Translations under genes and position numbers: made by a program
Shown: in pieces, positions 1-51,697 of the stretch
How positions within the stretch are numbered: position 1 is the first letter of the stretch
How the letters are laid out: the number at the start of each line of letters is the position of its first letter
Notes under the pieces: generated by a model
The model's database searches: none
Told to the model about the DNA's origin: nothing
Seen by the model: the letters and a program-made list of their open reading frames with translations, nothing else
Origin: Methanobacteriota archaeon
GTDB taxonomy: Archaea > Halobacteriota > Methanosarcinia > Methanosarcinales > Methanosarcinaceae
Direction: 5' to 3'
Length of the DNA: 51,697 bases
Assembly (NCBI GenBank): GCA_016841265.1
Contig: JAENZL010000027.1
Location: forward strand, 1-51,697

Positions 1-88
1 ATATTCACAGACATATTCACAGACATATTCACAGACATATTCACAGACATATTCATAGACATATTCATAGACATATTCACAGACATCT
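1..88. repeat. 12-bp tandem repeat at window edge
   Basis: About seven head-to-tail copies of a 12-bp unit (ATATTCACAGAC, with ATAG variants in two copies) begin at the first base of the window and end near 88, so the array may extend outside. No coding frame is evident. It looks like a simple minisatellite in an intergenic region. Confidence 0.9.
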
Positions 89-678
89 TGCTCCACCCAG
101 GCAGTGGCCGCAAGTCTGCAGTTCGTGTTCCCATTTAAAAGGTCCACTACTATGTTCAAGTTCCCTTTCGCGAAAGAGCCCTCGTTTTAAGTCCTGCCGA
201 CAAATCCAGGAAACTGTAATCGGAAACAATTATTTACCGATAAAGCAGTGAAGATGCAAAGAACCTGCAGTTTAGATATTAGATAGATATTATAGATATT
301 ATATATATCTAATATTTTTAAATATATTAATTATTGAATAAACCCCCCGGGAACATTGAAACACTATTGTTAAAGCGTAAAGACATTCGACCTTCCAGGT
401 CCTGATACGATTTCTGATACGATTCCTGATACAGGCATCATACAACCCAAAAATAAAAGGTAAAGGGTCAACCTCCCCCTGACGGGACAGGCACCCTATA
501 AACCCATCTCAAGGATCGAGTTTATCTCAGCATTTATGTCGATTTCTTATTTCGCTTAATTGTCACACTTGCTTATCACACTTGCTTATCACACTTGCTT
601 ATCGCACTTGTTAATTTCAAGTTCTTATTCCGCATTCATACTAAACTTGCTTTTTCACTATTTCGTGCACATCTAGGG
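89..678. other. Gene-free region with short tandem repeats
   Basis: No convincing gene is seen. It contains an AT-rich block near 280-345, three copies of a 12-bp unit (CTGATACGATTC-like) at about 401-434, and four copies of a 13-bp unit (CACACTTGCTTAT) at 564-615, which lie just downstream of the minus-strand PKD protein gene. Confidence 0.6.
564..615. repeat. 13-bp tandem repeat, four copies
   Basis: The unit CACACTTGCTTAT is repeated exactly at 564, 577 and 590, followed by a diverged copy at 603. It lies just past the stop codon of the PKD-repeat gene, in its 3' region. Confidence 0.85.
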
Positions 679-2583
679 TTACCACCCCACTGCATACAGG
701 GTAGTGTTCTCAGTTGCAAGGAGCCAGTAGCCCCCGTAAGGTTCCATCAGGAAGATGTCCGTACCCACATATTTGTCATCGGAAGCTCCGATTTCACCTT
801 CGTAGCCGTTTCTTCCGATGTAAGCGTATGTGAGAGTTGCCTGGTTCAATGGTCCAACCACTTCAAAGTAGGAATCATCAATTACCCCCAGGGTAAATTC
901 GGCAGATAGGGACTCGGTGGAATCCGTAAACCCGATGGCGTTCCAGCCTTCGTAGATCTGGACACTGGCACCGGGAACACCGGGGATCGGGTCTTCAGCC
1001 TTTACAAGTTTATCAAGCGAAATCATCCCGAAGTCAAGCGCATAGACCATGTACCCTTTCAAAGGCTCCAGTTCTTCCACGTCCAGCCAGATTTCGGATG
1101 CTGCATCGTAGTAGATTATGCTCTCATACTCCACATCAGCAAACATGAACTCAACACTTGAATTATTGAGAGCATAGGGCACCGAGATGAAGTTCCATCC
1201 AGGAGAAAGCATAATGCCCTTGGAATCCGAATCAAAGACCTTTATGTACTGTTCCTTTGTAATGGACTCTGTGGCTGTCGTGTTGCCGTCCTCGATAATG
1301 TTGATGGTTGCCGTTACGTCATAAACCCCTGGCGTTTCGTAGACATGAGTTACGTTCATCTCCGTTGAATTGGAGCCGTCTCCAAACTCCCAGAGCCCTT
1401 CAACGGTCATGTTCACCGGATCAAAGTCAGGACCAAGGTCCACAATGGGAGTGAAATTAACACTCAGGGGTGCAACCCCTGCCCTGGGTTCGCCGGAGAA
1501 GTCAAGCTTCGGATACCCTTCTGCCGGAGAAGGTGTCCCCTCAAGAACCTCAATGTAAGCCTCTTTTGTGAGAGACATGTTCAGGGTTTCGTTATCTTCC
1601 ACATAGAAGAGGGTCAGGGTCACGTTATATATCCCGGGATCCTCGTAAGTATAGGCCCCCGTGGTCTCTGTTGAAGTGAAATTGTTCCCATCCCCGAACT
1701 CCCATAAGCGCGTTACATTCGCGGTTTCGGGATCAAAATCAGGCCCGAAATCCGAAAGGTCCGTGAAATTAACGGTTAGCGGTGCATCTCCAGAAAGCGG
1801 CACGGCCGTGAAATTGACAACCGGATAGACGTCCACCACAGTTTCGGCAAGGACTTCAATATAATCGACCTCTGTAGCGGACCCATTAGCCAGTTCCGTC
1901 CCATTCTCGGTAACGGTCACATTTAGAGCCACCGTATAGAAACCTGCTTCCTCATAGACATGAGAAACTTCGGCAAACTCTTCTCCTTCTTCAGTCTGGT
2001 TATCCCCGAAATCCCAGAGATATGAAACGTTCATAGTGTCAGAGTTAAAGTCAGGCCCAAAATCCGAAAAGTCCGTAAAATTGACAGTTAACGGTGCATT
2101 TCCCGAAAGTGGCTCGGCCGTGAAATTGACAAGCGGATAATCGTCCACTACAGTTTCGGCAAGGACTTCAATATAATCGGTCTTGAGAACCGACTCATTA
2201 GCAATTTCCGTCCCATTCTCGGTAATGGTCACGTTGAGGGCCACGGTATAGAGACCTTCGTTCTCATAGACATGAGAAACTTCGGCAAACTCTTCACCCT
2301 CTTCAGTCTGGTTATCCCCGAAATCCCATAAAAATGAAACATCCATAACATCCGGGTCAAAATCGGGTCCATAATCAGTTTCATCCGTGAAATTCACGGT
2401 TAGAGGTGCAAGCCCCGAAATAGGTTCTGCTGCAAAATCAGGAATGATTGGTTCCCCAAGCTGCGCTACAGCACTACTTGAAAGCATCAGTGCTAAAAGT
2501 AGAGCTAACGACGAATAAAGAATATTAGTTGCTTTTATGGATATACCCCCTTTAAATAGCTTCTGCGATAGAATTCCCACCAA
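679..2583 (-). CDS. Secreted PKD-repeat surface protein
   Basis: Probable exported cell-surface protein. After a short N-terminus comes a hydrophobic signal segment (about residues 20-41, ending AVAQ). Four PKD domains follow at about residues 48-138, 150-242, 252-346 and 360-450, each with the APLTVNFT opening and a WDFGD or WEFGD core. The last 180 residues form a separate domain (SPGWNFISVPY) found in Methanosarcina surface proteins. N-glycosylation sequons are abundant. The first two PKD units are nearly identical at the DNA level with a 312-bp period. The start is uncertain: TTG at 2583 opens the frame, but the best ribosome-binding site (AAAGGGGG) sits 7 bases before an in-frame ATA at 2538, where a normal signal peptide would begin. 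The precise role is unknown; PKD domains usually mediate protein or polysaccharide contacts. Confidence 0.85.
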   Translation of the reverse strand: MVGILSQKLFKGGISIKATNILYSSLALLLALMLSSSAVAQLGEPIIPDFAAEPISGLAPLTVNFTDETDYGPDFDPDVMDVSFLWDFGDNQTEEGEEFAEVSHVYENEGLYTVALNVTITENGTEIANESVLKTDYIEVLAETVVDDYPLVNFTAEPLSGNAPLTVNFTDFSDFGPDFNSDTMNVSYLWDFGDNQTEEGEEFAEVSHVYEEAGFYTVALNVTVTENGTELANGSATEVDYIEVLAETVVDVYPVVNFTAVPLSGDAPLTVNFTDLSDFGPDFDPETANVTRLWEFGDGNNFTSTETTGAYTYEDPGIYNVTLTLFYVEDNETLNMSLTKEAYIEVLEGTPSPAEGYPKLDFSGEPRAGVAPLSVNFTPIVDLGPDFDPVNMTVEGLWEFGDGSNSTEMNVTHVYETPGVYDVTATINIIEDGNTTATESITKEQYIKVFDSDSKGIMLSPGWNFISVPYALNNSSVEFMFADVEYESIIYYDAASEIWLDVEELEPLKGYMVYALDFGMISLDKLVKAEDPIPGVPGASVQIYEGWNAIGFTDSTESLSAEFTLGVIDDSYFEVVGPLNQATLTYAYIGRNGYEGEIGASDDKYVGTDIFLMEPYGGYWLLATENTTLYAVGW

Positions 2584-3058
2584 AATATATTCCCAAGAAT
2601 CCCATCTTAAAAATTGTATAAAGGCGATTATATAGATTTCGTTTTAATAAATTGTATATTAAAAATAATAATACAATACTTATGGAAAAAAGAGACACCA
2701 GAAAACTATATGAATAAAAAAGAAAAGTACCGGTTAAGGAGGGAAAAGAGAAAGAAGGCAAAAAGAGGAAGGGAGAAGCAGAAAAGATATAAAAAGAGTT
2801 TGGATAAAAAACAGAAAAAACGTAAATGAAATTTTCCAAATAACAGGCACAAACAAATGAAAGTACTTTCACGTCACATTACTTTCATGTTAAAGAGAAA
2901 AATAAAAACAGAAAAGAAGGGGATCAGAAAAAGAAAAACTGGATAAAAAAGAAAAAGGAAAAGAAAAGAAGGAAAAAAAGTTTAAGAGGAATTGAAATTC
3001 AATTCCTGCTTCAACATGGTTCCTGATTCAACAGATTTCCGGCTTCACCCTCTGTTTT
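2584..3058. other. Purine-rich intergenic region
   Basis: No gene is supported. A lysine-rich frame on the plus strand at 2614-2829 reflects base composition only. A perfect 14-bp palindrome, TGAAAGTACTTTCA, lies at 2858-2871 and could be a protein-binding site upstream of the PKD gene, but it is far (about 280 bp) from that start. Confidence 0.5.
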
Positions 3059-5128
3059 TCACATTCTGCCCTTTTTCAGAAGAGCAAGGGCTCCCAGACC
3101 TGCAAGAAGCCCGGAAACTATCCCGAAGCCGGGCACCCCGGTACCAGGTTCCTCTTCGGGTTCCTCTACTACCTTCGGGAGGTCCTTATAGGTTTCATAG
3201 CTGGAGATGGCAACTCCAAAGAAGGCGGGATCTCCGGAATAATATTCTGCCAGGGATGCAAAACATTCCTGTACGGTCATCTTATCTTCGAACCCGTCTT
3301 CAGCCCTGATTTCTATGATTCCTTTCGAACCGACGCCTCTGATTTCACCCATCTGCAGGGCAACGGCATCCACTATAAGGGACGCATCATTCAGGTTTTC
3401 GGTACCTCTGCCATAAGCCCGGACCACAAAGAAATCAACCATTGGAGAAATGTCCTCAATATTCGAAACGTTGTAGAGAGGCGGAAGGCTTGCTGAGAAA
3501 GACACGTTTGCTCCGCCAGTCTTGCGGGCAGCCTCAATAAGGGTCACGTAATCAAGACAGCCCTCATCGGAAGCAGGGTCAGAGGACGGTTCCATATAGA
3601 TGTTGATCCCGTCAAAAGCAGCAAGGGATTTACTGTTGTAGTCAAGAACCGCAACTATCGCCTCGCCGGAAGTGTTCAGGTCCCAGGCACCGGTACAGCC
3701 CGGGTCTTCCAGGAGCACCGCATGCACCTCAAGCCCTTCTTCGTGAGCAGATTTAACGAAACGCTCGTACTGCCAGACATCCGTAGAGTCAACACTGAGG
3801 AAAATCGTGTCGATTCCGGAACTTTCAAGATCCCTTACGAGAGCAGGGAAGTGGGGGGAATAGGGAGAAGACAACCGGATTCCGGAGATTCCCACACTGT
3901 ATTCCGGGAAGGAAACTACAGGAACAACTTCTGTCCCTTCCTCTTCTACATCTTCTTCTTCCGGCACTTCGCTTACATTTTCAGGCTCTAAAATATCTTC
4001 AACAGGAACTTCCACCTCTTCGACAGGAACTTCCGCAGTCTCAGGCTCAGAGACCTCTTCAACGGGAGCAACCTCTTCGGCAGGAGCCGGGGTTACCTGC
4101 ACGGAAGGTTCTTCCGGTCCGACAAACTTGCGGATAAAAACATAGTCAACAGCCATATACCCGGTGTTTTTCGAAGCGTCCGGGTAAGAAGCTGCATAAA
4201 GATAGATGTGCATGGGAAGGTTTGTGACAAACTCGGATGAAGTATAATCCATTCTGGTATCCCGGACGCCGTCCCTGAACCAGGCAACACTGCGGTTATC
4301 ATCATCTTCCTCGTACCAGGCAATCTCCGAGATGTACCATTCCCCTTCCGGGACCCTAACGTTGGTCAGGTCAAAAGAACGGAACCGCTCTTTCCGGGCA
4401 GTCAGTTCCCAGCGCACCCTGGTCTCGTTGGCAAGTTCGGTCTCATGCTTGATTTCGTTTCTTGCGTTGTCGATCTGGTCAATAAAACCCTGCTGCAGAA
4501 CAGGCCCTCTTTCATCAGCCCCCGTGGTCATCTTCATCCGCTTTGCCACGAATGCCGTGTTGATATCAAAACTGTCTCTGGAATAGACCAGGGCGAAGTC
4601 ATTTACGTGAACATTCGGAGCAGCGAGTTTACAGGTCCCGCTCTGGACATCGACAAATCCGCCTCCGGAATATTCGTATTTCCAGTCAATGCTTCGGAGG
4701 CTTGTGCCCGAAAAATCGTCAAAAAAGATGAACGTATCCGCCCCGTTGCTCTCGGCCCTTGCTTCGGGATATCCATACTTCATCAGGACCTTCCGGTTCC
4801 CGTTTGCAGGCAGGAATGGAACCTTGACCCAGACTGTGGCTTCCCCACCTTTCGGGTCCCAGGTTTCGACCCAGTAATCAAGCCCGGTACTTCCAAGCAG
4901 GAAGCGAAGATCCGACCCGTCGGCATTTGCCTTCGAGAAATTGAAATTTGAAGAATCCAGGCGGACAGGCACCTGATAACTGGTCAGGTCTTTACCGGCA
5001 TTTTCCGTTACAACTATCTCCTGTGAATAACTCCACTTGTCATCCGTTTCAGCCAGGGCACAACCCGTGATGAAAATTCCCAGGAGGAGCACAGATATGA
5101 TTCTGCATGCGATCGATCTAACCCTCAT
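3059..5128 (-). CDS. DUF2341 lipoprotein-like surface protein with PGF-CTERM tail
   Basis: Exported surface protein of about 689 residues from the preferred ATG at 5128, which has GAGAGG upstream; an in-frame ATG at 5167 lacks such a site. The signal peptide ends in a lipobox (ITGC). Next is a DUF2341 domain (WSYSQEIVV through the TFIFFDDFSG segment) with a concanavalin-like beta-sandwich to about residue 330, then a Glu/Val/Pro-rich linker. The following region (YSVGISGIRL onward, about residues 405-640) resembles a TIM-barrel glycosidase-like domain, with strands such as IDTIFLSVDS and FDGINIYMEPS; I cannot name catalytic residues. The C-terminus reads VPGFGIVSGLLAGLGALALL followed by KKGRM, the PGF-CTERM pattern recognised by archaeosortase. 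Having both a lipobox and this tail is unusual. Substrate unknown. Confidence 0.82.
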   Translation of the reverse strand: MRVRSIACRIISVLLLGIFITGCALAETDDKWSYSQEIVVTENAGKDLTSYQVPVRLDSSNFNFSKANADGSDLRFLLGSTGLDYWVETWDPKGGEATVWVKVPFLPANGNRKVLMKYGYPEARAESNGADTFIFFDDFSGTSLRSIDWKYEYSGGGFVDVQSGTCKLAAPNVHVNDFALVYSRDSFDINTAFVAKRMKMTTGADERGPVLQQGFIDQIDNARNEIKHETELANETRVRWELTARKERFRSFDLTNVRVPEGEWYISEIAWYEEDDDNRSVAWFRDGVRDTRMDYTSSEFVTNLPMHIYLYAASYPDASKNTGYMAVDYVFIRKFVGPEEPSVQVTPAPAEEVAPVEEVSEPETAEVPVEEVEVPVEDILEPENVSEVPEEEDVEEEGTEVVPVVSFPEYSVGISGIRLSSPYSPHFPALVRDLESSGIDTIFLSVDSTDVWQYERFVKSAHEEGLEVHAVLLEDPGCTGAWDLNTSGEAIVAVLDYNSKSLAAFDGINIYMEPSSDPASDEGCLDYVTLIEAARKTGGANVSFSASLPPLYNVSNIEDISPMVDFFVVRAYGRGTENLNDASLIVDAVALQMGEIRGVGSKGIIEIRAEDGFEDKMTVQECFASLAEYYSGDPAFFGVAISSYETYKDLPKVVEEPEEEPGTGVPGFGIVSGLLAGLGALALLKKGRM

Positions 5129-5160
5129 TTTTAGCAGCCTCTCTTCAATTCGGAACTGAA

Positions 5161-5356
5161 AAAGCAATAATGATTGGAACTCAACAGATTAAATTTATTT
5201 ACATAATTTAAAGTAATAATGATTGGCACTTAACAGATTAAATTTATTTGCCCAATTTAAAGCAATAATGATTGGCACTTAACAGATTAAATTTATTTGC
5301 CCAATTTAAAGCAATAATGATTGGAATTTAACAAATCATATTTATTTACTCAATAA
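5161..5356. repeat. 49-bp tandem repeat, four copies
   Basis: Units start at 5161, 5210, 5259 and 5308 (period exactly 49 bp). The unit contains AAAGCAATAATGATTGG and CAGATTAAATTTATTT. The two central copies are nearly identical; the outer ones have diverged. The array covers the upstream region of the minus-strand DUF2341 gene, so it may carry repeated promoter or operator elements for it. Confidence 0.9.
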
Positions 5357-5536
5357 CAGTAAAGCTTTTTCATTAGCACTTATAAAAAATGAAAAAAACA
5401 CTGGCACTGATCACAATAAAAAAAGAAAACAGAGTTTAAAAAAGAAAATGAGGCTTAAAAAAGAAAAAGGGATTTAAAAATGAAGAGGCGGGAAGGAAAA
5501 GCAAAACTTGATAAAAGGATATAGCCCCAAAAATCG

Positions 5537-5548
5537 AAATTATAATAA
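5537..5548 (+). promoter_or_regulatory. TATA box of dut
   Basis: AAATTATAATAAG is centred about 30 bp before the dut ATG at 5573 and no ribosome-binding site precedes that ATG, so transcription likely starts only a few bases before translation (leaderless or nearly so). Confidence 0.45.
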
Positions 5549-5572
5549 GCAATCACCGCAATTCGAGTCCCT

Positions 5573-6091
5573 ATGGCACTCCTATCCAGCAACGAACTGA
5601 GAAAACTGATGCAGGCAAACCCACCCCTGCTTGAAAATGCCGTTGATCCCGAAACTCAGGTCCAGCCCAACGGGCTTGAAATGACCCTGAAGGAAGTGAG
5701 AACAATCGAAGGGGCAGGAGCTGTGGACTTTGACAACTCCGAACGAAAACTCCCCGGAGGTAATCCCCTGGAATTTGATACGGAGGGCTGGGTTCACCTG
5801 CCAGAAGGGATATATAAAGTCCTTTTTAATGAAATCGTAAACATCCCCAAAAATCTTGCCGCCATCGCAAAGCCAAGGTCCACCCTGATCCGCTGTGGGG
5901 CCACCCTTGAAACCGCGGTCTGGGACGCCGGGTACCGGGGACGAAGCGAGTCCATGCTGGTAGTCTACAACCCTGAAGGGTTTCGGCTTAAGAAAGACGC
6001 CCGCATCATGCAACTGCTTTTCTATACCCTGGACAGCGAAGTGGTAGAAGGGTATTCCGGGATTTACCAGAACGAAAACACGAAACAATGA
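5573..6091 (+). CDS. dut: dUTPase (archaeal dCTP deaminase/dUTPase family)
   Basis: Predicted to hydrolyse dUTP to dUMP and pyrophosphate, keeping uracil out of DNA and feeding dTMP synthesis. The 172-residue length fits the trimeric dCTP deaminase/dUTPase family. Recognised motifs are AKPRSTLIRCG (about 99-109) and WDAGYRGRSES (117-127), the nucleotide-binding and catalytic segments, followed by a hydrophobic RIMQLLFYTL strand. Family members include deaminases, dUTPases and bifunctional enzymes; this sequence resembles the methanogen proteins annotated as dUTPase, but the activity split cannot be settled by eye. It stands alone upstream of the heptulosonate synthase gene, separated by 145 bp. 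Confidence 0.85.
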   Translation: MALLSSNELRKLMQANPPLLENAVDPETQVQPNGLEMTLKEVRTIEGAGAVDFDNSERKLPGGNPLEFDTEGWVHLPEGIYKVLFNEIVNIPKNLAAIAKPRSTLIRCGATLETAVWDAGYRGRSESMLVVYNPEGFRLKKDARIMQLLFYTLDSEVVEGYSGIYQNENTKQ

Positions 6092-6236
6092 TTGGCTGTA
6101 AAAATCCAGAACCGACATCCTGCACTGAAGCCATAAACCTGTACCTCAGGCAGGAAAGCCGGTTTTGCCCTGCAACCACAAATTACTAGAAATATATAGA
6201 GAAAGTATATATTACCGGACCAATATAGGATATTCC

Positions 6237-7040
6237 ATGAGCACAATCGGTAAATCCGTAAGGATGGAACGCATTTTCGACCGGAACACAGGGAACGCCA
6301 TTGTCATCCCCATGGACCACGGAGTAGGGGCAGGCCCCATCAAAGGGATAGAAAACCTTCAGGAAACGGTCAACAAGGTAGCTGAAGGCGGGGCAAACGC
6401 CGTGCTAGGGCACATGGGCCTTCCCAAATACGGGCACAGGGGATACGGGCACGATGTAGGCCTAATCATTCACCTCTCAGCCTCGACCTCCCTTGCAATG
6501 GACCCTAACCACAAGGTGCTGGTCACGACAGTGGAAGAGGCGATCAAGGTAGGAGCTGACGCAGTTTCGGTACATATCAACATCGGGGCAGAAGACGAGT
6601 TTGAGATGCTCCAGGGGCTCGGGCAGGTTGCAAGTAAATGTGACGAATGGGGAATGCCCCTCCTGGCCATGATGTACCCGAGGGGGAAAAAGGTCCGTTC
6701 GGAATACGATGTTGACGTAGTAAAACACGCCGCACGGATAGGAGCCGAACTCGGGGCAGATATCGTCAAGACCAACTACACCGGAGATCCGGAAACTTTC
6801 AAGGAAGTCGTGAATGGCTGCCCTGTGCCGGTGATCATTGCAGGCGGCCCCAAAGTCAACTCTGAAAGAGAACTCTTTGAAATGATTGAAGGCTCCCTGG
6901 AAGCCGGAGGACGGGGAGTTGCTATCGGGAGAAACGTCTTCCAGGCAGAAGACCCCACAAACCTCATCAGGAGAATCGCAAAGCTTGTCCATGGGGGGAT
7001 GAGCGCGGAAGAAGTTATTGAAGCAGATAAAAAAGCCTGA
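6237..7040 (+). CDS. 2-amino-3,7-dideoxy-D-threo-hept-6-ulosonate synthase
   Basis: Class I aldolase family enzyme that in methanogens makes 2-amino-3,7-dideoxy-D-threo-hept-6-ulosonate from aspartate semialdehyde and a 6-deoxy-5-ketofructose phosphate, the first step of the archaeal route to 3-dehydroquinate and aromatic amino acids. About 267 residues. Visible features are [11 protein letters not shown] near the N-terminus (acid/base Asp27), VHINIG, MMYPRGK and IVKTNYTGD, whose Lys is the expected Schiff-base residue, and a phosphate site in IIAGGP and [10 protein letters not shown]. The ATG at 6237 is preferred over the one at 6165 because AGGA lies just upstream and the shorter protein matches the family. 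Aspartate-semialdehyde dehydrogenase at 13968, which supplies a substrate, is also in this window. A fructose-bisphosphate aldolase annotation is the main alternative. Confidence 0.88.
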
Positions 7041-7056
7041 AGCAAATAAGGGGAAC

Positions 7057-7076
7057 GGGGGGCCGAAGAGTCCCCC
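7057..7076 (+). terminator. GC-rich hairpin after the aldolase-family gene
   Basis: GGGGG and CCCCC pair around the loop GCCGAAGAGT 17 bp past the stop codon. It resembles the G/C hairpins within the dispersed repeats at 7408 and 7814. Confidence 0.4.
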
Positions 7077-7158
7077 TGAAAAAGGGAAACATGAGTATCT
7101 GAAGAATCAAACGAATCTGAGAAGTCAGGTGTGTCTAAAATTGGATTTATCATGATTA

Positions 7159-7850
7159 TTCCAGTGGAAATTAAGGGGTTGCCGTTTTTAAGAAACCATG
7201 CTCTGTAATTTTGATAAGAAAAACAACTAATGAGCCTTGGTCAGGAATTTGCTTAAGTTTCAGAATTGTAAAAACGTACTGCCTTCAAACCTTTGGAGCA
7301 CCAGTTTCCTTTATCCACTCCAATAATTCGATTTTTAAACTAATTTTTGACTTTTTTATTCTCGAGAATGTGATCCGAAAAGTCACATAGATTCATCAGA
7401 CTCAAAAACTCCAATGGAAATGGAGGGGTGTAGACCCCTAAACAGGGAAAACGTTTGTCAAACCCACACGTTCTGACTTTATAACACCATTAAGTACTAG
7501 AAGAAATTTCAGTATATACACCTCAAGTCAAATGGCTCCAGACACATAATTTCCAGTGGAAATGAGGAGCTCATATATATAAATGAAAAATTAAAAAAAG
7601 ATTAAATTGAACTCCCCACCGTAAAAAATCCAGGACACTGTAAAGCAACCCCCCACTAACCCTAAAATCCCGGATACAAAAACAAAACAGGAAGAAAAGC
7701 CCCAACCATCAAAAAACGAAAATGCTAAAGACAGACCAATAAGTATATAGAGGGAAAAAGAAAAAGATAGAAATCGGAAAAAATACCAGCATCAAAATAA
7801 TTAAACAATAAAAAATTTCCAGTAGAAATAAAGGGGGTGGAGTCCCCCGG
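7159..7850 (+). repeat. Dispersed TTTCCAGTGGAAAT elements (four copies)
   Basis: Copies in the same orientation begin at about 7159, 7408, 7550 and 7814. Each carries a small inverted repeat (TTTCC-AGT-GGAAA) and is usually followed by a G-run; in the 7408 and 7814 copies this forms a hairpin (GGGGTGTAGACCCC and GGGGGTGGAGTCCCCC). A shorter copy occurs at 11035-11058. Spacing is irregular and intervening sequences are unrelated, so this is not a CRISPR array. Confidence 0.65.
7171..7380 (-). pseudogene. Possible decayed coding remnant
   Basis: One minus-strand frame reads about 70 codons with a single internal stop, and looks protein-like (segments such as IELLEWIKETGAPKV and SLVVFLIKITEHGFLKT). 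I do not recognise the family. It is bracketed by two copies of the dispersed TTTCCAGTGGAAAT element. It could equally be chance reading frame in non-coding DNA. Confidence 0.25.
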
Positions 7851-8084
7851 AATATTCAATAATACGACCCAGGCAATCCCGGCAAAAAACAAGCTATGCA
7901 GGCGACCTCAATTCAGAGTTAAAGCTTAACAAGAAAAAAAAGTCCTCTTGAGGGAGCGGAGCGACCGAAAAGGACCGCGCACTGCCGAGCCGCAACTCGG
8001 CTGGCGCAACTAGGCTGGCGCACTAGGCTGGGTCAGCTAGACTGGTTCAACCATGTATGATAAGCTAGGCCGGGTCCCGGCTAT

Positions 8085-9080
8085 TCAAAGGTCTACAAAA
8101 GGTATGAGGTCGCAGCCCGTACACCTTAGACACATGGTTTTTGCAAGTCCCGGGTTCAACCCGTATTTTTCGAGTATGGATTTTTCCATTTTTGCCAGTT
8201 TCAAGAGGCGTTCCCGGGAAGGTCTCTCTGCAAAACAGTCCCCGGCCCTGAGGGGGTGGGGGTTTATAGGGCGAAGGATTGGAATTACTCCCAGTTTTGC
8301 GAGGGTTTCAACCCCGGCCCTGACAGCTGAATCACTCTCACCGAGTCCGATAATAAAGTTGCTGAAAACCCGGTTTTTCCCAAAAATCTCCACAGCCTCT
8401 TCGAGTTTTTCCAGAATGTAGGCAAGGGAGAGGTCTCCGCAAACCTGTTTAAAAACTTCCGGGTCCATTGTTTCCACATTATATTTGACCTCAGATACCC
8501 CTGCCTCGTAAAATTGCCTGGAGCACCCTTCAGTGGGATAGACCGAAACTCCGATCGGCACATTATACATTTTGAGAGCGGGAAGCAATTTGAGTACGCG
8601 GTCCACTTCCCCCTGAACGGATTTTTCAACCCCCGAAGTAAGGGAAATAGCCTTCAGGTTTCCTGTTTTGAAAACTTCATCCACAATATCCAGGACTTCT
8701 TTATTACTCTTGACATGCCCCTGGAGTTTGGGCACAGGACAATATTTGCAATCGAAAATACAGCGCTCACAAAGGGTAATAAAAGCCTGTTCCGGGCAAT
8801 GGGCAAGGGCAGGCTCAAGGGTTCCGCGAACCAGTTCTTCCCCCTTCATTAAAAGAGAAAAAGTCCCGTCTCCCCCTACCTTTTCAATGGAAAGGGGGGA
8901 CTCCTTATTTATACTGAGCCGGACCTTCCGTTCCCCTGACCTGAAGAAAACCGAACTTGTCCCGGCACCCGGGCCGGCTGTGGACCCAAGAGCCAGGGGG
9001 ACAAGGGAAGGATCTATGGAAACGGAACCTATGGAGATCAGGAAAGCTTTTATTTCTACCGTCATGAGCTTATTTTGCAT
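8085..9080 (-). CDS. Radical SAM protein
   Basis: Predicted radical S-adenosylmethionine enzyme of about 331 residues. The [4Fe-4S]-SAM cluster motif is CX3CX2C (CIFDCKYC, Cys107, 111 and 114 from the chosen start). Near the C-terminus a second cysteine group (CLRCTGC) could hold another cluster or metal. The central region with GVSVYPTEG, YNVETMDPEVF and FIIGLGES fits the radical SAM partial TIM barrel. The ATG at 9080 is preferred because GAGG lies 9 bases upstream; ATGs at 9119 and 9065 are alternatives. Isolated, with no informative partner gene. The substrate is unknown; it is not obviously biotin synthase or a named methanogenesis-marker enzyme. Confidence 0.8.
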   Translation of the reverse strand: MQNKLMTVEIKAFLISIGSVSIDPSLVPLALGSTAGPGAGTSSVFFRSGERKVRLSINKESPLSIEKVGGDGTFSLLMKGEELVRGTLEPALAHCPEQAFITLCERCIFDCKYCPVPKLQGHVKSNKEVLDIVDEVFKTGNLKAISLTSGVEKSVQGEVDRVLKLLPALKMYNVPIGVSVYPTEGCSRQFYEAGVSEVKYNVETMDPEVFKQVCGDLSLAYILEKLEEAVEIFGKNRVFSNFIIGLGESDSAVRAGVETLAKLGVIPILRPINPHPLRAGDCFAERPSRERLLKLAKMEKSILEKYGLNPGLAKTMCLRCTGCDLIPFVDL

Positions 9081-10069
9081 GCAAATGTTCCTCAAACTGC
9101 TTGTAATTCGTATTTTCACATATTAAAACGTACTTTCTCAGTTTTCCTTTTCTACGCCAGGAAGTATATAATTATTGTTAATTATATAATAGTAACTGTT
9201 GAAAAAACATCTCCTGTTGTATCCTGAAATTGAATTGTCGGACAGTCTCTGAAGGTAGAGGTATTCATGGCAACTCATATTTTTTTATTGTTAGCTTCGA
9301 ATATTCATCCATATTCTTTTAAAAATAATTGCCAGATTCCGATATACCCGTATGAAGACATGTGAGGATTCATATAACGTCCCAGGAAAAAAGAAAAAGA
9401 GCGCTGACATTTAGGAAGTTCGGACTGAAAAAAAACAGTATCAAAAGAAGTCATAAAAATTGACAGAGGCATTAATAAGAGTTAATGAGAGTTAAGCATT
9501 ATTAGAGTTCCCTTACCATTAAGACAATAAGATAACATTAGAAAGATGCAATAATATTAGAATATTGCATTAAAAATATAGAGATGGGATAACTAAATGG
9601 AATAAAAATAACATTAGTTGCTACATATATTTACAAAAGTAATATATAGGATGTATACATAGTACATCTTGCGTTCTCATCCCTCACAACCCCGCTAACT
9701 AAATATTACTCCACAGGGACAAAAATAGGGACATTAGGGACAAAAAAATAGGGATCAGTGAACATACAAGACAAAAAGCAAAAGACGCGCAGCACAAAGA
9801 GTCCAATGCCTTTGTATCTCTTCCCAGAAATAAAAAGACTCATTAAAGACTCATTAAACGCCGTTTGAAGCTTCCAGGTTTTCTTGGATGGGAATGCAAA
9901 CTTTTCTTTTTTTTCAGAACTAAACCAGGATATTTTCCATCTGAACTGAATAATGATTATTTATCTCGGAGCTGGATCTTTATCATAGATCTGCAGAAAT
10001 TATGATTTGTTATTATGACTGCAGAGAAATAATAAGTTATATCTATCACCTCTCCCAGAATACCTATAC
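9081..10069. other. AT-rich intergenic region of about 1 kb
   Basis: No gene, tRNA or repeat array is recognised. Minor structures are an inverted repeat ATGCAATA-N9-TATTGCAT at 9546-9570 and a short direct repeat of AGGGACAAAAATAGGG near 9715-9752. Undetected small RNAs are possible. A TATA-like AAGTTATATCTA at about 10031-10042 precedes the gene at 10070. Confidence 0.5.
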
Positions 10070-10486
10070 ATGGAAACTGAAGAGAAATTTGAGGCAGGAA
10101 AAGTTGCAGAAACAATAATCAGCTGGTATGATGCAATCAAAGTGGAGCCTGAAGACCGGGAAAATTTCATGATACTTTTGAAAGTTGCCATTACTAACCC
10201 AACCTTCCACATGGAGATTTGCGAAGAGGCCGGAAAACTCAATTATGAAAAACTTGCAGGTTTTATCCGGGGGGACATAGAAGGAATAGAACAGTTAATG
10301 AAAGACAAAAGCAAATATTTCAACAAAGCTCTCCACAGGGAAGTAACTAAGTTCAAAAGCTACCTTGGCAAATATTTAGAATCAATACCTAAAGGAGAAA
10401 CTTCAGAGCTTGAGAAGAAGGAACAAACCATCCAAAACGTTGCAGAAGAATACTCTGCAATCATCGAAGAACTTTCCGCAGAATAA
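10070..10486 (+). CDS. Small alpha-helical hypothetical protein
   Basis: A 138-residue protein, rich in Glu and Lys, predicted to be mainly helical and soluble, with no signal peptide or membrane segment. I do not recognise a family. The C-terminal third (residues about 105-138) is a likely amphipathic helix or coiled coil. A TATA-like sequence about 30 bp before the ATG and the absence of a clear ribosome-binding site suggest a leaderless transcript. It is followed after 200 bp by a small winged-helix gene. The coding frame is credible because codon use matches neighbours, but the function is unknown. Confidence 0.6.
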   Translation: METEEKFEAGKVAETIISWYDAIKVEPEDRENFMILLKVAITNPTFHMEICEEAGKLNYEKLAGFIRGDIEGIEQLMKDKSKYFNKALHREVTKFKSYLGKYLESIPKGETSELEKKEQTIQNVAEEYSAIIEELSAE

Positions 10487-10683
10487 GCAAATAATCATTT
10501 TTCAAGCAAACTTTTCGGAATGAAAAGCCCTTCACCCTGGAAACAAGCCTGAAAAATGAATATCAGGATGCAGGAAGCCTGGAAAAAACAAAATCATTAT
10601 AAAAGACCTCAAAATAAGTATAAAATCAACCCTTCCAATCTTCAAAAATATGATAACTTCATTGTAACAGGGTGGTCCGAACC

Positions 10684-10986
10684 ATGGAAGAAAAAGACGA
10701 AATTGACCTGTTTCTCGACTCGCAGGAAAAAACGGAAGAAGAACTGCTACAGGAAAAGTGTGAAAGGACATACAATGCGGCTTCCAATCCGATACGCAGA
10801 GATATCGTCCGCGGGATTTGTTTCCTCGGAAAGACAACGGAAGAACTCCTGAACGAAACCGACCTCGATGAAGCCACTTTAAAATTCCATACACAGGTCC
10901 TGATAAACGCAGATTTTATATTTCAAGATGAAAAAGAAGTCTACAAACTGACCGAACTGGGGTTGCAAGTTCTCCCGAAACTTTAA
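10684..10986 (+). CDS. Small winged-helix-like protein
   Basis: About 100 residues. An acidic N-terminus (residues 1-30) is followed by a helix-turn-helix-like segment with NPIRRDIVRGI, TTEELLNETDLDEATLKFHT and a wing-like EKEVYKLTELGLQVL, as in ArsR/HxlR-type folds. The ATG at 10684 has GGTGG upstream; a GTG at 10672 in the same frame is the alternative. It resembles the protein at 12911 in size, acidic head and layout (the two helices and LT...G ending), so the two are probably distant paralogs flanking the CobW-like GTPase. DNA binding is inferred from fold appearance only. Confidence 0.62.
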   Translation: MEEKDEIDLFLDSQEKTEEELLQEKCERTYNAASNPIRRDIVRGICFLGKTTEELLNETDLDEATLKFHTQVLINADFIFQDEKEVYKLTELGLQVLPKL

Positions 10987-11510
10987 CCATTTTTTAAATA
11001 AATTCACTCTTTTTAAAGACTTAAAACCTCAAAATATCCAGTGGAAAGGCTTTTTCGGCAATCAGAACCCACTCAAACCTTTCAAACAAAGGTGGTTCGG
11101 GGTGGATGTATACGGGGGAAAAAGTGTCTCATGCAGAAGCTTTAGCAACCTGTACATGACACGAAGAGATGTGCATGAAACTAAGGAAATTAGAAACCCT
11201 CCCATGCCGGTTACACCTAAGTTATTGACTATCAAAATGTATCCCTATGTTCTTATTTCTCCGTTCCCGGGAGCTAAAAAATAACGGGAGAGGGAAAACC
11301 GTGTAGGGAAATTCGGTCAGGATAAATAGGGTCATGACGAAGAATCTGCATATTTTATATATTGGTAAATATATTCATTTAGTAATAGTACACGTCGTTA
11401 ACATTTCATATAACATATCCGAATTAACCCATTAGTACTGAACTTCTTTACAATGTCCAGTCACTACAACATTCCAATTTACAAAAAATCAGCGAAGGGA
11501 AGGAAAAACA
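10987..11510. other. Intergenic region upstream of the CobW-like gene
   Basis: Contains a partial copy of the TTTCCAGTGGAAAT element at 11035-11058 and AT-rich TATA-like sequence at about 11350-11375. The only long frame (11102-11284) has no protein-like features and is not called. Confidence 0.5.
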
Positions 11511-12581
11511 ATGGAAGTAATGATCATAGGAGGTTTTCTTGGCAGCGGGAAAACCACCACCATACTGAAACTCAGCAGGCGGCTGAGTGATTCAGGAAAG
11601 CGGATCGCCATCATCGTAAACGAGATTGGAGAAATCGGGCTTGACGGAGAAAACCTGTCTAGTACCGGCGTCACAACCAGAGAACTGACCAGTGGCTGCA
11701 TCTGCTGCACACTTAGAATCAGCATGCAGTACACTCTCCAGACCCTGGAAGAAGAGTTCAAGCCGGATGTGGTCATCATCGAGCCTACGGGAATTGCCTT
11801 CCCGGGGCAGATCAGAGAAGAAATCGGAAATATGGGACTTTCCGAACTGTCCTTTTCCCCTGTGGTGACCCTGGTAGACCCCTGCCGTTTCGGGACCGAA
11901 GTCAGTGAGATCCCCAAATTCATTGAGACCCAGATAAGGGAAGCTGAAATCCTGGCCATAAATAAGGTGGACACGGCTCCCGGAGAACGGGTTCTTGCCA
12001 CGGAAAAGATGCTTATTGGCCTGAACAGTGAAGCCAGAATCCTCAAATTATCTGCAAAACTGGGAGACGAACCATTCGAAAACCTGCTCAGTCACCTTGC
12101 AGTTCCGGGACTTGAAAAACCCTCTTCAGAGAAACAAAACTCCATTGAAGTCTCAGAAGTTTCGACATTTTCAACCCGTTATGCCCTGGATTCCGCCCTT
12201 GCCCCGGAAAAAGGCATTGACCTTGCGCAAGAGACCCTGCTAAGTATCAGGAATCAGGTAAGTGAAATAAACCCGGAATTCATAGGTCATGTGAAGCTTT
12301 CCATCAAACTCCCTGAATCCGTAGTCAAAGGCAGCGTAACCTCCTCGAAAGAGAACCCTCAGGTGGAGCTGGTCCTGAACCGGAAGAGTGAAAAACCCGA
12401 ATTGAGACTGCTTTCCGCAATCACAAAAGTCCCTACAGAAGAGCTGACGGAAATCGTAGAAAGGTCCATAGAAGGCAAACTCCGGGAAGCAGGGGTCCCA
12501 TTCGAAAAAATGGAGCAGAAAGGACATGAACACGGGCACGGAACAAGAGTGGGCATGAACACGCTCGTGAAGTCAGAATAA
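11511..12581 (+). CDS. CobW/P47K-family GTPase (putative metallochaperone)
   Basis: A G3E-family GTPase thought to deliver or handle metal ions. Walker A is GSGKTTT (residues 11-17), the metal-binding box is GCICC (Cys63, Cys65, Cys66), the EPTG switch lies near 91-94, and NKVD (151-154) confers guanine specificity. The C-terminus ends in a His-rich GHEHGHG stretch, a further possible metal site. At 356 residues it is typical of CobW proteins with a C-terminal domain. A purine-rich GGAAGG precedes the ATG. It stands between two small winged-helix proteins, not inside a cobalamin operon. Metal (Co, Zn or Ni) cannot be told from sequence; in Methanosarcina such proteins may serve corrinoid methyltransferase systems, which is inference. 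Confidence 0.85.
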   Translation: MEVMIIGGFLGSGKTTTILKLSRRLSDSGKRIAIIVNEIGEIGLDGENLSSTGVTTRELTSGCICCTLRISMQYTLQTLEEEFKPDVVIIEPTGIAFPGQIREEIGNMGLSELSFSPVVTLVDPCRFGTEVSEIPKFIETQIREAEILAINKVDTAPGERVLATEKMLIGLNSEARILKLSAKLGDEPFENLLSHLAVPGLEKPSSEKQNSIEVSEVSTFSTRYALDSALAPEKGIDLAQETLLSIRNQVSEINPEFIGHVKLSIKLPESVVKGSVTSSKENPQVELVLNRKSEKPELRLLSAITKVPTEELTEIVERSIEGKLREAGVPFEKMEQKGHEHGHGTRVGMNTLVKSE

Positions 12582-12910
12582 GCTTTGGAAAAGTGGAACA
12601 TAAAAATTAACACCATGAGCATTGAGCTGATTTACTTAACTGCCTCGCAACCAAGAGTTTTCACTACCACTTAAGACCTGCCCCGTCACTCGTAAAGCAG
12701 AAAAATTCAGTACTCATATCCCCTGAAAAAGCAGGGATCTTAGAAGAAACGTCAGTGTTTTATCCCAAAAACTTTGCAAAAATACCGGGTTTTTGCAAAA
12801 GAGTTTCTCTGCTTGAGAAAAAACAGCTAAAAAAAAGATTGTGAATTAAAAAAACAGAAATAGTATGATGATTAAAAACTCTATATCTGAAAAATACATG
12901 GAGTATCGAT
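12582..12910. other. Intergenic region with a perfect hairpin
   Basis: The notable element is a perfect inverted repeat at 12773-12799, TTTGCAAAAA and TTTTTGCAAA around the loop TACCGGG, about 110 bp before the next gene. It could be a terminator-like hairpin or an operator. Nothing else is recognised. Confidence 0.5.
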
Positions 12911-13228
12911 ATGCAAGAAGAAGAAGACGAACTTGAAGCCTACATAAATTCTGAGAAGGAGCCAAGTGAAGCTGAAGCTGTTAAAAAAGACCATGTAATG
13001 ATGGGAAAGGTCGCCCTGAATTCAGAGAGGAGAAAACTCGTGAGGATTGTAGGTTTTTCCGGAATAAAAAAAGAAGAATTAAAGGAGAAATCAGGCCTTA
13101 ATGACTTCATGTATAAATACCACATGGACTTCTTGCTCAAGGAAGAGATCCTTAAGGACGAAGGGGGAAAATATCACCTGACGACCCCCCAGGGAATTAC
13201 AGTACATGAGTCAGGATTAAGGATTTAA
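12911..13228 (+). CDS. Small winged-helix-like protein
   Basis: A 105-residue protein with an acidic head (residues 1-25) and a helix-turn-helix-like body: SERRKLVRIVGFSGIKKEEL, a second helix in GLNDFMYKYHMDFLL, and a wing-like GGKYHLTTPQG. It lacks a signal peptide or cysteine motif. GGAG lies 7 bases before the ATG. It probably belongs to the same small family as the gene at 10684. Function and DNA target are unknown. Confidence 0.65.
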   Translation: MQEEEDELEAYINSEKEPSEAEAVKKDHVMMGKVALNSERRKLVRIVGFSGIKKEELKEKSGLNDFMYKYHMDFLLKEEILKDEGGKYHLTTPQGITVHESGLRI

Positions 13229-13697
13229 GGGCCAGAGGGTTAAAAGCTGGAGTCCTAATTGAAGCCAGAATACTGAAAAAAGGGCCTGGAAATCGAAATC
13301 AAATTCAAGAAAATAGCCCTGGGCAGAGACAAAAGGAAAAAGTTCATTCTTTTTTAGATTTATTCCTCTTTGAATTCCATACATATAATTACCTTAATGA
13401 GATTGCCCTAATGGATTTATACCGATTTCATTCAGTGAATTATTCCTTTTAAATCCATACGTTCATTTCTATTCATTTCATTCCATACATAGGGAAATAT
13501 AATTTTTGAGATCATGCGGCACCTTTTATCATTCAAACCTGTGGACTCGCTTTTTGCTAAAAAGCGATAAGTTTTTATGTATTTCTGAATAATGGCGTAA
13601 TGATTAAGTTTTCGATATTCTATGGAAGTTTCAAAAACGCCCCTGTCTAATTTCCAGAATATATATCGAATGATAAACAAACGGAGTGTGAATAAAT
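13229..13697. other. Intergenic region upstream of ferredoxin
   Basis: Contains degenerate CATTTC/CATACAT motifs at about 13370-13495 and a perfect hairpin at 13548-13566 (CGCTTTTT-GCT-AAAAAGCG). A TATA-like GAATATATATCG at about 13655-13666 fits a start of transcription just before the ferredoxin ribosome-binding site. Confidence 0.5.
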
Positions 13698-13880
13698 ATG
13701 CCAGCAATAGTTAACGAGGAAGAATGTTCCGGATGCGGAACCTGTGTCGATGAATGCCCCTCTGAAGCAATCACCCTTAACGATGACAAGGGAATCGCAG
13801 TCGTTGATCAGGACGAATGTGTAGAATGTGGTGCATGTGAAGAAGCATGCCCGAACGACGCAATCAAGGTAGAAGAATAA
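13698..13880 (+). CDS. 2[4Fe-4S] ferredoxin
   Basis: Small electron carrier of 60 residues with two CX2CX2CX3CP motifs ([12 protein letters not shown] and [12 protein letters not shown]), each ligating one [4Fe-4S] cluster with exchange of the fourth cysteine, as in clostridial-type ferredoxins. The protein is acidic, typical of Methanosarcina ferredoxins that serve CO dehydrogenase, formylmethanofuran dehydrogenase and the Ech or Rnf complexes. GGAG lies 12 bases before the ATG. It is followed by a strong hairpin plus T-tract terminator, so it is probably transcribed as a single gene. Which redox partner it serves cannot be told from context. Confidence 0.93.
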
Positions 13881-13892
13881 AACAAGTAGCTT

Positions 13893-13929
13893 GGAATAAT
13901 TATTTATTCCATTTTTCTTTTTCCTTTTT
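13893..13929 (+). terminator. Hairpin and T-tract after ferredoxin
   Basis: GGAATAA-TTAT-TTATTCC forms a perfect 7-bp stem, followed by a run of T-rich sequence (13912-13929) interrupted only by single C residues. Confidence 0.65.
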
Positions 13930-13967
13930 ATCGAATTATTTCTTTCTCTACGGAGGTATTTTTTTAG

Positions 13968-14996
13968 ATGGCAGCAGTTAAAGCGGGTATTTTAGGCGCC
14001 ACCGGCGCTGTAGGGCAACGGTTCATAGAAGCACTGGCAAACCATCCCTGGTTTGAGATAACAGCCCTTGCAGCATCCGAGAGAAGCGCCGGAAAAACGT
14101 ATGAAAACGCAGCCAACTGGAGGCTGGACACACCGATGCCGGAAAACGTTGCCGACATCGAAGTGGTTCCTGTGAACCCGAAAACCGTAGACGCCGACGT
14201 GGTCTTTTCGGCTCTCCCTGCAGACCTTGCTCTCACTGTCGAACCGGACTTTGCAAAAGCCGGCTTTGCAGTTGCAAGCAACGCCTCAGCCTACAGGATG
14301 GAAACAGACATCCCCCTTGTAATCCCCGAGGTAAACCCCGAACATCTGGGACTCCTTGAAGTCCAGCAGGACAACAGGGGATGGGACGGATATATCATCA
14401 CAAATCCCAACTGCTCCACCATCGTCATGACAGTGAGCCTGAAACCCCTGATGCAGTTCGGGCTCGAATCCATCCAGGTCGCTACAATGCAGGCAATCTC
14501 TGGAGCCGGGTTTGCCGGGATCCCGGCAATGGCAATCTACGACAATGTGGTCCCATACATAGGAAACGAAGAGGATAAAATGGAGACCGAACCCCTGAAA
14601 CTCCTTGGAGAATTCAACGGTGCGGAAATTTTACCTGCGGACATAAAAGTCAGCGCTTCCTGCCACAGGGTCCCGGTAATTGACGGGCACACGGAAGCCA
14701 TCTGGACAGGCATGGAAGCAAAACCCAGCCCCGAGGAAGTAAGGGAAGCTTTCCTGAACTTTGACCCGAAACTGGGAGACCTCCCCTCAGAACCCGCAAA
14801 GGCCCTTATCGTGCGGGACGAAGTAGACCGGCCCCAACCACGCCTGGACCGCAACATGGGCAACGGCATGAGCGTCTCCGTTGGCCGGATCAGGGAAGGC
14901 ATCCGCTATATAGCAATGGGGCACAACACAATCCGCGGAGCCGCGGGGGCAAGTGTCCTGAATGCGGAACTCCTGCACTCCATGGGAAAGCTCTGA
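13968..14996 (+). CDS. asd: Aspartate-semialdehyde dehydrogenase
   Basis: Reduces aspartyl phosphate to aspartate semialdehyde with NADPH, for lysine, methionine and threonine synthesis and, in methanogens, for the ADH synthase of the aromatic pathway (6237). Residues 7-17 ([11 protein letters not shown]) form the NADP-binding turn; NPNCST places the catalytic cysteine at Cys149; SGAGFAGIP and [11 protein letters not shown] supply further substrate-binding and catalytic residues including the active-site histidine. 342 residues matches the archaeal/fungal type. GGAGGT precedes the ATG by 9 bases. A hairpin at 15013-15033 follows the gene. Confidence 0.95.
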
Positions 14997-15012
14997 GCGC
15001 CCCGGGGAAAAC

Positions 15013-15033
15013 TGAGAGTTTTAATAACTCTCA
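15013..15033. terminator. Hairpin between convergent asd and larC
   Basis: TGAGAGTT-TTAAT-AACTCTCA is a perfect 8-bp stem 17 bp after asd. It sits between convergent genes and could act on both strands; no long T-tract follows directly. Confidence 0.45.
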
Positions 15034-15081
15034 ATTCCCATTTCCAACATCTACCCAACCCTATCCTACATTTAAAAAAGG

Positions 15082-16272
15082 TTAGGAAAAAAATTTCCAG
15101 GCGACCTCTTCTGCTCTTCTCATTACCTCTTTGACCGGAGTACCACACTTTCTTGCAACCATTTTACAATCTTCAAACTCCGCAGAGATGTTGAGCAAAA
15201 CCCCATCGGTATCCCTGGCAACCTTGACCGCAACTTCGAAATATTCCCCCCCTATATCGAGATTCACTTTTTCGATCTTCCGGGCAGCCATCAGCCGGTG
15301 CCGGGCAGGAACTACCCTGATCCCCAGGGAACCGGTCTCGACAATGATTTTCCGGGCAAGTTTGCCGCTGTCCTCGGGTTTGCATATGACCTTGATGACA
15401 TGGGCAGGCCGGCCCTTTTTCATGGTTGCGGGAATAATCACAACGTCCCGGGCGCCCATGGCTAGAAGTTCCTCATAGAGGTTGCCGAGCACTTCCCCGC
15501 TCACATCGTCAGCATTGGTCTCCAGGACCTCTATAGTATCCTGAATCAGGCAGGAGTCGGGCTCGGAAAGTACGCCCTGGAGGACGTTAGGCCCCGGAAG
15601 GTCGGCATCGCCGGCCCCGTACCCGATTGAGAGGGACCGTCCCTGGGGGAAAGCTTCCACAGGCCTTGCAAAATGGGCAAGGATGGCAGCCCCTGTGGGA
15701 GTTAACAACTCTTTTTGCACGCTGCTGCCCTTAAAATAGAGCTTCCCGGACCTGAGGATCTCAAGGGTTGCCGGAGCAGGGACCGGGAGAGTCCCATGGG
15801 CGGATTCGACTGTGCCGCTGCCCACGTTTATAGGGGTACAGTAAATGTAATCACAGCCCAGGGCATGGATAGCAGCCGACGAACCGATGACATCGGCGAG
15901 CGCGTCGCTTTGCCCAACCTCGTGGAAGTGCAGGTCTGCAAGGTCGGAATACCCGTGAACCGCAGCTTCGGCTTCAGCCATCTTTGCAAAGATGTCAAGG
16001 GCGCTCCCCTCCACGCGGGGGGGCAGCTTTGCGGATTTTATTATGTCTACGAGTTCCGGGTATTTCCGGACCTTTTCCTTTTCCGGGACTACTATCCGCA
16101 CATCAAGGGCTTTTATTCCCTTTTTTTGCACTTCCCGGATGTCCACGGACACTTCTACGGAAGCCTCTATCAATTCCCGGACGTACTGCCGGTCTGCCCC
16201 GAGGTCAAGGGCACAGCCAAGGATCATGTCCCCGGCAGCCCCTGAAAAAGGATTGAAAATCAACGCTTTCAT
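15082..16272 (-). CDS. larC: LarC-type nickel insertase (pincer cofactor synthesis)
   Basis: Member of the DUF111/LarC family, which in Lactobacillus inserts nickel into the pyridinium dithiocarboxylate precursor to finish the nickel-pincer cofactor, using CTP. N-terminal FNPFSGAAGDMILG, the histidine-rich DLHFHEVGQSDALADVIG and the ETNADDVSGEVLG junction are diagnostic; here LarC is one continuous frame, whereas in Lactobacillus plantarum it is split into C1 and C2 by programmed frameshift. The ATG at 16272 has AGGA five bases upstream and fits the family start better than the one at 16302. It lies 62 bp downstream of larB, in one operon. LarE and a LarA-type racemase are not in the window, so the final user enzyme is unknown. 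Confidence 0.88.
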   Translation of the reverse strand: MKALIFNPFSGAAGDMILGCALDLGADRQYVRELIEASVEVSVDIREVQKKGIKALDVRIVVPEKEKVRKYPELVDIIKSAKLPPRVEGSALDIFAKMAEAEAAVHGYSDLADLHFHEVGQSDALADVIGSSAAIHALGCDYIYCTPINVGSGTVESAHGTLPVPAPATLEILRSGKLYFKGSSVQKELLTPTGAAILAHFARPVEAFPQGRSLSIGYGAGDADLPGPNVLQGVLSEPDSCLIQDTIEVLETNADDVSGEVLGNLYEELLAMGARDVVIIPATMKKGRPAHVIKVICKPEDSGKLARKIIVETGSLGIRVVPARHRLMAARKIEKVNLDIGGEYFEVAVKVARDTDGVLLNISAEFEDCKMVARKCGTPVKEVMRRAEEVAWKFFS

Positions 16273-16334
16273 GAAATTCCTGCCTGCTCCTGAATATTCC
16301 ATTTATTCCTGCCGTTCTTTCGACCTTTCGTCCT

Positions 16335-17138
16335 TCATTCCTGAGCTTCATTTTCCTGCTTAACGCCGGTTCCTGCAGCAACTGCGATCATATTCGCTAT
16401 ACGGGCCGCAAAGGCTCCGGCTACAAAGCCGGCGTCAATGTTCACAACCGATAGGATGGAGCAGGACTGGAGCATCGCCAAAAGGGCAGCTTTTCCCCCA
16501 CCTCCGGCCCCGTAGCCGGTGGAAACTGGCAGCCCGATTACGGGCACATCCACAAGCCCGGACACAACCGTCGGGAGAGTCCCTTCCCTTCCTGCGGCAA
16601 CAACGATCGCTCCCGGGTTCCTGGCTTTGAGCTTCTGAAGTTCAGGAATTAACCTGTGGATGCCTGCGACTCCCACATCGTACACCGCAACGGTTTCACA
16701 GCCCATCTCAGAAGCCACGACCCTGGCCTCCTCTGCTGCTGGGATGTCCGCCGTGCCTGCGGAGATGATACCGACAACCCCTCCGGTTCGTGGTGCAGGG
16801 GTCCCATTGTGGACAACCACGGTTCGGGCTCGCCTGTTCCACTCAAGTTTCTCTGGCGGAAATGCTTCCCTGAGAGCTTCCACATGCCTGTCCGAAACCC
16901 TGGTTATCAGGGTTCTCCCACTTCCCTCAACCATGACTTTTGCAATCTCCACAACGTCCCCGGGCTCCTTGCAGTCGGCAAGGACTGCTTCAATCACACC
17001 GGTCCGGCTCTTGCGATGGGAGTCGAGTTTCGCAATGTTCGAATAGGAAACAAAACCCAGACCCCGGGCCTGCTGTTCTGCTGCTTCAAGGTCCAGTTTT
17101 CCGTCCTTAACAGCTTTTAAAATATCGATTAGATCCAT
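16335..17138 (-). CDS. larB: LarB-type pyridinium-3,5-biscarboxylate synthase
   Basis: PurE-related carboxylase/hydrolase that makes pyridinium-3,5-biscarboxylate from nicotinic acid adenine dinucleotide, the first step of nickel-pincer cofactor synthesis. The 267 residues have the LarB layout: a helical N-terminal part (about 1-110), then a PurE-like Rossmann domain with GIISAGTADIPAAEEA, VYDVGVAGIHR, VVAAGREGTLPTVVSGL and the glycine-rich STGYGAGGGGKAALLAML. It is the first gene of a larB-larC operon. The older annotation would be NCAIR mutase or PurE-like protein; pairing with larC supports LarB. Confidence 0.88.
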   Translation of the reverse strand: MDLIDILKAVKDGKLDLEAAEQQARGLGFVSYSNIAKLDSHRKSRTGVIEAVLADCKEPGDVVEIAKVMVEGSGRTLITRVSDRHVEALREAFPPEKLEWNRRARTVVVHNGTPAPRTGGVVGIISAGTADIPAAEEARVVASEMGCETVAVYDVGVAGIHRLIPELQKLKARNPGAIVVAAGREGTLPTVVSGLVDVPVIGLPVSTGYGAGGGGKAALLAMLQSCSILSVVNIDAGFVAGAFAARIANMIAVAAGTGVKQENEAQE

Positions 17139-17458
17139 GTACCACCTTAATATACCCAGAGATTAACAACACACTTAAAGCAGTATTCAGTATTCGGTAT
17201 TCGGCTTTCAGTAATCCACTATCTGTTATATGGCTGCTACAATCTGCAGTCAGTGGCCTGTTATATGTAGAACGTAATCCGTAACCAGTAACCTGTTATA
17301 TGGAAAACGTAATTAGCAACCTGTAATCTGCAATCCATGATATATATGACCTGGGATCTTTAGGGTCTTTTCGTTATTTGGGATTTTTGGTGGTTCCCGG
17401 AGGAAGCGATCCATCGATAAGTTTAAAAGCGAAATACAGTTAATGAGTAAAGATTATC
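17139..17458. other. Divergent intergenic region with degenerate repeats
   Basis: Between divergent larB and pyrH. From about 17185 to 17335 it contains imperfect repeats of CCTGTTATATG, AACGTAATC and GTATTCGG words. A TATA-like AAGTTTAAAAG at about 17418-17428 precedes pyrH by about 35 bp. Confidence 0.5.
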
Positions 17459-18160
17459 ATGCTCATAGTATTATCCCTAGGCGGCTCAATTCTCGCAAAA
17501 GATCTCGATCCGAATCGTTTTTTAAAGTACGCAGAAGCCCTTCAAAAGCTTTCTGAAAAACACGACCTGATAGTGGTAACCGGGGGCGGGGAAGCTGCCC
17601 GGAACTACATAGCAACTGCCCGCACGATAGGGGCGGACGAAGTGACCTGCGACTTCATTGGCATCGAAATCACCCGCCTGAACGCAAGGCTCCTGATCTC
17701 GGCACTCGGCCCCGAAGCTTACCCGGAAATCCCGACCAGCTACATGGAAGCCGCAAAAGCTCTGGAGTCCGGGAAAATTGTGGTCATGGGAGGAATCACC
17801 CCGGGACAGACCACGGACGCGGTCTCGGCAATCCTGGCAGAATTCCTGCGGGCGGACCTGCTGACAATCGCAACCTCCATCGATGGCGTCTACTCCTCAG
17901 ACCCTAATGGCGATCCGGATGCCAAAAAATACGATATAATCTCTCCAGAAGAACTCATCAACATCGTGATGTCCATCGAAATGAAGGCGGGCTCGAAGTC
18001 CCCGGTAGATCCCGTAGCCGCAAAAATCATTGAAAGATGCAAACTCGACGCCCTGGTAATGGACGGGCGGGACCCTGCCCTGCTTGAAAAGGTACTTGGC
18101 CCCGAGACAGCAGAGAAATCCGTAATTTCTTGCGGGACCTGGATCACAGCAAGGAAATAA
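17459..18160 (+). CDS. pyrH: UMP kinase
   Basis: Phosphorylates UMP to UDP with ATP in pyrimidine nucleotide synthesis. At 233 residues it is the archaeal short form of the amino-acid-kinase family. Visible motifs are LSLGGSILA (residues 5-13), VVTGGGEAARNYI, VMGGITPGQTTDAVSAILAE and the nucleotide-binding ATSIDGVYSSDPN, followed by a GSKSPVDPVAAKII segment. No clear ribosome-binding site precedes the ATG and a TATA-like element lies about 35 bp upstream, suggesting a short or absent leader. It stands upstream of, but apparently not co-transcribed with, the exported-protein/ABC operon. Confidence 0.93.
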   Translation: MLIVLSLGGSILAKDLDPNRFLKYAEALQKLSEKHDLIVVTGGGEAARNYIATARTIGADEVTCDFIGIEITRLNARLLISALGPEAYPEIPTSYMEAAKALESGKIVVMGGITPGQTTDAVSAILAEFLRADLLTIATSIDGVYSSDPNGDPDAKKYDIISPEELINIVMSIEMKAGSKSPVDPVAAKIIERCKLDALVMDGRDPALLEKVLGPETAEKSVISCGTWITARK

Positions 18161-18289
18161 AGCCCTTTATTCCCCTCGAAACATCAAAACTTAAACATAG
18201 AGGTTCCTACATATATTCATATTGCAGAGAGCCAGACAGGGAGGCAGTCCCTGGTTCCCGGCAATTTTCAAAATGAGGAGGAACAGGGC

Positions 18290-19495
18290 TTGAGCCTTCC
18301 AGGAAAAAGGAAACTTTGGGAACTGAAAAGCAATAAAAAAAGCAATGAAAAAGGCACTGAAAAAAGTAATATTCTCTGTTTTTTTGTTTTACTTTCCTTT
18401 CTGACGGTCTTATGCAGTCCGGGTCTGGCAGCTTCCGGGACGGCTAGTGGGACGGTTTCGGAGTCGGAAAAAGCCGGAACTGTCATTATAACAGACTTTT
18501 TTTCCGACCGCGAACTCTGCGATTCCACGGTCCTTTTCGAGCAGCCGTTTGAAAATGTCACCTTCAGGTTTACCCTGAGTTCCGGAAAAGAACTCCTAAA
18601 ATCGGAAAACCGGACTCTGGGTTCCGTGGAAACCGGAGAGGAGGTCACAAAAATCCTATTCTGGGAGCTGGAAGAGGATTTCGGGGAAGACTATGATTCC
18701 TACACTGCCCGGCTTTCGGTGCAGACAGGAAATGAAGTTCTTGCAACCCGGAAAAGTTCTTTTTCCCACAGAAGCCCCACACTCTCAACTATCAAGCTTG
18801 TGGACTTTTCCGCAGACTCCGAAAAGGCCTCGGCTCTTGTCACCCCCAGGGAGCTCAGTTTCATACAAATGCCAAAGCCAGGGGTAATCGACCTGAACCT
18901 GAAACTGCTCTCGGGAGGAGAAATCGTATACTACGAAAGCATGGAAAACATACCTGTGATGGACTCCTACTATGAGGCAATGTACTGGCCCTTCCTCCTT
19001 GAAAAGGACAGAAGCTACACAGCGCTCCTGAAAGTATACTCCCACTCCCCGGCCCTTACCACGATCCACCGCTCGGACTTCAGGGCAAAAGAAGATGTGG
19101 AAATCCTGGACCAGGATGTTGAGGTGGACGAGTATGGGGCCAGCGTTACAATAGTCGGGAAGTCCCAGGTACCCTTTGACGGGATAATCAGGGTTGTGCT
19201 GACCCCCGAAAACGGAGAGGTCCAGATCTACGAAGAGACCGCAGACATCCTGACCGCAGGGAGGGAAGATACCGTGGGGATAATCTGGCAGGGAATTCCC
19301 AGGGGCGATTACAACGTAATGGTCTACGTAGTGAACCTTGAAGATGAAGTCCTGGACAGTTATGAGACGGCCCTGAGGGTTTTTGAACCCGTAGAGCTGG
19401 CAGGCCCGGCAGAAAAATCCCCCGGACCCGGAATACTGGCTGTACTCGGAACATTCCTTGGCCTTGCGTTAATAACCGGGAGAAGGCGGCGCTGA
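18290..19495 (+). CDS. Exported protein with PGF-CTERM-like anchor
   Basis: About 401 residues. A basic N-terminal stretch precedes a hydrophobic signal segment (about residues 26-48, ending PGLAAS). The body appears to be three beta-rich segments, each with a hydrophobic strand pattern such as GTVIITDFFSD, STIKLVDFSAD and TTIHRSDFRA, suggesting repeated immunoglobulin-like units. The tail PGPGILAVLGTFLGLALI then GRRRR is a hydrophobic anchor like PGF-CTERM. The start is TTG at 18290 with GAGGAGG 8 bases upstream. It is followed at 48 bp by an ABC permease and ATPase, so the three likely form one operon and this protein may be the substrate-binding or periplasmic-side partner. I do not recognise a named family. 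Confidence 0.75.
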   Translation: MSLPGKRKLWELKSNKKSNEKGTEKSNILCFFVLLSFLTVLCSPGLAASGTASGTVSESEKAGTVIITDFFSDRELCDSTVLFEQPFENVTFRFTLSSGKELLKSENRTLGSVETGEEVTKILFWELEEDFGEDYDSYTARLSVQTGNEVLATRKSSFSHRSPTLSTIKLVDFSADSEKASALVTPRELSFIQMPKPGVIDLNLKLLSGGEIVYYESMENIPVMDSYYEAMYWPFLLEKDRSYTALLKVYSHSPALTTIHRSDFRAKEDVEILDQDVEVDEYGASVTIVGKSQVPFDGIIRVVLTPENGEVQIYEETADILTAGREDTVGIIWQGIPRGDYNVMVYVVNLEDEVLDSYETALRVFEPVELAGPAEKSPGPGILAVLGTFLGLALITGRRRR

Positions 19496-19543
19496 AGCGT
19501 TCTGATTTTTTGGGAAAAATTCGAACACGGAAAAGAGATAAGC

Positions 19544-20659
19544 ATGCTTGACCTGATCATCCGAAACATTACAAACCGGAAAGTCCGAAGCGCCCTTACC
19601 ATCTGCGGGATTGCGCTGGGGATCTTTGCTGTCATCGTTATGGGCGCCATGTCCGAGAACTTCAACCAGACTTTCGAGCGCTCAATGAGCGTGACCAGCG
19701 ACAAGATAAGGGTTTTTGCCGAAAGCGGGGTTTTTGGGGGCGGGCTTACGGACGATAAGGTCAGCGACGTGCTCCGGGTGGCAGGGGTTAAAGACGCCTA
19801 CGGGCTTTTGATGACCACTTTCGACGAGGACAAACTGGGCATGACAGGAAAACAGATCCTGGGCATGCCTCCGGAAAAGTCCAGTGTCGCTCTCTACCCG
19901 GTGGATCTGAAAGCCGGGCGCTTCCTGAACCCGGGAGATTCTTACCAGGTAGTTGTCGGAAACAACATCAAAAGGGAATACGAACTTGAAATCGGGAGCA
20001 AGTTCGAAATCCATGACAAATACTTCACCGTGATAGGGATACTGGAGTATACGGGCTCGATTTTTGACAATGCCGTAATCATACCCCTGGAAACCGCGCA
20101 GGACCTCTACAACGTAGGGGACTCCCTGTCCTATATCTTCGCCGTACCCGACGAACGGGTGGACGCAGAGATGCTCTCTAAAAGGATCGAACTCAGCGTT
20201 AAGGGTACAAGCACCCTATCTCCGGGAGAACTGGAGGTACAGGCCAGGCAGTCCTTCATGATCTTCAGCGTGATTACAATCAGTTCAGGGCTCCTTGCCG
20301 CCATCATCGGAGGGCTCTGCGTGATGAACACCATGCTCATGTCCGTGGCGGAGCGGACCCGGGAGTTTGGGATTTTGAAAGCCATGGGAGCGGAGACCAG
20401 GGACATTCTGCTCCTGACCCTCGGGGAGGCTTCATGTATGGGCTTATTCGGAGGGGTCCTTGGAATTATCGTTGGCGTAGGGGCCGTTTTCGTCATGAAC
20501 ACCTGGCTTGCAAGCACAAGGATCGTGCTCTTTTTGATAACTCCCAGGCTCATTGTTATTGCCATGCTCTTCGCCCTGCTCATCGGGGCGCTTTCAGGGC
20601 TTTATCCTGCTTACAGAGCCTCGAAGATGAGCCCCATGGAGGCCCTGAAACATGCGTGA
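19544..20659 (+). CDS. MacB/FtsX-like ABC transporter permease
   Basis: Integral membrane permease of the MacB/LolC group. One membrane helix near the N-terminus (ALTICGIALGIFAVIVMG, about residues 18-36), a large extracytoplasmic MacB_PCD-like domain (about 40-235), then three C-terminal helices (FtsX domain) with the SVAERTREFGILKAMGA coupling segment and the final GLYPAYRASKMSPMEAL motif. It overlaps the ATPase gene by 8 bases, indicating translational coupling. Such transporters extrude or release substrates from the membrane rather than import solutes; the substrate is unknown. The upstream exported protein is the likely partner. Confidence 0.9.
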   Translation: MLDLIIRNITNRKVRSALTICGIALGIFAVIVMGAMSENFNQTFERSMSVTSDKIRVFAESGVFGGGLTDDKVSDVLRVAGVKDAYGLLMTTFDEDKLGMTGKQILGMPPEKSSVALYPVDLKAGRFLNPGDSYQVVVGNNIKREYELEIGSKFEIHDKYFTVIGILEYTGSIFDNAVIIPLETAQDLYNVGDSLSYIFAVPDERVDAEMLSKRIELSVKGTSTLSPGELEVQARQSFMIFSVITISSGLLAAIIGGLCVMNTMLMSVAERTREFGILKAMGAETRDILLLTLGEASCMGLFGGVLGIIVGVGAVFVMNTWLASTRIVLFLITPRLIVIAMLFALLIGALSGLYPAYRASKMSPMEALKHA

Positions 20660-21428
20660 AGAAAAAAAGAAAAATAAAGAGGGAAAGGAAAGGGAAGAGG
20701 GAAAGGAAAGAGAGGAGGGAGCGAACAAAAATGGGGCAAAAAAAGAAAAGCCGGAAATTATCCTCAGGGTAGAAAACCTCTCCAGGACCTATATCCGGGG
20801 AAAAATCCCGGTCCATGCCCTGCGCTGCGCCTGCCTGACCGTGAGAAAAGGAGAACTACTTGCCATCATGGGTCCTTCAGGGTCGGGAAAATCCACCCTG
20901 CTTGCCCTTATCGGCACCCTTGAAACGGCAAGCGGAGGAAAGGCCTTCCTGGACGGGACAGACCTGACCACTGTCCCCGAAAAACTGCTCCCCCGCCTGC
21001 GCAGGGAAAAAATAGGTTTTATATTCCAGCATTATAACCTGATCCCCACACTTACGGCTCTTGAAAACGTCGAACTTGCTATGCGTTTTTCGGGGGTTCC
21101 GAAAAAAGAGAGAGTGCAAAGGGCAAAAGCTCTCCTTGAGGAACTGCGCCTGGAAGACCGCCTGCACCACAAACCAACAGAGCTTTCCGGAGGAGAGCAG
21201 CAGCGGGTTTCTATTGCCAGGGCACTTGCGAACCGGCCGGCCCTGATCCTTGCCGACGAGCCCACCGGGGAGGTGGATACAAAGACCCGGGACTCCATCG
21301 TCCGGGTGTTCAGGGAATTAAGCGAAAAGGGGCAGACGATTATCGTGGTCACCCACGACCCGGCAGTTGCAAAAGAATGTTCCCGGGTGCTCCAGATCGT
21401 GGATGGGATGATCAGTGATGAAGATTAA
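20652..21428 (+). CDS. MacB/LolD-like ABC transporter ATPase
   Basis: ATP-binding subunit for the permease just upstream. Walker A is GPSGSGKST (residues about 74-82), Q-loop in FIFQHYNLIP, signature LSGGEQQR, Walker B LILADEPTGEVD (about 197-208) and the switch histidine in VVTHD. An N-terminal extension of about 30 residues is almost entirely Lys, Glu and Gly (repeats of GKEREE) before the conserved IILRVENLSRTY; an in-frame later start is not obvious, so the extension is either real or the true start is downstream. The 8-bp overlap with the permease supports the upstream ATG. Confidence 0.92.
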   Translation: MREEKKKNKEGKEREEGKEREEGANKNGAKKEKPEIILRVENLSRTYIRGKIPVHALRCACLTVRKGELLAIMGPSGSGKSTLLALIGTLETASGGKAFLDGTDLTTVPEKLLPRLRREKIGFIFQHYNLIPTLTALENVELAMRFSGVPKKERVQRAKALLEELRLEDRLHHKPTELSGGEQQRVSIARALANRPALILADEPTGEVDTKTRDSIVRVFRELSEKGQTIIVVTHDPAVAKECSRVLQIVDGMISDED

Positions 21429-21505
21429 ACCGGACAGGGATAACTATTGGTTTGATAGCTTTTCAGGCACGGAAATAGCTGCCTCCAGGTTTACGGAAAC
21501 CCGGT

Positions 21506-22429
21506 TTACAGGTCCCCGAGTTCCCAGCCCAGATGTTCCCTGATGACGGTGTACGCCATGGCAGGGGGAATGATCCCAACATCGGTTACGATCATGTCAA
21601 TGTATTCGGACGGGGTAAAGTCAAAGGCCGGATTTTTTACCTGCACGTTAGGAAGCCCGGATAGGACTGCCGGATCTATGACCTCTTCTGAAGCCCTTTC
21701 CTCGATTTTGATAGGGTTTCCGACAATGGTGCTGGGGCTGAACTTGTAGGTCTCGGCTGCGACCATGAAACTCTTCCTGGCCTCATGAGCTGCAAGGGCA
21801 AGCTGAGATGTCCCGATCTTGTTTACGAGGGCTCCGTTGGCTGCGATGGCATCGGCACCGACGACTACTTTGTCCACTTCCTTCATGTGGTAGCGTACCG
21901 CCGAGTCCACTATAAGGGATGTCGGGATTCCGAAATCGTTCAGGTGCCGTATGGTTAGGAGGCCCTGGCGCCGGGGGCGGCTTTCGGTCGCAAGGACCTT
22001 GATATCTTTTCCTTCATCAAAAGCCGTTGTGATGATGGAAAGCGCAGCGTGCGAGTTACAGTGGGTCATGATAACATCCCCATCCTGAATCCTCCGAGCT
22101 CCGATTTTCCCGATAAGTTCAAGAGCCCGGTCAGCCTGCTCGATAAAACGGTTTGCACTCTCGATGATTTCCTGCCTTGCCTCTTCCACATTTCCGGAAG
22201 AGTACTTTGAGGCAAGCTTTACGGCGTTTGGGAGGGAAACCGCCGTCGGCCTGGTATTGATGAGGAGGTCCGAAACGTCCCGGATTCGGGTTTCGAACTC
22301 TTCCATCGAAGAGACATCAAACCCTTCTGCATAATCCCTAATTGCTCCGGCTGCAGCCTTTGCGATCCTGCCTGCACCCCGGATCTCCATTGTCCGGATC
22401 TTTTCCGCGATATCCTCAACTTCTTTCAT
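21506..22429 (-). CDS. Ribose-1,5-bisphosphate isomerase
   Basis: Member of the eIF2B-alpha/MtnA family. In archaea with form III RubisCO this enzyme converts ribose 1,5-bisphosphate to ribulose 1,5-bisphosphate in AMP salvage. The 307 residues include the helical N-terminal domain, MTHCNSHAALSI (catalytic Cys), ATESRPRRQG, and the GADAIAANGALVNKIGTSQLAL segment with the catalytic Asp. The spacing and the absence of a MtnA-type N-terminal extension favour R15P isomerase over methylthioribose-1-phosphate isomerase or an eIF2B subunit. A TATA-like element about 26 bp before the ATG and no clear ribosome-binding site suggest a leaderless message. RubisCO and AMP phosphorylase are not in the window. 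Confidence 0.85.
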   Translation of the reverse strand: MKEVEDIAEKIRTMEIRGAGRIAKAAAGAIRDYAEGFDVSSMEEFETRIRDVSDLLINTRPTAVSLPNAVKLASKYSSGNVEEARQEIIESANRFIEQADRALELIGKIGARRIQDGDVIMTHCNSHAALSIITTAFDEGKDIKVLATESRPRRQGLLTIRHLNDFGIPTSLIVDSAVRYHMKEVDKVVVGADAIAANGALVNKIGTSQLALAAHEARKSFMVAAETYKFSPSTIVGNPIKIEERASEEVIDPAVLSGLPNVQVKNPAFDFTPSEYIDMIVTDVGIIPPAMAYTVIREHLGWELGDL

Positions 22430-22499
22430 AGGATAGGATAGTAAGGATTCTAATTTATACCTATCTTCCGGGCATTCCGGAAAATGAAGAAGAGCAGAT

Positions 22500-22603
22500 A
22501 AGAGCAGAAATATAGCAGACCAGATTTAATAAGATCAAATCAGATCAAATCAGATCAGACCAGGTAGTCCAAAAAAACAAAAAAACAAAAAAACAAAAAA
22601 ACA
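22500..22603. repeat. Simple repeats before the FilR1-type gene end
   Basis: Short tandem copies of CAGATCAAAT (about 22522-22560) and of AAAAAAC (about 22573-22603) lie between two minus-strand genes. They look like slippage products. Confidence 0.7.
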
Positions 22604-22631
22604 GGAAAGAATTAATTGGAAGTTGAACAGG

Positions 22632-23420
22632 TCAGATCTCAGTTATTTCTTCAGACCTGTCCCGGTAGTAAGCAAAAAGCTCTTTTCCCCAGTTGAGGGC
22701 GGAAGGTCCGAAACACAGGACATCTTCCTTGTGGTCAAAAGTCCCGTCATGAAAAGGAAGGGATAGGGAGAAGAAGCGGTCAGTTACTACATGGGAAAGT
22801 TCCAGATTTTCCCTGCAGACGTAAAAGTGTGAAGTTTCTACATTAATAAATGCACTTAACTCGGCCCGGTATTCCTCCCTGAGTCTATCAAAGACAGAGT
22901 CCGTTACAAGGATTGAAGCCTTTATCCCTCTTTTTGCAAAATTGAGGAAAAGGGCCGGATAGAGAGGATGAAAAATGGAAGCTGTCCCCCACAAGCAGCT
23001 TGATTGGGCAATATTTTCCACAAACTCCCTGTGAGGTTCAAAAAGATGAGTTCTGTCGGGAGGTTCTGAGAACGTGCACTTTCCCAGTTCATCAATCCTT
23101 TTTAGGAGATGGAGAGGTATGCATTCGATTGCATGTCTTGACCAGTAATCATAGTTGTTCCCGAAAACCCCCAGGACGCCTACCATGTCCTTCATTCTTC
23201 CGACTATGGATCGCCCGAGAGGAGACAGCCTGTAAATATCGCCTTCCTTGAGGACCAGGTTTCTCTCCCTTAACTTTTTAATTTGAGGGAGAATTGCCAC
23301 TGAACTGACATCTAGAGCAGACCTGATATCTTCAATTGTTTTTGGTCCCTCTTTCAAAAAAAGAAGAAGATTTTTTCTTTTCTCAGAGAGAAAAATCAGT
23401 TCGAGAAGATTTTTCTTCAT
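22632..23420 (-). CDS. FilR1-type winged-helix transcriptional regulator
   Basis: A 262-residue regulator with an N-terminal winged helix (about residues 8-75: NLLLFLKEGPKTIEDIRSAL, a recognition helix in VAILPQIKKLRERN, wing YRLSPLGRSIVGRM) and a C-terminal FilR1/DUF1724 domain (about 130-255). This architecture is expanded in Methanosarcina, where several members (Msr proteins) control methyltransferase genes; others relate to FilRs. The TATA-like ATATTTATC about 28 bp before the ATG suggests a leaderless transcript. It borders the 1.7-kb gene-free region holding two structured RNAs, but no direct link is shown. Target unknown. Confidence 0.85.
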   Translation of the reverse strand: MKKNLLELIFLSEKRKNLLLFLKEGPKTIEDIRSALDVSSVAILPQIKKLRERNLVLKEGDIYRLSPLGRSIVGRMKDMVGVLGVFGNNYDYWSRHAIECIPLHLLKRIDELGKCTFSEPPDRTHLFEPHREFVENIAQSSCLWGTASIFHPLYPALFLNFAKRGIKASILVTDSVFDRLREEYRAELSAFINVETSHFYVCRENLELSHVVTDRFFSLSLPFHDGTFDHKEDVLCFGPSALNWGKELFAYYRDRSEEITEI

Positions 23421-23835
23421 TACTCTGCGTAATTAGAGGTATCTTGATAAATATTTTGCGTATTCATCCGGGCATAAAAAGCATTATTATAAATATATTT
23501 CTTACCACTCGCACTTTACATAATTCATATATTCCATATGTGCCCGGGGGTAGGAACGATTTTTAACAAATTGGGGATATATAATTGAAGAAATTTAAGG
23601 TATTCAAGTCGATTCAGTCTGCAATTAGATAATTAATCAGAGAGTAAGAATAAAAAAGAATGAATAAAACTATTTAAAAGGACAGCTAAAGAATGAGAAA
23701 AAAAATGTCATGGATATAAAAGACAAACTTGTTTAAACGCAGAGAAACATGCAATTAGATAATCTAGAATCAGGGCCGGGAAAACATATTTAAATGCCGC
23801 TAAATAATTTAATGCCGATAAAATTTTAAAATCGT

Positions 23836-23848
23836 TTAGGTTATATAC
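23836..23848 (+). promoter_or_regulatory. TATA box of structured RNA A
   Basis: TTAGGTTATATAC, preceded by ATCGTTTA. The same TCGTTTA-GTTATATA string precedes RNA B, at the same distance (about 25 bp) from the first stem. Confidence 0.55.
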
Positions 23849-23867
23849 ACCCATAACATAAAAAGAG

Positions 23868-23972
23868 AGTTAGCGGTTGAAGAGTTAAGGGGTTTTCTCT
23901 TACACCGCTGGGGTTGAATCACACAGTTGGGAGCCAGATCAGAGGTGGCAAAAGGCTCCCAATTCTTATAAA
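23868..23972 (+). ncRNA. Putative two-hairpin small RNA A
   Basis: Stem I (23872-23909) pairs AGCGGT with ACCGCT and, after a 2x2 internal loop, AAGAG with CTCTT around the loop TTAAGGGGTTTT. A linker GGGGTTGAATCA follows. Stem II (23927-23962) is 9 perfect base pairs, TTGGGAGCC with GGCTCCCAA. The RNA is followed by an AT-rich tail. RNA B, 550 bp downstream, has the same order of parts with different stem sequences but similar loop I and linker. No reading frame with a start fits. The first stem begins where transcription from the TATA box should start. I cannot match it to a named archaeal sRNA; function is unknown. Confidence 0.68.
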
Positions 23973-24389
23973 ATTAAAAACTGCATTACACAAAAGTTTT
24001 TTTAAAGTACCTGCAAATCATATCCACCTTAAAACTATATAATCTTTTTGAAATGTCGAAAAGGTTAAGAAATTTGTGAACATTTTTAAGAAAAAGATAC
24101 AATATAACGGATGTTAAGACGCCTTAACGTCCAGAAAACGAAAAGTAAGGAACTAAATAGAGAAGATTTTATTTAAGAAAAATCAGATTTACAAACAGTT
24201 TTTTCAGGAAAAAAGGGGATAAAAATAAAAAATCTACAAAAAGAGATGGCTTTAAAGGGCCTTTAAAAATTACGATGGTGACAAAAGATTTGATAGCAAC
24301 GAAATATTTAATGGCTACGAATATTTTAATATATATTTGAAAATTTAAAGAAACCCAATATTTGAATATTGATAAATATTTTATGTCGT

Positions 24390-24402
24390 TTATGTTATAT
24401 AT
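24390..24402 (+). promoter_or_regulatory. TATA box of structured RNA B
   Basis: TTATGTTATATATTC preceded by TGTCG; matches the RNA A promoter string TCGTTTA-GTTATATA and lies about 25 bp before stem I. Confidence 0.55.
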
Positions 24403-24421
24403 TCAAAAGTCATAGGAAACA

Positions 24422-24520
24422 ATGAAGATTGAGAGTTTTAAAGGGTTTCCTCTCAATCTCATGGGGTTGGATCATTGATAGGGACCGACGGACGGGAACA
24501 GAAGGTCCCTATCTAACTAA
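24422..24520 (+). ncRNA. Putative two-hairpin small RNA B
   Basis: Stem I (24426-24459) is 10 perfect base pairs, AGATTGAGAG with CTCTCAATCT, around the loop TTTTAAAGGGTTTC. The linker GGGGTTGGATCA matches RNA A at 11 of 12 positions. Stem II (24477-24513) is 10 perfect base pairs, GATAGGGACC with GGTCCCTATC. Both stems differ in sequence from RNA A yet remain perfectly paired, while loop I and linker are conserved; this pattern is compensatory and supports a functional RNA. The promoter string is also shared. Likely a duplicated sRNA gene pair; target or partner unknown. Confidence 0.7.
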
Positions 24521-25127
24521 TCTGGCAATTATATGAAATATATATAAATGTCTTTTTTATTTTAATCTTACTACTTGTTTTGAAATAAATATTATTATTT
24601 AATTAGAGAATATATTTTACAAATAACAATAAGTCCAGTATCATAAAGTAGATAATCTGGAAAGAGTTACACCCCTGACCCGGCTGTTATGTCAAAATCT
24701 CCCAGGACATACAACTAAAATCTTCTAATTTTTATAAAGTAACTAATCATAAATAAAGCTTATGAGTGAAACCCTAAGTGAGAAATATATTTTCAAAAGA
24801 AGACCTGTTTAAAAAAGTTACGTGTGCCGGCCCGGGTATGGCAACAAAAATTCCAGCACTTAAGAAGGTTTCCCGCCAAAGAAATTTAGGCAGGAAAAGA
24901 CAGGAGCAACCATCACCTGCTATTTTACATAAAAGTTAAGGAGGGAGGAAATTAATACGAGATCAATCTTTTGTAATATGATCGAAATACAAAGTTTATA
25001 AATAATAACCAACAAATAAGGGAAACAGTTTCATAAAAATTCATAATCTCACTTAGAATTCAAAAATCAGGAATTTAACAATTGGAATTAAAAACCAGGA
25101 ATTCAATTTAGAAAAGGAGCTAAAAAC

Positions 25128-25709
25128 TTGGACTTCGAAAAAGCTGTACAATTTCACGGACACGTTTGCCCAGGGATTGCAATCGGATACAGGATAGCAA
25201 CGCTTGCTGCCGAGCGCTTCAAAGACCGGAGCGAAGACGAAGAACTGGTCGCAGTTGTGGAAAACAGGTCCTGTGCCGTGGACGCGATCCAAGTTGTCAA
25301 CGGCTGCACCTGCGGCAAAGGGAACCTTGTCTTTAAGGAGCACGGAAAACACGTATACACCTTCTTCAAGAGGGGGGACGAAAAAGCCCTGAGGATTTCC
25401 CTGAAACCCGACGCTCTGCCCCAGGACGACCGGCACACTGCCCTCTTTGCAAAAATCAGGGCAGGGACTGCAAGCCCCGAGGAAGTAAAGGAGTTCAGGG
25501 CAGCACATGAAGCCAAAAGCCAGAGTATCCTGGAAAGGCCCGAGGAAGAAATCTTCTGGATTAAAGAAGTGGAGATCGAAGCCCCCCAAAAAGCCAGGGT
25601 TTACCCCACAGTCATCTGCAGCGAATGCGGAGAAGGTTTCATGGAACCCCTGGGCAGGGTCAGAAACGGGAAAATCGTTTGTATCTCCTGTTTCGAAGCA
25701 GGGGAATAA
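25128..25709 (+). CDS. fmdE: Formylmethanofuran dehydrogenase subunit E family protein
   Basis: FmdE family protein of 193 residues. The N-terminal domain starts with FHGHVCPGIAIGYR, the FHGH-CPG metal-binding motif, and contains a conserved cysteine group (VNGCTCGKGN). The C-terminus is a zinc ribbon (CSECGEGF through CISCFE). FmdE was named from a molybdenum formylmethanofuran dehydrogenase operon, but it is not a core catalytic subunit and its biochemical role is unsettled. The start is TTG at 25128 with AAAGGAG 8 bases upstream. No other Fmd or Fwd genes are nearby; it lies 51 bp upstream of trmO, with which it is probably co-transcribed. Confidence 0.87.
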   Translation: MDFEKAVQFHGHVCPGIAIGYRIATLAAERFKDRSEDEELVAVVENRSCAVDAIQVVNGCTCGKGNLVFKEHGKHVYTFFKRGDEKALRISLKPDALPQDDRHTALFAKIRAGTASPEEVKEFRAAHEAKSQSILERPEEEIFWIKEVEIEAPQKARVYPTVICSECGEGFMEPLGRVRNGKIVCISCFEAGE

Positions 25710-25760
25710 GATAGAACAGGGAAATAAGGCAGGGAAGAAAAAATAAGGCAGGGAAGAGAA

Positions 25761-26177
25761 ATGAACGAAAAAACCCCGGAAACCATCGAAATGGAACCCG
25801 TCGGGTACGTTGAAAACGATTATCTGGAACCGGTCTACAATGAAAAGGTCTACCAGACCATCTCGAAGATCATAATCAAAGAAGACCTGGCAGAAGGCCT
25901 TTACAGGATAGAGGATTTCGAAAAACTCTACATCCTCTTCCATTTCAGCAAATCAAAAGGTTACGACCTGACCCACCGCCGCCGCTATGACGGGGAGATC
26001 TCTGGCCTTTTTGCCTCCAGAACTCCACGGAGACCTAACGGAATCGGGCTAACGCTGGTAGAGTTTGTGAAAGTAGAAGGCAACGTGCTCCACGTAAAGG
26101 GCCTGGACGCAATCAACGGGACTCCGGTCCTGGACATAAAGCCTTACATAAAAAAGATTGAAGAAGGATCGGACTGA
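25761..26177 (+). CDS. trmO: tRNA t6A37 N6-methyltransferase TrmO
   Basis: TrmO (TsaA/YaeB) family protein of 138 residues, which methylates the N6 of threonylcarbamoyladenosine at position 37 of some tRNAs using SAM. The short beta-barrel family motifs are visible: PVGYVENDY at the start, YILFHFSKSKGYDLTHRR, and the strongly conserved FASRTPRRPNGIGLTLVEF with LDAINGTPVLDIKPYI near the end. Archaeal members are short like this one. Some are annotated only as SAM-binding protein; activity on tRNA is inferred from the family. It follows fmdE at 51 bp and ends with a hairpin terminator. Confidence 0.88.
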   Translation: MNEKTPETIEMEPVGYVENDYLEPVYNEKVYQTISKIIIKEDLAEGLYRIEDFEKLYILFHFSKSKGYDLTHRRRYDGEISGLFASRTPRRPNGIGLTLVEFVKVEGNVLHVKGLDAINGTPVLDIKPYIKKIEEGSD

Positions 26178-26248
26178 AAAAAGGAAGCTGAAAAAAGAAT
26201 TTGTGGGCATTCAAAAACCACAAAGAACTTTTTTGAGGCTAAAAAAAG

Positions 26249-26285
26249 AAAAAGGGAAAATGCCCTTTTTCAAATTTTAATTCTA
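26249..26285 (+). terminator. Hairpin and T-rich tail after trmO
   Basis: AAAAAGGG-AAAATG-CCCTTTTT is a perfect 8-bp stem ending in T residues, 70 bp after trmO and ahead of the convergent CobN-like gene. Confidence 0.6.
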
Positions 26286-26345
26286 TTTTGCAATTATTCA
26301 GATGCTTTTTTCTATTACAACTCTACGTCTCTATTGCACCCGAAA

Positions 26346-29300
26346 TTACATATTTTTCTTCCGCATTCCCAGGTAAATTCCACCTGCTGCAACCAGTACG
26401 AAGAGAGTTCCTACAATGTCGGCACCCGAGAAAGACATGCCTCCTTCAGCCTCATTTTCAACAGATTCCTTTGTCATCTCATACCCTTCCACGTACGGGT
26501 CAGCAGCAGATTCAAGAGCCCGGGGCACAGGTTCAGGAGAATCGACTCCATACCCGGCATCCACAGCTGTCAAAGTCTGGTTCCCACCCGAAGAGGAAGT
26601 TTCTTCCGGCGGGTTGAGCTTTTCTGCAAGACTTGTTTTTTGCCCGCTACTGCTGTGGTGTTCATCTTCATCCTGAAGAGACTGCTTAGTTGCCTTTTCG
26701 ATTGCTTCGCTGAAGCCGGGTACGGAAACCAGCCCGTTTACGTATTCGTTAAGAAGCGGGTTTCCACAGGTGTGGTGGCAGCAGGTAACCCCGTCATTTA
26801 CAACGGATTCCGCGTATTCCGTAGCCAGGCTTTTCAGGACTTCATCCGAGGCGTCCCAGTTACCTTTGAGTGCAGTTTCGAGCATCCTGGCAGTCATAGC
26901 CTGGTAAGCATGCGGATTGTTGTCCTTGAGCCAGTCGCTGAGTTCCGGGTCCCCTACATAGGTCTGATACACCTGGTTCCAGACATCATCACTTATCAGG
27001 TCCGGGTTCAGGGCTTCCCAGCCCCAGAGGTTTTCAAGGAAATCTCCCATCTCAGCGGCTCCTGCATACCCATTTTGCTGCATCCCCTCGATCCAGGAGG
27101 GGTTGAAGTACCTGGCATACAGTTCTTTTTCAAGGAAAGAACCGAGGGTTTCCACCATTTCGCTACCCGGGTTCCGGAGGTTGAAAATAAAAGATTCGGG
27201 GTACTCCCCGCCGGATGCATACTTCACGGCAAGGTTCAGGCCGCCCAGGTACTGGAAGAACTCGTCGGTGTCAAGGGCTCCGTAAGTATTCGAACTCCTG
27301 CTGTGCAGGGTGACCTCGACGTCCCTGAGGTTGTCCTCAAAGAAGGCTTCGTTTTCAAGCTCGGCGCAGCCCGTAAACTCCGCAAGGCTTCCCCCCCAGA
27401 TGTATTCGCCGTAGGCATTGCTCATCTTGCTTATGTAAAGTTCGGCAAGTTCCTCTGTATTGTTCCAGGTATTGCTCGCGGAAACCGCGTTACTCATGCC
27501 TGTGCCGTATACCCCGTCCGCGGGCCCGAAAATTCTGAGGGTTGCAACCTGCCAGGAAAGGGTCTCATTTTGTAGGGTTTCATTAAGTTCAGCAGCAAGA
27601 GATTTTGTGTTTTCAAGAACATAGTTGGGGTTTTCTGCTGTTCCCGGAAACTCCGACTCGTCGCAGACTGTTCTCACCGCATAATCGATAAGACGGATGT
27701 TGTTCGGGTAAGTGTCCCTGTACAACCCCGAAATCTGGACCATAACATCAATGCGCGGCCTTCCGAGTTCTTCGTCCGGGATGAACACCAGATCATCGTA
27801 GCTGTCAAAGTCCTCATCAGCGTCCTCGAAGTCCGGCTTTACCCCGAGGAGGTAAAGGATCTGGGACTCCATGACACCCTCGTTCCGGGTGGTTTCCCCG
27901 GCCCAAAGGACATAGGCAACCTTTTCGGGATAGCTGCCGTTGTGGCTTTCCCTGTACTGCCTGAGCATCTCATCAGCCATCTCCGTCCCGATTATCCAGG
28001 CTTCTTCGGAGGGGAGTTCCTCGGGGTCAAAGGAGTAGAAGTTCCGGCCCGAAGGCAGGGTATCCGGATCTCTTACAGGGTCTCCACCGGCATTAGGTTC
28101 GATGAACCTTCCGTCCAGGGCTTTTAAGACCTGGTTGATTTCGTTCTTACCCTCTGCAAGCAGGGCAGCGTACTCTTCAGCCGTGGCAAGGTCTGCGGTC
28201 AGGGTTGCGTTCTCGCTGCAGCCGAGCACATAAGCCTGGGCTTCTGTGGAACTATTGCCGTAGAGCAGGACAGATTCGAGAAGGGCAAATTCGGCTTCAT
28301 CGGAATTGTTGCAGCCGGAAAGAGCCGGGTCAAAGCAGAACTCGACATGTTCTTCGAAAGGTTCTCCGAGCATCGAGTTTACCATACCCGCGAGTTCGGC
28401 TCCTTCGGGAGAGGTTCCGAGCACATGCAGGCCGTAGGGCATGGAAGTACTCTTGAGTTCTTCCAGCAGGTCGCCAAGCTCGTCCAGGAAAATATCCTCA
28501 AAGCTCAGTTTATCTTCGGCAAGGCTCATGTTCAACTGGCTGTCAAGCCCGAGTTCCATGGTAAGGTTCAGGATTTCTGCCTTATGCATCTCCACGAGTT
28601 CCTCTTCCATGCCCATGTCAACGGCATTCGTATAGTCGAGGATGGCTCCGTCGAGCTCTGCGTATTCCCCGTAAAGCCCGGCTTCCAGGACAGGAGGGAT
28701 CAGGTGGTCGATGACAACGGCATTACCTCTGCGTTTGGCCTGGACACCTTCCCCGAGCCCGTCCATGACATAGGGATAGATAACCGGGATGTCCCCGTTC
28801 ATCAGGGCAGGCCAGTCTTCACAGGAAAGACAGAACTGTTTGCCAGGCAGCCATTCCACGGTCCCGTGCCTGCCCATGTTCACCATTGCATCAGCTCCGT
28901 ATTCGTTCTGGAGCCAGAGATAGAAGGCAATGTACTGGTGGTGCGGAGGCAGGTCCTTGGAATGGTAGAGGGCATCATTGTCCTGCAGCCAGCCCCTTGT
29001 AGGCTGGGGAGCAAGAATTACCCCTTCTCCGACTTCGATCTTCGGGATTACAAGGTATTTTTCTCCCCCTGATTCCCAGACCATAATCTCCCCGGGCGCC
29101 CTGCCCCAGCGAGAAATTACTTCCTGCTGCCGGGCTTCAGGCAGGGCTTCGAACCATTCACTGTAAGTAGAATTGGGGATCAGGACAACGTCCCCTTCCT
29201 CAACCAGCCGGTCAAGTTCCCCGGGAGCCCAGGTCCCGATATTCGTGCCCTGCACCAGCATAAGGTCCGTAAGTTCGCTCCCGTTCGGGATTCTGGCAGG

Positions 29301-31316
29301 GTTCACGGCATAGCCCGCATCAGCCATTCCTTCAAGGAGCTTGCAAATGCTGGGCGCAACGTCAAGGTAGGAAGCCCCGATCCCATCCTTTCCGCAGCCG
29401 TGGTTGTAATAGATGATTGCAACCTTCTTTTCGGCTTCAGGGGTCCTTTCCGGGGAAAGCTCAACCTGGGCAAGGGTGCGGTTTACAAGCCAGTCAACCT
29501 GCCCCGGGATCGGAACGTAGATTTCCTCCTCGGTTTCAGGGTGAATCTCGGAGGTGGAAATCATGATCGGGTCAATAAACCCATACCATTCAGGCCTGTA
29601 GATCCTCATCATACTGTCAGCCGGGAGAGGGCTACTGCTTTCGTTCCATTCCGTATAATTAAGGTAGCCGTTCAGGACCCCGTTGATAAGGGGGATGTCA
29701 AGCCCTTCGGTATCGAAGTAGTTTCCACGGTACGTAAAAGAGATGAGGGTGTCCACATACGTCTCGGTTTCGTTCCTTATGAAAGGGTCACAAGGATTGG
29801 AAGAATCCCCGTAGAAAGTGATAACATTGACATCCCTTGATTCGAATTCCTGAATAAGGGTGTCGAAGGGTTCCATCCTATTAGGGTAGTAAGAAGCGTA
29901 GAAAGCCATGCCTACGGTGGGAGCACTTGCGTTATAACGGTGCCCTTCATCCTCCCGGTTTGCATACCATTCCAGGTATTCCTCATAACTTTCGGCAAAA
30001 TAAAGGTCTGAACCGTTAACGAAGTCAGGGTGGTAGATAGCTCTTGCAGGTGGCCCAATCGGAGCCTCTACCTCAAGGTCGTTCCTGCCGTAATACTCAT
30101 TTGCAAGGTAGAAAATCATGTAATCCAGATTCCGGTCATTTGCAGGAATATTTGACCAGTAACTCTGTAGAAAAGCCTTAAATACGGCTTCTTCACCATC
30201 GAATTTTGAAGGGACTGGTTCAAGATATTCAGGAAGGGTAGTAGTCTGACCAATGACCACAGCCCCGTTTTCAATTGCCTCATTAATATTATCTCGAAGC
30301 ACTTCAGCATCCTGGGTAAACATATTGATGTAGATAATATCCATGCTGCCGAAATCGACCTCGGTGTGGTTTTTCAGGTTATTCGGCGTAAAATAGCTCA
30401 AGGTCAGATTCAGGTCACTGTTACTGTTGAGCCTGTTTACCACAGTCTCAAGCTGGTAGTCATACCTGTATCCGGTGATGATTGAAACGTTAAGGTGCGG
30501 GCTGTTTGAATAAGGAAGAGCTTTTTCTCTTAACAGAGCCACCGTCACATTATCTTTATATAGAAGGCTGGAACCCATAGTGCGAACAGTGTATCCGCAG
30601 ATAGTGGTTTTTTCAGAATAAAGATCCAGAAGGGCAAAAATTTCCTCGGGGTTAGATGTTCCGTCATAGCCCAGGTAGATATCTTTTGAAACAGGAGTGG
30701 CGTTTGCTACCGTTAGCTCTTCATCAACATTATAACATTTTAACTCCCCGTCTTTTTCATAGTATTTAATAGCTATAAGCGTGTAGTTGCCCGGGGAAAC
30801 GTCTTTAAGTTCATAATAGCCGCTTGAATCAGATGTAGAGTTTGAAACAATTGCTCCAGATTCAGACTTCAAAACTACGGAAACGTTATCTTTGTACAAA
30901 AGACTGGAACCCATAGTGCGAACAGTGTATCCAGAGATAGTGGTTTTTTCAGAATAAAGATCCAGAAGAGCAAAAATTTCCTCGGGATTGGGGGTTCCAT
31001 CATAGCCCAGGTAAATATCTTTTGGAATAGGGGTGACATTTGTTACTGCTAACTCTTCATCAACATTATAACATTTCAATTCACCATCTTTTTCATAATA
31101 CTTAATAGCTACAAGCGAGTAGTTGCCCGGGGGAATGTCTTTAAGTTCATAGTAACCACTCTCATTGCTGGTAGTATTTCCTACGACTTCAAACTGTGAA
31201 CTTAACGAGCTAGCGCAGGCAGTAGAAACCAGCATAAAGAGCAGTAAAAATATCAATCCGAAAACTTTAGCGTATTGCACAGGGTTTTTTAATTTATCAG
31301 TTAGAATTCTTTCCAT
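26346..31316 (-). CDS. Membrane-anchored extracellular CobN-like protein (second copy)
   Basis: A 1656-residue homolog of the large cobaltochelatase subunit CobN (CobN/magnesium-chelatase family). Unlike cytoplasmic CobN it has a signal peptide (about residues 15-36), many N-glycosylation sequons, a Ser/acidic linker and a C-terminal membrane segment (VGTLFVLVAAGGIYLG then RKKNM). After the signal come two 112-residue carboxypeptidase-regulatory-like beta modules (about 50-161 and 162-273) that are nearly identical at DNA level. The CobN body follows (about 275-1560), with YYNHGCGKDGIGASYLD, NMGRHGTVEWLPGK and LFGPADGVYGTG-like segments. A CCHHTC motif lies near residue 1520. ATG with GAGGAG upstream. 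No CobS/CobT partner is present. It has its own upstream operator. Role in corrinoid or metal capture is inference. Confidence 0.87.
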   Translation of the reverse strand: MERILTDKLKNPVQYAKVFGLIFLLLFMLVSTACASSLSSQFEVVGNTTSNESGYYELKDIPPGNYSLVAIKYYEKDGELKCYNVDEELAVTNVTPIPKDIYLGYDGTPNPEEIFALLDLYSEKTTISGYTVRTMGSSLLYKDNVSVVLKSESGAIVSNSTSDSSGYYELKDVSPGNYTLIAIKYYEKDGELKCYNVDEELTVANATPVSKDIYLGYDGTSNPEEIFALLDLYSEKTTICGYTVRTMGSSLLYKDNVTVALLREKALPYSNSPHLNVSIITGYRYDYQLETVVNRLNSNSDLNLTLSYFTPNNLKNHTEVDFGSMDIIYINMFTQDAEVLRDNINEAIENGAVVIGQTTTLPEYLEPVPSKFDGEEAVFKAFLQSYWSNIPANDRNLDYMIFYLANEYYGRNDLEVEAPIGPPARAIYHPDFVNGSDLYFAESYEEYLEWYANREDEGHRYNASAPTVGMAFYASYYPNRMEPFDTLIQEFESRDVNVITFYGDSSNPCDPFIRNETETYVDTLISFTYRGNYFDTEGLDIPLINGVLNGYLNYTEWNESSSPLPADSMMRIYRPEWYGFIDPIMISTSEIHPETEEEIYVPIPGQVDWLVNRTLAQVELSPERTPEAEKKVAIIYYNHGCGKDGIGASYLDVAPSICKLLEGMADAGYAVNPARIPNGSELTDLMLVQGTNIGTWAPGELDRLVEEGDVVLIPNSTYSEWFEALPEARQQEVISRWGRAPGEIMVWESGGEKYLVIPKIEVGEGVILAPQPTRGWLQDNDALYHSKDLPPHHQYIAFYLWLQNEYGADAMVNMGRHGTVEWLPGKQFCLSCEDWPALMNGDIPVIYPYVMDGLGEGVQAKRRGNAVVIDHLIPPVLEAGLYGEYAELDGAILDYTNAVDMGMEEELVEMHKAEILNLTMELGLDSQLNMSLAEDKLSFEDIFLDELGDLLEELKSTSMPYGLHVLGTSPEGAELAGMVNSMLGEPFEEHVEFCFDPALSGCNNSDEAEFALLESVLLYGNSSTEAQAYVLGCSENATLTADLATAEEYAALLAEGKNEINQVLKALDGRFIEPNAGGDPVRDPDTLPSGRNFYSFDPEELPSEEAWIIGTEMADEMLRQYRESHNGSYPEKVAYVLWAGETTRNEGVMESQILYLLGVKPDFEDADEDFDSYDDLVFIPDEELGRPRIDVMVQISGLYRDTYPNNIRLIDYAVRTVCDESEFPGTAENPNYVLENTKSLAAELNETLQNETLSWQVATLRIFGPADGVYGTGMSNAVSASNTWNNTEELAELYISKMSNAYGEYIWGGSLAEFTGCAELENEAFFEDNLRDVEVTLHSRSSNTYGALDTDEFFQYLGGLNLAVKYASGGEYPESFIFNLRNPGSEMVETLGSFLEKELYARYFNPSWIEGMQQNGYAGAAEMGDFLENLWGWEALNPDLISDDVWNQVYQTYVGDPELSDWLKDNNPHAYQAMTARMLETALKGNWDASDEVLKSLATEYAESVVNDGVTCCHHTCGNPLLNEYVNGLVSVPGFSEAIEKATKQSLQDEDEHHSSSGQKTSLAEKLNPPEETSSSGGNQTLTAVDAGYGVDSPEPVPRALESAADPYVEGYEMTKESVENEAEGGMSFSGADIVGTLFVLVAAGGIYLGMRKKNM
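30535..31190 (-). repeat. 336-bp tandem duplication inside the CobN-like gene
   Basis: Two in-frame copies with a period of 336 bp (112 codons) encode the N-terminal beta modules; long stretches are nearly identical, for example around 30571 and 30907. The high DNA identity points to a recent duplication or gene conversion. Confidence 0.85.
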
Positions 31317-31850
31317 TGTATCTCCTCGAGAAAAATCGAATTATGTAAGCCCTGGTGTGGGGCTGAACACCGGGTTAGGGATTGCAAAGGGACAGCAATT
31401 GCAAGTCAAAACTTCTTTTTGAATGAGATTCCCGGAGATGGAACATACCGGGAAAATGCATTTCCGGAGGGGCATGATTCCAGAAATTGAACACAAGTTT
31501 ACTTTCTGAAAGTTGAGCAAATGCTAGCGACAATAAATAAAAAACATAATGATGCGCCAACCATGAAGATGATATCGTTTTTTTATGACAGTTAATCCCA
31601 CCTTTTCCGTTCAATAGTCTCCACTTACGGAACAACTCAAGTTGAGTTTATTTGGCATATAACCCCTGTTTTTCGGGTAACGATTGTTACCCTGAGAGAT
31701 AACAAGAAGTTAAAATGGCTGGAAAAATAGCCAGATAGAATAGAGAAAAATTTCAAATGAAAACCAATAAACGCTCTACCATAAAAAGAGGAAATGAAAA
31801 AAAGGATTTGGGGGCACTGAAATAAATGATGCCCCCAGTCTATCGAAGTC
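31317..31850. other. Long leader region of the second CobN-like gene
   Basis: Between the two CobN-like genes. It contains the 18-bp operator (31675-31692), a TATA-like GTTATATG on the minus strand near 31656-31664, a 15-bp palindrome AACTCAA-G-TTGAGTT at 31634-31648, and then about 300 nt before the ATG, giving an unusually long 5' leader. I see no clear cobalamin-riboswitch boxes. Very short hydrophobic frames occur within it but are unsupported. Confidence 0.5.
31675..31692. promoter_or_regulatory. Operator upstream of the second CobN-like gene
   Basis: GGGTAACGATTGTTACCC is a perfect inverted repeat (7-bp arms, GATT spacer). On the gene strand it lies about 11 bp before a TATA-like element. 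The same sequence with one change is at 38690-38707 before the DUF2162 gene. An additional TTGTTA half-site lies next to it on the upstream side in both places. Confidence 0.75.
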
Positions 31851-34800
31851 TCAAAGCTTCCTCTTCCTGAATCCGAGATAGATTCCTCCCACTGCTGCAA
31901 GTACGAACAAAGTGCCCACAACGTCAGAACCTGAGAAAGACATCGGACTTCCTCCCTCGGAACCATCAACTGCATCTTTCTGCATCTCGTAGCCTTCCAC
32001 ATAAGGATCGGATTCGGCAGATGAAGAGCTTTCCGGAGCATCGGGAGTTTCGGTTCCGTATCCGGCATCGGTTTCTTGAGCAGTTGTCTGGTTCGCACTC
32101 TTTACCACCGGGGTAGAACTGCCCCTGTTACCACTGCTGCTACTAGTACTGGGTGAGGGAATAGGAGTAGTCTCCGGGAAATCGGTTGCTTCGGTGATCT
32201 TATTATTGTATGCGTCCTGAAGCTCCTGGCTGACTCCCGCAACGGACATCATGCCCTTCACATACTCATGAAGCGAGGGGTTTCCGCAGGTGTGGTGACA
32301 GCAGGTGACCCCGTCCTCTACAACTGACTTTACGTACTCGGAAATCAGCTGGTCTCTTATCTCGGTATTCTCCCAGTAGCCTTTACGCATTGTTTCCAGC
32401 ATCCTGGATTCTATTGACTGCATGGCGTAAGGGTTGTTTTCCTTGAACCACTCCTGCATGTCAGGGTCGTTGATGTAGGTTTCATAGACCAGTTCCCAGT
32501 CGCTGTCATCCACGAGGTCCGGGTCACAGACTTCCCAGCCCCAGAGGTTGTTTACGAACTCGGCCATCAGCTTGCCTCCGGAATACCCGGATTCCATCAT
32601 GCCCTTGATCCACTGGTCATTGAGGTACCTGGACCGCAGGTTCTTTTTCAGGTATTCGTCCATCGGGACCATCCCGCAGTTTTCCGCGTCCTGGCTCCGG
32701 GTATCGGAGACGTACATCTCAGGAGTTTCCCCTGAAAGATACCTGCTCACCAGGTTCATGCCACCGAAATACTGGAAAAAGTCGTCGTTGTCCAGGGTAT
32801 CATAGAGGTTAGAGGAATCCGAGTGAACAGACGCATCCGCTGCTTTCAGGTTTTCTGCCAGGAGCTCGGAACATTTTTCGCCCCAGATATCAGTCCCGTA
32901 GGCATAACCCATCTTGTCGAGGTAAAGCTCGGCAATCGTTTCCTCGTTTTCCCAGGTCCCACTTGCACCGATGGCATTGGCAACCCCGATCTCGTAAGTC
33001 CCGTCCTTAACCGCAAAGCAACGCATTTCGGACAATTTTTTTGCGGTATCACTGTCATACCCTGCAGCGACAAGGGCAGCAAAGATCTGCTGGCTGTTCT
33101 CATTCACATAGTTCGTATAGTTGGTATCCGGGACTGTGGATTGGTTGGCTGCAAGCCTGACAGCCTCATCTACCATTTTTATCTTGTCAGGGAAAGCATC
33201 CCGCATCCCGGCGGTCGTATAGACAATATCGATCCTCGGCCTGCCGATCAGGGATTCGTTTCTCAGGGGAGAGCCTTCAGGCAGGAGCGCATACATTTCG
33301 GACTCGTTCATGACCGCAAGCCCGTCGACCTGCCTGGTTTCATCGTCCCAGGTCGGCCTTATCCCGAGCAGGTAAAGCACTTCGGCTTCAAGGGTCCCGT
33401 GATCTCTTATGAACTCCACGCCAAACCTGGAGAACGAGACTTTTTGCGGGTATTCCCCGTATTTTCCATAATAGTCCTCAAGCAGGGAATTTGCCATGGC
33501 AACTCCCAGTTCCCAGGCAGCTTCCGAGGGGTAAAGCCTCGAGTCCACACCGTAGAAGTTGCACCCTGTAGGAACCGAATCCGGGTTCTGTATCGGGTCC
33601 CTGCCTAACCTCGGAGGAATGTAGCCACCTTCAAGGGCTGAGAGCAAATGGTCCATTTCCTGGGAACACTGCCTGAGCCTGTCCCTGTATTCGATCCCGA
33701 CCTCAAGGGCGGAACTTAGCGAATTCTCATTGTTCCCGTAGACCAGGTCCTGGGCTGCTTCAGGGGTGATGTTACTGTTGCTGCTAACCACTTCCCAAAC
33801 AAGCCGGTCCACCCTGCTGTCATCCGAAGGAATCCCGAGCGGGTATTCCGTTGTATTGGAATAGAAGGCAGCTTCCACAGCTTTTTCAAAGCTGTTTCCC
33901 ATCATTGCCCTCACCATCAGGCTCATCTCGTCCCTGTGCAGGTCCAGGATATCGGCTTTGTACTCAAGGCCCTGTTTCAGGTCGATGTTTACCGAACTGT
34001 TGTTGAAGCCGTAGAGCGTGTCCTGGGCGTCCCGGTACTTCGTACCGTTGTAGATAACATCCCAGACCAGGGCATCTACCTTCGTATCGTTTTCAGGAAT
34101 GCCTGAGGGGTAGAGAGTTGCATTGGAATAGAAAGCAGCGGTCACATTCCCTTCAAAGGAAGTGCCCAGCATTGTCCTGATAACTGAGGGCAGGTCGTCC
34201 AGTACAGGTGCGACAACTCTGTCTTTGTAGCTCAAACCGAACTCCATGTCCCGGGTTACGGATGCGTTGCTGGACTCATAAACATTGTTCTGAGCCGTTG
34301 CGGGATCCGTCCCGTTGATTACAACTTCCCTTATCATCCGGTCTACATTCGTATCCCCTTCGGGAATTCCTTCCGGGGAACCGGGATAGAAAACAGCGGT
34401 CACATTCCCTTCAAAGGATGTACCCATGATTACCCGAATAATGGATACGAGTTCGTCCTGCTTTTGCTCCAGGCTCTTTTCGGGAGGTACCTCCCCGAAC
34501 ACATGCATGCCGTAGGGGATGTTTTCTTCGGAAATTTCCTCGAGATACTCGTGGAGGACGTTTTTCACGAAATCGTTGAAGAAGGTTTCATTGGTCCTGA
34601 GCTCTTCAACCATGCTTTCGTCAACTTCAAGGTCAACATCGAGCTTGAGTTCAAGCATCTCATCGATTATGAGCATCCGGTATTTTTCCTGCACATCGGT
34701 CCCGTCCATGGCAGGGTCGTAGTAGGTCTGAATGTTTCCTGCAAGCCCTGCCATTTCCCCGTGCAGCCCTCCCTTTTCAAGGGTAGGGGTCAGGTGATCG

Positions 34801-36740
34801 ATTATCAGGGCATTTCCACGGTATTCCGCAGTCAGGCCTTCCCCGACGTTTGCCACGATATAGGGATAGATATTAGGAATATCCTGGAGCTGGAGGGGTG
34901 CCCATTCCGCTGTACGGTTCATCCCGTACGCCGAGCCGGGGAGCCATTCGTGGGTCCCGTGGGTCCCGAGATGGATAAGGGCATCGGGCTGCCACTCCTC
35001 ATTCTTGTTCAGCCAGAGGTAGAAAGCGATGTACTGGTGCGGAGGCGGCAGGATACTGCTGTGGTACATGGCATTTTCATTCTGCATGAAACCCCTGGCA
35101 GGTTGGGGCATGAGCCAGATATTCCCACAGCGGACAGCCGGGATCACGATATATTTCCCACTTTCGTTTTCCCAGATCATGTGGCTCTTGTCCGAAGGCA
35201 CTTCTTCTGCCCAGGGCGTGCCCCATTCAGCAATGGTAGCTTCCCGGAGGTCTTCGGGAATTTCAGCCTCAAACCACTCCCTGTAGGTCTCCATTGGCAG
35301 GAGTACCATGTCCCCACTTTCAATTCCGTTCTGGACCATTGCCTCGAGTTCCCCGGGAGCCCAGCAACCGACATTCCGACCCTGGCTCTGGATCCTGTCC
35401 AGCAGTTCCGTTGAGTTTGCCGGGATATCCTCGACATTATAGTTCCTTTCGCTTTCATTCATATTTTGAAGTATGGAAACCATGCTCGAGATGGTGTCAA
35501 GGTAACTTGCCCCGACGTTATCCTTTCCCGGCGGGTAGTTGTAATAGATAATTGCAACATTTTTCTCGCTGTTATCCTTGAGTTTGAGTTCTGCCCAGTT
35601 TATCGAGCGGTTTGCAATCCAGTCGACCTGGGTGGGGATTGGCTCATATACGTACTCGTTCCAGGAAACCTGTATATTCTTCCCGACCACGATGTACTCG
35701 AAAATGCCATCCCTGTCCGGAGCCATGGTCTTTCGGGCGACCTCTTCGGTGGGAATCCCCCTGTTAACGTCAGCGGGGTCATCGGATTCCGATGCCACGA
35801 TACCTTTCAGTACCGCCACGTCCAGGTGTTCCAGTTCCTCGATTCCACGGGTATAGTTTTCGTAGTTAAGCGCAAAACTCTTTAGAGAAATCGCACACTG
35901 GACAAGAGGTTCACCATTTTCGTCACAGTAAAATTCGGTGACATTGTTAAACGTATCAAAACCTGCGATTACGTTACAGTCCTTGCTTTCAAGGTCCCTG
36001 ATAAGCGCGTCCACGACCTCGGTATTTCCATCTTTATAATCGCTCTTATGGAACCATATCCCAATTGTGGGGCGGTCCGGGTCATAGACCCTGTGCTCCC
36101 CGTTTGAGCTGTTGCCATACCATTCAAGGTATTCGGAAGTGTTGTCGAACCAGTACTTATCGACAGGAGAATCCAGGTGGTAAAGCCCGGCAGGCAGGAT
36201 TATAGGAGCCTCATATTCCCAATCCGCTGTCAACTCCGTTTTGCTTGAGAAATTCCGGGCAAGGTAGGCAAGGAAGTTTCTGGAGTTTTCCTTGAGGAAT
36301 TCCTCCTCTACTCCGATGTTGTAAAAGTACTTCTCGACCATGCTTCCGTTTTCATCGCCCGGATAAGCATAGTCATAATCGGACATATTGAACGACGCCC
36401 CCGAGGTGGAGGTAATGTCGATAAGCATGGTCCCATTCGTCTTTGCCCTTTCAAGGTCGTCTCCAATCTCATCAAAGACAGAACCCCAGAGCATGTAGGT
36501 GAATATGATGTCCGGGTTTCCGAGATCAACTTCAGAAAAATCCGTAGTTACGGACTCGTAATATGTCAGGTTCAGCTTGTCATTATATAGGCTGGTATTC
36601 CAACCCTCTTCAAAAACAGCCTGAGTACCGTAGCTTATTACCGTTATATCAACGTGGTTTTCATCTGCCGATACGTTCGGCGCAAGCAGCAAAAGAAGCA
36701 CTGCGCTTAAAACCAATAACTTACATTGTATTCTATGCAT
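31851..36740 (-). CDS. Membrane-anchored extracellular CobN-like protein (first copy)
   Basis: A CobN/magnesium-chelatase family protein of about 1629 residues. The ATG at 36740 is chosen because GGGGAT precedes it and a clean signal peptide follows (LLVLSAVLLLLLAPNVSA); the frame opens further upstream at 36812. Sequons are frequent, a Ser/Thr/Pro-rich linker precedes the C-terminal anchor (VGTLFVLAAVGGIYLG then RKRKL), and the CCHHTC motif is conserved with the second copy. The central part has a module repeated three times (86-90 residues each; DNA about 33700-34450; core MGTSFEGNVTA-FY) where the second copy has one. It follows DUF2149 at 211 bp. Extracellular placement argues against ATP-driven chelation by CobNST; energy from the adjacent ExbB-type channel is the likely alternative. 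Confidence 0.87.
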   Translation of the reverse strand: MHRIQCKLLVLSAVLLLLLAPNVSADENHVDITVISYGTQAVFEEGWNTSLYNDKLNLTYYESVTTDFSEVDLGNPDIIFTYMLWGSVFDEIGDDLERAKTNGTMLIDITSTSGASFNMSDYDYAYPGDENGSMVEKYFYNIGVEEEFLKENSRNFLAYLARNFSSKTELTADWEYEAPIILPAGLYHLDSPVDKYWFDNTSEYLEWYGNSSNGEHRVYDPDRPTIGIWFHKSDYKDGNTEVVDALIRDLESKDCNVIAGFDTFNNVTEFYCDENGEPLVQCAISLKSFALNYENYTRGIEELEHLDVAVLKGIVASESDDPADVNRGIPTEEVARKTMAPDRDGIFEYIVVGKNIQVSWNEYVYEPIPTQVDWIANRSINWAELKLKDNSEKNVAIIYYNYPPGKDNVGASYLDTISSMVSILQNMNESERNYNVEDIPANSTELLDRIQSQGRNVGCWAPGELEAMVQNGIESGDMVLLPMETYREWFEAEIPEDLREATIAEWGTPWAEEVPSDKSHMIWENESGKYIVIPAVRCGNIWLMPQPARGFMQNENAMYHSSILPPPHQYIAFYLWLNKNEEWQPDALIHLGTHGTHEWLPGSAYGMNRTAEWAPLQLQDIPNIYPYIVANVGEGLTAEYRGNALIIDHLTPTLEKGGLHGEMAGLAGNIQTYYDPAMDGTDVQEKYRMLIIDEMLELKLDVDLEVDESMVEELRTNETFFNDFVKNVLHEYLEEISEENIPYGMHVFGEVPPEKSLEQKQDELVSIIRVIMGTSFEGNVTAVFYPGSPEGIPEGDTNVDRMIREVVINGTDPATAQNNVYESSNASVTRDMEFGLSYKDRVVAPVLDDLPSVIRTMLGTSFEGNVTAAFYSNATLYPSGIPENDTKVDALVWDVIYNGTKYRDAQDTLYGFNNSSVNIDLKQGLEYKADILDLHRDEMSLMVRAMMGNSFEKAVEAAFYSNTTEYPLGIPSDDSRVDRLVWEVVSSNSNITPEAAQDLVYGNNENSLSSALEVGIEYRDRLRQCSQEMDHLLSALEGGYIPPRLGRDPIQNPDSVPTGCNFYGVDSRLYPSEAAWELGVAMANSLLEDYYGKYGEYPQKVSFSRFGVEFIRDHGTLEAEVLYLLGIRPTWDDETRQVDGLAVMNESEMYALLPEGSPLRNESLIGRPRIDIVYTTAGMRDAFPDKIKMVDEAVRLAANQSTVPDTNYTNYVNENSQQIFAALVAAGYDSDTAKKLSEMRCFAVKDGTYEIGVANAIGASGTWENEETIAELYLDKMGYAYGTDIWGEKCSELLAENLKAADASVHSDSSNLYDTLDNDDFFQYFGGMNLVSRYLSGETPEMYVSDTRSQDAENCGMVPMDEYLKKNLRSRYLNDQWIKGMMESGYSGGKLMAEFVNNLWGWEVCDPDLVDDSDWELVYETYINDPDMQEWFKENNPYAMQSIESRMLETMRKGYWENTEIRDQLISEYVKSVVEDGVTCCHHTCGNPSLHEYVKGMMSVAGVSQELQDAYNNKITEATDFPETTPIPSPSTSSSSGNRGSSTPVVKSANQTTAQETDAGYGTETPDAPESSSSAESDPYVEGYEMQKDAVDGSEGGSPMSFSGSDVVGTLFVLAAVGGIYLGFRKRKL

Positions 36741-36775
36741 GTTATCCCCTGGATAATGTGCCCGAAACCCGGGAA

Positions 36776-36812
36776 GATTTCCTGGCGGGAGTTTGCCGGG
36801 TTCCGGAATCAA
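36776..36812 (-). promoter_or_regulatory. Hairpin in the leader of the first CobN-like gene
   Basis: AACCCGG at 36776-36782 pairs with CCGGGTT at 36806-36812, ending about 36 nt before the ATG. It could modulate translation or transcript processing within the operon; no riboswitch family is recognised. Confidence 0.35.
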
Positions 36813-36951
36813 TTTTCATATCTGCATTCGAATTTCTTCTTAAATTGCAACAACTCGATCATGACAACATAATTGAGACAGTCCGGACAATACTCCAGTT
36901 CAAATAAATTGAAGTTAAGACAACTTTACTTGTGCAATTTTTCCAAAAAAA

Positions 36952-37338
36952 TTAACCAGAAGTTTCGTTATTTTCAGCCTCTTCCTCACTTTCAGGCACG
37001 TAAATCACCCTGCCGTCAGCCAGTTTGTAAGCCGTTCCGAGAGCTTCTCCTGTCCCCCCCCCGATGTTGTCGGTCATGTTCAGGACTTCTATGGGTTTCC
37101 CCTCTTCCTTGATAATGATCTTCATATCCTGCTGCCCCGGATTTTTCACAATAGTGATATCTTCGTTGGGGTTCAGGAGTTCAGGGAGCTGGTAGGACAT
37201 CACCAGGGCAACCAGCAGGGCAACCGAGAAGACCATAGCCACATCGAAAAGGTTGGCAACCCCGGTAAGGGGGTTCTGGTCTTCAGGGTCAGCGAAGAGA
37301 CCTGTACGGTGGTAGCGTCTTGATTTTGATCTTTTCAT
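36952..37338 (-). CDS. DUF2149 (ExbD-like) protein
   Basis: A 128-residue protein with one membrane helix (about residues 27-50: LFDVAMVFSVALLVALVMSY) after a basic, cytoplasmic-type N-terminus, then an extracytoplasmic domain rich in hydrophilic residues, ending in an acidic tail. This is the topology of ExbD/TolR, the stator partner of ExbB/TolQ, and DUF2149 genes commonly neighbour MotA/TolQ/ExbB and CobN genes. The start overlaps the ExbB-type gene stop by 4 bases (ATGA), showing translational coupling. The helix contains an Asp near its start (FDVAM), which could be the proton-coupling acid as in ExbD. Confidence 0.83.
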   Translation of the reverse strand: MKRSKSRRYHRTGLFADPEDQNPLTGVANLFDVAMVFSVALLVALVMSYQLPELLNPNEDITIVKNPGQQDMKIIIKEEGKPIEVLNMTDNIGGGTGEALGTAYKLADGRVIYVPESEEEAENNETSG

Positions 37339-37967
37339 CCTTGTTCCCCTGTTTTTTCTTCAATTGTGTCAAGGATGTAATCGATATCTGACATATCTTC
37401 CCAGTACCAGCGCCTCCTGATCTGGGTCAGGACGTAGCCGATTATTCCGGCAAAGAGCCCCACAACCGTGGTGGCAAAGGCGATCATGAGGTTGTTTGCA
37501 AGGGTGGCAATGTCTCCGCTTGAAAGCCCTATCAGAGCGGGGCCGAGAGGGATAAGGGTGCCCATGAGCCCGAGCATGGGGGAAATCGTTGCAACGATCT
37601 TTGTTTGCTCAAGGCGCCTGGCCATTTTGATTTCATATGCCTCGGCAAGTCTTTCGATCGCCGGGAAGTTCAGATCATTCAGGTACTTCGAAGCTTCTCT
37701 CGAAAAGGCAGTTACCATGTAGTTCTGCTTTATGTCTCCCAGAACCCCGGCAGCCTCCGAAAAGTTTGAATTCAGGCAGGATTCCCTTAGACCCTTGCAC
37801 TGAACTTCCAGATTATCCATGTCCCTGTGCCGCTTTGCGTACTCGGAAAGAAACTCCCCGATAAGGATAAGGGAAAAGAGCACCAGAAGCAGGAGGATCA
37901 GGATTACCGGATAGAGCAGAGCCGAGGAGAAGGTATACATTATCTCGAAGATGGGGCCTGCACTCAT
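37335..37967 (-). CDS. MotA/TolQ/ExbB proton channel family protein
   Basis: A 210-residue membrane protein of the ExbB/TolQ/MotA family, whose pentamer carries protons around an ExbD-type partner and turns proton (or sodium) motive force into mechanical work. Helices lie at about residues 12-36, 125-150 and 160-190; the conserved region TKIVATISPMLGLMGTLIPLG and the AFATTVVGLFAGIIGYVL helix are family hallmarks. Overlaps both neighbours by 4 bases: DUF2162 upstream and DUF2149 downstream. Its usual partners in bacteria energise outer-membrane receptors; here the likely client is the pair of surface CobN-like proteins. Confidence 0.9.
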   Translation of the reverse strand: MSAGPIFEIMYTFSSALLYPVILILLLLVLFSLILIGEFLSEYAKRHRDMDNLEVQCKGLRESCLNSNFSEAAGVLGDIKQNYMVTAFSREASKYLNDLNFPAIERLAEAYEIKMARRLEQTKIVATISPMLGLMGTLIPLGPALIGLSSGDIATLANNLMIAFATTVVGLFAGIIGYVLTQIRRRWYWEDMSDIDYILDTIEEKTGEQG

Positions 37968-38641
37968 TGTTCAGACCTCACATGCCCGAGGAAAAATCCT
38001 CCCAGAATGATGAGTCCCAGTATAAGTAGGGGAAGCACTCCTGAACTGCCTCCGTCCAGGGTAGCCAGGTGCATCTGTTTAGTTTTCATGTAGGCAGGGA
38101 TCAGCAAAGCCCCCAGAAGGTAATAGATCCCGAGGAGCATCATGACGGTCCCCAGGGTCTCGGGAGTCTTGCCCATTTTCCTGAAAATGAGGGAAGAGCC
38201 TACAACCGAGATGAAAAAAGCAGTTCCTACAAGCAGCCCGATCTTCAACCCGCCTATGTCAAGCGTGGAAGCCAGCAGCAAGCAGGATACCGCAAGAGCC
38301 GTCAGGCAGACAGGGCAGGGCATTGAGATGGCGAGGAAGGTATGCCTTGAAACGTCCTTTCCTGAGTTCCATTTTTTCTGGGTGTAAATCCCGGCTCCAA
38401 TGAGAAGCAGGGAAACGATCACATGAATCCCCATGCCCATCGATGAAATTTTTTCAAAACTATCCATGCTTATGTTATCCACAATACTTCCAAAGAGCAG
38501 GGCCAAAAAGAAGTAGCTGCTTCCGACTGCGAGGATTTCTCGCGTTTTTAGGTTTGAAAAGCCGCAACCTAATCCAGTTTTAAGCCCGAAGATGAGGATA
38601 CCTATTAAAATCCCAATAACAGTCAATACAGCAGAGTCCAT
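37964..38641 (-). CDS. DUF2162 membrane protein, putative transporter
   Basis: A 225-residue protein with about six predicted helices (for example VLTVIGILIGILIFGL at the N-terminus, MGIHVIVSLLLIGAGIY, and LGTVMMLLGIYYLLGALLIP). It matches the DUF2162 family, proteins of unknown function often next to ExbB/DUF2149/CobN genes; distant similarity to cadmium- or metal-type exporters of the LysE fold is possible. The pair of cysteines in MPCPVCLTAL within a helix could bind metal. It is the first gene of the operon; GAGAG precedes the ATG and the shared inverted-repeat operator lies 49-66 bp upstream. Confidence 0.8.
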   Translation of the reverse strand: MDSAVLTVIGILIGILIFGLKTGLGCGFSNLKTREILAVGSSYFFLALLFGSIVDNISMDSFEKISSMGMGIHVIVSLLLIGAGIYTQKKWNSGKDVSRHTFLAISMPCPVCLTALAVSCLLLASTLDIGGLKIGLLVGTAFFISVVGSSLIFRKMGKTPETLGTVMMLLGIYYLLGALLIPAYMKTKQMHLATLDGGSSGVLPLLILGLIILGGFFLGHVRSEQ

Positions 38642-38689
38642 AGTATCTCTCTGTGCATTTAGAATTGAGTTAAATAAAAACTGGTTTTT

Positions 38690-38707
38690 GGATAACGATT
38701 GTTACCC
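38690..38707. promoter_or_regulatory. Operator upstream of the DUF2162-ExbB-DUF2149-CobN operon
   Basis: GGATAACGATTGTTACCC, identical to the perfect palindrome at 31675-31692 except for one base in the left arm. On the gene strand it is followed within 8-11 bp by a TATA-like GTTTTTATTTAAC, and preceded by a TTGTTAGCC half-site. Position immediately before BRE/TATA fits an activator site or a repressor that blocks TFB binding. Confidence 0.75.
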
Positions 38708-39031
38708 AAAAGGCTAACAAGCCAGAAGCTGAAATCGTTTTTTAGAGAATGAAAAGTTTAGGAGAAACTTTGGACCTGAGCTCAAGAACTAAAAAAGTAA
38801 AAAAATAACATCCGAAAATATCAAAGGATTATTATAAGCAGCGATTAAAAAAATAATCGGAGGATGCAATAAGAAATTTTTGGCAAATATTAATATTAAT
38901 TATGCGCAAATTAACTCTGTTAACATTTGAGATTTGATTTGAGCGAGTGAAATGTAGAAAATAAGATTCAAGTAAATTTGAGTAAACATGATTAGAAAAA
39001 AGAAATTAGTAGAGGGCATATTACATATTAC

Positions 39032-39043
39032 TTGTATATACAA
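39032..39043 (+). promoter_or_regulatory. Palindromic TATA region of the ArsR-type gene
   Basis: TTGTATATACAA is a perfect palindrome that includes the probable TATA box about 45-55 bp before the ATG. Occupancy by a dimeric regulator would block transcription, so autoregulation is possible. Confidence 0.45.
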
Positions 39044-39086
39044 ATAGCAATAATTATAAGTAATGGAGTTTGTATAGGGACACATT

Positions 39087-39632
39087 ATGGTAGTAAATGG
39101 TATGAAGAATTCGGGAATTAACGGAGGAGGAGAAAAACTATTCAAAGCAATATCAAGCGACACCCGCCTCTCCATTCTGGAACTCCTGAGCGGAGAGAAC
39201 ACTCACATCTCAGGTATTGCCAGAGAACTGGGGATCTCCGTACCCGTAGCTGCCAAACACGTAAAGATTCTGGAGGAAGCCGAACTGGTCGAGAGAAAAA
39301 AGTTAGGGAACCTCCATATGATAGCAATCAAAATCAGCAACGTATATTCATTTCTGGACCACTTTGCAGAAAACCGGAACGTAGAAGTTGAAGAAGGCAC
39401 TACCCTCCTTGAAGCCCTGAAAAGTGTTGCCGCAGTGGAGGTCACACAGATGGGAAACAGGATTAAAGTAGTTTCCACGGACGGAGAGGAAGGTTTTTAC
39501 ATTTATGAAGTTGACGGGAAATTCTCGGACAAAACAGTGGATGAATATACTTTTGAAGAAGACGCAGTCGTGGAGTGGAAAAAACTTATCCCGGTCACGA
39601 AAAAAAGACTGTTTGTGAACATCAGGAGATGA
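39087..39632 (+). CDS. ArsR-type regulator fused to a DUF4430-like (transcobalamin-like) domain
   Basis: Residues about 15-90 form an ArsR-family winged helix (LFKAISSDTRLSILELL, HISGIARELGISVPVAAKHVKIL). Residues about 98-168 resemble DUF4430, the transcobalamin C-terminal-like domain: an opening VEVEEGTTLLEALKS, a YIYEVDG strand, then DEYTFEEDAVVEWKKL, matching the usual EGTT-L-AL / Y-VNG / GD-VEW pattern. The protein contains no cysteine, so it cannot be a classical thiol-based ArsR metal sensor. It is divergent from the ExbB-CobN operon. The natural reading is a regulator that senses a corrinoid or related ligand through its C-terminal domain. ATG at 39087 with GGGA upstream; ATG at 39102 is an alternative. 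Ligand and DNA site are inferred. Confidence 0.8.
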   Translation: MVVNGMKNSGINGGGEKLFKAISSDTRLSILELLSGENTHISGIARELGISVPVAAKHVKILEEAELVERKKLGNLHMIAIKISNVYSFLDHFAENRNVEVEEGTTLLEALKSVAAVEVTQMGNRIKVVSTDGEEGFYIYEVDGKFSDKTVDEYTFEEDAVVEWKKLIPVTKKRLFVNIRR

Positions 39633-39769
39633 GAAGGGTACTCAGGAACCCTTTCCGGAACTCTTTTACTGTGGATTTTTAGCTTCATTCATATAGCTTT
39701 TAGCCTAATTCATCTGGTTTTTAATCTCATCCCTGCGCTTTTTGGCTTTATTCCGATGGATTTTCAGCT

Positions 39770-40453
39770 TCATTCCTTGAGCTTCGCCAGGACTCCGAGA
39801 TGGTCTTCATGATAGGGGTTCAGGTCCCTGGCAGTAAGGATTTCGAACTTCGGTTCGAATGCCTGCTCCAGTTTTTTGATTTCGTCCCTGAAAACCTGTT
39901 TCGGGTTTGCCGCGGTGTCAATGCTTCGGGCTTTGATGGCTAGCAGGAGATACCCGTCACTTTTCAAATAGCGGGCCGCATTCCTTGCGGCGATCTCGGC
40001 CTGGTTAGGTTGGGCAACGTCCTGGAAAACCACGTCCACCGGTTCGACCAGATGGGCATAAATATTGGGTTTTCCAGCATCTGCAAGGATTGGGTGCAGG
40101 TTTCTACGACGGGCTACAAGGCTTATCAGGTCCCGCATGCTCCTGGGGGAAAATTCGACGGCATAGACTGCCCCCCCGGATACAATATCCGAGACGTGGC
40201 TAACCGTTGTGCCGGAAGCCGCCCCAAGATAAAGGACTTTTGAATCCTGCCTGAGAGGAATTTTGAACTTTTTGAGTACCATTGCCCCAAGCTTGCTCCG
40301 ACGCGGTTCCCAGGTCCGGTACTCCGAACCTTCGATAGAGAGCAGTTTTTCCCCGTAGACTGTCATACCCGGGTCCAGGTTTTTCGTGGAGAGATACTTT
40401 TTGCCCTTCGTGATTTCAAAAATTCCTTCGGAAAGAGTCTTTACTTCGGGCAT
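39770..40453 (-). CDS. flpA: Fibrillarin-like rRNA/tRNA 2'-O-methyltransferase
   Basis: Catalytic subunit of the archaeal C/D box ribonucleoprotein, which 2'-O-methylates rRNA and tRNA under guide-RNA direction. The 227 residues include the SAM-binding VLYLGAASGTTVSHVSDIV, the acidic VYAVEFSPRSMRDL and VDVVFQDVAQPNQAEI, all fibrillarin hallmarks; the catalytic K-D-K-H set is consistent with LLAIKARSID and neighbours. The ATG immediately follows the NOP5 stop, so the two are co-translated. No guide RNA is evident nearby. Confidence 0.96.
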   Translation of the reverse strand: MPEVKTLSEGIFEITKGKKYLSTKNLDPGMTVYGEKLLSIEGSEYRTWEPRRSKLGAMVLKKFKIPLRQDSKVLYLGAASGTTVSHVSDIVSGGAVYAVEFSPRSMRDLISLVARRRNLHPILADAGKPNIYAHLVEPVDVVFQDVAQPNQAEIAARNAARYLKSDGYLLLAIKARSIDTAANPKQVFRDEIKKLEQAFEPKFEILTARDLNPYHEDHLGVLAKLKE

Positions 40454-41470
40454 TTACTGCCTCCTCTTCTTTTTTCCTTTTGGCTTTAACCCGCGATCCG
40501 GCTTTTTTCGGGGAGCTTCGGGATTCTGAAGCCTGATCTGCTGTACCTTTGCGTCCAGTTTTTCTGCAAGGGAGGGGACTTTTTTCCCGGAGTAAAGGTC
40601 CATTCTCGCAGCCAGGGAAAGCTTTGCAGCAACGGCTCTTGCAATTTTTCCCCGCTGCCACCAGGGAGAGGTATTGATCAGGGGGTGACTGAAAATTATC
40701 CCGTGTTTCGGGGAGGGAGCCCTGGACCTGAGGTGTTTGAAAAGGGCTTTGTTAGCCCCTATTACCTGGACCGTACTGGAGGGAAAAGCTGCAAGCTTTT
40801 CCAGGCTGCCTGCTATGCTGATAAGCCTGGCCCCCAGCATGGGACCTGCAAGCAGGCTCAGGTTTGGAGCTATGTTTTCCATACTGGATTCTATATATGC
40901 CTCGATCTGCTTCCGCCGGTCGTAGAGGCTGCAGACGCTTGTGGCAAACCCTTTGAGAAGTTCCTCATCAAAGGCTTCGAGTTCCGCACCCATGGAATCC
41001 GTGGCTCTTGCATAAAGAGGATCTTCGGGGGCAACATTTTTCCTGGAACCGTATTTTGCGACAAACCTGCCCAGGGTTTCTCCACTCAAACCACTTTCAG
41101 GGAAATAACCCCCGTACCACTCGGAAAGCCTTTCCGAAAGGACATTTGCAGTCTCATTTACATCATCCAGGGCTTCCACTGCAAGGATTATGCGCTGGTC
41201 AGGTGTTAACGCTCCCGAGATCTGCAGCTTTGCAGCATCCAGGGTTACTTCGTGTAAGAGGGAATCATACTCTTCCGAAGATCTGACAAACCCACAGGCA
41301 AGAGCAGCGGACCGGAGGTCAAAACCTGCAGGGGGAACACCTTTACCCGCTTCCCTCAAGGAAAGGGAACGGAGCGCAAGCTCCCTGACATTTTTAGAAA
41401 ACTGATCGGATGCAAGGACTTTCCCGTCCTCACCCAGATCAAGCGTTCCAAACCAGGATTCAAGTCTCAA
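40454..41470 (-). CDS. NOP5/NOP56-family C/D box RNP core protein
   Basis: Scaffold that links fibrillarin to L7Ae and the C/D guide RNA. The 338 residues show the order expected: an N-terminal fibrillarin-binding domain, a coiled-coil (about residues 130-220), then the NOP domain with GPMLGARLISIAGSLEKLAAFPSS and VIGANKALFKHLRS followed by PKHGIIFSHPLI, and a basic C-terminal tail (KKPDRGLKPKGKKKRRQ). It sits directly upstream of flpA and its start overlaps the end of the upstream mptG by 4 bases, so mptG, nop5 and flpA may share a transcript. Confidence 0.95.
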   Translation of the reverse strand: MRLESWFGTLDLGEDGKVLASDQFSKNVRELALRSLSLREAGKGVPPAGFDLRSAALACGFVRSSEEYDSLLHEVTLDAAKLQISGALTPDQRIILAVEALDDVNETANVLSERLSEWYGGYFPESGLSGETLGRFVAKYGSRKNVAPEDPLYARATDSMGAELEAFDEELLKGFATSVCSLYDRRKQIEAYIESSMENIAPNLSLLAGPMLGARLISIAGSLEKLAAFPSSTVQVIGANKALFKHLRSRAPSPKHGIIFSHPLINTSPWWQRGKIARAVAAKLSLAARMDLYSGKKVPSLAEKLDAKVQQIRLQNPEAPRKKPDRGLKPKGKKKRRQ

Positions 41471-42432
41471 AAAAGCCCTCCGGAGATCTCCGCACCCCTA
41501 TTCCTCACTTTCGTGAGCAGAGTTTCCCCACCAAGGGACTCGTCAAGCATCTGCTGGACTTCCTTCCGGAGCTTTTCACCTTCACTCATGCTCCCTGCAA
41601 TCCCGTAGACCACAGGCCCGAAGGAACTGACTCCGGAGCCGCTTGCCCCGTAATCCCGCATGAACTGTACGATATCGAGCACCGGCCGGGGCTGGATGTC
41701 GACCTCCCGCTTTTTGAAACCGACATTCTGGATGTGATTGACCGCAGCTCCGAAGCTTTCCAGGTCCTCTTCCATAAGCGCGGGGAGCATCTGCATGAGA
41801 ATCACATGAGCAACCTCCTGAACTTCAGCCAGGGGAATGGGACAGACCTTTTTGAAAATATCAACCTCTTCGGCATCATGAGCCCCTTTGATGCCCGCTA
41901 TTGCAAGGACGATGGGCCAGTCCGGGAAATCCTCCCTGAAAAGTACGGGCCCCGGGGGCACATGGCTGGCGGCTGAAGGGGAAAAAGCACCCTTGTCCTT
42001 GAATTTGTGCCCTCCGTCCAGGATAAATCCCCCATTTTCGAAGGCAGCGACCCCTATCCCGGAAGTTCCGCCTCTCCCAACCGCAACTGCAAGTTCCCGG
42101 ACACTTTTTCCAAGCCCGAAAACTTCATTTACCGCTGCTGCAGCCGAAAGTGCGGCCTGGGTCCCGGAACCGAGCCCTACATGGTCAGGAATCTCCTTTT
42201 CAATATTGATCCTGATGCCCCGGCCCCTGGGAAGAATGGATTCCACCGCTTTTCGCATCCTGCCTGCGAAAATGGAATCACCCAGAATTTCCACAGTATC
42301 AGCTTCAACGGCAGAAATTTCCATAGAGGGGGATTCTAGCGTGATTCCCACCCCTCCATCGACCCTGCCAATCTCTGCATTCAGGTCAATAAGGGTCAGA
42401 TGAAGTCTGGATGGAGACACTAATCTAATCAT
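41467..42432 (-). CDS. mptG: Beta-ribofuranosylaminobenzene 5'-phosphate synthase (downstream copy)
   Basis: Condenses p-hydroxybenzoate or p-aminobenzoate with PRPP to give beta-RFA-P, an early committed step of tetrahydromethanopterin/sarcinapterin synthesis. GHMP-kinase-like fold, 321 residues: SPSRLHLTLIDLNAEIGRVDGGVG at the start and the glycine-rich GLGSGTQAALSAAAAVNE are family hallmarks; GRGGTSGIGVAAFENGGFILDGGHKF follows. It overlaps nop5 by 4 bases. A second, closely related copy lies 163 bp upstream. Either copy may be the housekeeping enzyme. Confidence 0.9.
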   Translation of the reverse strand: MIRLVSPSRLHLTLIDLNAEIGRVDGGVGITLESPSMEISAVEADTVEILGDSIFAGRMRKAVESILPRGRGIRINIEKEIPDHVGLGSGTQAALSAAAAVNEVFGLGKSVRELAVAVGRGGTSGIGVAAFENGGFILDGGHKFKDKGAFSPSAASHVPPGPVLFREDFPDWPIVLAIAGIKGAHDAEEVDIFKKVCPIPLAEVQEVAHVILMQMLPALMEEDLESFGAAVNHIQNVGFKKREVDIQPRPVLDIVQFMRDYGASGSGVSSFGPVVYGIAGSMSEGEKLRKEVQQMLDESLGGETLLTKVRNRGAEISGGLF

Positions 42433-42595
42433 ATCAATCTGTATCCTCGTTAATTATTCATAAAGCTTAGGGCTGATTTCCCCGATTGCTTCTGAAAAAG
42501 ATAAAACAGGCAAACCTTTCCGGCTTAGGCCGGCAGGAGCTTCCAGAAGCAGAGCAGGTTGCCAGGACCTGCCTCAGCACGAGATATCCGCATCT

Positions 42596-43549
42596 TTAGA
42601 TGATATCCGCACCTTTATTCCTGGCTTTCGTCAAAAGTACAGTTCCGCCCACGGACTCATCGAGCATCCTCTGGACCTCGTTCCTGACCTGAGCCGCTTC
42701 CCTGGAGTTGTCAACAAGGCCGTAGACAAGAGGCCCGAAGGAACTCATGCCTGCCCCGTAGCAGCCGTTCTCCCGCATGAAAGCCATGGTATCCTGCGCA
42801 ACCGGCTGGAGGTCAACCTCTCGCTTTTTGAAACCCACGGTCTGGACGTGATTGACCGCAGCCCCAAAACTCTCGGGGTCCTCTTCAAGGAGAGCAGGAA
42901 GCATCTGCATAAGGATTACATGCGAGACCTCCCTTACCTCGAAAAGTGGGATAGGGCAGGTTGTATTGAAGACGTTGATTTCCTTATCGTCATGGACCCC
43001 CTGACCGTTGGGAACTGCAACAACAATCGGCCAGTCAGGAAACTCATACCTGGAGAGCAAAAGGCCCGGAGGGATCCCCTTCACATCATGTGAAAAGGTT
43101 TTCTTATCCTTGAACCTGTGCCCGCCGTCCAGCAGGAAGCCGCCCCTTTCAAAGGCTGCAACCCCGATCCCTGAGGTGGTCCCCCGATTTGCGGCAATGG
43201 CAATATCCGTTACGGATTTTCCAAGACCGTAAAGTTCGTTTACGGCCTTACCCGCGGAAAGCGCTGCCTGAGTACCCGAACCAAACCCTACATGGTCAGG
43301 ATAATCTGCTTCGACCCGGATGCGTATACCTTCTCCTTCGGGGAGCAGGGTAAGGGCTGAACTTCGGATTTTTTCCGCAAGGTCGGACTCGCCTAGCACC
43401 TCAACGGAATCTGCCTTCTCTGCAGAAAGCTTGAGAAAAGGGGAATCGAGGGTAATCCCCACCCCTCCATCAACCCTACCAATCTCCGCATTCAGATCAA
43501 TAAGGGTCAGATGAAGTCTGGATGGAGACACTATTCTAACCGTATTCAT
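42596..43549 (-). CDS. mptG: Beta-ribofuranosylaminobenzene 5'-phosphate synthase (upstream copy)
   Basis: A 317-residue paralog of the neighbouring enzyme, with the same SPSRLHLTLIDLNAEIGR opening, GFGSGTQAALSAGKAVNE glycine loop (Gly-Phe instead of Gly-Leu) and RGTTSGIGVAAFERGGFLLDGGHRF. Identity is high throughout, and the first 60 or so bases of the two genes are almost the same, so this is a tandem duplication. GAG lies just before the ATG. Divergence is concentrated in the middle and C-terminal parts. It could be redundant or act on the alternative acceptor (p-aminobenzoate versus p-hydroxybenzoate), which is speculation. Confidence 0.9.
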   Translation of the reverse strand: MNTVRIVSPSRLHLTLIDLNAEIGRVDGGVGITLDSPFLKLSAEKADSVEVLGESDLAEKIRSSALTLLPEGEGIRIRVEADYPDHVGFGSGTQAALSAGKAVNELYGLGKSVTDIAIAANRGTTSGIGVAAFERGGFLLDGGHRFKDKKTFSHDVKGIPPGLLLSRYEFPDWPIVVAVPNGQGVHDDKEINVFNTTCPIPLFEVREVSHVILMQMLPALLEEDPESFGAAVNHVQTVGFKKREVDLQPVAQDTMAFMRENGCYGAGMSSFGPLVYGLVDNSREAAQVRNEVQRMLDESVGGTVLLTKARNKGADII

Positions 43550-43574
43550 CTGTATTCTCGTTACATATTCATAA

Positions 43575-44474
43575 TCATAAAGCTTTGGAATTAACTTTCA
43601 GTTTACCCTGAAGCCATTCTTTAATAATTGAATATGTAAAACATAAAGTTTTCCGGTTTAACATAAATTTAATGAATGAAAAAACAAGGGAATATATTCT
43701 TATACTGATTTTTGTATTCCCACGGAAGTCAAGGACCGGGTCCAGGAATACAGGATTGATATAAACACTGCACTGCCTGCACCTCCCATGAAGCACACCC
43801 ACCAGGGAGTGAGCAACGCCGCAGAGCATCCCCGTGTCTGCAGGGTCGGGCAGGCCGAAGGTAAAATTAGCATCAAGATGTTTTATTTTCAAGGAATTCA
43901 ATGTATCGGAAAAAAGCCGGAACAAAGGTTCACTAAGGCAACGGAATGCATTTAAAATATAAGAGTATTCTTTTTTCCAAAACTTTTTAGGTTCTTTAGT
44001 ATCTTCTATTTCCTTTTCAATATTTCCTTTCCCTTTTTCTTTTTTTTCTTTTCCTTTCCTTTTTTCTTTTTCAATCCCCTCTACTTTCTTCTCTGCCTCC
44101 CCACCTTTTTCTGCCCAAATTTTCTCTTCTTTTTCCTTTTCAATTCCTTTTATTTTCCTTTTTTCTATTTCCTCTTCTTTATCTCTCTCTACTCCCGCTT
44201 CTTTTCCCCTCTCTATTCCCTTGCCCTTTTCTATTTCTGTTTCTTCTTTCCTTTCACTCTTTTTGCCACTTTCCGGCTTATCAGATTCCTTTTTCTCCGG
44301 CCTTTCAATAGAAACCTTACGTGAGAGTAAAAGCCACTTTACGGCAAAACTGCCCTTGAGTAAACTTTCTTCTTCCCTGCGCCGGGCTTCCGCATCCATA
44401 GTAAACTCTATCGGCGTGATAAGCACGAATAAAACTAAAAAAAGCAATATGGAAATAGCGTATATAGCCAGCAT
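43575..44474 (-). CDS. DUF2953 membrane-associated protein with charged insert
   Basis: About 299 residues. An N-terminal membrane helix (LAIYAISILLFLVLFVLI) is followed by EFTMDAEARRR, an opening typical of DUF2953, then a 100-residue insert (about 60-165) made almost only of Lys, Glu and Gly/Arg (repeats such as GIEKEKE), predicted helical or disordered, and then the conserved C-terminal part with LDANFTFGLPDPADTGMLCGV, characteristic of DUF2953. ATG at 44474 is preferred over TTG at 44480. It lies upstream of nothing on its strand but just downstream of the GerW-like gene; the DUF2953-GerW pair parallels Bacillus ytfI-ytfJ. The low-complexity insert is unusual. Confidence 0.75.
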   Translation of the reverse strand: MLAIYAISILLFLVLFVLITPIEFTMDAEARRREEESLLKGSFAVKWLLLSRKVSIERPEKKESDKPESGKKSERKEETEIEKGKGIERGKEAGVERDKEEEIEKRKIKGIEKEKEEKIWAEKGGEAEKKVEGIEKEKRKGKEKKEKGKGNIEKEIEDTKEPKKFWKKEYSYILNAFRCLSEPLFRLFSDTLNSLKIKHLDANFTFGLPDPADTGMLCGVAHSLVGVLHGRCRQCSVYINPVFLDPVLDFRGNTKISIRIYSLVFSFIKFMLNRKTLCFTYSIIKEWLQGKLKVNSKAL

Positions 44475-44616
44475 ATTCAATAGCTTCGATAAACAAAGGA
44501 AACTCCGGGTTGCATTTCCGGTATCAAAAATCCTCCCGATTTAGTCCCGGACCCGAAACTTATTTTTCAACGTTTTCTATAAAGCCGGAGCTCAGAGGAG
44601 TTTATCAGCAGCATTT

Positions 44617-45057
44617 TTATTTTTCGTCCTCACTTACCAGAATCCCTTTCGACTCCCCTTTCTCAGGGCTCTCTCCGGTTTCCCCTTTCTCGCCTTTTTT
44701 GCCTTTGTGCCGGACAGCTTTAATTTTTTCCATGATTTCGGGAACGATTTCAGGGACGGCTTCAAGAAATTTCCCGACATCACTCTTCTCCGAAACCCTG
44801 AATATCCGGGTATCCTCCTTTGAAACCACAATAAAGGCTACAGGCTCGATTTTTGCACCTGCCCCACCGCCTCCTCCGTACCCGGATTCTTTTTCCCTTT
44901 TACCTTCCCCGCCCCCGGCTCCGAAACCCATCGAAATTTTCGAAATAGGAATAATGGTCTTGTCTGCTGCAGTAATAGGGTCTCCTACAACAGTTTTAGT
45001 GCTTGCCATACGTTCAAGTTCCCCTGCTACTTCTTTAATGGTTTCTTCTACTCCCAT
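44617..45057 (-). CDS. GerW/YtfJ-family protein
   Basis: A 146-residue homolog of the spore protein GerW (YtfJ). Family features are ASTKTVVGDPITAADKTIIPISKISMGFGAGGG and, after a Gly-rich loop (SGYGGGGGAGAK), VEPVAF-like IEPVAFIVVSKEDTRIF. The C-terminal tail (about residues 112-146) is a Lys/Glu/Gly-rich low-complexity stretch. GGAGGGAA lies before the ATG. Archaea do not sporulate; in this lineage the role is unknown. It is upstream of the DUF2953 gene by 136 bp and probably in the same operon. Confidence 0.85.
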   Translation of the reverse strand: MGVEETIKEVAGELERMASTKTVVGDPITAADKTIIPISKISMGFGAGGGEGKREKESGYGGGGGAGAKIEPVAFIVVSKEDTRIFRVSEKSDVGKFLEAVPEIVPEIMEKIKAVRHKGKKGEKGETGESPEKGESKGILVSEDEK

Positions 45058-45277
45058 GGATTATTCCCTCCAGAAAAAGTATGCTTATGAAAAGCTTTTA
45101 CTTATGATCCGGATATAACTTTGGTTCTCAAACCCTAAGAAACCTTTCATCAAAAAAAGATTTCCCGAATGACACTTCACCAGGAAAAGATTTCATCTCG
45201 GATCTTTCAAAAAACCGGTATGGACCATACCAAAAGCAGGGATGGGAGTTATTAAGCCGCAATCCCTGGCCCGGATA

Positions 45278-47620
45278 TTACAATTTTTCCGCCAGGCTGC
45301 CCGGGACAAAACTATCCGGAGTCGAGGACCCGGACTCCTTTTTTTCGGCATCGGAAGTTTCGATTTTTGAGAAAAAATCTTCAAGGATAGGCCTCACTTC
45401 AGCAGGAGCGATATCAAGAAATTCCCGGCTCTCTTCCGGAGGGAAGTATTTAAAGACAGTAAATTTACCAAGTTTTTTCTGCAAGGACCCCTGGTACCTG
45501 GCATCAAGCAAAATCCGGACCCCGAAATCCCGGGGGGAACGAACGATCCGGCCCATAGCCTGTCTCACTTTCCGGATAGTGGGCACCTGGACAGCAAATT
45601 CCCAGCCTTCCCCACAGCCAAAGACCGTGTCATAGGCAGATTCAACCGCCTTGATCCTGTCATTCAGCGCAGGGTAGCCGACTCCGACCACGATCACGGT
45701 CCTTCCCCTGTCATCCCTGAAATCCACGCCTTCGCTCAGGGTGCCCCAGAGGTATGTGATGAGTACGACTTTCTCGCCCCTTTCCCCGGCCCTGAAAAAG
45801 TCCTGCCTGACCTGCTGAGCCGAAACTCCGACCTCGTCCAGGAAAATAGGGACTGAAACTTCCGGTTCAAGCAGTTTGGAGTAGCGCAAAGCTTCAGCGT
45901 AACTCTGGAAATAGATTACCACGTTCCCCGGAGACGCGGAAACAGCTGCCAACAGAGCTTCTTTTATGCTGTCCAGGGTTTCCGGCATGTCCCGGTTCTT
46001 TGCAAAGAGAGGAGGGACCGAGACTGCCAGGCTCAACCTTCTTTCCTGAGGGAAGGTTGTTCCATAGGTTATCTCCTCCACCTCCCTGGAAATGCCCAGC
46101 GTAGCCCTGACCATCTCAAAAGGTCTCAGGGTAGCCGACATTAGCACGCCTGAGAAAATAGAGTCCAGCAGGGGCTGGGTCACGTTTTTGGGGATGCAGG
46201 TAAAAAGTTCGATCCGCCCGTAAACCCTCTCACTTTTCCAATCCTTGCGTACATTCAGGATGGGGTAATAGTTCTGCCTGTCAGAAAGCACAAGGTAGGA
46301 AGAAAGGAAATCCGCAACATAGCGGATCTGGGAACGTTTGGGCACTGCAAGAAGCCCATTTTTATAGTTTTCGGCATAGATTTCCTCCAGCCTGCCCCCG
46401 AAATCCCCAATATCCCGGAGCCGGGTAAGCACGCTTTCTTCGTCCGCAAAGCCTTCCTTTTTCACTTCGCGCAAGAAACGGGCTTTCAGCACGTCAAAAC
46501 GCTCGTAAGGATCACTGATCTGGATGTCCTGCCAGTGTTTCCCTAGCCGGTTTCGCTCCCCGAACTTCAGTTTTGAGTCGTAGGTATCCTTCACGGCTTG
46601 TAACAGACAGGAAAAAAGCCTCTTTGCGTATATCCGATTCGCATAATCCTCATCGAGAGGGATATCGTTCCCGCCTCCGAATCCCCCGGTTCCTGTTCCT
46701 GCTCCTCCGAACCCCGGAGAGTTGCCAGGTTCCGGGACTTCCCCTACTTCCGAGAGGGCTTTTTCGATCGAAAGTTCCGCGAGCGTGATAGAGGAATGGG
46801 AACGGGCCGAGGCTTCGACATTGTGCGCCTCATCAAAAATCAGGATGACGTCTTCAGAGTCCTTCTCGAGCCATTTCAGGAGGGTCATAAAAATATCAGG
46901 GTTCAGGACGTGGTGGAAGTTACATATCAGGAGTTCGGCGTTTTTCAGTTCCTTTTTGAGGAGCTCGTACCCGCACATGTCCCGGTCTGCCGCATACTCC
47001 ATGACATCTTCCGGGCTTCGGACATCCGAAAAGAGCCAGGAAGAAAACTCGCTTCCCTCGAACCTCAGGACCTCGTAGAGCTTCTGGCAGGAATTGTTCC
47101 GGAGGCCCCGGGACTTATTCCGGGCTTCCTCAAGTTCCTTTTCAAGCTCGTTTCGGAGGGCATAGAGGGAAGGGTCTTTTGTCTTTTTGTATTTCTCAAA
47201 AGCGTCCTTAAGTTCCTTTTCTTTTGAGGCAACTTCCCTTTCGAATTCCAGGAGGTCGTAGGTGTTTTCCCCTTTAAGCTTGCACTCCTCATAATCGAGC
47301 TTCTCGGGGCACATCGCAGTCTTTCCTTTGAAGACGATGGTCTTGATGCTGTTGTCCCGGTTGATCTCCCTTGCCTCATTGATGAACTGGACCATTTGCT
47401 GGTGGACATTGGTAACTATGATCACGGTTTTGTTGAGCTTCCTTCCCACATGAAGCGCCGGAGCCAGAGCACTAAGGGTCTTTCCCGTGCCGCAAGCCCC
47501 TTCAAAGAGCACGATTTTTTGCTCCAGGAGGGCGGCATGGATTTTGTCCATGGCTTCTGCCTGGTTAGGGTAGCAGCTCTGTTTTGTAAAATACCGCATG
47601 TATCCGTTCTTCTGCATCAT
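45278..47620 (-). CDS. XPD/Rad3-family (DinG-like) DNA helicase
   Basis: ATP-dependent 5'-3' superfamily 2 helicase of 780 residues. Walker A GACGTGKT lies at 41-48; an iron-sulfur domain follows with candidate ligands in TAMCPEK, EECKLK, NSCQKL and DMCGYE; DEAH box in LIFDEAHNVEA; motif III-like GVLMSATLRP; and the C-terminal motor with TYLWGTLSEGVDFRDDRGR and QAMGRIVRSPRDFGV (motif VI). A Gly-rich insert (GNSPGFGGAGTGTGGFGGG) in the Arch region and a Pro/Ser-rich tail are lineage features. In archaea, XPD-type enzymes act in repair or replication-restart. The first ATG pair at 47620/47617 follows GGGGAA; ATG at 47599 is an alternative. Confidence 0.9.
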   Translation of the reverse strand: MMQKNGYMRYFTKQSCYPNQAEAMDKIHAALLEQKIVLFEGACGTGKTLSALAPALHVGRKLNKTVIIVTNVHQQMVQFINEAREINRDNSIKTIVFKGKTAMCPEKLDYEECKLKGENTYDLLEFEREVASKEKELKDAFEKYKKTKDPSLYALRNELEKELEEARNKSRGLRNNSCQKLYEVLRFEGSEFSSWLFSDVRSPEDVMEYAADRDMCGYELLKKELKNAELLICNFHHVLNPDIFMTLLKWLEKDSEDVILIFDEAHNVEASARSHSSITLAELSIEKALSEVGEVPEPGNSPGFGGAGTGTGGFGGGNDIPLDEDYANRIYAKRLFSCLLQAVKDTYDSKLKFGERNRLGKHWQDIQISDPYERFDVLKARFLREVKKEGFADEESVLTRLRDIGDFGGRLEEIYAENYKNGLLAVPKRSQIRYVADFLSSYLVLSDRQNYYPILNVRKDWKSERVYGRIELFTCIPKNVTQPLLDSIFSGVLMSATLRPFEMVRATLGISREVEEITYGTTFPQERRLSLAVSVPPLFAKNRDMPETLDSIKEALLAAVSASPGNVVIYFQSYAEALRYSKLLEPEVSVPIFLDEVGVSAQQVRQDFFRAGERGEKVVLITYLWGTLSEGVDFRDDRGRTVIVVGVGYPALNDRIKAVESAYDTVFGCGEGWEFAVQVPTIRKVRQAMGRIVRSPRDFGVRILLDARYQGSLQKKLGKFTVFKYFPPEESREFLDIAPAEVRPILEDFFSKIETSDAEKKESGSSTPDSFVPGSLAEKL

Positions 47621-47906
47621 GAGGAGTTCCCCGGGACCCGGCAGATCCGTAACATTCTCTGCCTGCCCCGCTTTTTTAAAGATTAAATCAAAGTTTTTGC
47701 GTAACGTTTATCGTTTTATGTACCTGAAAGCTGCTTAAATAGCTTGTGCATCCCCGGAGTGAAAGTGTTCCGGAAAAAAGGAGAAAGGGAGAAAGGGAGA
47801 AAAGGAGAAAAGGAAAAAAGGAGAAAAAGAGAAGAGACAGGGAAAGTTGAAAGGAGAGAAAAACGCCCCATACTAACTACCATATACTTATTCAAGCACG
47901 AAAAAC
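47621..47906. other. Purine-rich intergenic stretch
   Basis: Lies between the helicase start and the HxlR remnant. It contains a polypurine tract of GGGAGAAA-like repeats (about 47775-47860). No gene is supported; the frame read there on the minus strand is low complexity. Confidence 0.5.
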
Positions 47907-48249
47907 TCATTTCAGGGCACAGTTCCGACCCAGGTATTCGCTTCCCCACTGGCAGAGGGAGTCCAGACCCGGAATCACGGTCTTTCCGAATGATGTGAGG
48001 GAATTCGACCTTTGCCGGAATTTCCGGGTACATGACCCTCAGGACGAGCCCATCCTCTTCAAACTCTCGAAGCTGTTTAGTGAGCATTTTAGGGGAAATA
48101 CCCGGCATGTTCTGCTACAGCCCGGAAAAACGAAGGGTCATTTACCGGAGTTGCCAGAGGATAATGGGCGTCCATTTTCCACCAATCACATCAAGGGTCG
48201 CTTCCAAGGGGCAGTGGTAGTTTTTGATGTATTTCTTCTCATTCACCAT
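47907..48249 (-). pseudogene. Decayed HxlR-family regulator
   Basis: Reading from ATG at 48249 gives CPLEATLDVIGGKWTPIILWQLR, the HxlR winged-helix start, then an in-frame TAA, a short piece (MTLRFSGL), an in-frame TAG, and then MPGISPKMLTKQLREFEEDG through PAKVEF, the second half of the HTH. Near 47990 the frame shifts: the expected end (FGKTVIPGLDSLCQWGSEYLG to a TGA at 47907) continues in another frame. Two nonsense codons plus one frameshift make this a clear pseudogene. It is divergent from the MATE gene, a normal location for an HxlR repressor of that transporter. Confidence 0.85.
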
Positions 48250-48339
48250 AAGCACTCATCGCATCCTTATTGTCATCGAATCCATATTGATAGTTACTAT
48301 CTTTATTGTATGTATGATATATAAAAATAGATATTGCGA

Positions 48340-48398
48340 ATCAGATAGCACCAGGTGTAGATTACCCGGCGCCAATCATATGAACATCATAACATATG
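48340..48398 (+). promoter_or_regulatory. Conserved element upstream of the MATE gene
   Basis: Contains CCAGGTGTAGATT, then GCCAATCATATGAACATCAT and AACATATG. An almost identical element lies at 50070-50125 before the Isf gene, again followed by an AT-rich promoter-like stretch. An inverted repeat (CATATG ... CATATG) lies within it. Candidate operator for a shared regulator, perhaps of the HxlR family. Confidence 0.65.
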
Positions 48399-48527
48399 GA
48401 AATCACAAAGCCGACAAAACTATATGCGGATTAAATATTGTGGTAGCTTTCAGGTCCTATTTAAGAATAATAAAAACCATAACAAGTGAAAAAACAGAGG
48501 AATTTTCAGGTGGACGAAAGGAGCCAG

Positions 48528-49898
48528 ATGCTGGCAAATGAAAATATAGGCAAACTTCTTCTCAAACTCTCGGTGCCTGCAACCATCGGGATGCTGGTGC
48601 AGGCATTTTATAACCTTGTGGACACGGTGTTTGTTGGTAGAGCCTACGGAATAGAAAGTGTCCAGGCCATAGGAGGAATTGCCATTGCCTTTCCCATCCA
48701 GATGATCGGAATGGCCGTGAGCCTGGCCATAGGGATAGGAGGGGCGTCCCTCATCTCCCGCCGCCTTGGAGAAAGGGAGCCGGAAAAAGCAAACAGGACC
48801 TTTGCAAACCTGATATTCCTTTCCCTGCTATCCAGTTTCCTGATAACCTTAATCGGACTCATATATATAGTGCCGATCCTGAAAATTTTCGGGGCTACGG
48901 ATACGATCCTCCCCTATTCCTTTGAATACCTGGAAATAATCCTTTACGGCACGGTCCTGTTCTCCCTTGCAATGGTTACAAACAGCGTGGTCCGCTCCGA
49001 AGGAAACGCGAAAGTAGCCATGAAATCCATGATGATCTCAGGCGGGCTTAATATCATACTTGACCCCCTCTTCATTTTCACCTTTGGAATGGGGATTAAG
49101 GGAGCAGCCATTGCAACAGTGCTCGCACAGGGGATCGGGGTACTTTACATTGCCCGCTACTTCCTGAGCGGGAGAAGCACACTAAACTTCCGCCTCACAG
49201 AGCTCAGACCGGATAGGAAAATTATCAAAGAAGTCCTGGCTATCGGGATGTCCCCCTTTGCCAGGAACGTTTCAAGCAGTTTCATGGTCATAATCCTGAA
49301 CAACCTCCTTGCCTTCTACGGAGGGGACATAGCGATTGCCGTATTCGGGATTGTCAACCGCCTCCTGATGTTCACCTTCATGCCCATGTTCGGGATCATT
49401 CAGGGCCTGCAGCCAATAGTCGGTTTCAACTACGGGGCAAGGAACTTTGAGAGGGTGAGGGAATCGGTAAAACTTGCCATCCTTATCACCACATGCATGT
49501 CAGTTGCAGGTTTCCTGATACTCTACCTGTTCCCGGAACAGCTTTTCGGGATTTTCAGCGGAGACCTCCAGCTGATAGCGGAAGGAAAAAGTGCCGTAAG
49601 AATTATTGTGCTTGCAACCCCCCTTGTGGGATTCCAGGTAGTGGGCGGAGCCCTTTACCAGGCTCTTGGAAAAGCAAGACCTTCCCTATTCCTTTCCATG
49701 TGCAGGCAGGTGCTTTTCCTTATCCCCCTGGTACTGCTGCTCCCGAGGTATCTGGACCTTCCAGGGATCTGGGCAGCCTTTCCACTTGCTGACCTCCTGG
49801 CCTTTGCAGTAACCCTGGTAATGGTAATCCGGGAGTTCAGACTCCTTGCCGAAGCCCGGGACAGGACAGTAATTACTGAACAAACAGCAGTTAATTGA
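48528..49898 (+). CDS. MATE family efflux transporter
   Basis: A cation-coupled multidrug/toxin exporter of the MATE family with about 12 membrane helices in two halves. From ATG at 48528 (GGAG just upstream) it begins MLANENIGKLLLKLSVPATIGMLVQAFYNLVDTVFVG, the classic MATE opening. Characteristic segments include RAEG-like VRSEGNAKVAMKSMMISGGLNIILDPLFIF and, at the end of the first loop of the second half, FARNVSSSFMVIILNN and QGLQPIVGFNYGA. A GTG at 48486 opens the same frame but has no ribosome-binding site. It is divergent from a decayed HxlR regulator and shares an upstream element with the Isf gene. Substrate unknown. Confidence 0.93.
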   Translation: MLANENIGKLLLKLSVPATIGMLVQAFYNLVDTVFVGRAYGIESVQAIGGIAIAFPIQMIGMAVSLAIGIGGASLISRRLGEREPEKANRTFANLIFLSLLSSFLITLIGLIYIVPILKIFGATDTILPYSFEYLEIILYGTVLFSLAMVTNSVVRSEGNAKVAMKSMMISGGLNIILDPLFIFTFGMGIKGAAIATVLAQGIGVLYIARYFLSGRSTLNFRLTELRPDRKIIKEVLAIGMSPFARNVSSSFMVIILNNLLAFYGGDIAIAVFGIVNRLLMFTFMPMFGIIQGLQPIVGFNYGARNFERVRESVKLAILITTCMSVAGFLILYLFPEQLFGIFSGDLQLIAEGKSAVRIIVLATPLVGFQVVGGALYQALGKARPSLFLSMCRQVLFLIPLVLLLPRYLDLPGIWAAFPLADLLAFAVTLVMVIREFRLLAEARDRTVITEQTAVN

Positions 49899-50069
49899 TC
49901 AATCTAAAGTTAACTGCCCTGCTTTTCCCTGTTCATCCGGCTTCAGTGATTAGTTGGCCGAGAACTTATTTTTGTTGTATTCCTCCCACCTACCATAAAC
50001 TCCAGTTGTATCATTTTGTTAGTAACTATCCGGTCTGTGAGGAGGAGATATAAGTACAGTTGTTGCAGA

Positions 50070-50125
50070 TTAGATATCAGCAGGTGTAAATTGCTTATGC
50101 CAATCATGTGAACATCATAACATGA
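50070..50125 (+). promoter_or_regulatory. Conserved element upstream of the Isf gene
   Basis: GCAGGTGTAAATT, then GCCAATCATGTGAACATCAT and AACATG. Matches the MATE-gene element closely, including spacing. The inverted repeat is kept though its arms differ (CATGT with ACATG). A TATA-like TTATATAAATG follows at about 50141-50150, so the element is just upstream of the promoter. Confidence 0.65.
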
Positions 50126-50172
50126 ATACAGTATAAAAATTATATAAATGATGACGAAGGGAGAGTATAGTA

Positions 50173-50730
50173 ATGAAAGTCATAGGAATCGTAGGAAGCC
50201 CGAGGAAGAACGGAAATACCAGTACCCTTGTCCAGCAGGTACTTGAAGGCGCTGCAGAAGCCGGAGCCGAAACAAAAACTTACATCCTCAATGAAATGGA
50301 CTACAGAGGCTGCCAGGGCTGTAGCTACTGCAAAGCCCACGAAAAATGCAAGCTTGAAGACGACCTGGCAGAAGTCTTCGAGGAGATCAAAGTGGCAGAT
50401 GGCATTGTCTTCGGGTCCCCGATCTATTTTGCCCAGTTTACAGGTCAGATGAGGCTCTTCCTGGACCGCTGCTACTCCCTGGTAAACCCTGACTATTCCT
50501 CAAGGATCCCTGCAGGAAAGAAAGCAGTGCTTGTAGGCACCCAGGGCATGCCGGACCCCGCAGCCTACGCCGGAGTCTACGAAGAATTCGGAGGGGAAAT
50601 CTCCCGCTTCTTTGGCATGGAGGTAAAGGACACTCTCATAGCGGCCGGATGCGCAGCCCCGGGAGATGTCAAAGGCAATGCCGAGCTTATGGAAAAGGCA
50701 AAAAATACCGGCATGAACCTATTCAAATAA
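50173..50730 (+). CDS. isf: Iron-sulfur flavoprotein (Isf)
   Basis: A flavodoxin-like FMN protein with one [4Fe-4S] cluster. The phosphate loop SPRKNGNTS (residues 9-17) binds FMN, and the compact cysteine motif CX2CX2CX5C (Cys47, 50, 53, 59) binds the cluster, as in Methanosarcina thermophila Isf. VFGSPIYFAQFTGQMRLFLDR is the second FMN-binding segment. In Methanosarcina Isf accepts electrons from ferredoxin and reduces oxygen or peroxide in vitro, suggesting a part in oxidative-stress defence. GGGAGAG precedes the ATG. It is followed by a strong hairpin and then the disrupted nitroreductase gene. Isf paralogs are common in this genus, so the exact ortholog is uncertain. Confidence 0.9.
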   Translation: MKVIGIVGSPRKNGNTSTLVQQVLEGAAEAGAETKTYILNEMDYRGCQGCSYCKAHEKCKLEDDLAEVFEEIKVADGIVFGSPIYFAQFTGQMRLFLDRCYSLVNPDYSSRIPAGKKAVLVGTQGMPDPAAYAGVYEEFGGEISRFFGMEVKDTLIAAGCAAPGDVKGNAELMEKAKNTGMNLFK

Positions 50731-50742
50731 AGTAAAACGCTG

Positions 50743-50773
50743 TCAGGAAGTCTCCCCACGGAGTACTTCCTGA
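50743..50773 (+). terminator. Hairpin after isf
   Basis: TCAGGAAGT and ACTTCCTGA form a perfect 9-bp stem with a 13-base loop, 13 bp after the stop codon, followed by TTTCATTC. Confidence 0.55.
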
Positions 50774-50821
50774 TTTCATTCAACTCGATTCATTCAATTC
50801 TTATTCTAAAAGGGGGGAAAT

Positions 50822-51350
50822 ATGTATATGGATACCCTGGAAGCAATCCACACACGAAGAAGCATACGAAAATACACCGACGAACCCGTTCCTCAGGAAA
50901 AAGTCAAAGAACTGCTTTCTGCTGCCATGAGCGCACCTTCAGCAGTCAACGCCCAGACCTGGGTCTTTATCAATCGACGACCGCAAACTGCTCGATGAGA
51001 TCCCTACATACAGCCCCTATGCGAGCATGTGCAGGGGAGCCCCGATTGCAATCCTGGTCTGCGGGGATACGACCCGGGAAAAAGCCCCCGGTTACTGGGT
51101 GCAGGACTGTTCGGCAGCAATTCAGAACCTTCTGCTGGCAGCCCAGGCTCTTGGCCTTGGAGCGGTCTGGACCGGAATATACCCGATGGAAGACAGGGTT
51201 GAGGGTTTCAGAAAAGCGTTCGGACTTCCGGAGCATGTAATCCCCCTGGGGCTGGTGCCCATTGGTTATCCTGCCCAGCAGCCCGGACCACAGGACCGGT
51301 ACACAGAGGAAAAAGTATTCCACAACAGGTACGGGCTGAGGAAAGAATGA
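50822..51350 (+). pseudogene. Nitroreductase family protein, disrupted by a 1-nt frameshift
   Basis: The start at 50822 (or 50828), with GGGGGG upstream, reads [22 protein letters not shown] through NAQTWVFI, the nitroreductase FMN-binding opening. At about 50971 the frame breaks and ends at a TGA near 50999; the next frame continues with [24 protein letters not shown] to a normal end at 51350. Removing one A (ATCAATC to ATCATC) restores a 175-residue enzyme. Length minus one is a multiple of three, as expected. It could be a recent mutation, a programmed or phase-variable site, or a sequencing error. A short ATG-initiated piece (51027-51350) may still be translated. Confidence 0.85.
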
Positions 51351-51540
51351 AGTTGTGAAAACTGAGTGTTATTAAAAAACCGGTGATTTTATCTCCGAAG
51401 GCGGGAAGACTCCTTCCTCGGAGGCCGCAGGCCGACAGGTGGGAGATGGGAGCCGTCAACTTCCCGACACTACAATAAAATAACTCCCTGAGTATTCTAT
51501 AAGAATTTTCTTATATAATTTCAAAACAATTAGTAATGTT
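51351..51540. other. Hairpin-rich region before TnpB, possible IS left end
   Basis: Contains CTCCGA-TCGGAG outer arms (51393-51423) enclosing GGAAG-ACTC-CTTCC (51403-51416), then GGCCGCAGGCC at about 51424-51434. A TATA-like CTTATATAATT lies at about 51510-51520. Position and structure suggest the left-end hairpins of an IS200/IS605 or IS1341-type element, but the right end is outside the window. Confidence 0.5.
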
Positions 51541-51697
51541 ATGATGATGGGAAACGTGTACCGGATCTACCCGGATGATGAACAAAAGACGCTTATCGAA
51601 AAGCATATAGGTTGCGTTAGATTCATCTATAACCGTTTCCTCCACATCAAAAAGGTCTTCTACGACAAATTCAGGATCAACATTTCCCTGACTGAAC
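51541..51697 (+). mobile_element. tnpB: IS200/IS605-type element: TnpB gene, partial
   Basis: The frame from ATG at 51541 reads MMMGNVYRIYPDDEQKTLIE and then a GCVRFIYNRFLH stretch, the characteristic N-terminus of TnpB (RNA-guided nuclease of IS200/IS605 and IS1341-type elements): an F/YRIYP strand followed by a helix with C-R-F-YN. Only 52 codons are visible because the window ends. No TnpA is seen upstream, so it may be a TnpB-only element. The guide RNA is normally made from the 3' end, outside this window. Confidence 0.85.

Follow-up and report, generated by a model that had tools for sequence, protein, structure and literature searches.

How do methanogens that use methyl compounds, and that depend heavily on corrinoid proteins, adjust their supply of cobalt and B12? 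In the literature searched, we found no regulation of their cobalt or B12 supply at the level of transcription. The question is raised by a gene of a Methanosarcinaceae archaeon (GenBank assembly GCA_016841265.1, contig JAENZL010000027.1), which is located on the stretch of 51,697 nucleotides that is referred to here as the window. A first-pass annotation, made from the sequence alone, had read its product as a corrinoid (or tetrapyrrole) sensor of a previously undescribed class. The protein is probably a switch controlling cobalt and B12 supply in Methanosarcina-type archaea; more specifically, we favour, with a probability of roughly two in three, an autoregulated one-component regulator that responds to corrinoids and governs cobalt uptake, CobN-like surface proteins and, probably, lower-ligand synthesis.

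Domain architecture and fold of the regulator

The open reading frame at positions 39087-39632 of the plus strand, whose boundaries are exact, encodes a protein of 181 amino acids. Its N-terminal part is matched by the ArsR-type winged helix-turn-helix profiles HTH_5 (PF01022; residues 25-69) and HTH_20 with 37.8 and 37.6 bits, respectively, both above the cut-offs, and matches the folds of SrnR, CzrA and SmtB in the PDB with E-values of about 1e-5 to 1e-4. Residues 104-165 match DUF4430 (PF14478) with 20.1 bits (E 8.8e-4), just under the cut-off of 23.8 bits; the same family is matched by 22 of 22 aligned relatives at E <= 0.01, the best of them at 4.9e-8. Since the full-length AlphaFold model reached a pTM of 0.50, the sensor fold was taken only from a separate model of residues 95-181 (pLDDT 91, pTM 0.80). 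When this model was compared with the PDB by Foldseek, the top match, with a probability of 0.99 and a TMq of 0.56, was 5no0, the beta domain of human transcobalamin. Its E-value of 0.09 is by itself not significant, and the assignment leans in part on the Pfam match; 7qbg (transcobalamin:CD320) appeared at rank 10 with a probability of 0.96. Profile searches and structure prediction confirm the architecture that had been proposed from sequence patterns, an ArsR-family winged helix joined to a predicted transcobalamin-like (SLBB/DUF4430) beta-grasp domain.

The regulator contains no cysteine, as the first reading had stated, and thiol-type metal sensing is thereby ruled out; its relatives possess at most one cysteine, which is not conserved. 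An alpha-5 type Zn site was considered and rejected, the histidine near position 91 not being conserved, and the NCBIfam metalloregulator model NF033788 gives 48.2 bits, which is below its cut-off of 55. In the alignment of relatives, neither His40 nor His58 varies, and His77 is almost invariant. The stretch EEGFYIYEVxG is invariant or nearly so even in distant relatives, which suggests a conserved site.

The class as such is not new. Where they deal with these fusions, Burroughs et al. 2007 (PMC1796856) reported that ArsR-type winged helices in Methanosarcina are joined to intracellular SLBB domains of the transcobalamin-like kind, and they proposed one-component factors whose ligand is B12, a B12 precursor or some other compound. 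Beyond this paper, our literature search found no further publication on ArsR-DUF4430/SLBB regulators.

The divergent operon and the genes beside related regulators

The ExbB system and the two CobN-like genes, from which the regulator had been said to diverge, are real and are encoded on the minus strand. A DUF2162 membrane protein (37964-38641; Pfam, 234 bits) occupies an HmuT-like position and is followed by an HmuU-like MotA/TolQ/ExbB proton-channel protein (37335-37967) and by a DUF2149 protein in an HmuV/ExbD-like position (36952-37338), both assigned by Pfam. Next comes the first protein of the CobN/ChlH/HmuS superfamily, CobN1 (31851-36812), which has a probable signal peptide and a C-terminal membrane anchor and whose true start is likely an internal ATG near position 36738. 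The second, CobN2 (26346-31316), is also predicted to be membrane-anchored. Judged by their sequences, both large proteins appear to be secreted and C-terminally anchored. Members of the CobN/HmuS/ChlH superfamily handle several tetrapyrroles, and the sequence of CobN1 scores 405, 375 and 329 bits against solved CobN, the heme dechelatase HmuS and ChlH, respectively. We do not equate CobN with B12 synthesis here: the proteins seem to be anchored at the surface, and their matches to the three are almost equally good; because the DUF2162/ExbB/DUF2149 context resembles hmuTUV-S, the CobN-like neighbours are no evidence of B12 synthesis as such.

This resemblance is based on descriptions of gene types in the hmuTUVS system, of which HmuS is a heme dechelatase (PMC13227078, PMC10100974). 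The hmu operon of Bacteroidota (hmuYRSTUV) is described as combining a membrane-anchored CobN-superfamily protein with an ExbB-like protein, a gene in ExbD-like position and a multi-pass protein, which the CobN-like, ExbB-like, DUF2149 and DUF2162 set of the window resembles. Neither a HmuY hemophore nor a TonB receptor was noticed among the open reading frames read in the window; unlike Bacteroidota, the archaeal host lacks an outer membrane, and an outer-membrane receptor is not expected. The functions of archaeal CobN-type members have been called unclear in a 2025 paper on HmuS (PMC12583661).

Matches to the regulator at E <= 0.001 were found in 145 of the 186 genomes of the order, and those near 1e-4 are probably matches of the winged helix only. 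The gene neighbourhoods of about 100 loci with relatives were surveyed. Methanosarcina-type loci retain the divergent DUF2162-ExbB-DUF2149-CobN layout with one exception, L010, in which a gene for cobalt CbiM directly follows the regulator, and in three lineages beyond Methanosarcina (L079/L082, L135 and L136) relatives are likewise flanked by DUF2162-ExbB-DUF2149, CobN being present or absent. CbiM adjoins relatives in L010, L024, L084 and L132, in the last of these on both sides, and the CbiM proteins of L010 and L132 score above the cut-off of the cobalt-CbiM model TIGR00123. CbtA adjoins relatives in L127, L129, L130 and L131; BtuF-BtuC does so in L085 and L086 and is found nearby in L088, L090 and L106. 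NicO/CbiQ/CbiM genes lie within a few kilobases of relatives in L114 and L119, and NicO together with a weak CbiQ match lies close to the relative in L117. The relatives with cobalt or corrinoid links fall in several separate clades of the tree. As far as our searches show, it is a new observation that the relatives recurrently flank cobalt/corrinoid genes (CbiM, CbtA, BtuCDF, DUF2162-ExbB-DUF2149-CobN) across several lineages. The company of corrinoid or metal genes, which the first-pass annotation had expected of such fusions, is thus kept by some of them; about half of the surveyed relatives have neighbours without a known cobalt or corrinoid link, and not every member need therefore regulate adjacent corrinoid genes.

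Other associations were seen in the same survey. A radical SAM/HhH and DUF4130 pair, which is DNA-repair-like, lies directly downstream of relatives in at least 25 loci (for instance L112, L094 and L100), and an ADP-ribosylglycohydrolase gene lies beside relatives in nine loci, with the relative just downstream in L011, L013-L017, L021 and L025, all from ANME-1 and related metagenome-assembled genomes. One locus (L116, genome G133) carries a second, partial ArsR-DUF4430 copy that is divergent from the main copy. Within the window, two tandem, closely similar paralogs are encoded on the minus strand at 41467-42432 and 42596-43549; we take them to resemble beta-ribofuranosylaminobenzene 5'-phosphate synthase of the methanopterin pathway.

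Candidate operators and the predicted regulon

Alignment of the intergenic regions revealed a palindrome, CAAGTAAATTTG, in the regulator's own promoter (38969-38980). Its core AAGTAAATTTG, which becomes the imperfect palindrome CAAGTNAANTTG when lengthened by one base, is invariant at this position in 27 loci, these being the Methanosarcina-type ones among the loci examined, which is the pattern that autoregulation would give. In most loci, a half-site, TTTACTTG, follows about 50 bp downstream. Site searches located a further palindrome between the DUF2149 and CobN1 genes (CAAGTAAAGTTG, 36921-36932) and the sequence AAAGTAAACTTG upstream of CobN2 (31494-31505). The distal CobN copies lack the palindrome. 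In the 3.65-Mb genome, the exact pattern CAANTTNACTTG, a consensus whose N positions were picked after some of the sites had been viewed, occurs at 11 places, four of which belong to the regulator, CobN1 and cbiM (two sites); others are located in the flank of a duplicated CfbA-type chelatase, at a ThiC paralog and in the flank of MtaC. Sites at a ribosomal protein gene and in the flanks of a lysyl-tRNA synthetase and a universal stress protein were not taken as members of the regulon.

The second element consists of three half-sites. It was found by intergenic alignment 49 bp upstream of the DUF2162 start (GATAAC-N4-GTTACC-N6-GCTAAC, 38691-38718), and a genome-wide exact search located GGTAAC-N4-GTTACC-N6-GATAAC upstream of CobN2 (31676-31703). 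Nearly all Methanosarcina loci have GRTAAC-N4-GTTAYC-N6-GRTAAC upstream of DUF2162, and its distance is constant, in most cases 48 and 58 bp. The form with 4-bp spacing has four exact matches in the 3.65-Mb genome, at the DUF2162 promoter, upstream of CobN2 and inside two unrelated coding genes, compared with none for a reversed-pattern control; the form with 6-bp spacing has two, one of them at CobN2. With one mismatch allowed, GTTAYC-N6-GRTAAC has 23 sites genome-wide, whereas its reversed control has 34; single-mismatch sites are therefore uninformative, and the analysis was restricted to exact or composite ones. In other genomes, exact sites with 4-bp spacing are in many cases intragenic, and these were treated as chance occurrences. 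In the flanks of relatives outside Methanosarcina-like genera, both motifs were mostly not found. In the sister genome G080, the full triple half-site stands at the same spacing before a second DUF2162 copy, which is truncated and is followed by another CobN gene (L057:1854-2300); of this arrangement, only the triple half-site and CobN2 are left in the window. The element is also present at a further CobN gene in G080. GRTAAC-N4-GTTAYC is also located upstream of NosD-like secreted repeat proteins (SASAATLYVKEGG...) in L065, L005 and L168 (genome G156), once far from a CobN cluster, and these proteins are possible surface partners.

Do the palindromes extend to genes that are not linked to the regulator? 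A position weight matrix was trained solely on the sites in the regulator's own promoter and, unlike the consensus, was not chosen with the other sites in view. In 23 genomes, which are related and not independent, it was used to score the 320 bp that precede cbiM, the unlinked cobalt gene. In 22 of these genomes the best site reached at least 11.2 bits and in the remaining one 9.7; the median best score was 11.5 bits, compared with 5.75 bits for 263 other gene upstreams, among which the two top-scoring controls were CobN genes. The cbiM score was reached by 0.3% of shuffles, and of 2000 symmetric column shuffles of the matrix 9 performed equally well, a frequency that is explained by permutations reproducing the same matrix. 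The cbiM gene of the genome studied here has two exact palindrome sites, and in the sister genome, which has a 98% identical regulator, the site at cbiM reads CAAATTTACTTG, the reverse complement of the site at the regulator in the window.

A strong site is also present upstream of the ThiC paralog ThiC-A in 23 of 23 orthologs, including that of this genome (median 13.5 bits), whereas it is present in none of eight sampled genomes upstream of ThiC-B, whose median of 6.6 bits lies at background level. ThiC-A scores 551 bits on the BzaB/BzaF model TIGR04386, which is below the cut-off of 700, but it is nearer to this model than ThiC-B, the gap to the thiC model being about 25 compared with about 112 bits. 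Because of this shift toward BzaB below the cut-off, a role of ThiC-A in cobamide lower-ligand synthesis is plausible only. As far as our searches show, the connection of the regulator's promoter with unlinked cbiM and ThiC-A through the palindrome represents a new predicted regulon.

Two further palindrome sites concern tetrapyrrole and corrinoid genes. CfbA, the F430 nickelochelatase, is tandem-duplicated in the genus, with a perfect CAAGTTAACTTG between the copies (G000:C29:181183, L209), and one of the copies may have turned to cobalt; this site holds within the genus only and was not found in most other genomes. The site CAAGTTCACTTG lies between a CobW-related GTPase and the methanol corrinoid protein MtaC (G000:C51:40153, L211). 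Neither the window nor the tested flanks of cbiM, thiC, cfbA and mtaC gave a match to any family in Rfam, which includes riboswitches, and riboswitch control at these loci was rejected.

The conservation of two distinct motifs, together with the fixed distance of the GTTAYC element in the divergent DUF2162 promoter and its recurrence near the relatives of L084 and L129, could also mean that CAAGTNAANTTG belongs to a different cobalt/B12 regulator, under whose control the ArsR-DUF4430 gene would stand too, and that the ArsR-DUF4430 protein is a downstream, local regulator of nothing but the CobN operon, which acts via GTTAYC-N6-GRTAAC. We consider such a division unlikely, since the invariant palindrome core stands in the regulator's own promoter and since it is relatives of the regulator, not of another factor, that recur beside CbiM and CbtA.

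A proposed corrinoid switch and its known counterparts

According to the favoured reading, the C-terminal SLBB/DUF4430 domain would sense the corrinoid pool, either a cobamide or a late precursor, and the winged helix would bind the palindromic operators. When corrinoid is plentiful, the regulator would probably repress a regulon for cobalt and corrinoid supply, which would comprise the regulator gene itself, the surface system DUF2162-ExbB-DUF2149-CobN, the cobalt importer cbiMNQO, which is unlinked, and the ThiC paralog that likely makes the cobamide lower ligand. Palindrome-type sites (CAATTTAACTTG, TTTACTTG) come after a BRE/TATA-like stretch (ACCGTAACCTTTATGTAT) in cbiM promoters, where a bound protein would be well placed to repress; from this position and from the site in the regulator's own promoter we infer autoregulation by a repressor that would bind DNA at high corrinoid levels. 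Of the sensor proposal in the first-pass annotation, the role in corrinoid and cobalt metabolism is supported by the CbiM, CbtA and BtuCDF neighbours and by the palindrome at unlinked cbiM and thiC; corrinoid as the ligand is suggested by the same associations. A bolder version, which we put forward tentatively, is that the protein serves Methanosarcina-type archaea as their master transcription factor for cobalt and B12 and also controls a CobN/ExbB machine at the surface that would scavenge corrinoids or cobalt from tetrapyrroles.

The same regulator with the same regulon might respond to another signal, either Co2+, bound via His40, His58 and His77, or heme, sirohydrochlorin or F430. The conservation of the three histidines is in line with Co2+; a tetrapyrrole other than a corrinoid would agree with the likeness of the divergent operon to a system whose HmuS de-chelates heme, with the range of substrates of the superfamily and with the palindrome at one of the two duplicated CfbA-type chelatases in this genus. 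However, His58 is part of the helix that recognises DNA, in most other genomes no CfbA site was found, the predicted sensor fold is that of a domain of a B12 carrier, and the recurring partners are cobalt CbiM (TIGR00123), CbtA and BtuFC-like genes, all of which make a non-corrinoid signal rather unlikely. It is improbable that DUF4430 is a dimerisation or structural module without corrinoid binding in a general trace-metal or stress regulator, as the many relatives beside DNA-repair or ADP-ribosylhydrolase genes could suggest and as would suit the caution of a reviewer of the 2007 paper against presuming B12 for all HTH fusions (PMC1796856), because EEGFYIYEVxG is conserved across distant relatives and cobalt contexts recur in several lineages.

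The candidate regulator, its candidate operators and its predicted targets are named and directly testable in tractable laboratory species such as Methanosarcina acetivorans or M. mazei, and they would open a way into the many archaeal 'CobN' genes of unclear function (PMC12583661). The closest precedent is provided by the ArsR-SLBB fusions of Burroughs et al. (PMC1796856), which have the same architecture, come from the same lineage and were proposed to sense B12 or its precursors; in the account of these fusions, target genes, operators and neighbours do not figure, whereas a regulon is proposed here. As far as our searches show, three things are new: this predicted regulon, the association with genes of cobalt transport, and the connection to a surface system of the CobN/ExbB type. 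With the ArsR/SmtB metalloregulators SmtB, CzrA, CadC and SrnR, the regulator has the winged-helix fold in common, but it lacks cysteines, carries an additional C-terminal domain and stays below the NF033788 cut-off. The C-terminal domain shares its predicted fold and its Pfam family, DUF4430, with the beta domain of transcobalamin and intrinsic factor; in contrast to transcobalamin, the regulator is intracellular, has no alpha/alpha barrel partner and is fused to a DNA-binding domain. If the proposal is true, one protein fold carries B12 in animals and senses it in archaea. The proposed role, control of the genes for cobalt and corrinoid supply, is that of the cobalamin riboswitch in the control of bacterial btu and cbi genes, but it would be exerted by a protein sensor with candidate DNA operators at loci that are blank in Rfam. 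A transcobalamin-fold protein would then do in Methanosarcina-type archaea what cobalamin riboswitches do in bacteria.
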